A stretch of DNA of 64,000 nt, from contig NZ_JAPEOX010000001.1 of assembly GCF_026340675.1 (NCBI RefSeq), positions 6,758,001 through 6,822,000 on the forward strand, read 5' to 3'. Below, in pieces: positions 1 through 64,000 of the stretch. A program made the translations under genes and the position numbers. The number at the start of each line of letters is the position of its first letter. The first letter of the stretch is position 1. Source of the stretch: Streptomyces sp. NBC_01264 (GTDB lineage: Bacteria; Actinomycetota; Actinomycetes; Streptomycetales; Streptomycetaceae). Below the pieces are notes generated by a model. It was not told where the DNA came from, searched no databases, and was given only the letters and a program-made list of their open reading frames with translations.

Positions 1-63
1 GCCAAGAAGACGGCGACGCGCAAGGCCACCGCGAAGAAGACCACCGCCCGCAAGACCAAGTAG
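1..63 (+). CDS. hupS: HU-like nucleoid protein, C-terminal end only
   Basis: The window opens inside this gene; only the last 20 codons and a TAG stop are present. They encode a Lys/Ala/Thr-rich tail (AKKTATRKATAKK then TTARKTK). Such a basic, histone-H1-like tail is typical of the actinobacterial HU paralogue HupS, which binds and compacts DNA, in Streptomyces mainly during sporulation. The HU fold itself lies outside the window, so the assignment rests on the tail plus the neighbouring cofC and gpsA, which fit hupS gene order. A strong terminator follows 20 bp after the stop. Confidence 0.75.
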   Translation, partial: AKKTATRKATAKKTTARKTK

Positions 64-83
64 GGCAACGAGTCACACACGCC

Positions 84-116
84 GGGCCGGTTTCCCCACC
101 GTGGGGAAACCGGCCC
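84..116 (+). terminator. Perfect 16-bp hairpin after hupS
   Basis: Positions 84-99 (GGGCCGGTTTCCCCAC) pair perfectly with 101-116 around a central C. The hairpin starts 20 bp after the hupS stop. There is no U-tract, as is usual in Streptomyces. It separates hupS from the convergent cofC gene and could act in both directions. Confidence 0.8.
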
Positions 117-148
117 GCGGTGCGTGCACGGGGGTTCGGGGCCGGAGG

Positions 149-210
149 GTCCGCAGAGGTCAGAAGGCCCGCGGAGGTCGGAAGGTCCGCGGAGGTCAGA
201 AGGTCTGCAG
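149..210. repeat. 18-bp tandem repeat spanning the cofC stop codon
   Basis: Three consecutive 18-bp units (149-166, 167-184, 185-202; consensus GTCCGCGGAGGTCAGAAG) are followed by a partial fourth at 203-210. Read on the minus strand, the cofC stop (196-198) lies inside the array, so the end of the gene and its 3' flank were duplicated together. Confidence 0.85.
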
Positions 211-1065
211 CGTGACCAGGGTGATCTTCAGGCCCGCGCCCTCGCCGTCCGTCTCGATCCGGACCCGCTGTCCGGGACGCAGCAGCCGCAGGCCGCCCGC
301 GTCGAACGCCGGGGCCTCGAAGGGCACCGGGGTGCCGTCGTCCAGCAGCACGCTGCCACTGCGGGTCTGGGTGTCGTACGTGTACGCGGTCGCCTGCATA
401 CGGGCACTGTATCGGGCCGTATGGCGCCCCACGCCGAGGGTCAGGGCCGTCCGCAGATCCGCCCCCGTGTCCACGTCCCGGCGGATGCTCTCGACGCCGG
501 CGAGGACCATTTCCACCGCTCCCGAGGCGGAATGCCGGGCCCGCGAGGGGCCGCCGAACGAGGGCGCCAATTCCACGTCCGGAGCAGCGGAAAGCAAGGT
601 CGTCCCGATTCCCGCCGCATCCGCCAGAAATGCCCTGGGAAATGCCGAAGCGGTATCGAGCACGCGTAGCAATTCGGGTGGCCGCAGCGCCGGCAGATCC
701 GCGTTCATCGCGGCCACCGCCGCCCCCGGCCTGCCCGCCCGTATCTCCCGCGCCCCGTGGGCCAGCGCCGCGTTGAGCCCGGCCGCGGGGGAGTCCGCAA
801 CGATCCGGGCCCCCAGCCGCGCCAGTTCCGCGCCCGCCGCGGGATCGTCCGTGACGACCACCACATCCGCGACCGCGGTGCAGGCCAGCGCCCCTGCGAC
901 GGTGTCCAGCGCGAACGCCAGGGCGAGCCCCGGCCGGGACGCCCCGACCGCCGCCGCGAGGCGGCTCTTGGCCACCGCGAGCGGCTTCAGCGGGACCACC
1001 AGACTCCAGACGGCGTTCGTGACGGACCCCTTCCCTCCGGCACGCTCGCGCGCCGCTCGGACCAT
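196..1065 (-). CDS. cofC: CofC/FbiD-type guanylyltransferase for coenzyme F420 biosynthesis, with C-terminal extension
   Basis: CofC/FbiD enzymes use GTP to activate 2-phospho-L-lactate or phosphoenolpyruvate, making the side-chain precursor of coenzyme F420. The N-terminal part shows the family motif VVPLKPLAVAKSRLA (about residues 23-37), an NADLPALRP segment near 120-128 and the FGGPSRARHS loop near 170. The usual domain ends near residue 215. The remaining roughly 70 residues start at an internal Met (ARMQATAYTYD) and form a small domain of unknown function rich in predicted beta strands. That tail may be a fused gene or a lineage-specific extension. The ATG at 1065 is the only plausible start seen, with a weak ribosome binding site. 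The gene is convergent with hupS, and its stop lies in an 18-bp tandem repeat. Confidence 0.85.
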   Translation of the reverse strand: MVRAARERAGGKGSVTNAVWSLVVPLKPLAVAKSRLAAAVGASRPGLALAFALDTVAGALACTAVADVVVVTDDPAAGAELARLGARIVADSPAAGLNAALAHGAREIRAGRPGAAVAAMNADLPALRPPELLRVLDTASAFPRAFLADAAGIGTTLLSAAPDVELAPSFGGPSRARHSASGAVEMVLAGVESIRRDVDTGADLRTALTLGVGRHTARYSARMQATAYTYDTQTRSGSVLLDDGTPVPFEAPAFDAGGLRLLRPGQRVRIETDGEGAGLKITLVTLQTF

Positions 1066-1241
1066 GTACGGGTCATGACCAGGTCATGCGGAGCCCCATT
1101 GTCACCTCATGCCGGGCGACCCGGGGTCTGGTCCGGGTGTCCGGGGCGTACGGTGTTCTCGACAGAGACCGGACTCGGGGCCACACTTGTCCGGCCCCGA
1201 GGTGCCCAAGCCGCGCACCGGTCCTAGAGGAAGGTGTCCGA

Positions 1242-1994
1242 GTGTCCCGCCGCAGAATCGGCTTCTGGTACCGCCTTGCGGCGGCCATCGCGAAACCGCC
1301 GCTGGTAGTGCTCTTCAGGCGGGACTGGCGGGGAATGGAACACATTCCGACCGAGGGCGGATTTATCACCGCCGTCAATCACAACTCCTATCTGGACCCG
1401 CTGTCCTACGCGCACTTCCAGTACAACACCGGCCGGGTGCCCCGATTGCTCGGCAAGGCGGCCCTCTTCGAGGTCCCCATTGTCGGAGCGATCCTGCGCG
1501 GCTCCGGCCAGATCCCCGTCTACCGGGAGTCCACCAACGCCCTGGACGCATTCCGGGCCGCCGTGGACGCGATCGAGCGCGGCGAATGCGTGGCCTTTTA
1601 CCCGGAAGGCACCCTCACCCGGGACCCCGAGATGTGGCCGATGGCCGGCAAGACCGGCGCCGCCCGCGTGGCGCTGATGACCAGGGCCCCCGTCATTCCG
1701 GTGGCCCAGTGGGGCGCGAATCTCGCGATGCCGCCCTACGCCAAGGAGAACAAGGTCAGCCTGTTCCCGCGCAAGACCCTCCAGGTCCTCGCCGGGCCGC
1801 CCGTGGACCTCTCCGCGTACTACGACCGGGAACCCACCCCGGACGTGCTCAGGGAGGCCACCGAGGTCATCATGGCGGCCATCACCGGGCTGCTGGAGGA
1901 ACTGCGGGGCGAGAGTGCGCCCGCGCAGCCGTACGACCATCGCAATGCCAGGGCGCAGCAGCGGCGCAAGGCCGCAGGGGAGGGCAACAAGTGA
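1242..1994 (+). CDS. 1-acyl-sn-glycerol-3-phosphate acyltransferase family protein (PlsC-like)
   Basis: A 250-residue member of the lysophospholipid acyltransferase family, which moves an acyl group onto a glycerol-phosphate lipid at the inner face of the membrane. The catalytic box appears as NHNSYLD (H-x4-D, about residue 45), and the FYPEGT motif that binds the phosphate group lies near residue 119. The frame is open further upstream, but the GTG at 1242 is preferred because GAGGAAGG lies about 8 bp before it and the extra N-terminal residues look unrelated. It overlaps gpsA by GTGA (1991-1994), so acyltransfer and glycerol-3-phosphate supply are probably translationally coupled. The exact acyl substrate cannot be read from sequence. 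Confidence 0.88.
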   Translation: MSRRRIGFWYRLAAAIAKPPLVVLFRRDWRGMEHIPTEGGFITAVNHNSYLDPLSYAHFQYNTGRVPRLLGKAALFEVPIVGAILRGSGQIPVYRESTNALDAFRAAVDAIERGECVAFYPEGTLTRDPEMWPMAGKTGAARVALMTRAPVIPVAQWGANLAMPPYAKENKVSLFPRKTLQVLAGPPVDLSAYYDREPTPDVLREATEVIMAAITGLLEELRGESAPAQPYDHRNARAQQRRKAAGEGNK

Positions 1995-3001
1995 CAGGTC
2001 CCGTGAAGGCAGCCGTATTCGGAACCGGCTCCTGGGGCACGGCCTTCGCCATGGTCCTCGCCGACGCCGGCTGCGAGGTGGTCCTGTGGGGCCGCCGGCA
2101 GGAGCTCGTCGACGCCATCAACAGCGGCCGGACCAACCCGGACTACTTCCCGGACATCGAACTCCCCGCGAACATCCGGGCCACCACCGACCCGGCCGAG
2201 GCGGCGGCCGGCGCCGACTTCACGGTCCTCGCCGTCCCCTCGCAGACCCTGCGCGGCAACCTCGCCGCCTGGGCGCCGCTGCTGGCCCCCGAGACCGTGC
2301 TCGTCTCCCTGATGAAGGGCGTCGAACTCGGCACGGCCAAGCGGATGAGCGAGGTCATCGAGGAGGTGGCCAAGGTCCCCGCCGACCGGGTCGCCGTCGT
2401 CACCGGCCCCAACCTGGCCCGCGAGATCGCCGCCCGCCAGCCCGCCGCCTCCGTGGTCGCCTGCATCGACGAAGCCGTCGCCCAGCGCCTCCAGGCCGCC
2501 TGCCACACCCCGTACTTCCGCCCGTACACGAGCACCGACGTCATCGGCTGCGAGCTCGGCGGCGCCGTCAAGAACGTCATCGGCCTCGCCGTCGGCATCG
2601 CGGACGGCATGGGCCTCGGGGACAACACCAAGGGCTCGCTCATCACCCGCGGGCTCGCCGAAGCCACCCGCCTGGGCCTGGCGATGGGCGCCGACCCGCT
2701 CACCTTCTCGGGCCTCGCGGGTCTCGGCGACCTCGTCGCCACCTGCTCCTCGCCGCTCTCCCGGAACCACACCTTCGGCACCAACCTCGGCCGCGGGATG
2801 ACCCTGGAGGAGACCATCGCGGTCACCAAGCAGACCGCCGAGGGCGTCAAGTCCTGCCAGTCCGTGGCCGATCTGGCCCGCCGCCACGGAGTGGACATGC
2901 CGATCACCGACACGGTCGTCGACATCGTCCACCACGGCAAGCCCACCCTGGTCGCGCTCAAGGAGCTGATGGGACGCAGCGCCAAACCGGAACGGCGCTG
3001 A
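1991..3001 (+). CDS. gpsA: NAD(P)+-dependent glycerol-3-phosphate dehydrogenase
   Basis: A 336-residue GpsA, the usual length. It reduces dihydroxyacetone phosphate to sn-glycerol-3-phosphate, the backbone of phospholipids. The Rossmann dinucleotide loop is VFGTGSWGTAFA (about residues 9-20), and the catalytic lysine region is ELGGAVKNVIGLAVG in the second half, followed by GLGDNTK. The GTG start at 1991 overlaps the stop of the upstream acyltransferase gene by 4 bp (GTGA), indicating an operon. It lies 39 bp upstream of ddlA, so membrane-lipid and peptidoglycan precursor genes are adjacent. Confidence 0.97.
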   Translation: MTGPVKAAVFGTGSWGTAFAMVLADAGCEVVLWGRRQELVDAINSGRTNPDYFPDIELPANIRATTDPAEAAAGADFTVLAVPSQTLRGNLAAWAPLLAPETVLVSLMKGVELGTAKRMSEVIEEVAKVPADRVAVVTGPNLAREIAARQPAASVVACIDEAVAQRLQAACHTPYFRPYTSTDVIGCELGGAVKNVIGLAVGIADGMGLGDNTKGSLITRGLAEATRLGLAMGADPLTFSGLAGLGDLVATCSSPLSRNHTFGTNLGRGMTLEETIAVTKQTAEGVKSCQSVADLARRHGVDMPITDTVVDIVHHGKPTLVALKELMGRSAKPERR

Positions 3002-3040
3002 CTGCTTTCCGCACGCTTGACCGGGTACCCTCGTGGCGAT

Positions 3041-4198
3041 ATGAGCAGCGAGAACCTCCCCCAGACCCCTGAGCAGCAGGGCCGCAAGCCCCGCGTGGCC
3101 GTCGTGTTCGGCGGCCGCAGCTCGGAACACGCCATCTCGGTCGTCACCGCGGGCGCCGTCCTGCGCTCCATCGACCGCTCCAAGTACGAGGTGCTGCCCA
3201 TCGGCATCACCACGGACGGCCGGTGGGCGCTGACCGCCGACGAGCCCGCACGGATGGCCATCTCCGGCGGCGAGCTCCCCAACGTGGGGCAGCTCGCCGA
3301 CTCCGAGGACGGAGCCGTCGTGCTCTCCGTCGACCCGGCCAGCCGCGAGGTCGTCTACACCGAGCCGGGCGCCGTCCCCAAGGCGCTGGGCGAGGTCGAC
3401 GTGGTCTTCCCCGTCCTGCACGGCCCGTACGGCGAGGACGGCACCCTCCAGGGCCTCCTGGAGCTCTCCGGCATCCCGTACGTCGGCTCGGGCGTCCTCG
3501 CCTCGGCCGTCGGCCAGGACAAGGACTACATGAAGCGGGTCTTCACGTCCTTCGGGCTGCGCGTCGGCCCGTACGTGACCATCCGCCCCCGCGAGTGGGA
3601 GAACGACCGCGAGGGCGCTCTCGGCCGCATCGCGGAGTTCGCCGGCGAGCACGGCTGGCCGCTGTTCATCAAGCCCGCCCGCGCGGGCTCCTCGATCGGC
3701 ATCACCAAGGTCGACGGGCCCTCCGGGCTGGACGCCGCGATCCGCGAGGCCCGCCGCCACGACCCGAAGATCATCGTGGAGGCGCTGCTGCGCGGCCGCG
3801 AGATCGAGGTCGGGGTCCTGGAGTTCGAGGACGGTCCGCGCGCGAGCGTGCCCGCCGAGATCCCGCCGGTCTCCAGCCACGACTTCTACGACTTCGAGGC
3901 CAAGTACATCGACTCCGCCTCCGGACTCGTGCCCGCCCCGCTCACCCCGGAGCAGACCGCCGAGGTCCAGAGGCTCGCGATCGAGGCCTTCGACGCCGCG
4001 TCCTGCGAGGGCCTGGTGCGCGCCGACTTCTTCCTCACCGAGGACGGCGAGTTCGTCATCAACGAGATCAACACGATGCCGGGCTTCACCCCGATCTCCA
4101 TGTACCCGCGCATGTGGCAGGAGTCGGGCATCGAGTACCCGGAGCTGGTGGACCGCCTGATCCAGGCCGCCCTGCGCCGCTCCACCGGGCTGCGCTAG
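3041..4198 (+). CDS. ddlA: D-alanine--D-alanine ligase
   Basis: A 385-residue ATP-grasp ligase that joins two D-alanines for the peptidoglycan stem peptide. Visible signatures are the N-terminal VVFGGRSSEHAIS motif, KPARAGSSIGITKV for ATP binding, and the metal-binding C-terminal EINTMPGFTP. The loop DFYDFEAKY matches D-Ala-D-Ala rather than D-Ala-D-Lac ligases, so this is the housekeeping enzyme and not a glycopeptide-resistance VanA type. The ATG at 3041 is chosen over upstream in-frame codons because the protein then begins just before the conserved core. It follows gpsA closely and ends before a bidirectional hairpin. Confidence 0.97.
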   Translation: MSSENLPQTPEQQGRKPRVAVVFGGRSSEHAISVVTAGAVLRSIDRSKYEVLPIGITTDGRWALTADEPARMAISGGELPNVGQLADSEDGAVVLSVDPASREVVYTEPGAVPKALGEVDVVFPVLHGPYGEDGTLQGLLELSGIPYVGSGVLASAVGQDKDYMKRVFTSFGLRVGPYVTIRPREWENDREGALGRIAEFAGEHGWPLFIKPARAGSSIGITKVDGPSGLDAAIREARRHDPKIIVEALLRGREIEVGVLEFEDGPRASVPAEIPPVSSHDFYDFEAKYIDSASGLVPAPLTPEQTAEVQRLAIEAFDAASCEGLVRADFFLTEDGEFVINEINTMPGFTPISMYPRMWQESGIEYPELVDRLIQAALRRSTGLR

Positions 4199-4227
4199 CC
4201 CCCGAGCACGAAGCCCCGTACGCGGAC

Positions 4228-4275
4228 GAGGACCGCCCGCCGCCCCTCGCAGGAGGAGGGCGGCGGGCGGTCCTC
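4228..4275. terminator. Bidirectional terminator between ddlA and the DUF3515 gene
   Basis: An 18-bp perfect stem: 4228-4245 (GAGGACCGCCCGCCGCCC) pairs with 4258-4275 around a 12-nt loop. It lies between two convergent genes and can end transcription from both sides. Confidence 0.85.
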
Positions 4276-4301
4276 CTCGTGCGAGGGGCGGGTCCGCGGG
4301 G

Positions 4302-4799
4302 TCAGTACGAGGAGATCCCCACCGGAACGGTCTTGGCGATCGCGGCCGACAGGCCCACCAGCATGCCCGCATCCGTGGCATGCTCCTTGTCGACCCGGAC
4401 CTCCGTGTACGCCAGCCGACTCCCGGTGGTGAACCGGAAGCCGCCGTCGTCCAGCTTCTCCAGGAGCCAGCCGACACCGTTCACGTCGACGCCCTCCTGC
4501 TTCTCGTCCAGCATCTTCGCGGGCCGGGGGATACCGCACCGCAGTACGATCGCCGAGCCGCCCCACGCGGCGGTCAGGTCCGACTCCGGCAGCGCCGGGG
4601 TCCGGGCCAGCGAGGCCACTGCCTCGGGGAGCTCCTTGTGCAGCGCCGCACAGAGTCCCGCGACATCGGCGGGCGGAGCGGACGGCGGATCCACCCGCGC
4701 CTCGGAACCACCCGGGGAACAGCCCGCGAGGGCCGCCGAAGCGGCCAGCGCGGTCAGCGCGGCGAGCAGAAAGAAGGGCCGGCGGTGTCGTGACATCAC
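4302..4799 (-). CDS. DUF3515 family lipoprotein
   Basis: A 165-residue predicted lipoprotein of unknown function. The N-terminus has an arginine-rich start, a hydrophobic stretch and a clear lipobox LAGC ending at Cys 26, so it should be exported and lipid-anchored to the outer face of the membrane. The mature part has conserved Cys residues (GLCAAL, LRCGIP) and a DGGFRF segment typical of the actinobacterial DUF3515 family. ATG codons occur at 4799 and 4796; the choice adds one residue. It is convergent with ddlA and lies just downstream of the small Lrp-like gene, with only a 20-bp gap, so the two are probably co-transcribed. Confidence 0.85.
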   Translation of the reverse strand: MMSRHRRPFFLLAALTALAASAALAGCSPGGSEARVDPPSAPPADVAGLCAALHKELPEAVASLARTPALPESDLTAAWGGSAIVLRCGIPRPAKMLDEKQEGVDVNGVGWLLEKLDDGGFRFTTGSRLAYTEVRVDKEHATDAGMLVGLSAAIAKTVPVGISSY

Positions 4800-4819
4800 C
4801 GGCCAAGAGTAGACGGGGG

Positions 4820-5053
4820 CTACAGATGGACGACCGGGCAGGTCAAGGTGCGGGTGATGCCCTCCACCTGCTGGACCTTGGCCACGACCATGCGGCCGAG
4901 CTCGTCCACGGTGTCGGCCTGGGCGCGCACGATCACGTCGTACGGGCCCGTCACGTCCTCGGCCTGGATCACCCCCGCGATCTGCGCGATGGACTCGGCG
5001 ACGAACGACGCCTTGCCCACCTCGGTTTGGATGAGGATGTACGCCTGTACCAC
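4820..5053 (-). CDS. Stand-alone Lrp/AsnC ligand-binding (RAM) domain protein
   Basis: A 77-residue protein equal to the C-terminal dimeric alpha/beta-barrel domain of Lrp/AsnC regulators, without a helix-turn-helix. The sequence runs from VVQAYILIQTEVGK to the GPYDVIVRAQADTVDEL core. Such small proteins assemble with or modulate full-length Lrp regulators, or sense amino acids directly. The frame is open far upstream, but the GTG at 5053 is selected because GGAGG lies just before it and the residues upstream do not resemble the family. It is divergent from thiL and precedes the DUF3515 lipoprotein gene. Confidence 0.85.
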   Translation of the reverse strand: MVQAYILIQTEVGKASFVAESIAQIAGVIQAEDVTGPYDVIVRAQADTVDELGRMVVAKVQQVEGITRTLTCPVVHL

Positions 5054-5298
5054 GGAACCTCCAGGGCGGCCACGAGGATCATTTCCCCTACCCTTCGGGT
5101 GGGCCCGGGGATGACGGGTGGGCCCGGGGAAGAAGGGACGCCACGGTACCGCGTCGCCGAGCGCCGCGGGGAGACCCGCGGGTCCGGCTCCACGCAGAGC
5201 GGGGCGTACGGAGAGCAGAAGTTGACGTATCTGTTGACGGTACCCAGAGCTGTGACGGCTCGCGACCGCAAGCGGACTGGGCAAGAAGGGGCACAGCG

Positions 5299-6282
5299 AT
5301 GAAGGGCACTGTGGGCGAGCTGGGGGAGTTCGGGCTCATTCGGGAGCTCACCTCACGGCTCACCACCACCCCGGCGGTCCGGGTCGGCCCGGGCGACGAC
5401 GCCGCGGTGGTGTCGGCCCCCGACCGGCGGGTCGTGGCGAGCACGGACATCCTGCTGGAAGGCCGGCACTTCCGGCGCGACTGGTCCACGGCCTACGACG
5501 TCGGCCGCAAGGCCGCCGCGCAGAACCTCGCCGACATCGCCGCCATGGGCGCGGTGCCGACCGCGCTGCTGCTCGGTCTGGTCGTCCCGGCCGAGCTGCC
5601 GGCCACCTGGCCCACCGAGCTGATGGACGGCATCCGCGACGAATGCCAGGTCGCCGGCGCGGCCGTGGTCGGCGGCGACGTGGTCCGCGGCGACGTCATC
5701 ACCGTGGCCATCACCGCACTCGGCGACCTGCGCAACCACGAACCCGTGCTGCGCTCCGGCGCCCAGCCCGGCGACGTCGTGGCCGTGACCGGCTGGCTCG
5801 GCTGGTCCGCGGCCGGCTTCGCCGTCCTCTCGCGGGGCTTCCGCTCGCCGCGGGCCTTCGTCGAGGCCCACCGCCGGCCCGAGCCCCCGTACCACGCGGG
5901 CCCCGCGGCCGCCGGACTCGGCGCCACCGCCATGACCGACGTCAGCGACGGCCTGATCGCGGACCTCGGGCACATCGCAGAGGCCAGCAAGGTACGGATC
6001 GACCTGCGCTCGGCGGCCGTCGACATCCCGACGCAGATGCACGACATCGGCCAGGCCGTCGGCGTGGACCCGCTCCAGTGGGTCCTCACCGGGGGAGAGG
6101 ACCACGCGATCGTCGCCACCTTCCCGCCGGACGTGAAGCTCCCGGCCCGCTGGAAGGTCATCGGCGAGGTCCAGAACCGCTCCGCGCTGCCCCAGGTGAC
6201 CGTCGACGGCGCCCCCTGGGCCTCCACCGGCGGATGGGACCACTTCGGCGGCGACACGGCCGCGGAGGACACCCCGCGATGA
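5299..6282 (+). CDS. thiL: Thiamine-monophosphate kinase
   Basis: A 327-residue ThiL that phosphorylates thiamine monophosphate to the active cofactor thiamine diphosphate using ATP. It has the PurM/AIR-synthase-like fold with the N-terminal [11 protein letters not shown] motif (about residues 30-40), the DISDIAAMGA-like segment [11 protein letters not shown], and the [15 protein letters not shown] motif in the second half. An ATGA overlap with thiD (6279-6282) shows translational coupling of two steps of the thiamine pathway. Two TTGACG hexamers (5222-5227 and 5233-5238) lie upstream, but no convincing promoter spacing could be assigned. No TPP riboswitch was recognised in the leader. Confidence 0.96.
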
Positions 6283-7097
6283 GCGGCATACCCGGACCGC
6301 GCCCGCACCCGCCGCTGTGCCTGACCGTCGCCGGATCAGACTCCGGCGGCGGCGCGGGCATCCAGGCCGACCTCAAGACGATGCTGGCGCTCGGGGTCCA
6401 CGGGATGAGCGTGGTGACCGCTGTGACCGCGCAGAACTCGCTGGGCGTCAAAGGCGTCTGGGAACTGCCCGCGGAGGCCGTGAAGGGCCAGTACAGGGCC
6501 GTGGTGGACGATATCGGCGTCCAGGCCGTGAAGACGGGGATGCTGTCCTCCTCCGCCCTCGTGGAGACCGTGGCCGAGCTCCTCGCCGAGACCGCCGCCC
6601 CGGCCGTCGTGGACCCGGTCGGCGTCTCCAAGCACGGGGACGCGCTCCTCGCCGCCACCGCGCTGGACGCCGTACGGGGAGAACTGCTGCCCCGGGCCAC
6701 CGTCGCCACGCCGAACCTGGACGAGGTGACCCAGCTCACCGGAGTCGTCGTGGAGAGCGAGGACGACATGCGCCGGGCCGCCGACGCGGTCCTCGCGTAC
6801 GGGCCCGCGTGGGCGCTGATCAAGGGCGGCCACCTCGCCGCCCACGGGGGCGAGGCCGTGGACCTCCTCACCGACGGCGCCGACGAACGCTGGTTGCGCG
6901 CCCCCCGCCACGACAACCGGCACACCCACGGCACCGGCTGCACGCTCGCCAGTGCCATCGCGGCGGGCCTGGCCAAGGGCCGCACCGTCCCGGAGGCCGT
7001 CACCGAGGCCAAGGAGTACGTCACCGGGGCCATCGCCGCCGGGTTCGCCCTGGGCAAGGGCATCGGACCCGTGGACCACGCGTGGCGGTGGCGCTGA
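6279..7097 (+). CDS. thiD: Hydroxymethylpyrimidine/phosphomethylpyrimidine kinase
   Basis: A 272-residue ribokinase-fold enzyme that phosphorylates 4-amino-5-hydroxymethyl-2-methylpyrimidine, twice in succession, for thiamine synthesis. It shows the N-terminal substrate motif [17 protein letters not shown] and the C-terminal anion-hole motif [16 protein letters not shown] with the catalytic region at GTGC. The start overlaps the thiL stop by ATGA. A 17-bp stem terminator follows 31 bp after the stop, so thiL-thiD appear to be a two-gene operon. Confidence 0.96.
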
Positions 7098-7128
7098 ACC
7101 GGCCGCTGCCGGAACGAGGGCCGAAACG

Positions 7129-7182
7129 CCTGTAGGGCCTGCTCCCTCCCGTGGGTTCACGGAACGGAGCAGGCCCTACAGG
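7129..7182 (+). terminator. Hairpin after thiD
   Basis: A 17-bp perfect stem: 7129-7145 (CCTGTAGGGCCTGCTCC) pairs with 7166-7182, with a 20-nt loop, followed by TTTGAT. It ends the thiL-thiD unit. Confidence 0.85.
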
Positions 7183-7212
7183 TTTGATCATGTTCGATCA
7201 GGCAAAGCAAGA

Positions 7213-7237
7213 GGCCGGTCCACCAGGTGGACCGGCC
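7213..7237 (-). terminator. Hairpin after rpmB
   Basis: A 12-bp perfect palindrome, 7213-7224 (GGCCGGTCCACC) with 7226-7237. On the minus strand it is followed by a T-rich stretch (TCTTGCTTTGC), which suits an intrinsic terminator for rpmB. Confidence 0.8.
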
Positions 7238-7277
7238 TTCTCAGCAACCGGAAAGGGCTGCGCTACGACGGAAGGCG

Positions 7278-7463
7278 TCAGCGCGAGACCTTGCCGGCCT
7301 TGATGCACGAGGTGCAGGCGTTGAGGCGCTTCGGCGTCCCATTGACCACGGCACGGACACGCTGGATGTTCGGGTTCCAGCGACGCGAGGTGCGGCGGTG
7401 CGAGTGGGAAATGCTGTTGCCGAAGCTCGGCCCCTTGGCGCAAACGTCGCAGTTGGCAGCCAC
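7278..7463 (-). CDS. rpmB: 50S ribosomal protein L28, zinc-ribbon form
   Basis: A 61-residue L28 of the large ribosomal subunit. The L28 signature is visible as [21 protein letters not shown] split around HSHRR, and the protein has two Cys pairs (NCDVC near the N-terminus, CTSC near the C-terminus). It is therefore the Cys-containing form that binds zinc, not the Cys-less paralogue that Streptomyces induces through Zur during zinc starvation. It is a single-gene unit on the minus strand with its own candidate promoter and terminator, and its leader is about 100 nt long. Confidence 0.96.
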
Positions 7464-7577
7464 AGGTCACTCCAAAGACTTCAGATGCACTTACAGTGAA
7501 TCCCGGCGCACCGGTATCAGAGATCTGAAGTGGTTTGCCGGGGGGGAATGGCCCGACTCTCATCGGGCAACCGGAGC

Positions 7578-7606
7578 AGCATACAACGACTGCCTCGGTC
7601 CAAGAA
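7578..7606 (-). promoter_or_regulatory. Candidate promoter of rpmB
   Basis: On the minus strand TTCTTG (7601-7606) and TATGCT (7578-7583) are separated by 17 bp. The -10 box is good and the -35 box poor. A small inverted repeat, GCCCGA (7551-7556) with TCGGGC (7563-7568), would fall at the very 5' end of the transcript. Confidence 0.4.
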
Positions 7607-7707
7607 AACTACCATGTCCCCGGCCGCCCCCGCCCCGGGGTCCCGCCGCCCCGGCAGTCCTTCGTTACCCTGCGGTGAACCCTGGCCCGCACAAGGAGGA
7701 ACGCCCG

Positions 7708-9342
7708 GTGGCGCACCAGCCTCAGCCGTACCCCCTGAACGCCGAAGCGGTACGCACCTGGAGCTCGCTGGCCCTGGCCGCACTGGGCCGGGCCCGCGAG
7801 GACATCGACGCGATCAACGTCTATCCGGTCGCCGACGCGGACACCGGCACCAACCTCTACCTGACCGCCGAATCGGCGGACCGCGAGCTCACGGACCTCC
7901 TCGCCGGAGTGACCGACGGCACAGCCGGCGCCTCCCTCCCCGAGGCCGTACGGGCCTTCGCCCACGGCGCCCTGATAGGCGCCCGGGGCAACTCCGGGAC
8001 GATCCTCGCGCAGCTGCTGCGCGGGGTGGCCGACGTACTGGGCGACGAGCCCGCCGGGCGCGATCCCGCGCGGCTGCTCGCGCAGGCCCTGACCCGGGCC
8101 GCCGAGGAGGCGTACCGGGCCGTCGCGCACCCGGTGGAGGGCACCATGCTCACGGTCGCCACCGCCGCCGCCCGGGCGGCGGAAGCCGCCGCCGGGACGG
8201 TCGCAGACGTGGCCGGTGCCGCCTACGACGGAGCCCGCGCGGCCCTCGCCGAGACCCCGGGCCAGCTGGCCGCGCTGGGGCGGGCCGGGGTCGTCGACGC
8301 CGGGGGCTGCGGACTGGTCGCCGTACTCGGGGCCCTGTGGCAGGCGCTGTCCGGGCGCGAGCCGGCGCCCGAACCGGTCCGCGGCCGGGCCGTGCCCGTA
8401 CCGAAACCTGCCGAGCCCTGCGCCGAGGAGCACGGCGGACCCGCCTACGAGGTGATCTACCTGCTGGAGGCCCCCGAGGCGGAGGTCGACCGGCTGCGCA
8501 CCCGCCTCGACTCCCTCGGGGACTCCCTCGTGGTGGTCGGCGGCGACGGGCTGTGGAACGTCCACGTCCACGTCGACGACCCCGGCGCGGCCGTGGAGGC
8601 CGCGGTGGTCGCCGGGCGGCCGTACCGCATCCGCATCACGCACTTCGGCGACGAACGCCGCCGCGCCCGCGGCGAGCGCTCCCAGCGCGCGGTCGTCGCC
8701 GTGGTCCAGGGCGAGGGCCTGGCCGGACTGTGCGGAGAGGCGGGCGCCACCACCGTGCTCGCCCGGCCCGAAGCCCCGCCGGCCGTCGCCGAACTGGCCG
8801 ACGCCATCCGCGAGGCGCACGCCCGCGAGGTCGTCCTGCTCCCGAACGGCGCCGAACTGCGCGCGGTCGCGGCGGCCGCCGCCCAGCAGGCGCGGGCCGA
8901 AGGCGTACGGGTCGCCGTGATCCCCACCCGCTCCGAGGTCCAGGGCCTGGCCGCCCTCGCCGTGCACGACCCGGACGGCACCTTCGACGAGGACGTGGTC
9001 GCCATGACGGCGGCCGCCGGGGCCACCCGCTACGGCGAACTCGCCGTCGCCGAACGGCAGTCCTTCACCTCGGCCGGCATCTGCCAGGCCGGCGACGTGC
9101 TCGGTCTCATCGACGGCGACGTCGCCGTCATCGGCACGGCCCTGGCCGAGACCGCCGAGGCCGTCCTGGCCCGCATGCTCGGATCCGGCGGCGAACTGGT
9201 CACCCTGGTCCTGGGCCCCGAGGCCCCCGAGGAGCTCGCCGACCGCCTGGAGGCGTACGTCCAGCACGGTCACCTCGCCGTCGACACCGTCACCTATCAG
9301 GGCGGACGCTGGTCCGCGCCGCTGCTCATCGGGGTGGAATAG
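7708..9342 (+). CDS. DAK2/DegV-associated family protein, FakA-like (YloV family)
   Basis: A 544-residue protein of the YloV/FakA family. FakA is the ATP-dependent kinase subunit that phosphorylates fatty acids held by a DegV-type FakB partner. The N-terminal DhaL-like domain carries NVYPVADADTGTNLYLT, whose aspartates bind magnesium, and HGALIGARGNSGTILAQLLRG, the ATP-binding loop. The C-terminal half resembles the extra domain of FakA proteins. GTG 7708 is chosen because AAGGAGGAA lies 7 bp upstream. No FakB gene is nearby, and the acyl substrate is inferred only from the family. It precedes recG by 26 bp and is probably co-transcribed with it, as yloV and recG are neighbours in many Gram-positive genomes. 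Confidence 0.85.
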   Translation: MAHQPQPYPLNAEAVRTWSSLALAALGRAREDIDAINVYPVADADTGTNLYLTAESADRELTDLLAGVTDGTAGASLPEAVRAFAHGALIGARGNSGTILAQLLRGVADVLGDEPAGRDPARLLAQALTRAAEEAYRAVAHPVEGTMLTVATAAARAAEAAAGTVADVAGAAYDGARAALAETPGQLAALGRAGVVDAGGCGLVAVLGALWQALSGREPAPEPVRGRAVPVPKPAEPCAEEHGGPAYEVIYLLEAPEAEVDRLRTRLDSLGDSLVVVGGDGLWNVHVHVDDPGAAVEAAVVAGRPYRIRITHFGDERRRARGERSQRAVVAVVQGEGLAGLCGEAGATTVLARPEAPPAVAELADAIREAHAREVVLLPNGAELRAVAAAAAQQARAEGVRVAVIPTRSEVQGLAALAVHDPDGTFDEDVVAMTAAAGATRYGELAVAERQSFTSAGICQAGDVLGLIDGDVAVIGTALAETAEAVLARMLGSGGELVTLVLGPEAPEELADRLEAYVQHGHLAVDTVTYQGGRWSAPLLIGVE

Positions 9343-9368
9343 CCGGGTTGTCGGCGCCATGGTGTGCA

Positions 9369-11606
9369 ATGGAACACGTGCCCGCGCTCGACGAAGACCT
9401 CAAGAAGACCCTCGGCCCCGCCACCGCGAAGGTGCTGGCCGAGCAGCTCGGCCTGCACACGGCCCTGGACCTGCTCCACCACTACCCCCGGCGGTACGCG
9501 GAGCGCGGCGAGCTGACCTCGCTGGCCGAACTCGCGGACCAGATCGACGAACACGTCACGGTGGTCGCGCAGGTCGCCGACGCCCGCCTGCTGACGTACC
9601 AGGGCAGCCGGGGCGGCGGAAAGCGCCTCGAAGTCACCATCACCGACGGCAGCGGACGGCTCCAGCTGGTCTTCTTCGGGTCCGGCGTCCACAAGCCGCA
9701 CAAGGAACTCCTGCCCGGCAGCCGCGCCATGTTCGCGGGCAAGGTCGGCATGTTCAACCACAAGCTCCAGCTCGCCCACCCGGCCTACGAACCGCTCGGC
9801 GCCGACGCCTCCGACCGGGACGCGGCCGCCGCCTTCGCGAGCCAGCTCATCCCGATCTACCCCGCCTGCGCGAAGCTCGAGTCCTGGAAGATCGCCAAGT
9901 GCGTGGACGCGGTGCTCCCCACGGCCCAGGAGGTCGTCGACCCGCTGCCCGGCTCCCTGCGCGAGGACCGCGGACTGGTCCCGCTCACCGAGGCCCTGCT
10001 GAAGATCCACCGCCCGGTCACCAAGGCCGACATCGAGGACGCCCGCGGCCGTCTCAAGTGGGACGAGGCCTTCGTCCTCCAGGTCGCCCTGGCCCGCCGC
10101 CGGCACGCCGACTCCCAGCTCCCGGCCGTACCCCGCCGCCCCACCCCCGGCGGCCTCCTCGAATCCTTCGACGCCAAGCTCCCCTTCACCCTCACCGAAG
10201 GCCAGCGGACCGTCTCCAAGGAGATCTTCGACGACCTCGCCACCGACCACCCCATGCACCGCCTCCTCCAGGGGGAGGTCGGTTCGGGAAAGACGATGGT
10301 CGCCCTGCGGGCCATGCTCGCCGTCGTCGACTCCGGCGGGCAGGCCGCCATGCTCGCCCCCACCGAGGTGCTCGCACAGCAGCACCACCGGTCCATCACC
10401 GAGATGATGGGCGAGCTCGCCGAGGGCGGCATGCTCGGCGGCTCCGACCGGGGGACCAAGGTGGTCCTGCTCACCGGATCGATGGGGATGCCCGCGCGGC
10501 GCCAGGCGCTGCTCGACCTGATCACCGGCGAGGCCGGGCTCGTGATCGGCACGCACGCGCTCATCGAGGACAAGGTCCAGTTCCACGACCTCGGCCTGGT
10601 CGTCGTCGACGAGCAGCACCGCTTCGGCGTGGAGCAGCGCGACGCCCTGCGCTCCAAGGGCAAGCAGCCGCCGCACCTGCTCGTCATGACCGCCACCCCG
10701 ATCCCGCGCACGGTCGCCATGACCGTCTTCGGCGATCTGGAGACCTCCGTACTGGACCAGCTCCCCGCCGGCCGTTCCCCGATCGCCACCCACGTGGTGC
10801 CCGCCAAGGACAAGCCGCACTTCCTGGCCCGGACCTGGGAGCGGGTCCGCGAGGAAGTCGAGAACGGCCACCAGGCGTACGTGGTCTGCCCGCGCATCGG
10901 GGACGGGGAGGACGAGAACGGCAAGGGCGCCAAGGGAGCGAAGGGAGCCGCCGCGAAGAAGAAGGCGGCGGCCGAGGAGGACGGCGACCGGCGGCCCCCG
11001 CTGGCGGTGCTGGAGATCGCCGAGCAGCTCACCCGGGGCCCCCTCGCCGGGCTCTGCGTCGAGGTGCTGCACGGGCGGATGGACCCCGCCGACAAGGACG
11101 ACGTGATGCGCCGCTTCACTGCCGGCGAGGTCAAGGTGCTGGTCGCCACCACCGTCATCGAGGTCGGCGTGAACGTCCCGAACTCCACCGTCATGGTCAT
11201 CATGGACGCGGACCGCTTCGGCGTCTCCCAGCTCCACCAGCTCCGCGGCCGCGTCGGCCGCGGCTCCGCCCCGGGGCTCTGCCTGCTGGTCAGCGAGATG
11301 CACGAAGCCAGCCCCGCCCGCGCCCGGCTCGCGGCCGTCGCCGCCACCCTGGACGGCTTCGAGCTCTCCCGCATCGACCTGGAGCAGCGCCGCGAGGGCG
11401 ACGTGCTCGGCCAGGCCCAGTCCGGTGTCCGGTCCTCCCTGCGGATGCTCGCGGTCATCGAGGACGAGGAGGTCATCACCCAGGCCCGGGAGGAGGCCAC
11501 CCGCGTGGTCGCCGCCGATCCCGAGCTCACGGAGCTGCCCGGCCTGCGGACCGCCCTGGACGCCCTGCTGGACACCGAGCGGGAGCAGTACCTGGAGAAG
11601 GGCTGA
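9369..11606 (+). CDS. recG: ATP-dependent DNA helicase RecG
   Basis: A 745-residue superfamily 2 helicase that remodels stalled replication forks and Holliday junctions. An N-terminal wedge/OB-fold part is followed by helicase motifs: Walker A GEVGSGKTM near residue 302, the DEQH box VVDEQHRFG near 412, and the C-terminal QLRGRVGRG motif. A Lys/Ala/Gly-rich insertion (GKGAKGAKGAAAKKK, about residues 518-532) interrupts the second RecA-like domain and probably forms a surface loop. The start is the ATG at 9369. It is followed by rsmD and coaD, the usual actinobacterial order. Confidence 0.96.
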   Translation: MEHVPALDEDLKKTLGPATAKVLAEQLGLHTALDLLHHYPRRYAERGELTSLAELADQIDEHVTVVAQVADARLLTYQGSRGGGKRLEVTITDGSGRLQLVFFGSGVHKPHKELLPGSRAMFAGKVGMFNHKLQLAHPAYEPLGADASDRDAAAAFASQLIPIYPACAKLESWKIAKCVDAVLPTAQEVVDPLPGSLREDRGLVPLTEALLKIHRPVTKADIEDARGRLKWDEAFVLQVALARRRHADSQLPAVPRRPTPGGLLESFDAKLPFTLTEGQRTVSKEIFDDLATDHPMHRLLQGEVGSGKTMVALRAMLAVVDSGGQAAMLAPTEVLAQQHHRSITEMMGELAEGGMLGGSDRGTKVVLLTGSMGMPARRQALLDLITGEAGLVIGTHALIEDKVQFHDLGLVVVDEQHRFGVEQRDALRSKGKQPPHLLVMTATPIPRTVAMTVFGDLETSVLDQLPAGRSPIATHVVPAKDKPHFLARTWERVREEVENGHQAYVVCPRIGDGEDENGKGAKGAKGAAAKKKAAAEEDGDRRPPLAVLEIAEQLTRGPLAGLCVEVLHGRMDPADKDDVMRRFTAGEVKVLVATTVIEVGVNVPNSTVMVIMDADRFGVSQLHQLRGRVGRGSAPGLCLLVSEMHEASPARARLAAVAATLDGFELSRIDLEQRREGDVLGQAQSGVRSSLRMLAVIEDEEVITQAREEATRVVAADPELTELPGLRTALDALLDTEREQYLEKG

Positions 11607-11680
11607 CGGGTGCGGTGACGGGTACGACCTATCGTTGAACACCTGCACCACCCGTTGCCCCGCTCACCGAAGGACCCCAG

Positions 11681-12259
11681 ATGACCCGCGTGATCGCCGG
11701 AAGCGCCGGCGGGCGACGCCTCGCCGTACCGCCCGGCACCGGCACCCGCCCGACCTCGGACCGGATGCGCGAAGGACTCTTCTCCACCTGGGAGTCGCTG
11801 CACGGAGTGGAGGGGGCCCGCGTCCTCGACCTCTACGCCGGTTCCGGCGCCGTCGGCCTCGAGGCGCTCTCCCGCGGCGCGGACCACGCGCTGCTGGTCG
11901 AGCCCGACGCCAAGGCCGCCAAGGCGATCAAGGACAACATCACGTCGGTCGGCCTGCCCGGCGCCGAATTCCGGTCCGGCAGGGCCGAGCAGATCGTGGC
12001 CGGCGCCGCGCACGGGGACCCGTACGACATGGTCTTCCTGGACCCGCCGTACGAGGTCGAGAACGCACACCTCCGCGAGATCCTCCTCACACTCCGGTCC
12101 AATGGCTGGCTCACGGACGACGCGCTCGTCACCGTGGAGCGCAGGACCCGCAGCGGGGCCTTCCCGTGGCCGGACGGCTTCGAGCCGCTGCGCTCCAGGA
12201 AGTACGGCGAGGGCACCCTTTGGTACGGTCGCGCCGCCTCCACCAGCGAAGAGTCATGA
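11681..12259 (+). CDS. rsmD: 16S rRNA (guanine(966)-N(2))-methyltransferase
   Basis: A 192-residue RsmD that methylates G966 of 16S rRNA using S-adenosylmethionine during 30S assembly. The SAM-binding motif is VLDLYAGSGAVGLEAL, and the catalytic FLDPPYE (DPPY type for N-methylation) lies about two thirds along. The start RVIAGSAGGRRL is family-typical. Its stop overlaps an upstream in-frame ATG of coaD, matching the rsmD-coaD pairing found across bacteria. Confidence 0.95.
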   Translation: MTRVIAGSAGGRRLAVPPGTGTRPTSDRMREGLFSTWESLHGVEGARVLDLYAGSGAVGLEALSRGADHALLVEPDAKAAKAIKDNITSVGLPGAEFRSGRAEQIVAGAAHGDPYDMVFLDPPYEVENAHLREILLTLRSNGWLTDDALVTVERRTRSGAFPWPDGFEPLRSRKYGEGTLWYGRAASTSEES

Positions 12260-12288
12260 ACCCCGCACCCGGGAACGAGGGAATGCAG

Positions 12289-12768
12289 TTGCGCCGCGCC
12301 GTCTGTCCGGGGTCGTTCGACCCCATCACCAACGGACACCTCGACATCATCGGCAGGGCCTCGCGGCTCTACGACGTGGTCCACGTAGCCGTGATGATCA
12401 ACCAGTCCAAGCAGGGGCTCTTCACCGTCGAGGAGCGGATGGAGCTGATCCGCGAGGCGACCGCCGGCTACGGGAACATCGTGGTCGAGTCCTTCCACGG
12501 GCTCCTCGTCGACTTCTGCAAGCAGCGGGAGATCCCGGCCATCGTCAAGGGCCTGCGCGCCGTCAGCGACTTCGACTACGAGCTGCAGATGGCCCAGATG
12601 AACATGGGCCTGTCGGGCGTCGAGACCCTCTTCGTCCCGACCAACCCCACCTACAGCTTCCTGTCCTCCTCCCTGGTCAAGGAAGTGGCGGCCTGGGGCG
12701 GCGACGTCGCCCACCTGCTGCCCGCACACGTGCACGCCGCGCTGCTGGAGCGGCTGCCCCGGCGCTGA
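12289..12768 (+). CDS. coaD: Phosphopantetheine adenylyltransferase
   Basis: A CoaD that transfers AMP from ATP to 4'-phosphopantetheine, the fourth step of coenzyme A synthesis. The nucleotidyltransferase T/HxGH motif lies in PGSFDPITNGHLDII, and the C-terminal SFLSSSLVKEVA is the ISSS-type ATP-binding motif. Three in-frame starts exist: ATG 12256 (overlapping the rsmD stop), ATG 12283, and TTG 12289. The TTG gives a 159-residue protein beginning with the conserved LRRAVCPGSF region and has GAGGGA six bases upstream, so it is preferred. Biological function is not in doubt; only the start is. Confidence 0.93.
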   Translation: MRRAVCPGSFDPITNGHLDIIGRASRLYDVVHVAVMINQSKQGLFTVEERMELIREATAGYGNIVVESFHGLLVDFCKQREIPAIVKGLRAVSDFDYELQMAQMNMGLSGVETLFVPTNPTYSFLSSSLVKEVAAWGGDVAHLLPAHVHAALLERLPRR

Positions 12769-12885
12769 CCCCGGCCGCCGCCGCCCCTGACCGGGAGTCA
12801 GCCGGTGTCGGCTCCCGGGCCGGTGGCCTTACAGTCGTCCCGTCCGTCTCGGGAACCGCCCGGGGCCGAGAGAGTGCGAGCACCC

Positions 12886-13962
12886 ATGGACGTGCAGAAG
12901 AAGCTCGACGAGATCGTCGCGGCCGTCGGCAGCGCCCGGTCCATGCCCATGTCGGCCTCGTGCGTGATCAACCGCGCCGAGCTGCTCGCCCTGCTCGAAG
13001 AGGTACGGGGCGCCCTGCCGGGCTCCCTCGCACAGGCCCAGGAGCTCATCGGCGGCCGGGAGCAGATGGTCGAGGAGGCCCGCCGCGAGGCCGACCGGAT
13101 CATCGAGTCGGCGCACGCCCAGCGCGGTTCGCTGATCTCCGACACCGAGGTCGCACGGCGCTCCCAGGACGAGGCGGACCGGATCCTGGCGGAGGCCCGC
13201 CGGGAGGCCGACGAGGTCAAGGCCGAGGCCGACGACTACGTCGACAGCAAGCTCGCGAACTTCGAGGTCGTCCTCACCAAGACCATCGGCTCGGTGGACC
13301 GGGGCCGCGAGAAGCTGCTGGGCCGCGGCGCCGGGCTCGACGAGCAGGGTTACCCTGACGCCGAGGCGCCCGAGCGCAGCCACGACCCCGAGACGCAGCG
13401 CCAGCAGGCGGACGCGTACGTGGACACCAAGCTGGCCACCTTCGAAGCGGTGCTCTCCAAGACCCTGGAGGCCGTCGGCCGGGGCCGCCAGAAGCTGCTG
13501 GGCCGCGTGGCCACCGACGACCTCGGCGCGCACATGGCCGCCCAGGACGCGGTCGGGCACCAGCAGTCGCGCTCCTCCAGCGACGCGGACTTCCTGGCTG
13601 GGCTGGCCGAGCCGCAGGCGCCGCTGATCCCCGCACAGGCGCAGCCGGAGCCGCAGCCCTCGTACGACGCGTACTCCTACCAGCAGCCCGTCCAGCAGGA
13701 CGCCTACGCCTACCAGGACCCGTACTCCGGCTACCAGCAGCCCCAGCAGCAGCCCGACCCGTACGCGGTCTCGTACGAGCAGCAGCCCGACCCGTACCCC
13801 GGTGCAAGCACCGGCTCCACCGGAGCGGCTTACGCCGCGCACTACGATGCGCAGCAGCCGCAGCCCGTACAGGACCAGCAGGCGGCGCTCGACGAGACCA
13901 GCTTCTTCGACACGGGCATGATCAATCTGGACCAGCTGCGCCAGTACGAACAGGGCCGCTGA
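12886..13962 (+). CDS. DivIVA-like coiled-coil protein with internal duplication and Q/Y/P-rich tail; SepIVA positional homologue
   Basis: A 358-residue protein. Residues 1-115 start MDVQKKLDEIVAAVG and continue as Ala/Glu/Arg-rich coiled coil of DivIVA or ATP-synthase b-subunit type. Two similar segments follow: ADDYVDSKLANFEVVL ending in GREKLLGRG (about 113-148) and ADAYVDTKLATFEAVL ending in GRQKLLGRV (about 174-209). Residues from about 240 to 340 form a low-complexity tail rich in Gln, Tyr, Pro and Asp. The C-terminus ends in a short conserved-looking piece, FFDTGMINLDQLRQYEQG. It lies between coaD and the DUF177-rpmF-rnc genes, the place of SepIVA (Rv2927c), a septation and membrane-domain factor in mycobacteria. 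A GTG at 12874 is an alternative start. Function is inferred from context only. Confidence 0.75.
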   Translation: MDVQKKLDEIVAAVGSARSMPMSASCVINRAELLALLEEVRGALPGSLAQAQELIGGREQMVEEARREADRIIESAHAQRGSLISDTEVARRSQDEADRILAEARREADEVKAEADDYVDSKLANFEVVLTKTIGSVDRGREKLLGRGAGLDEQGYPDAEAPERSHDPETQRQQADAYVDTKLATFEAVLSKTLEAVGRGRQKLLGRVATDDLGAHMAAQDAVGHQQSRSSSDADFLAGLAEPQAPLIPAQAQPEPQPSYDAYSYQQPVQQDAYAYQDPYSGYQQPQQQPDPYAVSYEQQPDPYPGASTGSTGAAYAAHYDAQQPQPVQDQQAALDETSFFDTGMINLDQLRQYEQGR

Positions 13963-14093
13963 GCTCGCCCGGAACCTGGATTGGGCTCAGAGCGAAGCGG
14001 CGGGTATCCTGGCTCTTCGGTCGCGTATGCACCGCGATCCATGCTGCCCCCGAGTGGCGGAAATCTTGATCTTCAGCAGTCTCCAGTGATTTT

Positions 14094-14759
14094 GTGAAAG
14101 CGGGAACAGCCCTGAACACCCACCTCGACCACCGCAATCCTCTCGTGTTCGACACGCACGAGCTGGGTCGGCGTCCTGGTGCCATGCTGCGGCTGTCCCG
14201 TGAGATCGCGGCGCCGGCGGACCTCGGTCTCGCCGGAGTCATCGGAGTGCCCCAGGGCAACAAGCTGAACCTCAAGCTCCGCCTCGAGTCGGTCATGGAA
14301 GGGGTGCTTGTCACAGGCACCGTCCGTGGCTGGGCGACCGGGGAGTGCGTAAGGTGTCTGGAGGCCGTCGAGCGTGAGCTCAAGGCGGAGTTCCAGGAGA
14401 TGTTCTCGTACCCTGACGCCGACGACCGGATCCGCTCCAAGGCGGAGCCGGCCGACGACGCCGAGGACGACGAGGACACACTCTTTCTCGAGGACGGCTT
14501 GTTCGACCTCGAATCCGTGCTGCGCGATGTGGTGGTGCTCGCACTGCCGCTGCAGCCGGTGTGCCGGGAGGATTGTCTCGGACTGTGCCCCGATTGCGGG
14601 CTCAGCCTGAACGACGACCCGGACCACCATCATGACGCCGTCGACATCCGTTGGGCGGCACTGCAGGGACTCGTCACCGATCAGGGCGTCGAGAAGGACA
14701 ATATGAGCGGCACTGCCTCCGACGGAGTTCAGGGCGCCGCCGAGAAGCAGGAGAAGTAG
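14094..14759 (+). CDS. DUF177 (YceD) family protein
   Basis: A 221-residue member of the DUF177/YceD family, found next to rpmF in most bacteria and linked to 23S rRNA or L32 processing. It contains two pairs of conserved Cys near GECVRCLE and [13 protein letters not shown], the latter probably a metal-binding knuckle, and an acidic stretch ([11 protein letters not shown]) between them. The GTG at 14094 is used. The gene ends 2 bp before rpmF, so the two are translated together. The upstream 131 bp contain a candidate -10 (TATCCT near 14004) but no clear -35. Confidence 0.88.
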
Positions 14760-14761
14760 CC

Positions 14762-14935
14762 GTGGCTGTTCCGAAGCGGAAGATGTCGCGCAGCAACACG
14801 CGCCACCGCCGGTCGCAGTGGAAGGCTGCGGTCCCCACCCTGGTTTCGTGTGAGCGTTGCCAGGAGCCGAAGCTCCAGCACATTGCGTGCCCGAGCTGCG
14901 GCACCTACAACAAGCGCCAGGTCCTCGAGGTCTGA
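14762..14935 (+). CDS. rpmF: 50S ribosomal protein L32, zinc-ribbon form
   Basis: A 57-residue L32 of the large subunit. The N-terminus [16 protein letters not shown] is family-typical, and four cysteines in two CxxC pairs (SCERCQ and ACPSCG) form a zinc ribbon, so this is the Cys-containing form. The GTG start lies 2 bp after the DUF177 stop, with its GGAGAAG ribosome binding site inside the end of that gene. It lies 19 bp upstream of rnc. Confidence 0.96.
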
Positions 14936-14954
14936 GCGGCTGGTGAGAGGCGCA

Positions 14955-15776
14955 ATGTCTGAGCTGTCCAACGCTGAGAAGCAGGCAGACAGTAAGAACG
15001 CGGCCTCGTCCCACGTGCTTCTGGAAGGGCGGCTCGGGTATCGACTCGAGTCCGCCCTTCTGGTGCGTGCGCTGACCCACCGCTCGTACGCGTACGAGAA
15101 CGGCGGTCTGCCCACCAACGAACGCCTGGAGTTCCTCGGGGACTCCGTGCTGGGCTTGGTGGTCACGGACACGCTGTACACGACCCACCCCGATCTGCCG
15201 GAAGGCCAACTGGCCAAACTGCGGGCCGCGGTAGTCAACTCGCGTGCACTTGCCGAAGTCAGCCGCGGGCTCGAACTCGGCTCCTTCATCCGGCTCGGCC
15301 GGGGTGAAGAGGGCACGGGTGGCCGGGACAAGGCTTCCATCCTCGCCGACACCCTTGAAGCGGTGATCGGCGCGGTCTACCTCGACCAGGGTCTCGACGC
15401 GGCCTCGGAGCTGGTTCACCGGCTCTTCGACCCGCTCATCGACAGGTCCTCGAACCTCGGCGCCGGCCTGGACTGGAAGACCAGTCTCCAGGAACTCACG
15501 GCCGCCGAAGGTCTCGGGGTGCCCGAATACCTGGTCACCGAGACCGGCCCGGACCACGAGAAGACCTTCACCGCCGCCGCGCGCGTCGGTGGGATCTCTT
15601 ACGGCACCGGTGTCGGGCGCAGCAAGAAGGAAGCGGAACAGCAGGCGGCGGAGTCCGCGTGGCGCGGTATCAGTACCGCGACGGGCGAGCAGACCTCGAC
15701 GACTGCCGGGACCACGGCCGCTCCGGCCGAGGACGACGGGACGCCGACTCCCGCCGACCCGGCGCCGGACGCCTGA
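14955..15776 (+). CDS. rnc: Ribonuclease III
   Basis: A 273-residue RNase III that cuts double-stranded RNA in rRNA precursors and mRNAs. In S. coelicolor the orthologue (absB) globally affects antibiotic production. The catalytic signature [16 protein letters not shown] is near residue 55, a second acidic site is at [13 protein letters not shown], and a double-stranded RNA-binding domain follows (about 155-235, ending [13 protein letters not shown]). The C-terminal 40 residues are a Thr/Ala/Pro-rich tail. It is the last gene of the DUF177-rpmF-rnc group, with mutM 151 bp further on. Confidence 0.97.
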
Positions 15777-15927
15777 CCCGTTCTTCCGGGAACTCCCCGC
15801 CCCGCCACCTGCTCCGGCAGGCGGCGGGGCGGACCCGTTTCCGGGGAAAGGCCCCCGCGGGGCGGGCGGGGCGGGCCCGGTAGGCTCGGCGGCAGCGTCC
15901 CGATCCGCACTCCCTCCGGAGGACCCC

Positions 15928-16797
15928 GTGCCCGAGCTGCCCGAAGTCGAAGTGGTGCGGCGCGGGCTGGAGCGCTGGGTGGCCGGGCGGACCGTCACGG
16001 CCGTCGAGGTCCTGCACCCGCGCGCCGTACGCCGGCACGAGGGCGGCGGCGCCGATTTCGCGGCGCGGCTCACGGGGGAGACCTTCGGGGTCCCCATGCG
16101 GCGCGGCAAGTACCTGTGGCTGCCGCTGGAGGACCGGGAGCACTCCGTGCTCGGGCACCTCGGGATGAGCGGCCAGCTCCTCGTGCAGCCCGAGGGGGCG
16201 CCCGACGAGAAGCACCTGCGCATCCGGGTGCGGTTCGGGGACGACGCCGGGACGGAGCTGCGCTTCGTGGACCAGCGGACCTTCGGCGGGCTGTCGCTGC
16301 ACGCCTGCGTCCCCGGCAGCGCGGAAGGGCTGCCCGACGTCATCGCGCACATCGCGCGGGACCCCCTGGACCCGCTCTTCGACGAGACGGCCTACCACCT
16401 GGCGCTGCGCGCCAAGCGCACCACCGTGAAGCGGGCGCTGCTCGACCAGTCGCTGATCAGCGGGGTCGGCAACATCTACGCGGACGAATCGCTCTGGCGC
16501 GCCAAGCTGCACTACGAGCGCCCCACGGCCACGCTCACGCGCCCCCGGAGCGCGGAACTCCTCGGCCACGTCCGCGACGTCATGAACGAGGCGCTCGCCG
16601 TCGGCGGCACCAGCTTCGACAGCCTCTACGTCAACGTCAACGGCGAGTCCGGCTACTTCGACCGTTCGCTCGACGCCTACGGCCGGGAGGACGAGCCCTG
16701 CCGGCGCTGCGGCACTTCGATGCGGCGCAGGCCTTGGATGAACCGGTCGAGCTACTTCTGCCCGCGCTGCCAGCGGCCCTCGCGCGTGGCGTCGTAG
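15928..16797 (+). CDS. mutM: Formamidopyrimidine-DNA glycosylase
   Basis: A 289-residue Fpg/MutM that removes 8-oxoguanine and other oxidised purines and cuts the strand at the abasic site. After Met removal the N-terminus is PELPEVE, with the catalytic Pro and Glu in place. The helix-two-turn-helix motif ([13 protein letters not shown]) is present, and the C-terminal zinc finger uses CRRCG and CPRCQR. GTG 15928 has CCGGAGG upstream. The last 46 bp are antisense to the end of the convergent hxlR-type gene. Confidence 0.97.
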
Positions 16798-17153
16798 GCG
16801 GACCTGGAAGAGAGCACCGCGGGCATGCTGCCCTCCAGCAGCCCGATGAGCGCGTCCACGCGCTCCGCGACCGATACGCCGAACGGGGTCAGCTCGTAGT
16901 CGACCCGGGGCGGGTTGGTCGGCTGGGCCTCCCGGTTGACGATGCCGTCGCGCTCCAGCGCGTGCAGGGTCTGGGAGAGCATCTTCTCGCTTATGCCGTC
17001 CACGCGGCGGCGCAGCTCGTTGAACCGGCACGGCCCCTTGGACAGGGCGCCGACCGTGAGGCTGCCCCAGCGACCCGTGACGTTCTCCAGCGTCTCGCGG
17101 GACGGGCACGCACGAGCGAACACATCGAAGGCTTCGGAGGCCTGTTCGGGCAC
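16752..17153 (-). CDS. HxlR-family transcriptional regulator, possible quinone/redox sensor
   Basis: A winged helix-turn-helix repressor of the HxlR family (133 residues from GTG 17153, which has GAGGGTGA upstream; an ATG at 17192 would add 13 residues). The core reads [15 protein letters not shown], then the recognition helix region [19 protein letters not shown] single conserved Cys (C16 in the short form, context RACPSRE) sits where QorR and YodB have their redox-sensing Cys. It is divergent from a flavodoxin-type reductase gene, a common arrangement for quinone-responsive switches. Its 3' end overlaps mutM by 46 bp in antisense. Regulation of the neighbour is inferred. Confidence 0.85.
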
Positions 17154-17229
17154 GCCGTCACCCTCGGTTTCGCTACACCCTGGAATCTGCATGGTTTCAG
17201 CCTACTACTGAGCAGCGCCAGCCATCAGG

Positions 17230-17258
17230 TTGCGCTTTCGAAAAGTTAGTGGTTACCT
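17230..17258 (+). promoter_or_regulatory. Candidate promoter/operator between hxlR-type and flavodoxin genes
   Basis: TTGCGC (17230-17235) and TTACCT (17253-17258) are spaced by exactly 17 bp. The imperfect direct element GTTAGTGGTTAC (17245-17256) overlaps the spacer and -10, a good place for an HxlR-type repressor. Confidence 0.45.
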
Positions 17259-17331
17259 CTGTGTTGTTGCATCACGCCGCACAGCCCGCACAACGCCGTG
17301 TACCCCACGGTGTTTTCCGAGGGAGACCGTC

Positions 17332-17937
17332 TTGTCCGGAACCACGTACACCCCCGTCGTCTCGATCGCCTACCACTCCGGCTACGGCCACACCGCCGTG
17401 ATCGCCGAGGCCGTCAAGGCCGGCGCCGTCGATGCCGGCGCGACCGTCCACCTGATCAAGGTCGACGAGATCGACGACGCGCAGTGGGAGCTCCTGACCG
17501 CGTCCGACGCGATCGTCTTCGGCGCTCCGACCTACATGGGCACCGCCTCCGGTGCCTTCCACGTCTTCGCCGAGGCCACCTCGAAGATCTGGTTCGCGGC
17601 CGGCTGGCAGGACAAGGTCGCCGCGGGCTTCACCAACTCCGGCTCCAAGTCCGGAGACAAGGGCAACACCCTCGACTACTTCCAGACCCTGGCCTCGCAG
17701 CACGGCATGAGCTGGGTCAACCTGGGTCTGAAGCCGGGCTGGAACTCCAGCACCGGTTCCGAGAACGACATCAACCGCCTCGGCTTCTTCGACGGCGCCG
17801 CCGCCCAGTCCAACGGCGACCAGGGCCCCGAGTTCGTCCACAAGGCCGACATCGCCACCGCCGAGCACCTCGGCGCCCGCGTCACCGAGCAGGCCCGCGT
17901 GCTGCTCGCGGGCCGCGCCGTACTCGCCGGGGTCTGA
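17332..17937 (+). CDS. Flavodoxin-family NAD(P)H-dependent oxidoreductase (WrbA-like)
   Basis: A 201-residue FMN-binding flavodoxin-like reductase, probably an NAD(P)H:quinone or azo-type reductase. The FMN phosphate loop is SIAYHSGYGHTAVIAEAV near the N-terminus, and a second FMN contact is FGAPTYMGTASGAFH near residue 63. The TTG at 17332 has GAGGGAG about 8 bp upstream, and the protein then starts right before the first strand. Divergent pairing with an HxlR-family regulator suggests induction by quinones or other electrophiles. A long bidirectional hairpin follows. Confidence 0.88.
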   Translation: MSGTTYTPVVSIAYHSGYGHTAVIAEAVKAGAVDAGATVHLIKVDEIDDAQWELLTASDAIVFGAPTYMGTASGAFHVFAEATSKIWFAAGWQDKVAAGFTNSGSKSGDKGNTLDYFQTLASQHGMSWVNLGLKPGWNSSTGSENDINRLGFFDGAAAQSNGDQGPEFVHKADIATAEHLGARVTEQARVLLAGRAVLAGV

Positions 17938-17990
17938 CGAGGGCCCGGGTGCCGGGCGCTGCCCGCCCGGCACGGGGGCGTTGCGCGGAA

Positions 17991-18053
17991 AACGGGCGGG
18001 GGCACGGTCGGGCGCGGCGACATCCGCCGCGCGTGACCGTGCCCCCGCCCGTT
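17991..18053. terminator. Bidirectional terminator between flavodoxin and CAP-domain genes
   Basis: A 19-bp perfect stem: 17991-18009 (AACGGGCGGGGGCACGGTC) pairs with 18035-18053, with a further GC-rich stem inside the loop. It lies between convergent genes. Confidence 0.88.
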
Positions 18054-18060
18054 TGTGCTG

Positions 18061-18930
18061 CTAGAAGCCGAAGTCCTGCGTCCACCAGGGGCCGCCGGCG
18101 GCGTTGTACACGCCGACGCCCAGGGTGCGGAACTCGCAGTTGAGGATGTTGGCCTTGTGGCCCGGGCTGTTCATCCAGGCCTTCATCACGGCCGCCGCGT
18201 CACCCTGACCGCGGGCGATGTTCTCGCCGCCCATCCCCGATATGCCGGCCTTGGTGGCGCGGTCCCACGGGGTGTTGCCGTCGGGGTCGGTGTGGTCGAA
18301 GAAGCCCCGGTCGGCCATGTCCTTGCTGAAGGCCCCGGCCAGCGCCGCCAGCGGCGGGTTCGCCCGGACCGGAACGCAGCCCGCCTGCGCGCGCTCCTGG
18401 TTCACCAGGGTGAGTACGGCGCTCTCCTCGGCGGAGTGACCGGCCGAGGCGGGCGCTGCGGGCGGGGCCGCGGGGGCGGAGGGCTTCGGAGCGGCGGTCT
18501 TCGGCTTCGGCGTCACCGGCGTCGGGGTGGGGCTCGCCTTCGGGGTCTTCGCCGGCGCCGTGGAGGGGGACGGAGAAGGGGAAGGGGAGGCCGACGGGGA
18601 AGGCGGGGCCGAGGGGGTGGGGGAGGACGGAGGGGTACCCGCTCCCGAAGGGGTCCGACCGGAGAGGTTGGCGAGGCCGCCCTGTTGCTCCAGCGCGCTC
18701 CCGGTGCTCGGCGAGACCGGGGTCCGGGCCCCGGCGTTCGCGGTTTTCGCGTCGGAGCCCGCGGTCGTGACCCCTACATAGGGGAAGGAGGAGCCGACCG
18801 GGACGAAGCCCGTGGTGACGGCCGCCGTGCCGAGGGCCACCGCCACGGATACGCCGAGGAGACCGCCTCGCAGGGCGGCGCGGCGCTTGCCGCCGGGGCG
18901 CGGTGCGGCGTGGAGTCGGTGACGTCCCAT
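18061..18930 (-). CDS. Secreted or membrane-tethered CAP (SCP/PR1-like) domain protein
   Basis: A 289-residue exported protein. A basic start (GRHRLHAAPRPGGKRR) and one hydrophobic segment (about residues 19-45) form a signal sequence or membrane anchor. Residues about 85-160 are a Pro/Ser/Thr-rich linker with many PSPS repeats, probably wall-spanning. The CAP domain fills the last 125 residues, with VLTLVNQERAQAGC, the GENIARGQGD motif and MNSPGHKANIL. CAP proteins are extracellular with diverse or unknown activities. The gene is monocistronic and convergent with the flavodoxin gene. Confidence 0.9.
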   Translation of the reverse strand: MGRHRLHAAPRPGGKRRAALRGGLLGVSVAVALGTAAVTTGFVPVGSSFPYVGVTTAGSDAKTANAGARTPVSPSTGSALEQQGGLANLSGRTPSGAGTPPSSPTPSAPPSPSASPSPSPSPSTAPAKTPKASPTPTPVTPKPKTAAPKPSAPAAPPAAPASAGHSAEESAVLTLVNQERAQAGCVPVRANPPLAALAGAFSKDMADRGFFDHTDPDGNTPWDRATKAGISGMGGENIARGQGDAAAVMKAWMNSPGHKANILNCEFRTLGVGVYNAAGGPWWTQDFGF

Positions 18931-19077
18931 CGCGGCTTCACCTTCCTGGGGTTCGGATCAATGCTTCAAGATCAACCTTTACTCACCCAAATGGGTGAGC
19001 TCATTGCTGCGCGACTGTACGCCATGGCGACAGGGGGCGAGGTGACCCGGATTTGTTTGCCCGGTTAGCGTTCAGAC

Positions 19078-19359
19078 ATGAACGAAGATGTGCGCATGAC
19101 CGCCTGGGTGCGCGGCCGTGTACAGGGAGTGGGCTTCCGCTGGTTCACCAGGGCCAATGCCATGGAGATCGGCGGACTGATCGGCTTCGCGCTCAACCTG
19201 GACGACGGGCGAGTACAGGTGGTGGCCGAAGGTCAACGTGAGAATTGCCACCGGCTCCTGGAGTGGCTGCACGGCCCCGACACGCCCGGGAACGTCGACG
19301 GGGTGACAGAGATCTGGGGCACACCGCGCGGTGGTTATGACGGGTTCGCGATCCGGTGA
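19078..19359 (+). CDS. acyP: Acylphosphatase
   Basis: A 93-residue acylphosphatase that hydrolyses carboxyl-phosphate bonds. The signature is complete: [17 protein letters not shown] contains the substrate-binding Arg, and the catalytic Asn lies in [20 protein letters not shown] 19078 is used; an internal ATG at 19096 is less likely. Acylphosphatase next to smc is a recurrent actinobacterial arrangement, although no shared function is known. Confidence 0.95.
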
Positions 19360-19724
19360 GCGATCGACTGATCATGTACTGAACACATCGCCGGATGGTC
19401 CGCATGCGGTCGGAACTGCGCATTCATCGCCGACGCGTTGCCGACGGGGCGGATCCGTGGAAGGCTCGGAGACGAGGATGATCTCCACGCCCCTTGCGGG
19501 GGCCGGGATGCCCGCCGATACGGGGCGTGATCGTGTTGACCGTCAAACTTTTTGGTGAGACGCTGGAAGCCCCGCGCACCTGAGCTGTTTGGCAGTGCTG
19601 GCAGTACACAGTGTCAGCCAAAGATCGATGCAGTGACTGACAGTCGCTGCCGGACCTCGCGGGTGCGATTCCCTCACGACCCACACCGCTTCGGTCGGTC
19701 ACTCAGTGTGGAGGACCATCCATC
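19360..19724. other. 365-bp gene-free region with clustered CAGT motifs
   Basis: No gene or RNA was recognised. The 19587-19655 part contains five CAGT tetramers and an imperfect dyad framed by TTTGGC (19588) and GCCAAA (about 19617). TTGACC occurs at 19536-19541, but no matching -10 was found at normal spacing. It presumably contains the promoter of the small coiled-coil gene. Confidence 0.4.
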
Positions 19725-19940
19725 ATGGCAAAGGCGCTTCTCGGTTACGTCGGCGGTTCCGACCCGCGACTCCTCGCCGAGATGCGACGGCTTCAGCAGC
19801 GCGTCCAGGACCTCGAGTCCGAGCTCGGACGAATCCAGTCCGAAAACGACGCTCTGAACGCGGCCGCCGCACAGCACGGAGACTCGTTGCTTGACAGCAT
19901 CGACCTCGACGTACCCCAGGCGGAGCCTGCGCTCACCTGA
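19725..19940 (+). CDS. Small coiled-coil protein upstream of smc
   Basis: A 71-residue acidic protein of unknown function. It starts MAKALLGYVGGSDPRLL and continues as a heptad-like coiled coil (about residues 20-47: MRRLQQRVQDLESELGR onward) with a short acidic tail. The codon bias is that of a normal Streptomyces gene, and a canonical terminator follows, supporting a real gene. I recall a similar short gene at this place in other Streptomyces. It lies 228 bp before smc but is separated from it by the terminator, so any link to chromosome organisation is positional only. Confidence 0.75.
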   Translation: MAKALLGYVGGSDPRLLAEMRRLQQRVQDLESELGRIQSENDALNAAAAQHGDSLLDSIDLDVPQAEPALT

Positions 19941-19984
19941 TCCGCGCTCCCTCGTCGCTCGATCAACGGAACCGCATGATCTGC

Positions 19985-20006
19985 AAGGGACGCTTCGGCG
20001 TCCCTT
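19985..20006 (+). terminator. UUCG-tetraloop terminator with pyrimidine tail
   Basis: AAGGGACGC (19985-19993), TTCG loop, GCGTCCCTT (19998-20006), followed by CTTTCTTTCC. This is one of the few classical intrinsic terminators in the window; it isolates the small coiled-coil gene from smc. Confidence 0.92.
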
Positions 20007-20168
20007 CTTTCTTTCCGTTCTTCCCTACTCCGCTTTTCCTCCGCCTTTCCCACCTCGGACAAGGCCGCCGGGCGGCGTTGCGCCAGGTGGGGGGCCCATT
20101 CCTTTAACGTCTGATGTGCCCTGCACCTTCATGGGCGAAACCGAACGTGAAAGGTAGAGTCCGGCGGC

Positions 20169-23100
20169 GTGCACCTCAAGTCCCTGACCCTGCGTGGCTT
20201 CAAATCCTTCGCTTCCGCGACCACCCTGCGCTTCGAGCCGGGCATCACCTGCGTCGTGGGCCCCAACGGCTCCGGCAAGTCCAATGTGGTGGACGCGCTC
20301 TCCTGGGTCATGGGCGAACAAGGGGCCAAGTCCCTGCGCGGCGGGAAGATGGAAGACGTCATCTTCGCCGGCACGACCGGCCGCCCGCCGCTCGGCCGCG
20401 CCGAGGTCTCGCTCACCATCGACAACTCCGACGGCGCGCTGCCCATCGAGTACGCCGAGGTCACCATCACGCGGATCATGTTCCGCGGCGGCAGCAGCGA
20501 GTACCAGATCAACGGCGACACCTGCCGCCTCCTCGACATCCAGGAACTGCTCTCTGACTCCGGCATCGGCCGCGAGATGCACGTCATCGTCGGACAGGGC
20601 CAGCTGGACTCCGTCCTGCACGCCGATCCGATGGGCCGGCGCGCCTTCATCGAGGAGGCGGCGGGTGTGCTCAAGCACCGCAAGCGCAAGGAGAAGGCGC
20701 TGCGGAAGCTGGACGCGATGCAGGCCAATCTCGCGCGCGTGCAGGACCTGGGCAACGAACTGCAGCGGCAGCTGAAGCCCTTGGGGCGGCAGGCGGCGGT
20801 GGCCCGGCGGGCGGCCGTGATCCAGGCGGACCTGCGGGACGCGCGGCTGCGGCTGCTCGCCGACGACCTCGTCACGCTGAAGGGCGCGCTCGACGCGGAG
20901 ATCGCGGACGAGGCCGCCCTGAAGGAGCGCAAGGAGGCGGCCGAGGCGCAGCTCGCGGCCGCGGTGCGGCGGGAATCCGAACTGGAGGAGGCCGTACGGG
21001 AACTCGCGCCCCGGCTCCAGCGGGCGCAGCAGACCTGGTACGAACTGTCCCAGCTCGCCGAACGCGTGCGCGGGACGGTGTCGCTGGCGGACGCCCGGGT
21101 CACCTCGGCGTCGGCGCCGGCCGAGGAGGACCGGCGAGGGCCGGACCAGAGGGACCCTGAAAGCATGGAGAAGGAGGCCGCGCGGATCCGCGAGCAGGAG
21201 GCGGAACTGACGGCCTCGATGGAGGCGGCCGCGCGGGCGCTGGAGGACACCGTCTCCCACCGGGCCGAGCTGGAGCGCTCGCTGGCGGACGAGGAACGGC
21301 GGCTACGGGACGTGGCGCGGGCCATCGCCGACCGGCGCGAGGCGCTGGCGCGGCTGACGGGCCGGCTCGGCGTGGCCCGCTCCCGCGCGGGCGCGGCGCA
21401 GGCGGAGATCGACCGGCTGGTCGTGGCGCGGGACGGGGCGCGGGCGCGGGCGGAGGAGGCGCGCGAGGAGTACGAGGCGTTGGCGGAGGAGGTCGGGGAG
21501 GAGTCCCCGGGGGCCTCCGCTGCCTCCGGCTCCCCTTCGGGGCCGGGGGAGTACGAGGAGGCGCGGGCCGAACTGGCGGCGGCGGAGGCCGGACTCGGGG
21601 AGGCCCGGGACGCGTTGGCTGCGGCGGAGCGATCGCGGGCGGCGGTGTCGGCGCGCCGGGACGCCCTGGCGATGGGGCTGCGCCGCAAGGACGGTACGGC
21701 GGAGCTGCTCGCGGCGCGGCTGGAGGGACTGCTCGGGCCGGCGGCGCAGCGGCTGTCCGTGACCCCGGGGTACGAGGTCGCGGTGGCCGCGGCGCTGGGT
21801 GCGGCGGCGGACGCGGTGGCCGTCACCTCGGCGGCGGCGGCGGCCGGGGCGATCCGGTACCTGCGGGACGGGGATGCGGGGCGGGCCGCCTTCCTGATCG
21901 CTCCGGCGGCGGCCTCCGGCGGTCCGGCGGCGGCGCCCGGCGTGCCGGGCCAGGGACAGGGCCCGGACGCGGGCCCGGCTGCGGCTCCGGCCGTGGCTCA
22001 GGTTCCGGCTTCGGCTCCGGTTCCTGTCCCGGCCTCGGCCCAGATCCCGGTCCCGGCCTCCGCTCAGGTCCAGGTCCCGGCCCAGGTCCCGGACGCGGGC
22101 CCGGCTGCGGCTCCGGCCCAGGCCCAGGCCCCGGTCCCGGCCTCGGCCCAGGGCCCGGACGCGGGCCCGGCTGTGCTTCAGGCGCCAGCGGCGGGGCCGG
22201 CCGCCCTGCCGACGCCGGTGGGGCCGGGTGTGTCGGGCTCCGTGGTCCAGGTGTCGGCGGGGGTGGTCTCGCCGTCCCAGGTGCGCCTGATTGCGGCCGG
22301 GGGGCTTGTGCAGGGGGACGCGGAAGTGCTGCGGGCCGTGGCCTGGGTGTTGCGGGACTTCGTCGTCGTCGGGGGGCTCGACGAGGCCGAGGCGGTCGTC
22401 GCCGCGCGGCCCGAGCTGGTGGCCGTGACCGCCGAGGGGGACGTGCTCGGAGCGCACCTCGCGCACGGCGGGTCCGCCGGGGTGCCCAGCCTGATCGAGG
22501 TGCAGGCCGCGGTCGACGAGGCCGCGGCGGAGCTGGCCCGGCTGGACGGCCGGTGTCTGGCGCTGGCGGGCGAGAAGGAGGCCGCGGCCGCGCGCCGGGT
22601 GGCGGCCGGGGCCCGGGTCGAGGAGCTCGGGGAGCTCCGGCGGGCCGCCGAGCGGGCCCGGGCCGGGGTCGCGCAGCAGCTCGGGCGGCTGGCCGGGCAG
22701 GCGAAGGGGGCACTGGGCGAAGCCGAGCGCGCCGCCGCGGCCGCAGCGACCGCGCAGGACGCGCTGGAGCAGGCTCTGGCCGATGTAGAGGAGTGTGCGG
22801 AACGCCTCGCCGTAGCTGAGGAGATGCCGGCGGAAGAGGAGCCGGACACCTCCCGAAGGGACCGGCTCGCGGCCGACGGGGCGAACGCGCGGCAGACCGA
22901 GATGGAGGCCCGGCTCCAGCTCAGGACCCATGAGGAACGGGTCAAGGGGCTCGCGGGCCGGGCCGATTCCCTCGACCGCGGCGCCAGGGCCGAGCGGGAG
23001 GCCCGCGCCCGGGCCGAGCGCCGCCGGGTACGGCTGCGGTACGAGGCCCAGGTGGCCGCCGCCGTCGCCGACGGAGCCCGCCAGCTGCTGGCGCACATCG

Positions 23101-24071
23101 AGGTGTCGCTGACCCGCGCCGTCGGGGAGCGCACGTCCGCCGAGTACGCGAAGGGCGTGCGGGAGCGCGAGCTCGACGAGGCCCGGGGTCTGGGGCGCGG
23201 CCTGAAGGGCGAACTCGACAAGCTCACGGACTCCGTGCACCGCGGCGAGGTCCTCGGAGCCGAGAAGCGCATGCGGATCGAGCAGGTGGAGAGCCGTGCC
23301 CTGGAGGAGTTCGGGATGGCGGCGCAGGGCCTCGTCGACGAGTACGGTCCCGACCAGCCGGTGCCGCCGGGCCCGTCCGCAGACGGGGAGGACCCGGATC
23401 CGGACGCCGCGCCGGAGCCCTTCGTACGCGCCCGGCAGGAGAAACGGCTGAAGGCGGCCGAGCGGGCCTACCAGCAGCTCGGCAAGGTCAACCCGCTGGC
23501 GCTGGAGGAGTTCGCGGCGCTGGAGGAGCGGCACAAGTTCCTCAGTGAGCAGCTGGAGGACCTGCGCAAGACCAGGGCCGACCTCCTCCAGGTCGTGAAG
23601 GAGGTCGACGAGCGGGTCGAGCAGGTCTTCACGGAGGCCTACCGGGATACGGCCCGTCAGTTCGAGGGGGTGTTCTCGCGGTTGTTCCCCGGCGGCGAGG
23701 GCCGGCTGATCCTGACGGATCCGGACAACATGCTCACCACGGGCGTCGACGTCGAGGCCCGGCCGCCGGGCAAGAAGGTCAAGCGGCTGTCGCTGCTCTC
23801 GGGCGGCGAGCGCTCGCTGACCGCCGTGGCCCTGCTGGTGTCCATCTTCAAGGCGCGGCCCAGCCCGTTCTACGTGATGGACGAGGTGGAGGCCGCCCTC
23901 GACGACACCAACCTGCAGCGGCTGATCCGAATCATGGAGGAGCTGCAGGAGAGCTCGCAGCTGATCGTGATCACGCACCAGAAGCGGACCATGGAGGTCG
24001 CGGACGCGCTCTACGGGGTCTCGATGCAGGGCGACGGCGTCTCGAAGGTGATCAGCCAGCGCCTGCGGTGA
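20169..24071 (+). CDS. smc: Chromosome segregation protein SMC with enlarged hinge
   Basis: A 1300-residue SMC ATPase, longer than the usual 1150-1200. It organises and segregates chromosomes together with ScpA and ScpB. Walker A is GPNGSGKS (residues 31-38). The signature LSLLSGGERS lies near 1206-1216, with Walker B FYVMDEVEAALDD just after. Long Ala/Glu/Arg coiled coils flank a hinge at about 510-780. Inside the hinge, after GRAAFLIAP (residue 579) and before VRLIAAGGLVQGD (residue 705), is a low-complexity Pro/Ala/Gln/Val insertion of about 120 residues built from repeats such as PVPASAQ and PDAGPA. The frame is intact, and both hinge halves and the ATPase head remain. The start is the GTG at 20169, directly before the HLKSLTLRGFKSF strand. 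Confidence 0.97.
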   Translation: MHLKSLTLRGFKSFASATTLRFEPGITCVVGPNGSGKSNVVDALSWVMGEQGAKSLRGGKMEDVIFAGTTGRPPLGRAEVSLTIDNSDGALPIEYAEVTITRIMFRGGSSEYQINGDTCRLLDIQELLSDSGIGREMHVIVGQGQLDSVLHADPMGRRAFIEEAAGVLKHRKRKEKALRKLDAMQANLARVQDLGNELQRQLKPLGRQAAVARRAAVIQADLRDARLRLLADDLVTLKGALDAEIADEAALKERKEAAEAQLAAAVRRESELEEAVRELAPRLQRAQQTWYELSQLAERVRGTVSLADARVTSASAPAEEDRRGPDQRDPESMEKEAARIREQEAELTASMEAAARALEDTVSHRAELERSLADEERRLRDVARAIADRREALARLTGRLGVARSRAGAAQAEIDRLVVARDGARARAEEAREEYEALAEEVGEESPGASAASGSPSGPGEYEEARAELAAAEAGLGEARDALAAAERSRAAVSARRDALAMGLRRKDGTAELLAARLEGLLGPAAQRLSVTPGYEVAVAAALGAAADAVAVTSAAAAAGAIRYLRDGDAGRAAFLIAPAAASGGPAAAPGVPGQGQGPDAGPAAAPAVAQVPASAPVPVPASAQIPVPASAQVQVPAQVPDAGPAAAPAQAQAPVPASAQGPDAGPAVLQAPAAGPAALPTPVGPGVSGSVVQVSAGVVSPSQVRLIAAGGLVQGDAEVLRAVAWVLRDFVVVGGLDEAEAVVAARPELVAVTAEGDVLGAHLAHGGSAGVPSLIEVQAAVDEAAAELARLDGRCLALAGEKEAAAARRVAAGARVEELGELRRAAERARAGVAQQLGRLAGQAKGALGEAERAAAAAATAQDALEQALADVEECAERLAVAEEMPAEEEPDTSRRDRLAADGANARQTEMEARLQLRTHEERVKGLAGRADSLDRGARAEREARARAERRRVRLRYEAQVAAAVADGARQLLAHIEVSLTRAVGERTSAEYAKGVRERELDEARGLGRGLKGELDKLTDSVHRGEVLGAEKRMRIEQVESRALEEFGMAAQGLVDEYGPDQPVPPGPSADGEDPDPDAAPEPFVRARQEKRLKAAERAYQQLGKVNPLALEEFAALEERHKFLSEQLEDLRKTRADLLQVVKEVDERVEQVFTEAYRDTARQFEGVFSRLFPGGEGRLILTDPDNMLTTGVDVEARPPGKKVKRLSLLSGGERSLTAVALLVSIFKARPSPFYVMDEVEAALDDTNLQRLIRIMEELQESSQLIVITHQKRTMEVADALYGVSMQGDGVSKVISQRLR
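21903..22270 (+). repeat. Repeat-derived coding insertion in the smc hinge
   Basis: An in-frame, internally repetitive segment. A block starting CCCGGACGCGGGCCCGGCT occurs at 21962, 22088 and 22154 (encoding PDAGPA), with intervening copies of CCGGTCCCGGCCTC-like units encoding PVPAS. It codes for about 120 residues with almost only Pro, Ala, Gln, Val, Gly and Ser. Copy number probably varies by slippage or recombination. Confidence 0.85.
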
Positions 24072-24080
24072 CGGGGCGGC

Positions 24081-24120
24081 CGGGTGCGGCCGGGTGCGGC
24101 CAGGTGTGACCGGGTGCGGC
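24081..24120. repeat. 10-bp tandem repeat after smc
   Basis: Four head-to-tail copies of CGGGTGCGGC (24081, 24091, degenerate at 24101, 24111) start 10 bp after the smc stop. No hairpin is formed; nothing else was seen in the 173 bp up to the permease start. Confidence 0.8.
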
Positions 24121-24244
24121 CGCGCCGATGCGGGGCACGTGCGCCCCGATGGCCCCTCCGGGTGGTGCCCGATGTTGACCTGTGCGCCACTGGGAGGGAT
24201 CACACACCCAGCCCGTCACCGCAGCCGGCACGCAGGAGCGCACC

Positions 24245-25681
24245 TTGAGCAGCAGCAGTACGACGCCGCCCCAGGCCTCAGGCGGCGGCCACGTATCGCA
24301 GCCCGACCACCTCGGGCACGTCATCTTCATCACCGCGGCCGCCGCGATGGGCGGATTCCTCTTCGGGTACGACAGCTCCGTCATCAACGGCGCCGTCGTG
24401 GCCATCCGCGACCGCTTCGACGTCGGCCCCGGCACCCTCGCCCAGGTGATCGCGGCCGCGCTGATCGGCTGCGCCCTCGGCGCGGCCACCGCCGGCCGGA
24501 TCGCCGACCGGATCGGCCGCATCCGCTGCATGCAGATCGCCGCCGTCCTCTTCACGGCCAGCGCCATCGGCTCCGCCCTGCCGTTCGCCCTCTGGGACCT
24601 GGCGCTCTGGCGGGTCATCGGCGGCTTCGGCATCGGCATGGCCTCGGTGATCGGCCCGGCCTACATCGCCGAGGTCTCCCCGCCCGCCTACCGCGGCCGG
24701 CTCGCCTCGTTCCAGCAGGCCGCGATCGTCACCGGCATCGCCATCTCCCAGCTCGTCAACTGGGGGATCCTGAACCTCGCCGACGGCGACCAGCGCGGAA
24801 AGATCGGCGGCCTGGAAGCCTGGCAGTGGATGCTCGGCGTGATGGTCGTCCCGGCCGTGCTCTACGGGCTGCTCTCCTTCGCCATTCCCGAGTCCCCGCG
24901 CTTCCTCGTCTCGGCCGGCCGCATGGAGAAGGCCAAGACGGTCCTGCGCGAGGTAGAGGGCGAGGGCATCGACGCCGACGCCCGCGTCCGCGAGATCGAC
25001 AACGCCATCCATTCGGAGCAGAAGTCCAGCTTCAAGGACCTCCTCGGCGGCCGCTTCGGCTTCCTGCCGATCGTCTGGATCGGCATCGGCCTCTCCGTCT
25101 TCCAGCAGCTCGTCGGCATCAACGTGATCTTCTACTACAGCTCCTCGCTGTGGCAGTCGGTCGGCATCGACCCGAGTTCCTCGTTCCTGTATTCCTTCGA
25201 GACCTCCGTGGTGAACATCGTCGGTACGGTGATCGCGATGGTCTTCGTGGACCGCATCGGCCGCAAGCCCCTCGCCCTCATCGGGTCCGTGGGCATGGCG
25301 ATCTCCCTCGCGCTCGCCGCGTGGGCCTTCTCCTACAAGGACACCAGCGGCGGCGACATCGCCCTCCCGCACACCCAGGGGCTCGTGGCCCTGATCGCGG
25401 CCAACTTCTTCGTGCTCTTCTTCGCCCTGTCCTGGGGCGTGGTGGTCTGGGTCCTGCTCGGCGAGATGTTCCCGGGCCGCATCCGCGCCGCGGCCCTCGG
25501 CGTGGCGGCCGCCGCCCAGTGGATCGCCAACTGGGTCATCACCGTCTCGTTCCCGACGCTCTCGGACTGGAACCTGTCCGGCGCCTACGTCATCTACGCG
25601 GTCTTCGCCGTGCTCTCGTTCCCGTTCATCCTCAAGTGGGTGCCGGAGACCAAGGGCAAGGCGCTGGAGGAGATGGGCTGA
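24245..25681 (+). CDS. glcP: Sugar-porter MFS permease, GlcP-like glucose uptake
   Basis: A 478-residue MFS sugar:proton symporter with 12 predicted membrane helices. Sugar-porter signatures are GRIADRIGRIR between helices 2 and 3, PESPRFL after helix 6, FQQLVGINVIFYYSS in helix 7 and VPETKGKALEE at the C-terminus. In S. coelicolor the gene next to smc (SCO5578) encodes the major glucose permease GlcP, and position and length agree here. The TTG at 24245 is preferred, with AGGAG six bases upstream; a GTG at 24182 would add 21 residues without a good binding site. Glucose specificity is inferred from synteny. Confidence 0.88.
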   Translation: MSSSSTTPPQASGGGHVSQPDHLGHVIFITAAAAMGGFLFGYDSSVINGAVVAIRDRFDVGPGTLAQVIAAALIGCALGAATAGRIADRIGRIRCMQIAAVLFTASAIGSALPFALWDLALWRVIGGFGIGMASVIGPAYIAEVSPPAYRGRLASFQQAAIVTGIAISQLVNWGILNLADGDQRGKIGGLEAWQWMLGVMVVPAVLYGLLSFAIPESPRFLVSAGRMEKAKTVLREVEGEGIDADARVREIDNAIHSEQKSSFKDLLGGRFGFLPIVWIGIGLSVFQQLVGINVIFYYSSSLWQSVGIDPSSSFLYSFETSVVNIVGTVIAMVFVDRIGRKPLALIGSVGMAISLALAAWAFSYKDTSGGDIALPHTQGLVALIAANFFVLFFALSWGVVVWVLLGEMFPGRIRAAALGVAAAAQWIANWVITVSFPTLSDWNLSGAYVIYAVFAVLSFPFILKWVPETKGKALEEMG

Positions 25682-25725
25682 CCACCCCGCCAACGCCCCC
25701 TTCGCCGGTCCGGCCCTGCCCCGTC

Positions 25726-26712
25726 TCAGTCCTCGAGGCGGGGCAGTACCTGTTCGCACAGGAGCTGGAGGCTCCGCCATCCCTCGTCCAGCGGCATCCC
25801 GCCGCACAGTGGGTGCAGCACCAGGTTTCCCGCCTCGCCGGCGCCGCGGGCGTACGTGACCGCCTCGTCCGGGGTGAGGATGCGGTACACGCCCTCGGCG
25901 CGCAGCTCCGCCACCGTGTGCGCGCCCGACCGTACGGCGCTGCGGATGTCCTTGGACTGCCAGGAGGCGTACATCCCGGCCTCGTGCAGGAACCGCTCGC
26001 CGTACTGGTCCCATGCCCGGTCCGGGTCCTCCGCGATGTGCAGCAGCGGGGTCTCGGCCGCCGGCATCATGCAGAAGCCCTCCGTGTCGTACTCCGCGAG
26101 CTTCGCGTTGTAGTACGCCTGCAGCGCGGGCAGGTGCGCGCTGGGGAAGAACGGCAGCCCCAGGCGCGCCGCCCGGCGGGCCGCCGCCTCCGAACTGCCG
26201 CCGACCAGGAGCAGCGGGTGCGGCTGGGTGAAGGGCCGCGGGGTGACCCGTACGGTCCGGCCGCGGTACTCGAACGGCTCGCCGGTCCACGCCTTCAGCA
26301 GGGTCTCCAGCAGCTCGTCCTGGAGCTTGCCGCGCCGGCCCCACTCCACGCCGTGCTGCTCGTACTCCTCGGGCCGGTAGCCGATGCCGGCCACCGTGAC
26401 GAGACGGCCGCCGCTGAGCAGGTCCAGTACGGCGACGTCCTCGGCGACCTTCAGCGGGTCGTACAGCGGGCCGATGATCGCCGAGACGGTGACGGTGATC
26501 CGGCGGGTGGCGCCGAAGACCGCGCCCGCGAAGGCGAAGGGGGAGGGCAGCCAGTTGTTCTCGGCGCCGTGGTGCTCCTCGGTCTGGATGGTGTCGATCC
26601 CGCGGTCGTCCGCGTACTTCGCCATCTCCAGCGCGGCCTTGTAGCGGGCGGAGAGGGTTTCCGGGGTGCCGTTGGGATCGATGAGGTTGAACCGGGCCAC
26701 GGTGATGGGCAT
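25726..26712 (-). CDS. LLM-class (luciferase-like) flavin- or F420-dependent oxidoreductase
   Basis: A 328-residue TIM-barrel protein of the bacterial luciferase-like family. It shows the N-terminal FNLIDPNG start, TEEHHGAENNWLPSP (the family EHH substrate/cofactor region), LDLLSGGRLVTVAGIGYRPEE, and LLLVGGSSEAAARRAARLG, a typical phosphate-binding loop. These enzymes use FMNH2 or reduced F420 to oxidise or reduce small organic molecules; the cofactor cannot be decided here. It lies 63 bp downstream of the NCS1 permease in the same direction, so the two probably form a uptake-plus-oxidation unit. A luciferase-like monooxygenase with a nucleobase permease resembles pyrimidine-type catabolic loci, but the other genes of such a pathway are absent. 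Confidence 0.88.
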   Translation of the reverse strand: MPITVARFNLIDPNGTPETLSARYKAALEMAKYADDRGIDTIQTEEHHGAENNWLPSPFAFAGAVFGATRRITVTVSAIIGPLYDPLKVAEDVAVLDLLSGGRLVTVAGIGYRPEEYEQHGVEWGRRGKLQDELLETLLKAWTGEPFEYRGRTVRVTPRPFTQPHPLLLVGGSSEAAARRAARLGLPFFPSAHLPALQAYYNAKLAEYDTEGFCMMPAAETPLLHIAEDPDRAWDQYGERFLHEAGMYASWQSKDIRSAVRSGAHTVAELRAEGVYRILTPDEAVTYARGAGEAGNLVLHPLCGGMPLDEGWRSLQLLCEQVLPRLED

Positions 26713-26775
26713 GGAGAAGTCCCCCTTCGCCGGAGGTGGGTGGGCGGGCGAAGGGGGACGTTAGCTGACATGGCG

Positions 26776-28224
26776 TCAGTTTGACAGGGATCCGACGGGA
26801 ACCCGCTCGTCCGCCGGGACCTCGGTGGCCGCCGGAGCCGGAGCCGCCGGGGTGCGCGGCAGGACCGCGTACAGCACGGCCGAGGTCACGATGCCCGCCA
26901 TCCAGCCCAGGCCGTTCTGCCCGATCCAGGTGGTGGCCAGCGGGCCGCTGAACCAGTCGACCTTCGTGAACAGCAGGCCCACCACCAGGGCGAGGCCCCA
27001 GGCGGTCATGGCCTGCCAGGCGAAACCGCCCCGGTACCAGTAGGTGCTGGTGCGCGTGGTGTCCAGCAGCGCGGCCCCGTCGTAGGAGGTGCGGCGCAGC
27101 ATGTCCACGCCGAAGACGCCGATCCACGCGGAGAAGGCCACGGCCAGCAGGGTCAGGAAGGAGATGAACGAACCGAAGAAGCTGGTCGCCACCACCATGA
27201 GCAGGAAGCCGAAGACCAGGCTGATGACGGCGTTGACGCTGACCGCCGCCGCGCGCGGGACCTTGATGCCGAGGGTCTGGGCGGTGAAGCCCGCCGAGTA
27301 CATGGACATCGAGTTGATGAGCAGCATGCCGACGAGCGCGATCAGCAGGTACGGGACCGCGATCCAGGTCGGCAGCAGTTCGCCGATGAAGGACACCGGG
27401 TCCTGCGCGGTGGCCAGGTCGGGGGTGGCGACGGCCATCACCGCGCCCATGAGCACCATCGGGATCACCACGACGGCCGCGCCGCCGATGGTCGCGCCGA
27501 CCATGCCCTTCGCCGAGGCGGTGCGGGGCAGGTAGCGGGTGAAGTCCGGGCCGGAGGGGACCCAGCTGATGCCGCCGGCCGCGATGGTGCCGATGCCCGC
27601 GACCATCATCGCGGTGGAGCCGGCGGGCTTGTCGAAGACGGCGGACCAGTCGGTCTCGGCGATCAGGTAGCCCAGCACGAGCACGCTGAAGGCACCGAAG
27701 AGGTACGTGGACCACTTGGAGCAGACGCGCAGGGCGTTGATGCCGAGACCGGAGACGAGGAAGGTGCAGCCGACGAAGAAGAGCAGGGTGACGACGATCA
27801 GCGCGGTGTTCTTCCTGATGCCGAAGACCAGGTCCAGGACGGTGAGGACGGCGTAGGCGCCGCTGACCGCGTTGATGGTCTCCCAGCCCCAGCGGGCGAC
27901 CCAGATCAGGGCGCCGGGGAAGAGGTTGCCGCGCTGGCCGAAGACGGCCCGGGAGAGCGCCATGCCGGGGGAGCCGCCGCGCTTGCCCGCGATGGATATG
28001 AGTCCGACCATCCCGTAGGAGACGACCGGGGCGGCGATCGCGACGACGAGCACCTGCCAGATGTTCAGCTTGTTGAAGATGACGAGACCGGCGCCCATGG
28101 TCAGCAGCAGCACGCTGATGTTGGCGGCGACCCAGGTCGGGACGAGCTCGCGGACCCGGCCGCGACGCTCGTCGTCCGGGACGGGCTCCAGGCCGCGCGA
28201 CTCGACGGCGGTCTCGGCAGACAT
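26776..28224 (-). CDS. NCS1-family permease for purines, cytosine or related compounds
   Basis: A 482-residue membrane protein with about 12 hydrophobic segments, of the nucleobase:cation symporter-1 family. Typical features are the N-terminal ELVPTWVAANISVLLL, GKRGGSPGMALSRAVFGQRGN split by RGG, WVARWGWETINAVSGAY in helix 3, and GISWVPSGPDFTRYLP. It would import cytosine, a purine, hydantoin, thiamine precursor or similar; specificity is not readable. It is divergent from ftsY with an AT-richer 145-bp gap that contains a run of A (about 28282-28300), and is followed by the luciferase-like oxidoreductase. Confidence 0.88.
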   Translation of the reverse strand: MSAETAVESRGLEPVPDDERRGRVRELVPTWVAANISVLLLTMGAGLVIFNKLNIWQVLVVAIAAPVVSYGMVGLISIAGKRGGSPGMALSRAVFGQRGNLFPGALIWVARWGWETINAVSGAYAVLTVLDLVFGIRKNTALIVVTLLFFVGCTFLVSGLGINALRVCSKWSTYLFGAFSVLVLGYLIAETDWSAVFDKPAGSTAMMVAGIGTIAAGGISWVPSGPDFTRYLPRTASAKGMVGATIGGAAVVVIPMVLMGAVMAVATPDLATAQDPVSFIGELLPTWIAVPYLLIALVGMLLINSMSMYSAGFTAQTLGIKVPRAAAVSVNAVISLVFGFLLMVVATSFFGSFISFLTLLAVAFSAWIGVFGVDMLRRTSYDGAALLDTTRTSTYWYRGGFAWQAMTAWGLALVVGLLFTKVDWFSGPLATTWIGQNGLGWMAGIVTSAVLYAVLPRTPAAPAPAATEVPADERVPVGSLSN

Positions 28225-28369
28225 AGGTGTACTCCGTGGGGGAGGTGGGGCGTGGGGGGCTGCTCATCATCGTAGATTTGCCGCAAAAAATACAAACAGA
28301 GGCTTACGTCCTCGTGTGAACCTCCAGGGTCCCCGGCTCGGGGCGCGCGTGGCCGATACTGGGGACGTT

Positions 28370-29593
28370 ATGGAAATCCTCATCCTTGCCGTAGTCATCG
28401 CCCTGGTCGCGGTCGGTGCGATCAGCGGGCTCGTGGTCAGCAGCCGCAAGAAGAAGCAGCTGCCCCCCACGGCTCCGCCCAGCACGCCGACCATCACTGC
28501 CCCGCCCGCCGAACCGCAGGTGGGGGAGGACGCCGCACCGACGGCGGAAGAACCGCGCCGCACGATCGAGGAGGTCGCCCTCCCCGACGCGGAGGCCGCC
28601 CTCGAATCGCCGGTCGCGGTCGAGGACTCGGTCGTCGAGGCTCCGCCCGCCCCCGAGATCGAGGTGCCCGAGCCCACCGCCGGCCGCCTGGTCCGGCTGC
28701 GCGCCCGCCTCGCCCGCTCGCAGAACACGCTCGGCAAGGGGCTGCTCACGCTGCTCTCCCGCGAGCACCTCGACGAGGACACCTGGGAGGAGATCGAGGA
28801 GACCCTCCTCATCGCCGACGTCGGTGTCGCGCCGACCCAGGAGCTGGTGGACCGGCTCCGCGAGCGGGTCAAGGTGCTCGGCACCCGCACCCCCGCCGAT
28901 CTGCGCGCCCTGCTCAAGGAGGAGCTGGTCACGCTCCTCGGTACCGACTTCGACCGCGCGGTGAAGACCGAGAGCGGCGTGGACACCCCGGCCGTGATCA
29001 TGGTCGTCGGCGTGAACGGCACCGGCAAGACCACCACCACCGGCAAGCTCGCCCGCGTGCTCGTCGCCGACGGCCGCAGCGTCGTGCTCGGCGCCGCCGA
29101 CACCTTCCGCGCCGCCGCCGCCGACCAGCTCCAGACCTGGGGCGACCGGGTCGGGGCGCGCACCGTGCGCGGACCCGAGGGCGGCGACCCGGCCTCGATC
29201 GCCTACGACGCGGTCAAGGAGGGCATCGCCGAGGGCGCCGACGTGGTGCTCATCGACACGGCGGGCCGGCTGCACACCAAGACCGGCCTGATGGACGAGC
29301 TCGGCAAGGTCAAGCGCGTCGTGGAGAAGCACGGCCCGCTCGACGAGATCCTGCTGGTCCTGGACGCCACCACCGGGCAGAACGGCCTGACCCAGGCCCG
29401 CGTCTTCGCGGAGGTCGTGGACATCACCGGCATCGTGCTGACCAAGCTCGACGGCACCGCCAAGGGCGGCATCGTCATCGCCGTCCAGCGCGAGCTCGGC
29501 GTCCCGGTCAAGCTCATCGGTCTCGGTGAGGGCGCGGACGACCTGGCGCCCTTCGAGCCGGAGGCCTTCGTCGACGCCCTGATCGGCGACTGA
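28370..29593 (+). CDS. ftsY: Signal recognition particle receptor FtsY
   Basis: A 407-residue SRP receptor GTPase that docks SRP-ribosome complexes at the membrane, partner of Ffh encoded at 38.6 kb. An N-terminal hydrophobic anchor (EILILAVVIALVAVGAI) is followed by an acidic Pro/Glu-rich linker up to about residue 110, then the NG domain. GTPase motifs are GVNGTGKTTTTGKLA, DTFRAAAADQL, DTAGRLHTK and TKLDGTAKGG. A true membrane segment is characteristic of actinobacterial FtsY. The ATG at 28370 sits directly before the anchor. A strong hairpin follows the gene. Confidence 0.97.
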   Translation: MEILILAVVIALVAVGAISGLVVSSRKKKQLPPTAPPSTPTITAPPAEPQVGEDAAPTAEEPRRTIEEVALPDAEAALESPVAVEDSVVEAPPAPEIEVPEPTAGRLVRLRARLARSQNTLGKGLLTLLSREHLDEDTWEEIEETLLIADVGVAPTQELVDRLRERVKVLGTRTPADLRALLKEELVTLLGTDFDRAVKTESGVDTPAVIMVVGVNGTGKTTTTGKLARVLVADGRSVVLGAADTFRAAAADQLQTWGDRVGARTVRGPEGGDPASIAYDAVKEGIAEGADVVLIDTAGRLHTKTGLMDELGKVKRVVEKHGPLDEILLVLDATTGQNGLTQARVFAEVVDITGIVLTKLDGTAKGGIVIAVQRELGVPVKLIGLGEGADDLAPFEPEAFVDALIGD

Positions 29594-29619
29594 ACGCCCC
29601 CGACGCTCCTCCGCCGGCC

Positions 29620-29655
29620 CAGTGCCCCCGAGGTCCCCAGGACCCGGGGGCACTG
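29620..29655. terminator. Hairpin between ftsY and the primase-like gene
   Basis: CAGTGCCCCCG (29620-29630) pairs with CGGGGGCACTG (29645-29655), extended by GGTCC/GGACC inside. It lies between convergent genes and can serve both. Confidence 0.85.
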
Positions 29656-29689
29656 CCGTGCGCGCGGCCGGGAGCGGCGGTCGACGGGG

Positions 29690-30367
29690 CTACGCGCGGC
29701 GCAGCCGGTGGCACAGGTAGGCGAGGGTGCCCAGCAGGAGGCGGGCCTGCGGGGGGTCCCCGGCCGAGTCCAGGGCCGGCGGGCGCAGCCAGCTCATCGG
29801 CCCGAGGCCCGCGAAGTCCGAGGGCGGGGCGGTGACGTAGGAGCCCTGGCCCAGTGCGCGCAGATCGAGATCGGCGTCGTCCCAGCCCATCCGGTACAGC
29901 AGCTGCGGCAGCCCGGCCGCCGCGCCCGTGGCGACGAAGAACTGGGCCCGGCCGTCCGGGGTCGCGGTCACCGGACCGAGCGGCAGCCCCATCCGCTCCA
30001 GCCGGACCAGGGCCCGCCGCCCGGCCTCCTCGGAGACCTCGATGACGTCGAAGGAGCGCCCGACGGGGAGCAGCACCGCGGCTCCCGGGTATCCGGTCCA
30101 GGTCTCGGTGACCTCGTCGAGGGTGGCGCCGGCCGGGACTGTCGGAGCGAGGGCAAGTGGATGCGCCCCCGGCGCACCACAATTCGTATGACCGCACGAG
30201 CAGTCGCTGGCGGGCCCCGCGGCCCGGGCGCCGGGGACGACGTCCCAGCCCCACAGTCCGGTGTACTCCGCCACCGCCGTGCACTCCGACGTCCGGCCGC
30301 GGCGCCGGGCGCCGGAACGGAACTCCTTGGTACCGCGGCTGCCGCCGATCGTGAAGCCCATGCCCAT
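29690..30367 (-). CDS. Bifunctional DNA primase/polymerase N-terminal-like protein
   Basis: A 225-residue protein similar to the prim-pol N-terminal domain family common in Streptomyces. The start (MGMGFTIGG) has GGAGGGGG just upstream; the frame is open further but lacks support. Typical features are YTGLWGWDVVPGAR, a Cys-rich CSCGHTNCGAPGAHPL segment, LLPVGRSFDVIEV and the C-terminal GSYVTAPPSDFAGLGPMSWLRPP. Family members often lack primase catalytic residues, and none are certain here. The gene lies alone between ftsY and nsdA and is likely monocistronic; its cellular role is unknown. Confidence 0.75.
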   Translation of the reverse strand: MGMGFTIGGSRGTKEFRSGARRRGRTSECTAVAEYTGLWGWDVVPGARAAGPASDCSCGHTNCGAPGAHPLALAPTVPAGATLDEVTETWTGYPGAAVLLPVGRSFDVIEVSEEAGRRALVRLERMGLPLGPVTATPDGRAQFFVATGAAAGLPQLLYRMGWDDADLDLRALGQGSYVTAPPSDFAGLGPMSWLRPPALDSAGDPPQARLLLGTLAYLCHRLRRA

Positions 30368-30716
30368 GCCCCCTCCAACGGGTCGGACGTGCCGGTGGTT
30401 ACGACTTCGGCTGGTTGCGTTCGCCGACCGGATGACCGGCGCACTCCGTGACGCGCACGCCCCGGCGCGCTCCTGTCCAACCGATCGGTCCTGCCTTCGT
30501 GTCAAGTGAATCGCGCCTGGCGGGTGGCGAGTTCATTCGAAGGGGTGGCGAATGGTGGCGTTTCCGGGATCGACCTCGCCGAAGGGGTGATCGTAGGATT
30601 ACTTTCGGTGCATGAAGCGCGGCGAGGGAACGGGTTCGCGGGTATGCCGCAGGCATGCGTGAAGGACCTGTGAAGACCGTTTCCCGGCAGGGTTTCGTGT
30701 GAGAAGAGGCTGACGG
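30368..30716. other. Divergent intergenic region upstream of nsdA
   Basis: No gene was found in these 349 bp between the primase-like gene and nsdA. The last 130 bp are less GC-rich and contain TAGGAT (30594-30599), a possible -10 for nsdA, but no good -35 was seen. Both flanking genes must be transcribed from here. Confidence 0.5.
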
Positions 30717-32261
30717 ATGGGGGGCGTTCCAGTGAGCGGCAACGGCGCAAGCGGAACGAGCACGGGACAGGACTCCGCCATGGACTCCCAGGACTCCGCC
30801 CAGGGCGCCACCGTCCGCAACGAGCAGCTGACGTCCTGGTTCGTCCGCAGCGGCTGGTCCAAGGGCGAGCTCGCCCGCCAGGTCAACCGCCGCGCCCGCC
30901 AGATGGGCGCCCACCACATCAGCACCGACACCTCACGGGTCCGCCGCTGGCTCGACGGCGAACAGCCCCGCGAGCCCGTCCCGCGCATCCTGTCCGAGCT
31001 CTTCTCCGAACGCTTCGGCTCCGTCGTCGCCATCGAGCACCTGGGCCTGCGCACCGCCCACCAGACCCCCTCCGTCTCCGGCGTCGACCTGCCCTGGGCC
31101 GGACCGCAGACCATCGAGCTGCTCGGCGAGTTCTCCCGCAGCGACCTGATGCTGGCCCGCCGCGGCTTCCTCGGGACCTCGCTCGCCCTGTCCGCCGGCC
31201 CCGCCCTCATCGAGCCCATGCAGCGCTGGCTCGTACCGGTCCCGGCCGCCGACCCGGGACCCCGGGAGGCGGGGCCGACGGGCGCCCTCAGCGGTCACCG
31301 GCCGCCCAGGCTCTCCGAGCCCGAGGTGGACCTCCTCGAAGCCACCACCGTGATGTTCCGGCAGTGGGACGCCCAGTGCGGCGGCGGACTGCGCCGCAAG
31401 GCCGTCGTGGGCCAGCTCCACGAGGTCACCGACCTGCTCCAGGAGAACCACCCGGCCCCGGTCATGAAGCGGCTCTTCAAGGTCGCCGCCGAACTCGCCG
31501 AACTCGCCGGCTGGATGAGCTACGACATCGGCCTGCACCCCACCGCGCAGAAGTACTTCGTCCTCGCGCTGCACGCAGCCAAGGAGGGCGGGGACAAGCC
31601 CCTGGGCTCGTACATCCTCTCCAGCATGAGCCGCCAGATGATCCACCTGGGCCGCCCCGAGGACGCCCTGGAGCTCATCCACCTGGCCCAGTACGGCAGC
31701 CGCGACTGCGCGGGGCCCCGTACCCAGGCCATGCTGTATGCGATGGAGGCCCGCGCCTACGCCAACATGGGCCAGCCCAGCCGCTGCAAGCGGGCCGTGC
31801 GGATGGCCGAGGACACCTTCTCCGACGTGGGCTTCGACGCCGAGCCCGAGCCCGACTGGATCCGCTTCTTCTCCGAGGCCGAGCTCAACGGCGAGAACTC
31901 CCACTCCTACCGGGACCTGGCCTACGTCGCGGGCCGCAGCCCCATGTACGCCTCCCTCGCCGAACCGGTCATGGAGCGCGCCGTCGAGCTCTTCGAGAAG
32001 GACGAGGAGCACCAGCGCTCCTACGCCCTCAACCTCATCGGCATGGCCACCGTGCACCTGCTCCAGCGCGAGCCCGAGCAGGCCACCGTCCTCGTCGGCC
32101 GAGCCCTCGACGTGGCGGGAAAGGTGCGGTCCGAACGGGTCAACACCCGGCTGCGCAAGACCGTCGACACCGCCGCGCGTGAGTACGGCGACGTCGCCGA
32201 CGTGGTGCGGCTGACCGACCACCTCGCCTCCCGCCTCCCCGAGGCCGCAGAGGCCGTCTGA
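30717..32261 (+). CDS. nsdA: NsdA, negative regulator of sporulation and antibiotic production
   Basis: A 514-residue regulator. In S. coelicolor, deletion of nsdA (SCO5582) raises antibiotic output and sporulation, so the protein normally represses differentiation. The N-terminal part (about 35-110) resembles an atypical DNA-binding or XRE-like region (NEQLTSWFVRSGWSKGELA, VRRWLDGEQP). The C-terminal 300 residues are helical TPR-type repeats, with blocks around YFVLALHAAKEGGDKP, ALELIHLAQYGS and AYANMGQPSRCKRAVRMAED. ATG 30717 is used; a GTG 15 bp downstream is an alternative. The gene lies between the primase-like gene and amtB, as in S. coelicolor. Confidence 0.92.
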   Translation: MGGVPVSGNGASGTSTGQDSAMDSQDSAQGATVRNEQLTSWFVRSGWSKGELARQVNRRARQMGAHHISTDTSRVRRWLDGEQPREPVPRILSELFSERFGSVVAIEHLGLRTAHQTPSVSGVDLPWAGPQTIELLGEFSRSDLMLARRGFLGTSLALSAGPALIEPMQRWLVPVPAADPGPREAGPTGALSGHRPPRLSEPEVDLLEATTVMFRQWDAQCGGGLRRKAVVGQLHEVTDLLQENHPAPVMKRLFKVAAELAELAGWMSYDIGLHPTAQKYFVLALHAAKEGGDKPLGSYILSSMSRQMIHLGRPEDALELIHLAQYGSRDCAGPRTQAMLYAMEARAYANMGQPSRCKRAVRMAEDTFSDVGFDAEPEPDWIRFFSEAELNGENSHSYRDLAYVAGRSPMYASLAEPVMERAVELFEKDEEHQRSYALNLIGMATVHLLQREPEQATVLVGRALDVAGKVRSERVNTRLRKTVDTAAREYGDVADVVRLTDHLASRLPEAAEAV

Positions 32262-32380
32262 CGGCCACCCGGCCGCCCCCAAGGCCCCCGGCCGCGGCAG
32301 TCACCCCGTGAAGCCCGATCAGGCTCCCCCAGCCAGGTTCCCCGGGTCATCGCCGCGGCCGGGTCTCCACCCGTCACCCC

Positions 32381-32400
32381 CATGAACCACTCGTTCATGG
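32381..32400. promoter_or_regulatory. Inverted repeat upstream of amtB
   Basis: CATGAAC (32381-32387) and GTTCATG (32393-32399) form a dyad with a 5-bp spacer, extended to 8 bp per arm by the flanking C and G. It looks like an operator for a dimeric regulator. The remainder of the 337-bp gap (32262-32598) holds the GlnR-like site and otherwise nothing recognised. Confidence 0.45.
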
Positions 32401-32404
32401 AGGC

Positions 32405-32462
32405 GTAACACGCACGACCTCTTCGTCATCGACGCGAAACACCCAGCGGCGCCGCCGGAAAC
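32405..32462 (+). promoter_or_regulatory. Candidate GlnR operator of amtB-glnK-glnD
   Basis: GTAAC (32405) lies 6 bp before GACCT. GTCAT (32425-32429) lies 6 bp before GAAAC (32436-32440), and a second GAAAC (32458-32462) sits exactly 22 bp further. The GTnAC-n6-GAAAC pattern with a 22-bp period matches the known GlnR box of actinomycetes, which activates amtB under nitrogen limitation. The second half-site before the last GAAAC is degenerate. Confidence 0.55.
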
Positions 32463-32598
32463 CGGCCTGCGCGAATCTCAGGGCCAATAACCGGCCAGCC
32501 CCCGGGCCGGAACACCCTCAGGCCTGATTCACGAACCAGCGCCGCTCAGGTTTTCACGATCGCCCGCACGCGAACGTACCGACGACGAGGAGACGCCG

Positions 32599-34279
<1,681 letters not shown>

Positions 34280-34280
<1 letters not shown>

Positions 34281-34312
34281 GGCCTGTCCGGCCCGACCGG
34301 CCGGACAGGCCC
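34280..34312 (+). terminator. Hairpin between glnK and glnD
   Basis: A 14-bp perfect stem: 34280-34293 (GGGCCTGTCCGGCC) pairs with 34299-34312 around a 5-nt loop, beginning at the last base of the glnK stop. Because glnD follows within 21 bp in the same direction it may act as an attenuator or as RNA processing/stability element. Confidence 0.8.
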
Positions 34313-34332
34313 CAAGTGATGGGAACCTCTGG

Positions 34333-36762
34333 GTGACGAGTGTCGAAGAGACCACTGTCGGCGGTCACACCGCCGACCAGGGACCCAGCGGGTACGCCGC
34401 GGCCCGGCTGCGACTCCTCCAGGAGGAGTCGCGGTCCGGGCCTTCCCGGCGTTCCGCCCTGGCCGCCCTGACCGACGACTGGCTGAAGGCGCTGTTCGCG
34501 ACCGCCGTGAAGGAGACGGGCGTCCGGGGCGCCGCCCTCGTCGCCGTCGGCGGATACGGCCGCGCCGAACTCTCCCCGCGCAGCGACCTCGACCTGGTCC
34601 TGCTCCACGACGGCAAGGCCGAACCGCGCGCCCTGGCCGCGCTGGCCGACCGGCTCTGGTACCCCGTCTGGGACCTGGGCGTCGCCCTCGACCACTCGGT
34701 GCGCACCCCCGGCGAAGCCCGCAAGACCGCCGCCGAAGACCTCAAGGTGCACCTCGGACTGCTCGACGCCCGGCTCGTCGCCGGCGACGCCGGGCTCCTC
34801 GCGGGACTGCGCACCTCCGTGCTGGCGGACTGGCGGAACCTCGCGGCCAAGCGGCTGCCCCAGCTGCATTCCCTGTGCCGCGAGCGGGCCGAGCGTGCCG
34901 GGGAGCTCCGCTTCCTGCTGGAACCCGACCTGAAGGAGGCCCGCGGAGGGCTGCGCGACGTCACCGCGCTGCGGGCCGTCGCCGCGTCCTGGCTGGCCGA
35001 CGCCCCGCGCGAGGGGCTCGCCGAAGCCCGGCGCCGGCTGCTCGACGCCCGGGACGCGCTGCACCTGGTGACGGGCCGCGCCACCGATCGGCTCTCCCTC
35101 CAGGAGCAGACGCCGGTGGCGGCGCAGCTCGGGCTGCTCGACGCGGACGCCCTGCTCAGGGAGGTGTACGAGGCCGCGCGGGTGGTCTCGTACGCCGGTG
35201 ACGTGACCTGGCGCGAGGTCGGGCGCGTGCTCCGGGCCCGGTCGGCCCGCCCCCGGCTGCGCGGATTGCTCGGCACCCGCGGCTCCGTACCCGAGCGGGC
35301 TCCGCTCGCCGAAGGCGTCGTGGAGTCCGACGGCGAGGCCGTACTGGCCCTGGCCGCGCGGCCCGACCGGGACCCGGTGCTGCCCCTGCGCTTCGGCGCG
35401 GCCGCCGCCCAGGCCGGACTGCCCGTCTCGCTGCACGCCGTACGCAGGCTCGCGGCGCAGGCGAAGCCGCTGCCCGTGCCCTGGCCGGCCGAGGCCCGGG
35501 AGCAGCTGCTGACCCTGCTGGGCGCGGGGGAGCCGACGGTGGCCGTGTGGGAGGCGCTGGAGGCCGAGGGGATCATCACGAAGCTGTTGCCCGACTGGGA
35601 GCGGGTGCGGTGCCGGCCGCAGCGCAACCCGGTGCACACCTGGACCGTGGACCGCCACCTCGTGGAGACGGCCGTCCGGGCCTCGGAGCTGACCCGCCGG
35701 GTGGGGCGCCCCGACCTCCTCCTCATGGCCGCGCTGCTGCACGACATCGGCAAGGGCTGGCCCGGCGACCACTCCGTGGCCGGCGAGACGATCGCCCGCG
35801 ACATGGCGCTGCGGGTGGGCTTCGACGCGGAGGACGTCGCCGTGCTGGGCGTGCTCGTACGCCACCACCTGCTGCTGATCGACACCGCCACCCGGCGCGA
35901 CCTGGACGACCCGGCGACGGTCAAGGCCGTCGCCGAGGCGGTCGGGTCGCCCGGCACGCTGGAGATCCTGCACGCGCTGACCGAGGCCGACGCGCTGGCC
36001 ACCGGACCCGCGGCGTGGAGCGCGTGGCGCGGCTCGCTCGTGGCCGACCTGGTCGCCCGGGTCGCCGCCGTGCTGAGCGGGGCGGCCCCCGAGGCGACGG
36101 AGCTGGAGATCCCGACCACGGAGCAGGAGCGCCTGGCCGTGGAGGCGCTGCGCACCGGGGAGCCGGTACTGGCCCTGCACGCCCGCCAGGAGGAGGACGC
36201 GGTCGGCGTGGAACTGGTGGTGGCCGTCCCCGACCAGCCGGGCGTGCTGCCCGCGGTGGCCGGCGTACTGGCCCTGCACCGGCTCACCGTCCGCGCGGCC
36301 GACCTGCGCTCGATGGAGCTCCCGGAGCAGCTGGGCGAGGTACTGGTCCTGCGCTGGCGGGTAGCCGCCGAGTACGGCTCCCTGCCGGAGGCCGCGCGGC
36401 TGCGCACCGACCTGGTCCGGGCCCTGGACGGCTCGCTGGACGTCCCCGCGAAGCTCGCGGACCGCGAGGCGGCGTACCCGCGCCGGCGCGGGGTCGTCCC
36501 GCCGCCGCCGCGGGTCGCGGTGGTCCCGGAGGTCTCCTCCCTGGCCACGGTCCTGGAGGTCCGCGCACCCGACGCGGTCGGTCTGCTGCACCGGATCGGG
36601 CGCGTGCTGGAGTCCTCCGGGGTCAGGGTCCGCAGCGCGCACGTCTCGACGCTCGGCGCCAACGCGGTGGACACCTTGTACGTGACCACGGCGGACGCCA
36701 AGCCGCTGGACCCGGCGGACGCGGCCGCCCTGGCCGCCTCGGTCCAGACGGCCCTGGCGTAG
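34333..36762 (+). CDS. glnD: PII adenylyl/uridylyltransferase GlnD
   Basis: An 809-residue bifunctional enzyme that modifies and demodifies GlnK according to glutamine levels; the Streptomyces enzyme adenylylates PII. The nucleotidyltransferase motif is GGYGRAELSPRSDLDLVLLH (about residues 73-92). The HD hydrolase domain shows HTWTVDRH and AALLHDIGKGWPGDHS (about 434-481). Two C-terminal ACT domains begin VVAVPDQPGVLPAVAG and VLEVRAPDAVGLLHRIG and sense glutamine. GTG 34333 is chosen as start. It completes the amtB-glnK-glnD unit. An IS110 element starts within 80 bp of its stop but does not interrupt it. Confidence 0.95.
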   Translation: MTSVEETTVGGHTADQGPSGYAAARLRLLQEESRSGPSRRSALAALTDDWLKALFATAVKETGVRGAALVAVGGYGRAELSPRSDLDLVLLHDGKAEPRALAALADRLWYPVWDLGVALDHSVRTPGEARKTAAEDLKVHLGLLDARLVAGDAGLLAGLRTSVLADWRNLAAKRLPQLHSLCRERAERAGELRFLLEPDLKEARGGLRDVTALRAVAASWLADAPREGLAEARRRLLDARDALHLVTGRATDRLSLQEQTPVAAQLGLLDADALLREVYEAARVVSYAGDVTWREVGRVLRARSARPRLRGLLGTRGSVPERAPLAEGVVESDGEAVLALAARPDRDPVLPLRFGAAAAQAGLPVSLHAVRRLAAQAKPLPVPWPAEAREQLLTLLGAGEPTVAVWEALEAEGIITKLLPDWERVRCRPQRNPVHTWTVDRHLVETAVRASELTRRVGRPDLLLMAALLHDIGKGWPGDHSVAGETIARDMALRVGFDAEDVAVLGVLVRHHLLLIDTATRRDLDDPATVKAVAEAVGSPGTLEILHALTEADALATGPAAWSAWRGSLVADLVARVAAVLSGAAPEATELEIPTTEQERLAVEALRTGEPVLALHARQEEDAVGVELVVAVPDQPGVLPAVAGVLALHRLTVRAADLRSMELPEQLGEVLVLRWRVAAEYGSLPEAARLRTDLVRALDGSLDVPAKLADREAAYPRRRGVVPPPPRVAVVPEVSSLATVLEVRAPDAVGLLHRIGRVLESSGVRVRSAHVSTLGANAVDTLYVTTADAKPLDPADAAALAASVQTALA

Positions 36763-36840
36763 CGGGGGCGGCCCTGCGGGGGGGTGTCTCTATGTCCTTC
36801 GTCAAGGACGTGGTGCCGGGTATGGGGCTGTTTGGGGTGG

Positions 36841-38055
36841 TCATGCGGCGAGGGTGATGGCGGGGGTTCTGGACTCGTAGAAGGTGCCGTCGCGGAGCAT
36901 GGCGAACAGGACGCTGATGCGTTGGCGGGCGAGGCGGAGGAGGGCCTGGGTGTGGGTTTTCCCGCGGGCTCTTTGTCTGTCGTAGTAGGTGCGGGAGGCC
37001 GGGTCGGCGTTCATGCAGGCGAAGGCGGAGAGGAACATGGCGCGTTTGAGCTGCCGGTTTCCGCCTCTGGGTGCGTGTTCGCCGTGGATCGAGGTCCCGG
37101 ACGACTTCGTCGTCGGCGCGAGCCCGGCGTAGGAGGCGAGGTGGGCGGCGCTGGGGAAACTGGTGCCGTCGCCGACGGTGACCAGCAGGACGGCAGCGGT
37201 CCTGACGCCGACTCCCGGCATCGAGGTCAGGACCTGGTGAAGAGGGTGAGCCTCCAGCAGGCTGTTGATCTGCGCTTCCAAGGCCCGGCGCTGGTCGTGA
37301 ACCGCCGCGAGGGAAGCGGCCAGGGACGGGATCACGATGTCGAGAGTCCCGGTTCCCGGGACCACGACGGTCTGTTCGTCGAGAGCGTCGAAGACCTCGT
37401 CGATCAGCCGGACGGCCATCCGCGGGGCCTTCGGGCGGATGAGTTCGACGAGCCTGCGGCGGCCGGCTTTCCGCAGAGCGGCCGGGGATCCGTAGCGTTC
37501 GAGGAGCCAGGTGACGGCCCGGTGGTCCAGCCGGGGTCCGAGTACGCGTTCCAGCGAGGGGTGGAACTGGGTGAGCAGGCCGCGTATCCGGTTGCTGGTG
37601 CGGGTGGCTTCGGCGGCGAGGTCCTGGTCGAAGCCGGTCAGCACCGTGAGCTCGGCAGTGACCTCGTCGGTCAGCTCCAGCGAACGCAGGACATGGGGCA
37701 TCGTCCTGGCCGCGTCCGCGATCACCGCCGCGTCCTTCGCGTCCGTTTTCGCCTCGCCCGGATACAGATCAGCGATCCGCCGCATCGCGAGGCCGGGCAG
37801 GTAGGCGACTTCGCAGCCCGCGTCCCGGGCGACGGTCAGCGGCAGAGCCCCGATCGATGCGGGCTGGTCCACGATCACCAGCACCGTGCCGAACTTCGCG
37901 ATCAGCTTGTCGAAGACGGCCCGCAGTCTCGGTTCGCTGTTAGGCATCGGTTTGTCGAAGACCTTCTTGCCCGCCGGCGTCAGACCGTGGCCGTGGTGAG
38001 CTGTCTTGCCGACGTCCATACCCAGGAAGACGCCCACATCACCGGTGTCTAACAT
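36841..38055 (-). CDS. IS110-family DEDD transposase
   Basis: A 404-residue transposase. The N-terminal RuvC-like DEDD domain shows GVFLGMDVGKTAHHG, IVDQPASIGALPL and the EAKTDAKDAAVIADAAR motif with two Asp. The C-terminal Transposase_20 domain shows LTSMPGVGVRTAAVLL, FPSAAHLASYAGLAP and SSGTSIHG with the conserved serine, then GNRQLKRAMFLSAFA. All catalytic positions appear intact, so the element may be active. ATG 38055 is used because GGGAGGGG lies just before it; the frame is open 63 bp further up. IS110 transposases act with a structured bridge RNA encoded in the element's non-coding end. Confidence 0.93.
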   Translation of the reverse strand: MLDTGDVGVFLGMDVGKTAHHGHGLTPAGKKVFDKPMPNSEPRLRAVFDKLIAKFGTVLVIVDQPASIGALPLTVARDAGCEVAYLPGLAMRRIADLYPGEAKTDAKDAAVIADAARTMPHVLRSLELTDEVTAELTVLTGFDQDLAAEATRTSNRIRGLLTQFHPSLERVLGPRLDHRAVTWLLERYGSPAALRKAGRRRLVELIRPKAPRMAVRLIDEVFDALDEQTVVVPGTGTLDIVIPSLAASLAAVHDQRRALEAQINSLLEAHPLHQVLTSMPGVGVRTAAVLLVTVGDGTSFPSAAHLASYAGLAPTTKSSGTSIHGEHAPRGGNRQLKRAMFLSAFACMNADPASRTYYDRQRARGKTHTQALLRLARQRISVLFAMLRDGTFYESRTPAITLAA

Positions 38056-38323
38056 CGCACCCCTCCCGGGTGGTTGACCTGGCCGGCCTCGGCGTTGGCA
38101 CCGTGCTCGCGCATCCACGTTATGCAGACCTGCCGCCCACGTCTCTGCCCGGCATTGCGCCGGACCGGGCGGTGGCCGGGTCTCTCATCAGCATCTCCGA
38201 CGGCACCCCACGGCCCCGGCGACACCACCCCCCAGGCCATCACTTCGACAGAGGGGACACAGTCATACCGGGCCCGGAGGCCAGCGGCCCCATTGCAGGA
38301 CCGCGAAAAAGATAACGGGGGGT
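38056..38323 (-). other. Non-coding end of the IS110 element; candidate bridge-RNA region
   Basis: No coding potential is evident in these 268 bp upstream of the transposase. In the IS110 subgroup this end carries the promoter and the bridge RNA that pairs with target and donor DNA. Short complementary stretches are present, but I could not define the RNA's loops or core dinucleotide by eye. Assignment rests on family knowledge and position. Confidence 0.35.
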
Positions 38324-38488
38324 CCCTACCCGCCCTTCCGCCGTTCCCCGGGCGCGGCCCGGACCCGTACGTGCGCTGCGCGCCCGTGCCCTCAAACGCC
38401 GGGCGGGCTGGATACATCCAGCCTCGCCGGCGTTCGAGGCGCGGGGTCCGGGGCGGAGCCCCGGGGAACGGGCGAAGGGCGGGTAGGG
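38324..38488. repeat. Nested palindromic (REP-like) element upstream of ffh
   Basis: An outer inverted repeat pairs CCCTACCCGCCCTTC (38324-38338) with 38474-38488, and CCGTTCCCCGGG (38341-38352) with 38460-38471. Inside, CTCAAACGCCGG (38391) pairs imperfectly with CCGGCGTTCGAG (to 38438), with CTGGAT/ATCCAG at its tip. Both palindrome types are familiar as scattered intergenic repeats in Streptomyces genomes. Nothing else is seen between it and the ffh start (38489-38623). Confidence 0.85.
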
Positions 38489-38623
38489 GCCTCCACCCCG
38501 CGCAGCGGCTCGGGTGGCGGCGGGCTCCCGGGAGGGGAAAGCCGCCCGCAGGGCCGGAGGGGTGGCGCGGCCCGATACCCTGGGGACGACCACACGCCCC
38601 CGACCCGAGGAATCGCGACCACC

Positions 38624-40198
38624 GTGTTCGATACGCTTTCCGACCGCCTCAGCGCGACCTTCAAGTCCCTCCGGGGCAAAGGCCGCCTCTCCGAGCAGGA
38701 CATCGACGCTGCGGCGCGGGAAATCCGTATCGCCCTCCTCGAGGCCGACGTCGCCCTCCCGGTCGTCCGCTCCTTCATCGCGAACGTCAAGGAGCGCGCC
38801 CGCGGCGAAGAGGTCTCCAAGGCCCTGAACCCGGGCCAGCAGGTCCTCAAGATCGTCAACGACGAGCTGGTCTCCATCCTCGGCGGCGAGACCCGGCGGC
38901 TGCGCTTCGCCAAGACCGCGCCGACCGTGATCATGCTCGCCGGCCTCCAGGGTGCCGGTAAGACCACCCTCGCCGGAAAGCTCGGCCTGTGGCTGAAGGG
39001 GCAGGGCCACACCCCGCTCCTCGTCGCCTGCGACCTCCAGCGCCCCAACGCCGTCAACCAGCTCTCGGTCGTGGCCGAGCGGGCCGGCGTGGCCGTCTAC
39101 GCGCCCTCGCCCGGCAACGGCGTCGGCGACCCGGTCCAGGTCGCCAAGGACTCCATCGAGTACGCGCGCACCAAGCAGTACGACGTCGTGATCGTCGACA
39201 CCGCCGGCCGCCTCGGCATCGACCAGGAGCTGATGCAGCAGGCCGCGGACATCCGCGACGCCGTCAGCCCGGACGAGATCCTCTTCGTCGTCGACGCCAT
39301 GATCGGCCAGGACGCGGTCAACACCGCCGAGGCCTTCCGCGACGGCGTCGGCTTCGACGGCGTCGTGCTCTCCAAGCTCGACGGCGACGCCCGCGGTGGT
39401 GCCGCGCTCTCCATCGCGCACGTCACCGGCAAGCAGATCATGTTCGCCTCGAACGGCGAGAAGCTCGACGAGTTCGACGCCTTCCACCCGGACCGCATGG
39501 CGGGCCGGATCCTCGACATGGGTGACATGCTCACCCTGATCGAGCAGGCCGAGAAGACCTTCAGCCAGGCCGAAGCCGAGAAGATGGCGGCCAAGCTGCA
39601 GAAGGGGCCGAAGGAGTTCACGCTCGACGACTTCCTGTCCCAGATGGAGCAGGTCCGCAAGATGGGCTCCATCTCCAAGCTGCTCGGCATGCTCCCGGGC
39701 ATGGGGCAGATCAAGGACCAGATCAACAACATCGACGAGCGCGACGTGGACCGCACCGCCGCGATCATCAAGTCGATGACCCCGGCCGAGCGCCAGGACC
39801 CGCACCTCATCAACGGCTCGCGCCGTGCCCGTATCGCCAAGGGCTCCGGCACCGAGGTCAGCGCCGTCAAGTCGCTCGTCGAGCGGTTCTTCGAGGCCCG
39901 CAAGATGATGTCCCGCATGGCCCAGGGAGGCGGCATGCCGGGGATGCCCGGCATGCCCGGGATGGGCGGTGGCCCCGGCCGGCAGAAGAAGCAGGTCAAG
40001 CAGGCCAAGGGCAAGCGCAAGAGCGGCAACCCGATGAAGCGCAAGGAAGAAGAGGCCGCGGCAGCCGCGCGCCGCGAGGCGGGCCCGGAGGCCATCGAGC
40101 CCGCCGCCGGCGGCAACCCGTTCGGGCTTCCCGCCGGGGGCGCGCAGCCCGGACAGGACTTCGACCTTCCGGACGAGTTCAAGAAGTTCATGAAGTAG
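38624..40198 (+). CDS. ffh: Signal recognition particle protein Ffh (SRP54)
   Basis: A 524-residue SRP GTPase that binds SRP RNA and signal sequences and targets ribosomes to FtsY. GTPase motifs are GLQGAGKTTLAGKLG (residue 107 on), DLQRPNAVNQL, VDTAGRLGID and SKLDGDARGG. The M domain follows, with LLGMLPGMGQIK and the basic SRRARIAKGSG helix that binds RNA, and a Met/Gly/Pro-rich stretch GGGMPGMPGMPGMGGG near residue 440. The basic and acidic C-terminal tail of about 70 residues is an actinobacterial feature. GTG 38624 starts the protein at FDTLSDRLS. The stop lies in a 14-bp triple repeat. Confidence 0.97.
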   Translation: MFDTLSDRLSATFKSLRGKGRLSEQDIDAAAREIRIALLEADVALPVVRSFIANVKERARGEEVSKALNPGQQVLKIVNDELVSILGGETRRLRFAKTAPTVIMLAGLQGAGKTTLAGKLGLWLKGQGHTPLLVACDLQRPNAVNQLSVVAERAGVAVYAPSPGNGVGDPVQVAKDSIEYARTKQYDVVIVDTAGRLGIDQELMQQAADIRDAVSPDEILFVVDAMIGQDAVNTAEAFRDGVGFDGVVLSKLDGDARGGAALSIAHVTGKQIMFASNGEKLDEFDAFHPDRMAGRILDMGDMLTLIEQAEKTFSQAEAEKMAAKLQKGPKEFTLDDFLSQMEQVRKMGSISKLLGMLPGMGQIKDQINNIDERDVDRTAAIIKSMTPAERQDPHLINGSRRARIAKGSGTEVSAVKSLVERFFEARKMMSRMAQGGGMPGMPGMPGMGGGPGRQKKQVKQAKGKRKSGNPMKRKEEEAAAAARREAGPEAIEPAAGGNPFGLPAGGAQPGQDFDLPDEFKKFMK

Positions 40199-40232
40199 CA
40201 CGCGTGAAGTAGCACGTGTGAAGTAGCAGTAC
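40191..40232. repeat. 14-bp triple repeat carrying the ffh stop codon
   Basis: Three head-to-tail units TGAAGTAGCACGYG (40191-40204, 40205-40218, 40219-40232; the last diverges at its end). Each contains TAG, at 40196, 40210 and 40224; because the period is 14, these stops fall in three different frames. Confidence 0.9.
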
Positions 40233-40243
40233 GGAGCCACGCG

Positions 40244-40273
40244 AGCCCCGGCCGGATCCCTCCGGCCGGGGCT
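40244..40273 (+). terminator. Hairpin after ffh
   Basis: AGCCCCGGCCGGA (40244-40256) pairs with TCCGGCCGGGGCT (40261-40273) around a TCCC loop, followed by TCG. It ends ffh transcription 46 bp after the stop. Confidence 0.88.
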
Positions 40274-40354
40274 TCGCCGTGTGGCCCGCCGCCAGGGGCG
40301 ATGGTCCGGTTTGTCGCTTATGGTCGGCCGGGAGGACGGCAGAAGGAGGCCTAC

Positions 40355-42292
<1,938 letters not shown>

Positions 42293-42350
42293 GCGCCGTG
42301 CGGGGCCGGTCCGCGGCCCCGCACGGCGGTGGTCCCGCCGGTGCGGGCGG

Positions 42351-43028
42351 TCAGGCCGTACGGGCGATGACGTACCGGAAGATGTTCGGCAGCCAGACGG
42401 CCCCGTCACCCCGTTCGTACGGGTGAAGCGCCTCCGCCAGTTCCTTCTCGACCTGCACCGGGTCGGAGCACTCGTAGAGCCCGGTCGACAGCAGCCCGCG
42501 CACGGCGCTGTCCACGTCGGCGTACCCGAAGGGGCAGAACACCCGGCCCGACCCGTCCGGCACCAGCCCGGCCGCGGCCGCCATGGCGTCCAGGTCCCGC
42601 GGGGCCGGCCCGCCGCCCAGGACGGAGGGCACCGTGCACCGCTCCGCCGGACCCCAGTCGGCCAGCACCACCGCGGCCCCGGGCCGGCGCAGCGCCGGCA
42701 GGGCCGCGGCCAGGGCGCCCGGGGAGGGCGAGAAGGCCAGCAGGACGTCGTAGGGCACCGCGGGCGCCGGAGGGGCCGCGAGCACCTCCAGGAGGCGTTC
42801 CCGGGCCAGCGTGCGGCGTGCCGGATCCGCCTCCACACCCGTGGCCAGGGCTCCCCGGCCCGAGGCCAGCAGAAGGGCCAGCCCGGCCCCGCAGTCGAGG
42901 CCGAGCAGCCGGTCGCCCGGCCCGACCTCCAGCCGGTCGTAGACCGCCTCGTACAGCGGTACCAGCATCCGTTCCTGGATCTCCGCCCAGTCCCGCGCGA
43001 CAAGCGTCGCCGTCGGCGTCGGTGTCAT
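42351..43028 (-). CDS. Class I SAM-dependent methyltransferase-like protein
   Basis: A 225-residue Rossmann-fold methyltransferase-like protein. Motif I is LLGLDCGAGLALLLASG (DxGxG type), the acidic end of strand 2 is GVEADPARRTLA, and PYDVLLAFSPSPG lies where motif II is expected. The C-terminal portion (DGAVWLPNIFRYVIA) is conserved in Streptomyces homologues. No catalytic motif identifies a substrate. The gene is convergent with ftsH and divergent from proS. Confidence 0.75.
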   Translation of the reverse strand: MTPTPTATLVARDWAEIQERMLVPLYEAVYDRLEVGPGDRLLGLDCGAGLALLLASGRGALATGVEADPARRTLARERLLEVLAAPPAPAVPYDVLLAFSPSPGALAAALPALRRPGAAVVLADWGPAERCTVPSVLGGGPAPRDLDAMAAAAGLVPDGSGRVFCPFGYADVDSAVRGLLSTGLYECSDPVQVEKELAEALHPYERGDGAVWLPNIFRYVIARTA

Positions 43029-43170
43029 CGAAAGAGCGCTCCTGATTCCGTTTCGCCCCCATGCCCCCGCTGCCAGAGAACTCCCGATTCGCCCCCGCGT
43101 CCAGAGGAGCGCGCCACCCGATTCACACCCGATTCACGTTCGGCACTCCGGGCGCCGTACCATTCGCGCC

Positions 43171-44583
43171 ATGGCAAAGGCACCCGTTCTCACCCCCCAG
43201 GCGGAGGATTTCCCCCGCTGGTACCAGGATCTGATCAACAAGGCCGAGCTGGCCGACAACGGTCCGGTACGCGGCACCATGGTCATCCGACCGTACGGCT
43301 ACGGGCTGTGGGAGCGGATGCAGCAGGAGATGGACGCGCGCATCAAGGACGCGGGCGCCCAGAACGCGTACTTCCCGCTGTTCATCCCGCAGTCGTACCT
43401 GACGAGGGAAGCGGAGCACGTCGAGGGCTTCGCCCCCGAGCTCGCGGTCGTCACGCACGGCGGCGGCAAGGAGCTCGACGAGCCCGTCGTGGTCCGTCCC
43501 ACCTCCGAGACGATCATCAACGACTACTTCTCCAAGTGGGTCCAGAGCTACCGCGACCTGCCCCTGCTGATCAACCAGTGGGCGAACGTGGTCCGCTGGG
43601 AGATGCGCCCGCGCGTGTTCCTCCGTACGAGCGAGTTCCTCTGGCAGGAGGGCCACACGGCCCACGTCACGTACGAGGACGCCCGCGACTACGCCGCCCG
43701 CATCCACACGGACGTGTACGGCGACTTCATGACCAACGTGCTCGGCATCGACGTCGTGCTCGGCCGCAAGACCGCCAAGGAGCGCTTCGCCGGCGCCATC
43801 AACACCCTCACCCTCGAGGGCATGATGGGCGACGGCAAGGCCCTGCAGCTCGGCACCAGCCACGAGCTCGGCACCAACTTCGCCAAGGCCTTCAACACGC
43901 AGTACCTGTCGAAGGAAGGCAAGCAGGAGCTCGTCTGGCAGACCTCGTGGGGCGTCTCCACCCGCATGGTCGGCGGCCTGATCATGTCGCACGGCGACGA
44001 CAACGGCCTGCGGGTCCCGCCGCGCCTCGCGCACGTCCAGGTCGTCGTCATGGCGATCAAGGGCGACGAGGCCGTTACCAAGGTCCGCGAGCTGGGCGCC
44101 CAGCTCAAGGCCGCGGGCCTGCGGGTGTTCGTCGACGACCGCGTCGACACCCCCTTCGGCCGCCGCGCCGTGGACTGGGAGCTCAAGGGCGTACCGGTCC
44201 GCGTCGAGATCGGTCCCCGCGACCTGGAGGCCGGCACCGCGATGCTGGCCCGCCGGATCCCGGGCGGCAAGGAGGCCGTGCAGATCTCCGACCTCGCCGC
44301 CCTGCTGCCCAAGGTGCTCGAGGAGGACCAGGAGCAGCTGCTGCGCGAGTCCCGCGAGCGCCGCATCTCCCGCACCTCCGACGTCTCGACCATCGAGGAG
44401 GCCGCCGAGGCCGCCATCGCCGGTGGCTGGGCGCGGATCCCGTGGGCCGACCTCGGACCCGAGGGCGAGGCGAAGCTCGCCGAGCAGGCCGTCTCCGTGC
44501 GCTGCCTGATCGCCGAGGACGGGTCGGTGCCGCAGGCGGACGACGCCCCCGGTAACCTCGCGATCGTCGCGCGCTCGTACTAG
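43171..44583 (+). CDS. proS: Prolyl-tRNA synthetase, archaeal/eukaryal type
   Basis: A 470-residue class II aminoacyl-tRNA synthetase that attaches proline to its tRNA. It is the short archaeal/eukaryal form: no INS editing domain is present between motifs 2 and 3. Visible signatures are RGTMVIRPYGYGLWERMQ at the start, VVRPTSETIINDYFSKW, motif 2 RTSEFLWQEGHTAH, motif 3 around SWGVSTRMVGGLIMSHGDD, and a C-terminal Tyr (AIVARSY). The Cys residues of the C-terminal zinc site are reduced to one. Streptomyces normally uses a longer bacterial-type ProRS encoded elsewhere, so this may be a second, possibly drug-insensitive copy. It has its own terminator. Confidence 0.93.
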   Translation: MAKAPVLTPQAEDFPRWYQDLINKAELADNGPVRGTMVIRPYGYGLWERMQQEMDARIKDAGAQNAYFPLFIPQSYLTREAEHVEGFAPELAVVTHGGGKELDEPVVVRPTSETIINDYFSKWVQSYRDLPLLINQWANVVRWEMRPRVFLRTSEFLWQEGHTAHVTYEDARDYAARIHTDVYGDFMTNVLGIDVVLGRKTAKERFAGAINTLTLEGMMGDGKALQLGTSHELGTNFAKAFNTQYLSKEGKQELVWQTSWGVSTRMVGGLIMSHGDDNGLRVPPRLAHVQVVVMAIKGDEAVTKVRELGAQLKAAGLRVFVDDRVDTPFGRRAVDWELKGVPVRVEIGPRDLEAGTAMLARRIPGGKEAVQISDLAALLPKVLEEDQEQLLRESRERRISRTSDVSTIEEAAEAAIAGGWARIPWADLGPEGEAKLAEQAVSVRCLIAEDGSVPQADDAPGNLAIVARSY

Positions 44584-44607
44584 CCGGTCCGGCTGAGGGC
44601 TCTCACG

Positions 44608-44639
44608 CCCCGGCGCGCGGCATCCGCCGCGCGCCGGGG
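44608..44639 (+). terminator. Hairpin after proS
   Basis: CCCCGGCGCGCGGC (44608-44621) pairs with GCCGCGCGCCGGGG (44626-44639) around a 4-nt loop, 25 bp after the proS stop. Confidence 0.9.
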
Positions 44640-44785
44640 TGTAGTCGTCCTTACGTACCGACTCATCCTGAGATATGCGCACCCGTCCTCGTCGGGACGC
44701 ATGAGACTGAACTGACTGGTACGTGCAAAAAATTTGGAATGGCCCGGAATCGGAACACCGGGGCACCCCGGCTCGTTGTCACGAC

Positions 44786-45382
44786 GTGAGCACGACACCA
44801 CCTGTTCTCGCCGCAGAGCTGGCGCAGGCGTGGGCCGATATTCAGCGGTACCACCCCGAGCTGCCTGACCTTGCCGCGCCCGAGTCCCTGATCGGAGAGT
44901 CCTCGTCCGCCTGCGGCGCCGAACTCTCCTTCGAGCGACTGCTGCACGAGGCAGTCCACGGCATCGCCGCAGCCCGCGGAGTGCGTGACACTTCGCGGGC
45001 CGGCCGCTACCACAACCGCAGGTTCCTCGCGATCGCCGAGGAGATGGGGCTGGACCACACCGAGGAGCCACACGCGAGCAGCGGCTTCTCCCTGGTCTCG
45101 CTCAATCCCGAGGCGAAGAAGCGCTACCGCCCCACCATGGAACGGCTCCAGCGCGCACTGAAGGCCCATACGGTCGCCACGGCCACCGACACCAAGCGCA
45201 GCTTCCGCGGTCCGGCCGCCCGGCACGGGTCCTCCGGCGGCGGCGTTCGCGTCAAGGCGGTCTGCGACTGCGGGCGCAACGTGCGCGTAGTCCCGTCCGT
45301 GCTGGCGCAGGCCCCGATCGTGTGCGGAGGCTGCATGAAGCCCTTCCGCATCCCGGACGTGGCCATCGCGGTGGCCTCCTGA
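44786..45382 (+). CDS. SprT-like zinc metalloprotein with C-terminal zinc ribbon
   Basis: A 198-residue protein. It shows a zincin motif HEAVH (in FERLLHEAVHGIAAARG, about residues 53-70) and a third possible ligand in YHNRRFLAIAEEMGL, the order seen in SprT/SPRTN domains. A C-terminal zinc ribbon is suggested by CDCGRNVRVV and VCGGCMKPF. SprT-type proteases in other organisms act on DNA-protein crosslinks, but bacterial members are little studied. GTG 44786 is assumed; an upstream GTG (44723) is in frame within an AT-rich segment that more likely is promoter. The gene stands alone between proS and rpsP. Confidence 0.75.
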   Translation: MSTTPPVLAAELAQAWADIQRYHPELPDLAAPESLIGESSSACGAELSFERLLHEAVHGIAAARGVRDTSRAGRYHNRRFLAIAEEMGLDHTEEPHASSGFSLVSLNPEAKKRYRPTMERLQRALKAHTVATATDTKRSFRGPAARHGSSGGGVRVKAVCDCGRNVRVVPSVLAQAPIVCGGCMKPFRIPDVAIAVAS

Positions 45383-45573
45383 CCCGACGGGTGGGCTTCG
45401 CGACCTCCCGGCCGAGCGGGCGGCGGGCGTGTGGCACAATGGACAGCTGTACTCGACAGTCGCATAGGACCCCTCTCTCCTCCGGCTGACGCGTCCATCG
45501 GGCACCCGAGTACCGCAACCCCACGTGGCATCTCATGTGCCCAACCACGTCAAGTTCAGGAGACACCACTCCA

Positions 45574-46017
45574 GTGGCAGTCAAGATCAAGCTCAAGCGC
45601 CTCGGCAAGATTCGCCAGCCGCACTACCGCATCGTCGTCGCCGACGCCCGTACCCGTCGGGACGGTCGCGCGATCGAAGAGATCGGTATCTACCACCCGA
45701 CGTACAACCCGTCGCGCATCGAGGTCAACGCCGAGCGTGCGCAGTACTGGCTGTCGGTCGGCGCCCAGCCCACCGAGGCTGTGCTCGCCATCCTGAAGCT
45801 CACCGGTGACTGGCAGGCGCACAAGGGCCTCCCGGCCCCCGCGCCGCTGCTGCAGCCGGCGACGAAGGAGAACAAGCGTCGCTCCTTCGACGAGTTCGCC
45901 AAGGCCCTCGAGGGCATCGGCGAGGGCAAGGGCGAAGCCATCACCCAGAAGGCGAAGAAGGCCGACAAGAAGGCGGACGAGGCTGAGGCCGAGACCGCCG
46001 AGTCGACCGAGGCCTGA
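45574..46017 (+). CDS. rpsP: 30S ribosomal protein S16
   Basis: A 147-residue S16; bacterial S16 is usually 80-100, and the excess is a Lys/Ala/Glu-rich tail ([16 protein letters not shown]) found in actinobacteria. The core starts [24 protein letters not shown] 45574 follows AGGAGA. It heads the rpsP-khpA-rimM-trmD-rplS cluster. The 191-bp upstream region contains TGGCACAATGG (from 45433), a possible extended -10 promoter element. Confidence 0.97.
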
Positions 46018-46019
46018 GC

Positions 46020-46259
46020 ATGCTCGAGGAGGCTCTTGAGCACCTCGTGAAGGGCATCGTGGACAACCCCGACGAAGTGCAGGTCGCCTCGCGCAACCTG
46101 CGCCGCGGGCAGGTGCTGGAGGTTCGGGTCCACCCCGACGACCTCGGCAAGGTGATCGGCCGCAACGGCCGCACCGCACGTGCTCTGCGTACCGTCGTGG
46201 GCGCCATCGGCGGCCGGGGGATCCGCGTCGACCTCGTCGACGTGGACCAGGTCCGCTGA
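46020..46259 (+). CDS. khpA: KH-domain RNA-binding protein KhpA
   Basis: A 79-residue single KH domain protein, the YlqC/KhpA family. The nucleic-acid-binding loop is GRNG in DDLGKVIGRNGRTARALR. In other Gram-positives KhpA works with KhpB/EloR as a small-RNA chaperone and influences cell elongation. It lies 2 bp after rpsP, ahead of rimM, the standard order. A hairpin follows its stop. Confidence 0.95.
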   Translation: MLEEALEHLVKGIVDNPDEVQVASRNLRRGQVLEVRVHPDDLGKVIGRNGRTARALRTVVGAIGGRGIRVDLVDVDQVR

Positions 46260-46276
46260 GCAGTTGAATCACCGGC

Positions 46277-46314
46277 ACGGGCCGGGGAGGGCATACGTGC
46301 CCGCCCCGGCCCGT
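46277..46314 (+). terminator. Intra-operon hairpin between khpA and rimM
   Basis: ACGGGCCGGGG (46277-46287) pairs with CCCCGGCCCGT (46304-46314), with additional GGGCA/TGCCC pairing inside. It can attenuate transcription or set different mRNA levels for the ribosomal proteins and the RNA-modifying genes. Confidence 0.75.
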
Positions 46315-46339
46315 CGTCGTCTGAACAGGAGAAAATGCA

Positions 46340-46951
46340 GTGGAGCTGGTAGTCGCGCGGATCGGCCGCGCCCACGGGATCAAGGGTGAGGTCACCGTCG
46401 AGGTGCGGACCGACGAGCCGGAGCTGCGGCTCGGGCCGGGCGCCGTGCTCCGGACCGACCCGGCGTCGGCGGGACCGCTGACGGTCGAGACGGGCCGGGT
46501 GCACAGCGGCAGGCTGATGCTGCGCTTCGCCGGGGTCAAGGACCGCACCGGGGCCGAGGCACTGCGCAACACCCTGCTGATCGCCGACGTGGACCCGGCG
46601 GAGCTGCCGGCCGAGGACGACGAGTACTACGACCACCAGCTGATGGACCTTGACGTCGTCCTGGAGGACGGCACCGTGATCGGCCGGATCACCGAGATCT
46701 CCCACCTGCCCTCGCAGGACCTGTTCATCGTCGAGCGGCCGGACGGCACCGAGGTGATGATCCCCTTCGTCGAGGAGATCGTCGCCGAGATCGACCTCGA
46801 GGAGCAGCGCTGCGTCATCACCCCGCCGCCCGGGCTCATCGACGAGCGCGAGGCGATCGTCGTCTCCACCCGGGACGGGGACTCCGACGGTGACACCGAC
46901 GAGGACTCCGACGGGGACGCGGCCGAGGGCGTGAACGGGGAAGACGCCTGA
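46340..46951 (+). CDS. rimM: Ribosome maturation factor RimM
   Basis: A 203-residue 16S processing factor that binds S19 and helps assemble the 30S head. The N-terminal RimM barrel starts [19 protein letters not shown]. The PRC barrel follows, with [19 protein letters not shown] and [10 protein letters not shown]. The last 35 residues are an unusually acidic tail with [16 protein letters not shown], absent from typical members. GTG 46340 follows AGGAG. It overlaps trmD by one base (46951). Confidence 0.95.
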
Positions 46952-47772
46952 TGCGTCTCGACGTCGTCACGATCTTCCCGGAGTACCTCGAACCGCTCAA
47001 CGTCTCCCTCGTCGGCAAGGCGCGGGCGCGCGGCCAGCTCGACGTGCACGTCCACGACCTGCGGGACTGGACCTACGACCGGCACAACACGGTGGACGAC
47101 ACCCCGTACGGCGGCGGTCCCGGCATGGTCATGAAGACCGAGCCGTGGGGCGAGGCCCTGGACGCGGCGCTGGCCGACGGCTACGAGGCGGGCGCGCACG
47201 GCCCCGTCATCGTCGTCCCCACCCCCAGCGGCCGGCCGTTCACCCAGGAACTGGCCGTCGAGCTCTCCGAACGCCCCTGGCTGATCTTCACCCCGGCACG
47301 GTACGAGGGCATCGACCGCCGCGTCATGGACGAGTACGCCACCCGCCTCCCGGTCTACGAGGTGTCCATCGGCGACTACGTCCTGGCCGGCGGCGAGGCG
47401 GCCGTCCTGGTCGTCACCGAGGCCGTGGCCCGGCTGCTGCCCGGGGTGCTCGGCAACGCGGAATCGCACCGCGACGACTCCTTCGCACCCGGGGACATGG
47501 CCAACCTGCTGGAGGGGCCCGTCTACACCAAGCCCCCGGAGTGGCGCGGGCACGGCATCCCGGACGTGCTGGTCAGCGGCCACCACGGCAAGATCGCCCG
47601 GTGGCGCCGCGACGAGGCCTTCCGCCGCACGGCGGCCAACCGCCCGGATCTGATCGAGCGCTGCGAGGCCGCCGCCTTCGACAAGAAGGACCGCGAGCTG
47701 CTGAGCATCCTCGGCTGGAAGCCGTCCCCCGACGGCCGATTTTGGCGCAGGCCCCAGCCCGTGGAAGAATAG
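46951..47772 (+). CDS. trmD: tRNA (guanine(37)-N(1))-methyltransferase
   Basis: A 273-residue SPOUT methyltransferase that methylates G37 next to the anticodon to prevent frameshifting. The N-terminus is [15 protein letters not shown]. The trefoil-knot SAM site includes [17 protein letters not shown] and [16 protein letters not shown]. It is coupled to rimM by TGATG. The usual partner rplS follows after a 134-bp gap, larger than elsewhere in the cluster. Confidence 0.97.
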
Positions 47773-47906
47773 GCGGCTGCTGTGTGCTCGCGTACGCCCC
47801 TGCCACAGGGGGACCGTCGTCCGCCGAGTCCCGCGGCTCCCGAATTCTCTCCGGAAACCCCGCATCGGCGACCTGTGGCGTCATGCGAAGAAAGCAGACG
47901 AATCTC

Positions 47907-48257
47907 ATGTCTCACCTGCTCGATGGCGTCAACGCCGCCACCCTGCGCTCGGACCTCCCGGCCTTCCGCCCGGGTGACACCGTCAACGTGCACGTCCGCG
48001 TGATCGAGGGCAACCGCTCCCGTATCCAGCAGTTCAAGGGTGTCGTCATCCGCCGCCAGGGCTCGGGCGTCTCCGAGACCTTCACGGTCCGCAAGGTCTC
48101 CTTCAGCGTCGGCGTGGAGCGCACCTTCCCGGTCCACTCCCCGATCTTCGAGAAGATCGAGCTCGTCACCCGCGGTGACGTGCGTCGCGCCAAGCTGTAC
48201 TTCCTCCGTGAGCTCCGCGGCAAGGCCGCGAAGATCAAGGAGAAGCGCGACCGCTGA
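47907..48257 (+). CDS. rplS: 50S ribosomal protein L19
   Basis: A 116-residue L19 located at the 30S-50S interface. The core is [22 protein letters not shown] with the family signature around [16 protein letters not shown] and [11 protein letters not shown] at the end. The ATG at 47907 is used; an in-frame ATG at 47883 would add eight residues. The 134-bp leader after trmD probably carries its own promoter or a regulatory element, but no known L19 leader structure could be confirmed. Confidence 0.97.
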
Positions 48258-48301
48258 TCTGCTCCCGGGGTTCAGGGGAAGGCCGGATAGGCTCGCCCCC
48301 G

Positions 48302-49078
48302 ATGGACACCGAAGCACCTCACACGCAGCGCGGCCACTCTTCCCCCGGCGAGGGGGAGGGGCGGTCGCGTTTCGTGCTTTCCGGGACTGGTCCCGCCCCG
48401 GACGCCTATGCGGACGAGGCCCCGGACCCCGGCACGGCGGGCGGGCTGACCTGGCGGCGTGCCGGGCTGGTCGGTCTGGCCTGCACCCTCTTCCTGCTGC
48501 TGTTCAGCAATTTCGTGCTCCAGCCCTTCCTGATCCCCAGCCACTCGATGGAGCCCACGCTCGTCGTCGGGGACCGGGTCCTGGTCAACAAGCTGGCGTA
48601 CCGATTCGGCGGCCGGCCGGAGCGCGGGGACGTCGTGGTCTTCGACGGCACGGGTTCCTTCGTGCAGGAGGGCCCGGGCGGGAGCCCGATCGGCGACGTC
48701 CTGCACGGGGCGGCCTCCGCGCTCGGCCTGGCCGAGCCCTCGGACACCGATTTCGTGAAGCGGGTCGTGGGCGTCGGCGGCGACGACGTGGTGTGCGACG
48801 AGCACGGCCGGATCGAGGTCAACGGGGTCCCGCTGGACGAGCCGTACCTCTTTCCCGGCGACTCCGGATCGAAAGTGCCGTTCCGTGTCGTCGTGCCCCT
48901 TGGGAGCCTGTGGGTGATGGGTGATCATCGTTCCCAATCCCGGGACTCCCGGGACCACCTCGGGGAGCCGGGCGGGGGGATGGTGCCGGTGGAGAAGGTG
49001 ATCGGGCGGGCCGACTGGATCGGCTGGCCGGTGTCGCGCTGGGGTGGCACGGGTTCCTCGGGTGGTGGCCGTGGGTAG
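48302..49078 (+). CDS. sipW: Type I signal peptidase SipW
   Basis: A 258-residue leader peptidase, first of four in a row. The catalytic Ser82 lies in IPSHSMEPTL and Lys153 in FVKRVVGVGGD; the C-terminal box GDHRSQSRDSRDH is present. One membrane helix (about 53-73) precedes the active-site Ser; the C-terminus has no obvious second anchor. The order after rplS corresponds to SipW of S. coelicolor and S. lividans. Its 3' end overlaps the likely start of sipX by 8 bp. Confidence 0.93.
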   Translation: MDTEAPHTQRGHSSPGEGEGRSRFVLSGTGPAPDAYADEAPDPGTAGGLTWRRAGLVGLACTLFLLLFSNFVLQPFLIPSHSMEPTLVVGDRVLVNKLAYRFGGRPERGDVVVFDGTGSFVQEGPGGSPIGDVLHGAASALGLAEPSDTDFVKRVVGVGGDDVVCDEHGRIEVNGVPLDEPYLFPGDSGSKVPFRVVVPLGSLWVMGDHRSQSRDSRDHLGEPGGGMVPVEKVIGRADWIGWPVSRWGGTGSSGGGRG

Positions 49079-49949
49079 CCGCGGGCGCCCGAGAAGCGAC
49101 CGGTACGAGGGCGGCGAGGACGCCGACCCGGATCCCAAGCCCGAGCCGGAGCCGGCCGCCGGACCCGCGGAGCCCGGCGGACGGGCCGAACGGCGGCGCC
49201 TCGCCCGCCGGGTCCGGCGCAGGCGGCGCACCCGGCGGGTGGGGGAGCTGCCCCTGCTCGTGGTGGTCGCGCTGTGCATCGCCCTGATCCTCAAGACCTT
49301 CCTCGTACAGGCCTTCTTCATCCCGTCGGGCTCCATGGAGCAGACGATCCGGATCGGCGACCGGGTCCTGGTGGACAAGCTCACCCCGTGGTTCGGCTCC
49401 GAGGTCGAGCGCGGGGACGTGGTCGTGTTCAAGGACCCGGGAGGCTGGCTCGGCGCCGACGGCGTCCGGCCGGCCGAGGACTCGGTGGGCATCAAGCAGA
49501 TCAAGCAGGCCCTCACCTTCATCGGCCTGCTGCCCTCGGCGAACGAACAGGACCTGATCAAGCGGGTCATCGGAGTCGGCGGGGACACCGTGAAGTGCTG
49601 CGACGCCCGGGGCCGGGTCAGCGTCAACGGATCGCCGCTCGACGAGCCGTACGTGAACCCGGGCAACGCGCCCTCGGAGATCCGCTTCGAGGTGCAGGTG
49701 CCCGCCGGACGGATCTTCGTCATGGGCGACCACCGGGCGAATTCCGCCGACTCCCGCTACCACCTCGACGAGGCCTTCCACGGCACGATCGACGAGAAGG
49801 ACGTGGTCGGTCAGGCCGTGGTGATCGCCTGGCCCGTGGGGCACTGGCACCGGCTGGAACAGCCCGCCACCTTCCGCATGGTTCCCGACCAGGCGCGCGG
49901 CGGCCGCCGCGCGCCCCGTAGGCGCCGGGGCGGCTCCTCGTTCGCATAG
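49071..49949 (+). CDS. sipX: Type I signal peptidase SipX
   Basis: A 292-residue signal peptidase. A charged cytoplasmic N-terminus of about 60 residues precedes one membrane helix (LPLLVVVALCIALILKTF). Catalytic Ser88 lies in IPSGSMEQTI and Lys164 in DLIKRVIGVGGDTV; the GDHRANSADSRYH box is intact. The C-terminus ends in a basic Arg/Gly tail instead of a second hydrophobic anchor. Several in-frame GTG codons compete (49044, 49062, 49065, 49071); the last is used here, giving a short overlap with sipW. It shares long stretches with sipY, showing tandem duplication. Confidence 0.92.
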   Translation: MGSRGRPRSDRYEGGEDADPDPKPEPEPAAGPAEPGGRAERRRLARRVRRRRRTRRVGELPLLVVVALCIALILKTFLVQAFFIPSGSMEQTIRIGDRVLVDKLTPWFGSEVERGDVVVFKDPGGWLGADGVRPAEDSVGIKQIKQALTFIGLLPSANEQDLIKRVIGVGGDTVKCCDARGRVSVNGSPLDEPYVNPGNAPSEIRFEVQVPAGRIFVMGDHRANSADSRYHLDEAFHGTIDEKDVVGQAVVIAWPVGHWHRLEQPATFRMVPDQARGGRRAPRRRRGGSSFA

Positions 49950-50008
49950 TGTGTCCTTGGTCTCCCGCGCCTTAGGGAACTCCCGCTCGTTAGGGGAGGG
50001 GAGGGCCC

Positions 50009-50977
50009 GTGCCTCATCAGGGCCGGGCGTCGATTTCCGAACGAGGAGTGGATGTGGGGGACGTGGCGGTTGGTGCACGGTCCGGACGCGACGAGGGCGG
50101 CGAGGAGCCGAAAGACTTCTCCAGGTCCGATGCCGTCGAGAACGACGGCGACGCGAAGGACGGCGCCGCGGCACGCCCGCACCGTTCGTTCTGGAAGGAG
50201 CTGCCGCTCCTGGTCGGAATCGCCCTGCTGCTCGCCCTCCTGATCAAGACCTTCCTGGTGCAGGCGTTCTCGATCCCCTCCGACTCGATGCAGAACACCC
50301 TGCAGCGCGGCGACCGGGTCCTCGTGGACAAGCTGACGCCGTGGTTCGGATCGGAGCCCGAGCGCGGTGAGGTCGTGGTCTTCCACGACCCGGCGAACTG
50401 GCTGAGCGGGGAGCCCACCCCGGACCCCAACATCGCTCAGAAGGCCCTGAGCTGGATCGGCCTCATGCCTTCCGCCGAGGAGAAGGACCTGATCAAGCGG
50501 ACGATCGCCATCGGCGGTGACACGGTCGAGTGCAAGAAGGGCGGACCGGTCGTCGTCAACGGCAAGGAGCTCGACGAGCCGTACATCTACCCGGGCAACA
50601 CCCCGTGCGACGACTTCCCCTTCGGCCCGCTCACCGTGCCCAAGGGCAAGATCTGGGTGATGGGCGACCACCGGCAGAACTCGCAGGACTCCCGCTACCA
50701 CCAGCAGGACTCCACCCATGGCTTCGTGCCCGTCAGTGATGTCGTCGGACGTGCCGTGGTGGTCGCCTGGCCGGTCACCCGCTGGTCGACCCTGCCGGTT
50801 CCGGACACCTTCGACCAGCCGGGCATCGGCACGCAGACCAAGGCCACCGCGCTCGGCCTGGGCGCCGCCGGACTGGCGCCGGTCGGGCTCGGCCCGGCCG
50901 CCCTCGGGTTCGCCGGCGCGGTGCCGGTCGCTCTGTGGCGCAGGCGGAGGCTGACCGCAGGGCCTACCGGCAGGTAG
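50009..50977 (+). CDS. sipY: Type I signal peptidase SipY
   Basis: A 322-residue signal peptidase. Catalytic Ser93 is in IPSDSMQNTL and Lys163 in DLIKRTIAIGGDTV; the C-terminal box is GDHRQNSQDSRYH. Besides the N-terminal helix it has a second hydrophobic stretch near the C-terminus (LGAAGLAPVGLGPAALGFAG) followed by arginines, so both ends are probably membrane-anchored. GTG 50009 follows a strong GGGGAGGGGAGG site. In S. lividans SipY is the most important of the four enzymes. Confidence 0.93.
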   Translation: MPHQGRASISERGVDVGDVAVGARSGRDEGGEEPKDFSRSDAVENDGDAKDGAAARPHRSFWKELPLLVGIALLLALLIKTFLVQAFSIPSDSMQNTLQRGDRVLVDKLTPWFGSEPERGEVVVFHDPANWLSGEPTPDPNIAQKALSWIGLMPSAEEKDLIKRTIAIGGDTVECKKGGPVVVNGKELDEPYIYPGNTPCDDFPFGPLTVPKGKIWVMGDHRQNSQDSRYHQQDSTHGFVPVSDVVGRAVVVAWPVTRWSTLPVPDTFDQPGIGTQTKATALGLGAAGLAPVGLGPAALGFAGAVPVALWRRRRLTAGPTGR

Positions 50978-51021
50978 GGTGCCGCCCAGGTCGACGATCT
51001 CCGAGTGTGGGGGCGCTTGCA

Positions 51022-51798
51022 ATGGGCGGAACACGAGCAATACGAGCAGGTGACGGCGATGGCCGCGGTGCTCTCGGCAGCATCCTGTCGGGAGTCGCCG
51101 TGGCCATCGGCTTTGCGCTCTTCCTCGGAGGGTTCGTGTGGGGAGCCGTCGTGTACCAGCCGTACACGGTGCCGACCGACTCGATGGTGCCGACGGTGCG
51201 GCCCGGGGACCGGGTGCTGGCCCAGCGCATCGGCGGCGGCGAGGTGCACCGCGGGGACGTGGTGATCTTCAAGGACGAGCTGTGGAGCGATTCGCCCATG
51301 GTCAAGCGGGTCGTCGGCATCGGCGGGGACACGGTCAAGTGCTGCGGCGCCGGCGGCAGGATCACGGTGAACGGCAAGGAGCTCGACGAGCCGTACATCG
51401 AGCAGGAGAAGCTCGACCTGCCGGGCGCCCCGGATGGGTCCGCCTCCAGGACGCCCTTCGAGGTGACGGTGCCGGAGGGCAACCTCTTCCTGCTCGGTGA
51501 CTGGCGCGGGGCCTCCCTGGACTCCCGGGCCCACCTGCAGGACGCCGCCCAGGGGACGGTCCCCCGCTCGGCGGTGAAGGCCCGTGTCGACGCCCTCGCG
51601 TGGCCCTCCCAGTCGATGCTGGAGCGGCCCGTGGCCTACGCCGCCCTGCCCGGAGGGACCTCGACGGCGGGGCCGCTGCTGCTCCAGGTGGCCGCGGTGG
51701 TGGCCGGAGCCGCGCTGGTGGTGCTCGGAGCGGCGTACGGGCCGGTCGTACGGGTTCTCGGGCGCGGCCGGAGGCGGGAGCGGGCCGGTGTCCGCTGA
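51022..51798 (+). CDS. sipZ: Type I signal peptidase SipZ
   Basis: A 258-residue signal peptidase with catalytic Ser54 in VPTDSMVPTV and Lys95 in MVKRVVGIGGDTV. The last conserved box reads GDWRGASLDSRAH, with Trp in place of the usual His after GD. A C-terminal hydrophobic helix (LLLQVAAVVAGAALVVLGAA) followed by an Arg-rich end gives a second anchor. ATG 51022 is chosen over the upstream open frame. It overlaps the NUDIX gene by 11 bp. Confidence 0.93.
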   Translation: MGGTRAIRAGDGDGRGALGSILSGVAVAIGFALFLGGFVWGAVVYQPYTVPTDSMVPTVRPGDRVLAQRIGGGEVHRGDVVIFKDELWSDSPMVKRVVGIGGDTVKCCGAGGRITVNGKELDEPYIEQEKLDLPGAPDGSASRTPFEVTVPEGNLFLLGDWRGASLDSRAHLQDAAQGTVPRSAVKARVDALAWPSQSMLERPVAYAALPGGTSTAGPLLLQVAAVVAGAALVVLGAAYGPVVRVLGRGRRRERAGVR

Positions 51799-52309
51799 CG
51801 CGACGGCGGGGCCGGGTCCGGGGGCGGGCGCCCCGCGCAAGGTGGCGCGGGTGATCCTGCTGGACCCCGAGGACCGGATCCTGCTGATGCACGGCTTCGA
51901 GCCGGGAGATCCGGCGGACGACTGGTGGTTCACGCCGGGCGGCGGCCTGGAAGGGGACGAGACCCGGGAACAGGCCGCGCTGCGCGAGCTCGCGGAGGAG
52001 ACCGGGATCACCGACGTGGAGCTGGGCCCGGTGCTGTGGCACCGCTACTGCTCGTTCCCCTTCGACGGGCGCCGCTGGGAGCAGGACGAGTGGTACTTCC
52101 TGGCCCGTACCAGCCAGACGGCGACGGTGCTGGGCGGCCTCACCGCGCTGGAGCGCCGCAGCGTCTCGGGCACCAGGTGGTGGACCTCCGAGGAACTTCT
52201 TGCGGCCCATGAGACGGTGTACCCGACCAGACTCGCAGAGCTGCTCCGCACGCTGCTCGACGACGGTCCCCCGGGTGCGCCCGTGAACCTGGCCCCGGAA
52301 ATCGTTTAG
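51788..52309 (+). CDS. NUDIX hydrolase
   Basis: A 173-residue NUDIX protein. The Nudix box is complete: GGGLEGDETREQAALRELAEETGI (shown in the frame at about residues 50-73) with the REx2EE core, so it should hydrolyse a nucleoside diphosphate linked to another moiety. The substrate is unknown. GTG 51788 overlaps the sipZ stop, so it is co-translated with the signal peptidases, as in S. coelicolor. Confidence 0.9.
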   Translation: MSADATAGPGPGAGAPRKVARVILLDPEDRILLMHGFEPGDPADDWWFTPGGGLEGDETREQAALRELAEETGITDVELGPVLWHRYCSFPFDGRRWEQDEWYFLARTSQTATVLGGLTALERRSVSGTRWWTSEELLAAHETVYPTRLAELLRTLLDDGPPGAPVNLAPEIV

Positions 52310-52364
52310 GGGCGCACGGGCCTGGCGCACAATAGGGGGACGCACGGCTGAAGGGGAACATGCC

Positions 52365-52673
52365 ATGAGTGCCGAGGACCTCGAGAAGTACGAGACCGAG
52401 ATGGAGCTCAAGCTCTATCGCGAGTACCGCGACGTCGTCGGGCTGTTCAAGTATGTGATCGAGACCGAACGCCGTTTCTACCTCACCAACGACTACGAGA
52501 TGCAGGTGCACTCGGTGCAGGGGGAGGTCTTTTTCGAGGTCTCGATGGCCGACGCGTGGGTCTGGGACATGTACAGGCCGGCTCGCTTCGTCAAGCAGGT
52601 GAGGGTGCTGACCTTCAAGGACGTGAACATCGAGGAGCTCAACAAGAGCGACCTCGAGCTTCCGGGCAGCTGA
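52365..52673 (+). CDS. DUF2469 family protein
   Basis: A 102-residue protein highly conserved across actinobacteria and of unknown function. It is acidic and soluble, with the typical start MSAEDLEKYETEMEL, then LYREYRDVVGLFKYV and ADAWVWDMYRPARFV. The position between signal peptidase genes and yraN is the same in mycobacteria (Rv2901c). No motif points to an activity. Confidence 0.93.
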   Translation: MSAEDLEKYETEMELKLYREYRDVVGLFKYVIETERRFYLTNDYEMQVHSVQGEVFFEVSMADAWVWDMYRPARFVKQVRVLTFKDVNIEELNKSDLELPGS

Positions 52674-52777
52674 TTCCCTCTCCGGGGTGATGCGGTTGTC
52701 CACATCGCCCCGGCTGTCCACCAAGATCCACCAGGTGGGCGGGGACGCGGGATCGTCGGTGCCGGAGGTGGTGCCGG

Positions 52778-53149
52778 ATGAACGCGAAGGGCGTGGCACA
52801 GCAGGCATTGGGGCGGTACGGCGAGGACCTCGCGACGCGGCGGCTCACCGAGGCCGGGATGACCGTGATCGCGCGGAACTGGCGGTGTCGCGGCGGGGAG
52901 ATCGACATCGTCGCCCGCGACGGGGACGCCCTCGTCGTGTGCGAGGTGAAGACCCGGCGGGCGGGGGAGTTCGAGCATCCCATGGCCGCGCTGCGGCCTG
53001 CCAAGGCCGAGCGCCTGCGCAGGCTCGCCGGTCGCTGGCTGGCCGACCACGGGGGACCACCCCCGGGCGGGGTGCGCATCGACCTCGTCGGGGTCCTCCT
53101 GCCGCGGCGCGGCGGACCCGTGGTGGAGCACGTCAGGGGGGCGGCCTGA
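52778..53149 (+). CDS. yraN: UPF0102 (YraN) family nuclease-fold protein
   Basis: A 123-residue protein of the YraN family, with a restriction-endonuclease-like fold similar to Holliday junction resolvases. The core motif is [19 protein letters not shown] and VVCEVKTRR, matching the E/D-x-E-x-K nuclease pattern (GEID then EVK). Activity has not been demonstrated generally. TGATG coupling to yifB. Confidence 0.93.
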
Positions 53150-54771
53150 TGGGGTTCGCACGAGCCTGCTCGGTGGCCCTCGTGGGCGTCGACGGCGTGG
53201 TGGTCGAGGTGCAGGCCGACCTGGAGCCCGGGGTCGCCACCTTCGCCCTGGTGGGGCTGCCCGACAAGACCCTCGTCGAGAGCCGGGACCGGGTCAGGGC
53301 GGCCGTCGTGAACTCGGGCGCCGCCTGGCCGCAGAAGAAACTCACCGTCGGCCTCAGCCCGGCGTCGGTCCCCAAAGGGGGCGCCGGCTTCGACTTGGCT
53401 GTCGCGGCCGCCGTCCTGGGCGCCGCCGAAGTGGTCGACCCGAAGGTGATCGCCGATCTCGTCCTCATCGGGGAGCTGGGGCTCGACGGCCGGGTGCGGC
53501 CCGTCCGCGGGATCCTGCCGGCGGTGCTCGCCGCCGCCGAGGCCGGATACCGGCAGGTCGTGGTCCCCCAGCAGTGTGCCGCCGAGGCCATGCTCGTCCC
53601 CGACGTCTCGGTGCTCGGGGTCCGCAGCCTGCGGCAACTGATCGCTGTGCTCACCGACGGGGAGGTCCCCGAGGAGGATCCGCCGGATCCGCCCGGGCGG
53701 CCGGACCCGATGCTCGCCGGGCTGGTCGTCCCCGGAGCCGGACTCGGCACGGGGGTGGCCCGCGACGGCGACGGGCGGGACTTCCCCGATCTCGCGGACG
53801 TCGCCGGACAGCACGCGGCACGCCGGGCCCTGGAGGTGGCGGCCGCCGGGGGCCACCACCTCTTCCTCAGCGGACCGCCGGGCGCCGGCAAGACGATGCT
53901 GGCCGAGCGGATCCCCTGGATCCTGCCCCCGCTCACCCGACAGGACTCACTGGAGGTCACGGCCGTCCACTCGGTCGCGGGAATCCTGCCCCCGGGTGAA
54001 CCACTCGTCGCCCGGCCCCCTTACTGCGCCCCGCACCACTCGGCGACCATGCAGTCGCTCGTCGGCGGAGGGGCCGGTGTGGCCAGGCCCGGAGCGGTGT
54101 CCCTGGCCCATCGAGGGGTGCTCTTCCTCGACGAAGCCGCGGAGTTCAGCACCAAGGCCCTGGACGCCCTGAGGCAGCCCCTCGAAGCGGGACACGTGGT
54201 CATCGCCCGCGCCGCCGGGGTGGTACGCCTGCCGGCCCGGTTCCTGATGGTGCTGGCCGCCAACCCCTGTCCCTGCGGGCGGCACACCCTGCACGGGACC
54301 GGATGCGACTGCCCGGCCTCGGTGGTCCGGCGCTACCAGGCCCGGCTGTCGGGGCCGCTGCTGGACCGGGTGGACCTGCGCGTGGAGGTCGAGCCGGTCA
54401 CCCGCTCCGATCTGCTGGGGCGCGGTGGCCGCGGCGAAGCCACGATGGTGGTCGCCGCCCGGGTACGGGAGGCCCGCGACCGGGCCGCGGCGCGGCTCGA
54501 CGGCACGCCCTGGCGGCTCAACGCGGAGGTCCCGGGTCATGAGCTGCGGACGCGCTGGCCGGCCGAGGCGGGAGCACTGGCCCAGGCCGAACGGGACCTG
54601 GAGCGCGGCCTGCTGACCGCGCGGGGGCTGGACCGGGTGCTCCGGGTCGCCTGGACGGTGGCCGACCTGAGGAGCCGGGACCGCCCCGACGCCCTGGACG
54701 TGGCGGTCGCCCTCGAACTGCGCACCGGGATCGCCCGCGGAGCCTCGGCGCACCTGGACGCCGCCTCATGA
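53149..54771 (+). CDS. yifB: YifB/ComM family AAA+ magnesium-chelatase-like ATPase
   Basis: A 540-residue ATPase. In Vibrio and other competent bacteria, ComM is a helicase that drives branch migration during natural transformation. The N-terminal Lon-protease-like domain shows VGLSPASVPKGGAGFDLAVA. Walker A is SGPPGAGKTMLAERI (about 243-257), Walker B is GVLFLDEAAEF, and a CPCG zinc-like motif is at NPCPCGRHTLHGTGCDCP. Coupled on both sides (yraN, dprA), forming the yraN-yifB-dprA module found across bacteria. Confidence 0.94.
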   Translation: MGFARACSVALVGVDGVVVEVQADLEPGVATFALVGLPDKTLVESRDRVRAAVVNSGAAWPQKKLTVGLSPASVPKGGAGFDLAVAAAVLGAAEVVDPKVIADLVLIGELGLDGRVRPVRGILPAVLAAAEAGYRQVVVPQQCAAEAMLVPDVSVLGVRSLRQLIAVLTDGEVPEEDPPDPPGRPDPMLAGLVVPGAGLGTGVARDGDGRDFPDLADVAGQHAARRALEVAAAGGHHLFLSGPPGAGKTMLAERIPWILPPLTRQDSLEVTAVHSVAGILPPGEPLVARPPYCAPHHSATMQSLVGGGAGVARPGAVSLAHRGVLFLDEAAEFSTKALDALRQPLEAGHVVIARAAGVVRLPARFLMVLAANPCPCGRHTLHGTGCDCPASVVRRYQARLSGPLLDRVDLRVEVEPVTRSDLLGRGGRGEATMVVAARVREARDRAAARLDGTPWRLNAEVPGHELRTRWPAEAGALAQAERDLERGLLTARGLDRVLRVAWTVADLRSRDRPDALDVAVALELRTGIARGASAHLDAAS

Positions 54772-55958
54772 CCGCGGCGGAGCCGGCCCCGGTCCCCGGC
54801 CGGGAACCGGAGGCGGAGGCGGAGTTCGCGGGCGAGGTGCTCGCGCGGGCCGCGCTCACCCGGGTCCTGGAACCAGGGGAGGAGCACGGCGGGCGCTGGC
54901 TGCGGGCGTTCGGGGCCGTCGGGCTGATACGGCTGCTGACCGGGCCCGAACCGGAGCCCGGGGTGTTGGCCGGGGTCGGCGGCGACCGGCTCGCCGGATA
55001 CCGCCGCCGGGCCGCGGCGGCCGATCCCCGGCGGGACCTGGCGGCCGCCGCCGACGCCGGGGGGCGGTTCGTCTGCCCGGGGTCGGCGGAGTGGCCGAGC
55101 CAGCTGGACGACCTCGGCGACGCCCGGCCCGTCGGGCTGTGGGTGCGGGGCGGGCCGAGCCTGCGGGCCTGGGCGCTGCGCTCCGTGGCGGTGGTCGGAG
55201 CCCGGGCGTGCACCCCGTATGGGGCACACATGGCCCAGAGCCTGGCCGGTGAACTGGCCGAGCACGGCTGGGTGGTCGTCTCGGGCGCCGCCTACGGGAT
55301 CGACGGCGCCGCCCACCGCGGCGCCCTCGCCGCCGGCGGGGCCACGGTCGCCGTGCTGGCCTGCGGGGTGGACGTGTCCTATCCGCGCGGGCACGCCGGC
55401 CTGCTCGGCCGGATCGCCGCCCAGGGGCTGCTCCTCGGAGAGCTGCCGCCCGGCAGCCATCCCACGCCGAGCCGTTTCGTCCTGCGCAACCGCGTCATCG
55501 CGGCCCTGACCCGGGGCACCCTCGTCGTGGAGGCGGCCCACCGCAGCGGATCCCTGGTCACCGCCCGGCGGGCCCAGGCGCTCGGGAGGATCACCATGGG
55601 CATCCCCGGCCCGGCCACCAGTGGACTCTCGGCCGGTGTGCACGAACTGCTGCGCGGCGAGGCCTCGCTGGTCACGGACGCGGCGGAGGTCATCGAGCTG
55701 GTCGGCGGGATGGGGGAGCTGGCCCCCGAGCGGCGGGGCCCCGTGGTCGCCCGGGACCTGCTGGGCCCCGACGCGGTCCGGGTCCTCGAGGCCCTCCCGG
55801 CGGGTCGCCTCGCCGACCTGGAGGAAGTGGCCCTGGCGGCGGGCACCGGCACCGATGAAGTCATCGGCAGACTGTACGAACTTCACTCTCTGGGGTTCGT
55901 CGAACGGCAGGGCGACGGCTGGCAGTTGACCTCGAAGCGGCCGAGAGGAGGCGCATAA
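54768..55958 (+). CDS. dprA: DNA-processing protein DprA
   Basis: A 396-residue DprA/Smf that binds incoming single-stranded DNA and loads RecA in transformation. The Rossmann core shows VAVVGARACTPYGAH, VVSGAAYGIDGAAHRGAL, GELPPGSHPTPSRFVLRNR and VVEAAHRSGSLVTARRA. A winged-helix C-terminal domain (VAGTDEV-like EVIGRLYELHSLGFVE) follows. ATG overlaps the yifB stop (ATGA). Streptomyces is not known to be naturally competent, so the role here is unclear. Confidence 0.95.
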   Translation: MTAAEPAPVPGREPEAEAEFAGEVLARAALTRVLEPGEEHGGRWLRAFGAVGLIRLLTGPEPEPGVLAGVGGDRLAGYRRRAAAADPRRDLAAAADAGGRFVCPGSAEWPSQLDDLGDARPVGLWVRGGPSLRAWALRSVAVVGARACTPYGAHMAQSLAGELAEHGWVVVSGAAYGIDGAAHRGALAAGGATVAVLACGVDVSYPRGHAGLLGRIAAQGLLLGELPPGSHPTPSRFVLRNRVIAALTRGTLVVEAAHRSGSLVTARRAQALGRITMGIPGPATSGLSAGVHELLRGEASLVTDAAEVIELVGGMGELAPERRGPVVARDLLGPDAVRVLEALPAGRLADLEEVALAAGTGTDEVIGRLYELHSLGFVERQGDGWQLTSKRPRGGA

Positions 55959-56197
55959 AGCGGAGTCACCCGGCGAGGCGGTCGTTGACCTGGGGCGTTC
56001 CGGTGAAAGAGTGAAGCCGATGAGAGACGCGGTCCTCCCGGTGCCACCTGCCGGGACCGTGCGCCAGGCGCCGGTCCCGGGTCGCCCGCGCGAGTCGGGG
56101 TGCCCTCGCGGGCCCGCGCGATCCCGTACTCTTCGCGCACCGCGACACTTCCGTCACGCTACGCTCCCAAGGAATCCGGCTCCGGCAAAGGCGAAGC

Positions 56198-57031
56198 ATG
56201 CCCCAGCACACCTCAGGGTCCGACCGCGCTGCGGTGACCCCCGCTGCGCGCGGCAGCGAGCGGTCCACCGCGCCCTCGTCGCTGGAGGTGCTGTGGCGCT
56301 CGTACAAGGACTCGGGTGACGAGCGGCTGCGGGAGCAGCTGATCCTGCACTACTCGCCCCTCGTGAAGTACGTGGCCGGCCGGGTCAGCGTCGGGCTGCC
56401 GCCCAATGTGGAACAGGCCGATTTCGTCTCCTCCGGAGTCTTCGGACTGATCGACGCCATCGAGAAGTTCGACATCGAACGGTCCATCAAGTTCGAGACG
56501 TACGCGATCACCCGCATCCGCGGCGCGATGATCGACGAGCTGCGTGCCCTGGACTGGATCCCCCGCTCGGTGCGGCAGAAGGCGCGCGCCGTGGAACGGG
56601 CCTACGCCACGCTGGAGGCCCAGCTGCGGCGCACCCCGACCGAGCACGAGGTCGCCGGCGAGATGGGCATCGGGGTGGAGGATCTCCACGCCGTTTTCAG
56701 CCAGTTGTCACTGGCCAATGTGGTCGCCCTGGAAGAGCTGCTGCACGTGGGCGGGGAGGGCGACCGCCTCTCCCTGATGGACACCCTGGAGGACACCGCC
56801 GCGGACAACCCGGTGGAGGTCGCGGAGGACCGGGAGTTGCGCCGGCTGCTGGCGCGGGCCATCAACACGCTGCCCGAGCGGGAGAAGACGGTGGTGACCC
56901 TCTACTACTACGAGGGCCTCACGCTCGCCGAGATCGGCAACGTCCTCGGGGTCACCGAGAGCCGCGTCAGCCAGATCCACACCAAGTCGGTCCTGCAGCT
57001 CCGCGCGAAGCTGGCGGACGTCGGGCGCTGA
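56198..57031 (+). CDS. whiG: Sporulation sigma factor WhiG
   Basis: A 277-residue FliA-type sigma factor required to start aerial-hypha sporulation in Streptomyces. Region 2 shows [16 protein letters not shown] and [17 protein letters not shown] with [19 protein letters not shown]. Region 3 follows with [14 protein letters not shown]. Region 4 has [24 protein letters not shown] and [14 protein letters not shown] for the -35 box. In S. coelicolor its activity is limited by the anti-sigma RsiG with c-di-GMP. The 239-bp upstream region holds scattered TCAC/GTGA elements compatible with BldD binding, but no full palindrome was seen. Confidence 0.96.
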
Positions 57032-57123
57032 CCTCCCGGTACCCGGGTGCGGGCCGGGGAGAGGGCGCGGATGGCGGGCCGGGAGCGTGCGACGGCCTTG
57101 CGGTACGTCCGTACAGTGGACGC

Positions 57124-57705
57124 GTGCCCAGGATTCGAGCGGCCTCCGTGGCCGAGCACCGGTCGATGCAGCGCGGCGCCCTGTTGGACGCCGCCCGTTC
57201 CCTGCTGTCCGAAGGAGGGACGGAAGCGCTGACCTTCCCCGCCCTCGCCGAGAGGACCGGCCTCGCCCGGTCCTCCGTGTACGAGTACTTCCGGTCCCGC
57301 GCGGCCGTCGTCGAAGAGCTGTGCGCGGTGGACTTCCCCGTGTGGGCGGCTGAGATCGAAGCGGCGATGTCCGAGGCGCAGGCGCCGGAGGCGAAGATCG
57401 AGGCCTACGTGCGCAGCCAGCTGGGGCTGGTGGGGGACAAGCGGCACCGGGCGGTGGTGGCGATCTCCGCGAGCGAGCTGGACGCCGGTGCGCGGGAGAA
57501 GATCCGCGCGGCGCACGGGAGCCTGATCGCGATGATCGTGGAGGCGCTGGCCGCGCTGGGCCAGGCGGAGCCGCGGCTGGCCGCGATGCTGCTCCAGGGC
57601 GTGGTGGACGCCGCCGTCCGGCGGATCGAGGCGGGCACGGGGGAAGACCCCGTGGTCGTCACGGACGCCGCGGTGGCCATGGCCCTGCGAGGCGTCGGGG
57701 GCTGA
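57124..57705 (+). CDS. TetR-family transcriptional regulator
   Basis: A 193-residue regulator. The N-terminal helix-turn-helix (ALTFPALAERTGLARSSVYEYFRSRAAVVEE in the frame at about 34-64) is typical of TetR. The C-terminal ligand-binding half is poorly conserved. GTG 57124 is used. Its last 301 bp are antisense to the long reading frame of the M23 peptidase gene. No target is evident. Confidence 0.9.
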   Translation: MPRIRAASVAEHRSMQRGALLDAARSLLSEGGTEALTFPALAERTGLARSSVYEYFRSRAAVVEELCAVDFPVWAAEIEAAMSEAQAPEAKIEAYVRSQLGLVGDKRHRAVVAISASELDAGAREKIRAAHGSLIAMIVEALAALGQAEPRLAAMLLQGVVDAAVRRIEAGTGEDPVVVTDAAVAMALRGVGG

Positions 57706-58214
57706 CCCGGTCCTCGGACGCCGGACGGCCGAAGGGGCAGCAGCCGGGGAGTCGGGCGGGGGAGCAGCGCCAGGGGGTTGAGGTAGGTCTCCGCGTGGAG
57801 GAGGCCCCAGTGGAGGCAGGAGCGGGGGCAGTGCGTGCCGTCCGTGAGGAGGGCCACCACCTGGCCCGTCCTGACCTCGGCGCCCTCCGCCACCAAGGGG
57901 CGGACCGGCTCGTACGTGGTGCGCAGGCCGTTCGGGAGGGTCAGTGAGAGCACCCCGCGGCCCGCGACCGGGCCGGCGAAGTGCACCCGGCCCGGACCGA
58001 CCGCGCGGAGCTCCGCGCCCACCGGCGCCGCCAGGTCCACCCCGCGGTGCCCCGCCGCGTACGGGGTCGGGGGCGGGTCCCACCAGCGGACCACCGTGAG
58101 CGGGGCGGGGAGCGGGCGTCCGGCCGCCGGCCCCGGTGGGGTCGGCGGCGGGCCCGGGGGGAGCCCCAGGGTCAGGGCCGTGGCCAGGACCAGGGTGAGT
58201 AGCAGCTTTGTCAT
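57405..58214 (-). CDS. M23-family peptidase (LytM-like) with antisense-derived C-terminal tail
   Basis: A 269-residue exported protein. A signal peptide ([16 protein letters not shown]) is followed by a Pro-rich spacer and an M23 domain. It shows [19 protein letters not shown] with the first His and Asp zinc ligands, and CLHWGLLH with the second His, so it is probably an active peptidoglycan endopeptidase. The domain and a short tail should end near residue 170. The frame runs on for another 100 residues of low-complexity Ser/Ala/Arg, antisense to tetR. Either the natural stop was lost or the tail is real. Confidence 0.8.
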
Positions 58215-58467
58215 GGGGGTCAGGGTCCCGCCTCCGGACCCGGTCGCACCGGGGCCTGTGGACGGGCGGGGCCCTGTGGACAACCGCGTCATCCGGCATA
58301 CCGCCGGGTCCCGTACACTTCTTGTGGCGATCCGGGTCACCGGGTCGACTTCGCACGCCCCAGCACCGGCCCCTCAGGGCCAGGTGACAGCGTCTCTCGG
58401 TCCCCTCCACGGGGGCAGGGCGCGACAGGGGCGTCAGGAACCAAACCGAGAAAACAAGGAGATGGCC

Positions 58468-59409
58468 ATGGCCGTCGTAACGATGCGGGAGCTGCTGGAA
58501 AGCGGCGTCCACTTCGGTCACCAGACCCGCCGTTGGAACCCGAAGATGAAGCGCTTCATCTTCACGGAGCGCAACGGCATCTACATCATCGACCTGCTGC
58601 AGTCGCTGTCGTACATCGACCGCGCCTACGAGTTCGTGAAGGAGACCGTCGCCCACGGCGGTTCCATCATGTTCGTCGGTACCAAGAAGCAGGCCCAGGA
58701 GGCCATCGCCGAGCAGGCGACGCGCGTTGGTATGCCCTACGTCAACCAGCGGTGGCTGGGTGGCATGCTCACCAACTTCTCCACCGTCTACAAGCGCCTT
58801 CAGCGTCTGAAGGAGCTTGAGGCGATCGACTTCGAGGACGTCGCCGCCTCGGGTCTCACCAAGAAGGAGCTCCTGGTCCTCTCTCGCGAGAAGATCAAGC
58901 TGGAGAAGACCCTCGGTGGTATCCGCGAGATGTCGAAGGTCCCCAGCGCCGTCTGGATCGTCGACACCAAGAAGGAGCACATCGCCGTCGGTGAGGCGCG
59001 CAAGCTCCACATCCCGGTCGTCGCGATCCTCGACACCAACTGCGACCCCGACGAGGTCGACTACAAGATCCCGGGCAACGACGACGCGATCCGCTCCGTC
59101 ACCCTGCTCACCCGCGTGATCGCCGACGCCGTCGCCGAGGGCCTCATCGCCCGTTCCGGTGCCGCCACTGGTGACTCGAAGCCGGGCGAGAAGGCCGCCG
59201 CCGAGCCGCTCGCGGAGTGGGAGCGCGACCTGCTCGAGGGTGAGAAGAAGGCTGATTCCGACGAGTCGGTCGAGGCAGTGGCCGCTCCGGCCGCCGAGGC
59301 CGTCGTCGACGCCCCCGCCGTTGAGGCCGAGGCCGCCCCGGCCGCCGAGGCTGAGGTCGTCGCCGAGGCCGTCGTCGAGGCTCCGGCCGCCGACGCCGAG
59401 CAGGCCTGA
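58468..59409 (+). CDS. rpsB: 30S ribosomal protein S2
   Basis: A 313-residue S2; bacterial S2 is about 240-260, and the rest is an Ala/Glu/Val-rich C-terminal tail ([18 protein letters not shown]) common in Streptomyces. The core starts [28 protein letters not shown] 58468 follows AAGGAG; an ATG at 58462 is in frame. It is divergent from the M23 gene; TACACT (58314-58319) is a plausible -10 about 150 bp upstream, leaving a long leader. A weak hairpin (59422-59443) lies before tsf. Confidence 0.97.
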
Positions 59410-59543
59410 CCCACTGAGGGCGCCCGGCGTTCATGCGCCGGGCACTCGCAGAACGGACGATGACGGCGGGGGAGCCGCGCCACGAGCGCGCTCCTCCGCC
59501 GTTCACCCGTAGATCTACGACTTCGAGAGAGAATCACAGACTC

Positions 59544-60380
59544 ATGGCGAACTACACCGCCGCTGACGTCAAGAAGCTCCGCGAGCTCACCGGCGTCGGC
59601 ATGCTGGACTGCAAGAACGCGCTGGTCGAGGCCGACGGTGACGTCGACAAGGCCGTCGAGGCGCTCCGTATCAAGGGTCAGAAGGGCGTCGCCAAGCGCG
59701 AAGGCCGTTCTGCCGAGAACGGTGCCGTTGTCTCCGTCATCTCCGACGACAACACCTCCGGTGTCCTCGTCGAGCTGAAGTGCGAGACGGACTTCGTCGC
59801 CAAGGGCGACAAGTTCCTGGCGGTCACCAACGAGCTGGCGAACCACATCGCCGCCACCTCCCCGGCCGACATCGAGGCGCTGCTCGCGTCCGAGATCGCC
59901 CCGGGCAAGACCGTGCAGGCGTTCGTCGACGAGGCCAACGCCAACCTCGGCGAGAAGATCGTCCTGGACCGCTTCGCGCAGTTCACCGGCGGTTACGTCT
60001 CGGCGTACATGCACCGCACGATGCCCGACCTGCCGTTCCAGATCGGTGTCCTGGTCGAGCTCGACAAGGAGAACGCCGAGGTCGCCCGCGGCGTCGCGCA
60101 GCACATCGCCGCGTTCGCGCCGAAGTGGCTGTCCGCCGAGGACGTGCCGGCCGAGGTCGTCGAGTCCGAGCGCCGTGTGGCCGAAGAGGTCACCCGCGCC
60201 GAGGGCAAGCCGGAAGCCGCGCTGCCGAAGATCGTCGAGGGTCGTGTCAACGGCTTCTTCCGCGACAACACGCTGCTCGGCCAGGCGTACGCCCTGGACG
60301 CCAAGAAGTCCGTCCAGAAGGTTCTGGACGAGGCCGGTGTCACCCTGGTGCGCTTCTCGCGCATCAAGGTCGGCATCTGA
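59544..60380 (+). CDS. tsf: Elongation factor Ts
   Basis: A 278-residue EF-Ts that exchanges GDP for GTP on EF-Tu. The N-terminal UBA-like part is ANYTAADVKKLRELTGVGM with DCKNALVEADGDVDKA. The core shows CETDFVAKGDKFL. The length is usual for actinobacteria. It follows rpsB in the conserved pair, with a 134-bp gap. Confidence 0.97.
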   Translation: MANYTAADVKKLRELTGVGMLDCKNALVEADGDVDKAVEALRIKGQKGVAKREGRSAENGAVVSVISDDNTSGVLVELKCETDFVAKGDKFLAVTNELANHIAATSPADIEALLASEIAPGKTVQAFVDEANANLGEKIVLDRFAQFTGGYVSAYMHRTMPDLPFQIGVLVELDKENAEVARGVAQHIAAFAPKWLSAEDVPAEVVESERRVAEEVTRAEGKPEAALPKIVEGRVNGFFRDNTLLGQAYALDAKKSVQKVLDEAGVTLVRFSRIKVGI

Positions 60381-60469
60381 GTCCGTCCGTACGCGACGGA
60401 CACCGGACCCCGGTAGGGTCTGAAGCAGTCGCCCGCGTTCGCGCAGGGCGACCGCAGATCTGACGAGGA

Positions 60470-60514
60470 GGCCATTGCCGTAGAGGGAACCGCGAGGACC
60501 CACCGGCAATGGCC
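60470..60514 (+). terminator. Hairpin between tsf and pyrH
   Basis: GGCCATTGCCG (60470-60480) pairs with CGGCAATGGCC (60504-60514), followed by TTCTTCG. It ends rpsB-tsf transcription. The pyrH start lies 28 bp further. Confidence 0.85.
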
Positions 60515-60542
60515 TTCTTCGTATGTGCACGAGGAGATCTCC

Positions 60543-61322
60543 ATGAATCAGGGCGTGGACACCCACACCGCTTCCGACGACAAGAGCGACCAGGACAAGA
60601 AGGGCCGCCGCTTCATGCTGAAGCTGTCGGGCGAGGCCTTCTCCGGCGGCGGAGGACTCGGCGTAGACCCCGACGTCGTCCACGCCATCGCCCGCGAGAT
60701 CGCCGCGGTGGTCCGCGACGGCTCCGAGATCGCCGTGGTGATCGGCGGCGGCAACTTCTTCCGCGGCGCCGAGCTCCAGCAGCGCGGCATGGACCGGGCC
60801 CGGTCCGACTACATGGGCATGCTCGGCACCGTCATGAACTGCCTCGCCCTCCAGGACTTCCTGGAGAAGGAAGGCATCGACTCCCGCGTCCAGACGGCCA
60901 TCACCATGGGCCAGGTCGCCGAGCCGTACATCCCGCTGCGCGCCGTGCGCCACCTGGAGAAGGGCCGCGTCGTCATCTTCGGCGCCGGCATGGGCATGCC
61001 CTACTTCTCCACCGACACCACGGCCGCCCAGCGTGCCCTGGAGATCGACGCGGAAGCCCTGCTCATGGGCAAGAACGGCGTCGACGGGGTCTACGACTCG
61101 GACCCGAAGAAGAACCCGGACGCGGTGAAGTTCGACGCGCTGGAGTACAGCGAGGTGCTGTCGCGCGACCTCAAGGTCGCCGATGCCACCGCCATCACGC
61201 TGTGCCGCGACAACAAGCTGCCGATCCTGGTCTTCGAGCTGCTCGCCGAGGGCAATATCGCCCGAGCCGTCAAGGGTGAGAAGATCGGCACGCTCGTGAG
61301 CGACCAGGGCACCCGGGCCTGA
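60543..61322 (+). CDS. pyrH: UMP kinase
   Basis: A 259-residue UMP kinase that phosphorylates UMP to UDP. Motifs are [17 protein letters not shown] for ATP binding, [18 protein letters not shown], and [24 protein letters not shown] 60543 is used because GAGGAGATC lies just upstream; 18 bp of extra in-frame sequence before it are ignored. It is followed by frr and cdsA. Confidence 0.97.
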
Positions 61323-61374
61323 GCAGGCCCCCCGTCCGCCTGAACCATCCATTTCTGACATGCAGGAGCACGTG

Positions 61375-61932
61375 GTGACCGAAGAGATCCTCCTCGAGGC
61401 CGAGGAGAAGATGGAAAAGGCCGTCGTCGTCGCCAAGGAAGACTTCGCCGCGATTCGCACCGGTCGTGCGCACCCGGCGATGTTCAACAAGATCGTGGCG
61501 GAGTACTACGGCGCCATCACGCCCATCAACCAGCTCGCCTCCTTCTCGGTCCCCGAGCCGCGCATGGCGATCGTGACCCCGTTCGACAAGAGCGCCCTGC
61601 GCAACATCGAGACGGCCATCCGCGACTCCGACCTGGGCGTCAACCCCAGCAACGACGGCAGCATCATCCGGGTGACCTTCCCCGAGCTGACGCAGGACCG
61701 CCGCAAGGAGTACATCAAGGTCGCGCGCACCAAGGCCGAGGACTCCAAGGTCTCGATCCGCGCCATCCGCCGCAAGGCGAAGGACGCCCTTGACAAGCTC
61801 GTCAAGGACAAGGAGGCCGGCGAGGACGAGGTGCGCCGCGCCGAGAAGGAGCTCGACGACACCACCGCGAAGTACGTCGCGCAGGTGGACGAGCTCCTGA
61901 AGCACAAGGAAGCCGAGCTCCTCGAAGTCTGA
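61375..61932 (+). CDS. frr: Ribosome recycling factor
   Basis: A 185-residue RRF that, with EF-G, splits ribosomes after termination. The GTG at 61375 yields exactly the canonical length, starting [16 protein letters not shown], with AGGAG upstream. The core includes [17 protein letters not shown] and [15 protein letters not shown]. It overlaps cdsA by one base. Confidence 0.97.
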
Positions 61933-63011
61933 TGAACGACACTTCCTGGCAGCCGGAGCCGGTTCCGGCGGGTCCCGCCTACGATGCGCTGGTGGGCCCG
62001 CACACTCGGCCCATGCCCATCGTGCCCGATGCCGCCGGCCGTGACTTCGACGACCGGGAAGCACGCGATCGGGGGGCCGCCGCTGACGGCGGCCCCCTCT
62101 TCCGCGCCGATACGCCGCCGCAGGAGCCCATGCCCAGCCCCCCGCCGACCCCGCCTTCGCCGGCACCGCAGGACGCTTCGCCCCCGCCTCAGAAGAAGCG
62201 TGCCGGGCGGGACCTGCGTGCCGCCATAGGGGTCGGAGTGGGCCTCGGAGCGGTGATCTTCGCTTCGCTGCTCATCGTCAAGGCGGTCTTCGTCGGCGTC
62301 GTCGTCGTGGCGGTCGTCGTCGGCCTGTGGGAACTGACCTCCCGGCTCCAGGAGAAGAAGGGCATCAAGGCCCCGCTGGTCCCGCTCGCCATCGGCGGCG
62401 CGGCCATGGTGATCGCCGGATACGTCCGCGGCGCCGAGGGTGCCTGGGTGGCCATGGCGCTGACGGTGCTGGCGGTCCTCGTCTGGAGGATGACCGAGCC
62501 TCCCGAGGACTACCTCAAGGACGTCACGGCGGGCGCCTTCGCGGCGTTCTACGTGCCTTTCCTCGCCACCTTCGTCGCGATGCTGCTCACCGCCGACGAC
62601 GGACCGCAGCGGGTGATCACCTTCCTGCTGCTGACCGTGGTCAGCGACACCGGGGCCTACGCGGTGGGGTGGCGCTTCGGCAAGACCAAGCTCGCCCCGC
62701 GCATCAGCCCCGGAAAGACCCGCGAGGGGCTCTTCGGAGCGGTGGCCTTCGCGATGGGCGCCGGCGCGCTGTGCATGGAGTTCCTGATCGACGGGGGCGT
62801 CTGGTGGCAGGGCCTGGTGCTCGGCTTCGCCGTCGCGGTCAGCGCCACCCTCGGTGACCTCGGGGAATCCATGATCAAGCGGGATCTCGGGATCAAGGAC
62901 ATGGGCACCCTGCTGCCGGGTCACGGCGGCATCATGGACCGGCTGGACTCGCTGCTCCCGACGGCCCCGGTGGTCTGGCTGCTGCTGGCGCTGTTCGTCG
63001 GTACCGGCTGA
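61932..63011 (+). CDS. cdsA: Phosphatidate cytidylyltransferase
   Basis: A 359-residue membrane enzyme that makes CDP-diacylglycerol from phosphatidate and CTP. A long Pro-rich cytoplasmic N-terminus (about residues 1-95) precedes 8 or so membrane helices. The family signature is visible at the C-terminus: GDLGESMIKRDLGIKDMG and LLPGHGGIMDRLDSLLP. It is coupled to frr (TGATGA). The N-terminal extension is longer than in most bacteria. Confidence 0.95.
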   Translation: MNDTSWQPEPVPAGPAYDALVGPHTRPMPIVPDAAGRDFDDREARDRGAAADGGPLFRADTPPQEPMPSPPPTPPSPAPQDASPPPQKKRAGRDLRAAIGVGVGLGAVIFASLLIVKAVFVGVVVVAVVVGLWELTSRLQEKKGIKAPLVPLAIGGAAMVIAGYVRGAEGAWVAMALTVLAVLVWRMTEPPEDYLKDVTAGAFAAFYVPFLATFVAMLLTADDGPQRVITFLLLTVVSDTGAYAVGWRFGKTKLAPRISPGKTREGLFGAVAFAMGAGALCMEFLIDGGVWWQGLVLGFAVAVSATLGDLGESMIKRDLGIKDMGTLLPGHGGIMDRLDSLLPTAPVVWLLLALFVGTG

Positions 63012-63053
63012 CCTGCGAAAAGGCGCCCGTACAGGCGGGGCGGTTACTCTTGG

Positions 63054-63081
63054 AAGGCGCGCTGCTTCTGCGGCGCGCCTT
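63054..63081 (+). terminator. Hairpin between cdsA and rlmN
   Basis: AAGGCGCGC (63054-63062) pairs with GCGCGCCTT (63073-63081) around a 10-nt loop, followed by TCGTCTT. It is 43 bp after the cdsA stop. Confidence 0.85.
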
Positions 63082-63104
63082 TCGTCTTACAAGGAGTACC
63101 TGCC

Positions 63105-64000
63105 ATGGCCCGCCCCGTCCCGGGAGAGCTCACTTTCGTCGCCCCTCGTGGAGCGAAGAAGCCGCCCCGGCACCTCGCCGACCTCACCCCCGAGGAGCGC
63201 CGGGAGGCCGTCGCCGCGATCGGTGAGAAGCCGTTCCGGGCCAAGCAGCTCTCCCAGCACTACTTCGCCCGGTACGCGCACGACCCGGCCGAGTGGACCG
63301 ACATTCCGGCGGCGTCCCGCGAGAAGCTCCAACAGGAGCTGCTGCCGGACCTGATGAACGTCATCCGCCACATCTCCTGCGATGACGACACCACCCGCAA
63401 GACCCTGTGGAAGCTGCACGACGGCACGCTCGTCGAGTCCGTGCTGATGCGCTACCCGGACCGGGTCACCATGTGCATCTCCTCGCAGGCCGGCTGCGGC
63501 ATGAACTGCCCGTTCTGCGCCACCGGCCAGGCCGGTCTCGACCGCAACCTGTCGACCGCCGAGATCGTCCACCAGATCGTCGACGGCATGCGCGCCCTGC
63601 GCGACGGCGAGGTCCCCGGCGGGCCCGCCCGGCTGTCGAACATCGTCTTCATGGGCATGGGCGAGCCGCTCGCCAACTACAACCGCGTCGTCGGTGCCAT
63701 CCGCCGCCTCACCGACCCGGAGCCCGACGGCCTGGGCCTGTCCCAGCGCGGGATCACCGTCTCCACCGTGGGCCTGGTCCCGGCGATGCTCCGCTTCGCC
63801 GACGAGGGCTTCAAGTGCCGCCTCGCCGTCTCCCTGCACGCCCCAGACGACGAACTGCGCGACACCCTGGTCCCCGTGAACACCCGCTGGAACGTCCGCG
63901 AGGTGCTCGGCGCGGCCTGGGAGTACGCGGAGAAGTCCGGCCGCCGGATCTCCATCGAGTACGCCCTGATCCGTGACATCAACGACCAGGCCTGGCGCGG
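63105..64000 (+). CDS. rlmN: Dual-specificity 23S rRNA/tRNA adenine-C2 methyltransferase RlmN (3' end outside the window)
   Basis: A radical SAM enzyme that methylates A2503 of 23S rRNA and A37 of some tRNAs; the last part is cut off at the window edge after about 298 codons. The radical SAM cluster motif is [14 protein letters not shown] (C-x3-C-x2-C). Before it lie [18 protein letters not shown] and [12 protein letters not shown] with the conserved Cys, and after it [12 protein letters not shown] and [13 protein letters not shown]. The start ATG 63105 has AAGGAG 9 bp upstream. Confidence 0.96.

Follow-up and report, generated by a model that had tools for sequence, protein, structure and literature searches.

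The window, by which we mean the whole 64,000-nucleotide stretch of Streptomyces sp. NBC_01264 that was analysed, carried a full-length smc gene (Table 1). Its product scored 896.4 bits against TIGR02168 (curated cut-off 567.35) and possessed both ATPase halves, residues 1-213 and 1098-1299 aligning to solved SMC heads. SMC is a core chromosome machine, and its hinge is usually regarded as compact and conserved. Here, the hinge family PF06470 matched at 52.3 bits (cut-off 22.5) over model positions 2-76 of 116 only, and the match ended at residue 593, within an insertion between the conserved pieces GRAAFLIAP and VRLIAAGGLV. The original prediction had placed about 120 residues between these pieces, made almost only of Pro, Ala, Gln, Val, Gly and Ser; we measured 125, and residues 580-704 comprised 36 Ala, 26 Pro, 18 Val, 15 Gly, 13 Gln and 10 Ser, the remainder being 3 Asp, 2 Leu, 1 Ile and 1 Thr. 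The hinge insertion in this SMC was thereby confirmed.

Table 1. Features of the smc hinge region and of an intergenic repeat copy in the window (positions are those of the window)
Feature	Position	Strand	Evidence
smc, chromosome segregation protein SMC, 1300 aa	20169-24071	+	Family models, solved SMC heads
GRAAFLIAP, aa 571-579, end of hinge subdomain I	21879-21905	+	
Insertion, 125 aa between conserved pieces, mostly predicted disordered	21906-22280	+	
VRLIAAGGLV, aa 705-714, start of hinge subdomain II	22281-22310	+	
CCCGGACGCGGG block, copy 1, within palindrome from 21959	21962-21973	+	
CCCGGACGCGGG block, copy 2	22088-22099	+	
CCCGGACGCGGG block, copy 3, within palindrome from 22151	22154-22165	+	
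Tandem array, period 48, 2.8 copies	22005-22140	+	Tandem Repeats Finder
REP-A copy, intergenic, approximate limits	38380-38500	-	

The insertion was built from repeats at the DNA level. The block CCCGGACGCGGG occurred only three times on the plus strand of the window, exactly where the three copies had been claimed, and two of these were held by the palindrome GGGCCCGGACGCGGGCCC. Tandem Repeats Finder reported overlapping arrays across much of the insertion, periods of 24 and 48 among them; the array in Table 1 scored best (153), and all periods were multiples of 3 except in one row (period 8, score 32). A GC-rich tandem repeat could in principle arise from sequencing or assembly error, and in three genomes (G007, G111 and G157) a contig ended near the linker or smc was divided over two contigs there, as is expected of a repeat. 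However, the contig that holds the window is 7.0 Mb long, the frame is open across 1300 codons, and long linkers also occurred in the single-contig genomes G004, G039, G062, G077, G087 and G095. An artefact, raised at the outset as a reason to abandon the insertion, has left no sign here and is very improbable.

The predicted structure placed the insertion precisely. AlphaFold, run on the hinge fragment of the window with 45 sequences, gave pLDDT values of roughly 90 and upward over most of the coiled coils and both subdomains, with dips to 73-80, and values below 50 for most of residues 602-700, a prediction in agreement with the disorder proposed for the insertion. In a Streptomyces relative whose linker is 29 aa long, mean pLDDT was 91.5 and not one residue fell below 50. 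The top Foldseek matches were SMC hinges (5h69, E 2.4e-11; 4rsj; 1gxl), bacterial structures in which the flanking subdomain fold is alike. In the sequence alignment, the insertion fell within the segment connecting subdomain I to subdomain II, with the final strand of the first half on one side of this joint and the opening element of the second half on the other. Counted on the alignment, this joint has about 35 aa in Geobacillus SMC (5h69), compared to 141 aa in the window. An insertion at this place might, as the original prediction proposed, affect how the dimer opens, loads or binds partners.

For comparison across genomes, linker length was taken from the end of GRAAFLI to the residue preceding aa 719. 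The 141 aa of the window are 111-116 more than the short form of 25-30 aa, in agreement with the roughly 110 extra residues claimed. We found smc in all 121 Streptomyces genomes, examined its region in 119 and could measure 109 linkers. The shortest had 25 aa, the longest 359 aa and the median was 50 aa; 49 had at least 60 aa and that of the window was tenth longest, so the universal hinge length that the original prediction had named as counting against it was not seen. Among named loci from Streptomyces and other actinomycetes, 78 of 79 were measured (median 30, range 24-293 aa). Other families of the same order had 28-30 aa in the 9 genomes measured of 13, and in all 13 the family model matched in one piece over the joint. 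Outside Streptomyces, long linkers were found in Actinacidiphila oryziradicis (144 aa) and Paenarthrobacter (92 aa; L010 and L063); Actinacidiphila glaucinigra had 27 aa. Taken within and outside the genus, this survey makes the trait a hypervariable linker common in Streptomyces and not a feature of a single protein: the earlier view of a repeat-built hinge insertion held, whereas its peculiarity to one protein did not, as the joint is expanded in many Streptomyces. Every linker in the window's 17-row tree clade had at least 80 aa; the presence of the insertion is ordinary for the clade, and it is its kind, a hypervariable and predicted-disordered hinge joint, that is unusual. Perhaps a still longer linker exists at G146:C14:33155-37696, where a smc frame of 1699 codons had about 1,040 nt between both family matches.

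Many relatives' linkers carried FPHPAPSRNRGSAPDPAPQTPAGL or near forms, often in tandem, which is the translation of a dispersed DNA repeat that we call REP-A. Linkers of other Streptomyces carried RGAGNGATSHDEPAD or near forms, the translation of a second repeat, REP-B, unrelated to the first (both names were coined in the present analysis). The 20-base core of REP-A had 170 copies in the window's genome (at most 2 mismatches; none for the reversed control), and 67 of 121 genomes contained REP-B, the richest of them with 540 copies (control likewise zero). In many REP-A copies, the second half is inverted. With copy numbers per genome from the tens into the hundreds, and copies in either orientation, the two families resemble REP/MITE-like bacterial repeats, a likeness that for REP-A is one of copy number, strands and the inverted second half only. 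The intergenic copy in the window (Table 1) was situated between a transposase gene (36841-38118, minus strand), which by eye we take to resemble IS110, and a gene (38624-40198, plus strand) that is presumably ffh-like, also named by eye. A known RNA family was considered for REP-A and rejected, the region 38300-38600 giving one match at chance level (E 0.51).

To locate these repeats within smc independently of the linkers themselves, profiles built from copies outside smc (19 REP-A, 20 REP-B) were searched over 187 smc genes (including a few same-species duplicates), of which the linker makes up 35,592 of 693,309 nt (5.1%). At E<=0.01 all 32 matches fell within the linker: 8 of 8 for REP-A, in 5 genes, and 24 of 24 for REP-B, in 21 genes, two of them identical rows. 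When matches up to E 10 were admitted, the linker still held 13 of 13 for REP-A and 26 of 30 for REP-B; outside it, above E 0.01, REP-B had one match at E<=1 and four at E<=10. At the peptide level (100 shuffles for each protein), REP-A was recognized in 40 of 120 proteins, 36 in one frame and 4 in another, and it reached z>=5 in each of the 20 best-matching relatives after the window (P0002-P0021). Linkers in some relatives were derived from repeats, and the new observation is that these SMC linkers hold dispersed palindromic repeats in frame. In the genus sample at E<=0.01, REP-A was found in 2 and REP-B in 13 of the 109 linkers, and most long linkers had no REP detectable by profile search. 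This last result, together with the tandem structure of the window insertion, its periods, of which nearly all are multiples of 3, and its lack of a detected REP, would fit plain codon-repeat slippage in GC-rich DNA, the repeat families being incidental and playing no part in the window. We regard slippage of this kind as improbable, since the REP-A peptide occurs in all 20 of the best-matching relatives and the REP matches at E<=0.01 are confined to the linker.

The two families appear to differ in how they reached the linker. More than one insertion is indicated for REP-A, whose matches there (L193, L190, L006, L007 and L012) occupy either strand and several phases and, in L006 and L007, include inverted halves side by side. 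REP-B kept a single strand and phase throughout, and may be one old insertion that was inherited and lost. A FastTree tree built from 183 SMC sequences (178 of them different) with the linker left out required at least 5 changes for REP-A (E<=0.01) and 12 for REP-B (E<=0.02), counting gains as well as losses. The 13 genomes with REP-B in the linker had 18-358 copies (median 66) against a median of 1 in the other 96 measured (Mann-Whitney p 1e-5, relatedness not removed), and there were also REP-B-rich genomes without REP-B in smc (G057, 540 copies; G106, 404; G100, 399; G031, 372). Only two genomes had REP-A in the linker (141 and 30 copies; median of the others 3, p 0.013), and G093 had 150 copies of REP-A with none in smc. 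Linker length was weakly related to genome repeat count, positively for one family and negatively for the other (Spearman 0.23 and -0.20), and we draw no support from this relation.

Turnover of the linker was fast. Among 33 pairs of proteins with bodies at least 99% identical, 23 differed in linker length, although pairs share members and the differences may include repeats collapsed in short-read assemblies. P0004 and P0011 were identical over roughly 1,080 body residues and had linkers that differed by a net 55 aa, corresponding to three 19-aa REP-A-derived units less 2 aa; the linkers of P0032 and P0038 differed by one 17-aa unit. Of 81 overlapping array rows in linkers, 76 had a period divisible by 3, and arrays took up 13% of the DNA in linkers compared to 2% of the remainder. 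Gain and loss of such in-frame units would let the linker change in length and sequence much more rapidly than other parts of SMC. An alternative is a linker under selection as a functional module, acting as an entropic bristle or spacer of species-adjusted length that tunes hinge opening, DNA entry or hinge-hinge contacts. The linker does sit in the dimerization domain, all measured linkers were open and the long ones non-basic, and long forms persist across some clades, such as that of the window. Nevertheless, near-identical proteins differ by tens of residues, sister rows had linkers of 27 and 107 aa (L027, L176) or 30 and 143 aa (L029, L181), the 60-aa length class shifted at least 25 times on the tree, and no conserved motif was noticed, though by inspection and not by a systematic motif search; a selected module is accordingly an unlikely account. 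A different kind of change was seen in the one-contig 9.0 Mb genome of L195 (G011:C1:8644033-8649500), where the smc frame passes from the linker into sequence unlike SMC and then meets a stop; a misassembly or a rearrangement within the linker may be the cause. Masked or unknown bases lie in the path of the smc frame in L196 and L201.

The window's own insertion stands apart from those of its relatives. It had no match to either REP profile up to E 10 and no REP peptide (z -0.8 for REP-A, -0.2 for REP-B). Its nearest tree neighbour, L193, was 97% identical over 1029 columns and had a 164-aa linker with REP-A; compared to P0002, P0003, P0006 and P0010, the body of the window's protein was 96.5-97.5% identical and the linker 45-49%. 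The insertion had 61 matches at E<=10 in its own genome besides itself, and those with E<1e-3 at 83-88% identity covered only about 35-50 bp. That it is itself a copy of a dispersed element was not supported, the best other match in the genome being 70% identical over about 335 bp and of low-complexity appearance. For the window's SMC, the repeat history is therefore drawn from its relatives. Since the REP-A peptide was in all 20 best relatives and absent from the window, the simplest reading is that the window lineage most likely lost its REP-A piece, and that the present insertion arose by local tandem duplication.

Linkers were non-basic in the samples used. Net charge was zero or negative in 83 of 83 DNA-derived linkers of at least 45 aa (relatedness not removed) and in 120 of 120 of the protein set, which overlaps the DNA-derived one. 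Of the control segments, 3003 of 4150 from random genes and 1278 of 1660 from elsewhere in SMC were non-basic (72-77%), as were 11 of 34 in a low-hydrophobic control, a weak one whose 34 overlapping segments come from 26 coding-like window frames chosen by GC content alone. Lys and Arg together made up 5.7% of linkers, compared to 22% of the other five frames and 14% of the window's SMC body. With the last 16 residues removed, 81 of 83 and 114 of 120 linkers were non-basic, the exceptions being +1, and short linkers were non-basic too (102 of 104). When the REP-A consensus was read in all six frames, a non-positive charge resulted only in the frame that 36 of the 40 positive proteins use (charges counted by eye); the other 4 peptides use a net-positive frame, against the charge rule. 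GC-rich genes have little arginine in their coding frame in any case, and these counts are not corrected for relatedness. For both reasons, we treat the charge rule as a hypothesis with support and not as a result. A tentative form of it, possible though rather less than an even prospect, is that linker sequence is nearly free and linker charge is not: palindromes from the cell's own genome would supply the loop, and only disordered, non-basic readings would survive, since one that is basic would grip DNA at the hinge and block loop extrusion.

Considering these results together, we think it probable that the Streptomyces SMC hinge linker acts as a tolerant landing pad, which REPs enter in frame, in which units turn over, and which keeps an open, disordered and non-basic state, REP-A having been lost in the window and replaced by tandem duplication. 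Dispersed palindromes resident in the genome would enter the linker in frame, REP-A more than once and REP-B once or more; in-frame units might then be multiplied or deleted by slippage or by unequal exchange. Selection appears to retain the open frame, disorder and non-basic charge, the last presumably because a basic loop beside the DNA-contact surface of the hinge would hold DNA, and length within these bounds may be nearly neutral for hinge mechanics. The linkers that occur in nature, 25 to 359 aa long and partly in near-identical proteins, are a ready-made experiment on the importance of the hinge joint for the opening of dimers and the passage of DNA.

Among the papers listed, judged by title and abstract opening and with subscription papers mostly outside that scope, none, PMC4681348, PMC13121528 and PMC10969869 included, gave an account of the SMC linker or of REPs in it, and the REP-B core sequence had no match. 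The nearest precedent for a repeat-holding linker is the Rickettsia palindromic element (RPE), which the review PMC10969869 presents as dispersed palindromes lying in frame within coding genes and apparently tolerated, as in-frame palindromic repeats are in the SMC linkers of the window's relatives. Dispersed copies in the same genome, a mark of RPE-type insertion, were found for REP-A (in the window's genome) and REP-B; an in-frame copy missing from homologues, another such mark, was found among relatives, where short linkers lack a REP, and not in the window. RPEs belong to other sequence families and another phylum, and in Streptomyces, unlike in that case, one loop of one gene hosts two unrelated families in different lineages. 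The linkers show that in Actinobacteria, as in Rickettsia, dispersed palindromes become protein. Among 20 sampled REP-A copies of the window's genome, one (L274) was ambiguous and one (L264; G000:C1:3374204-3378223) was clearly in frame in another gene, where it is read as RGSAPDPAPQTPEGL within a long coding frame.
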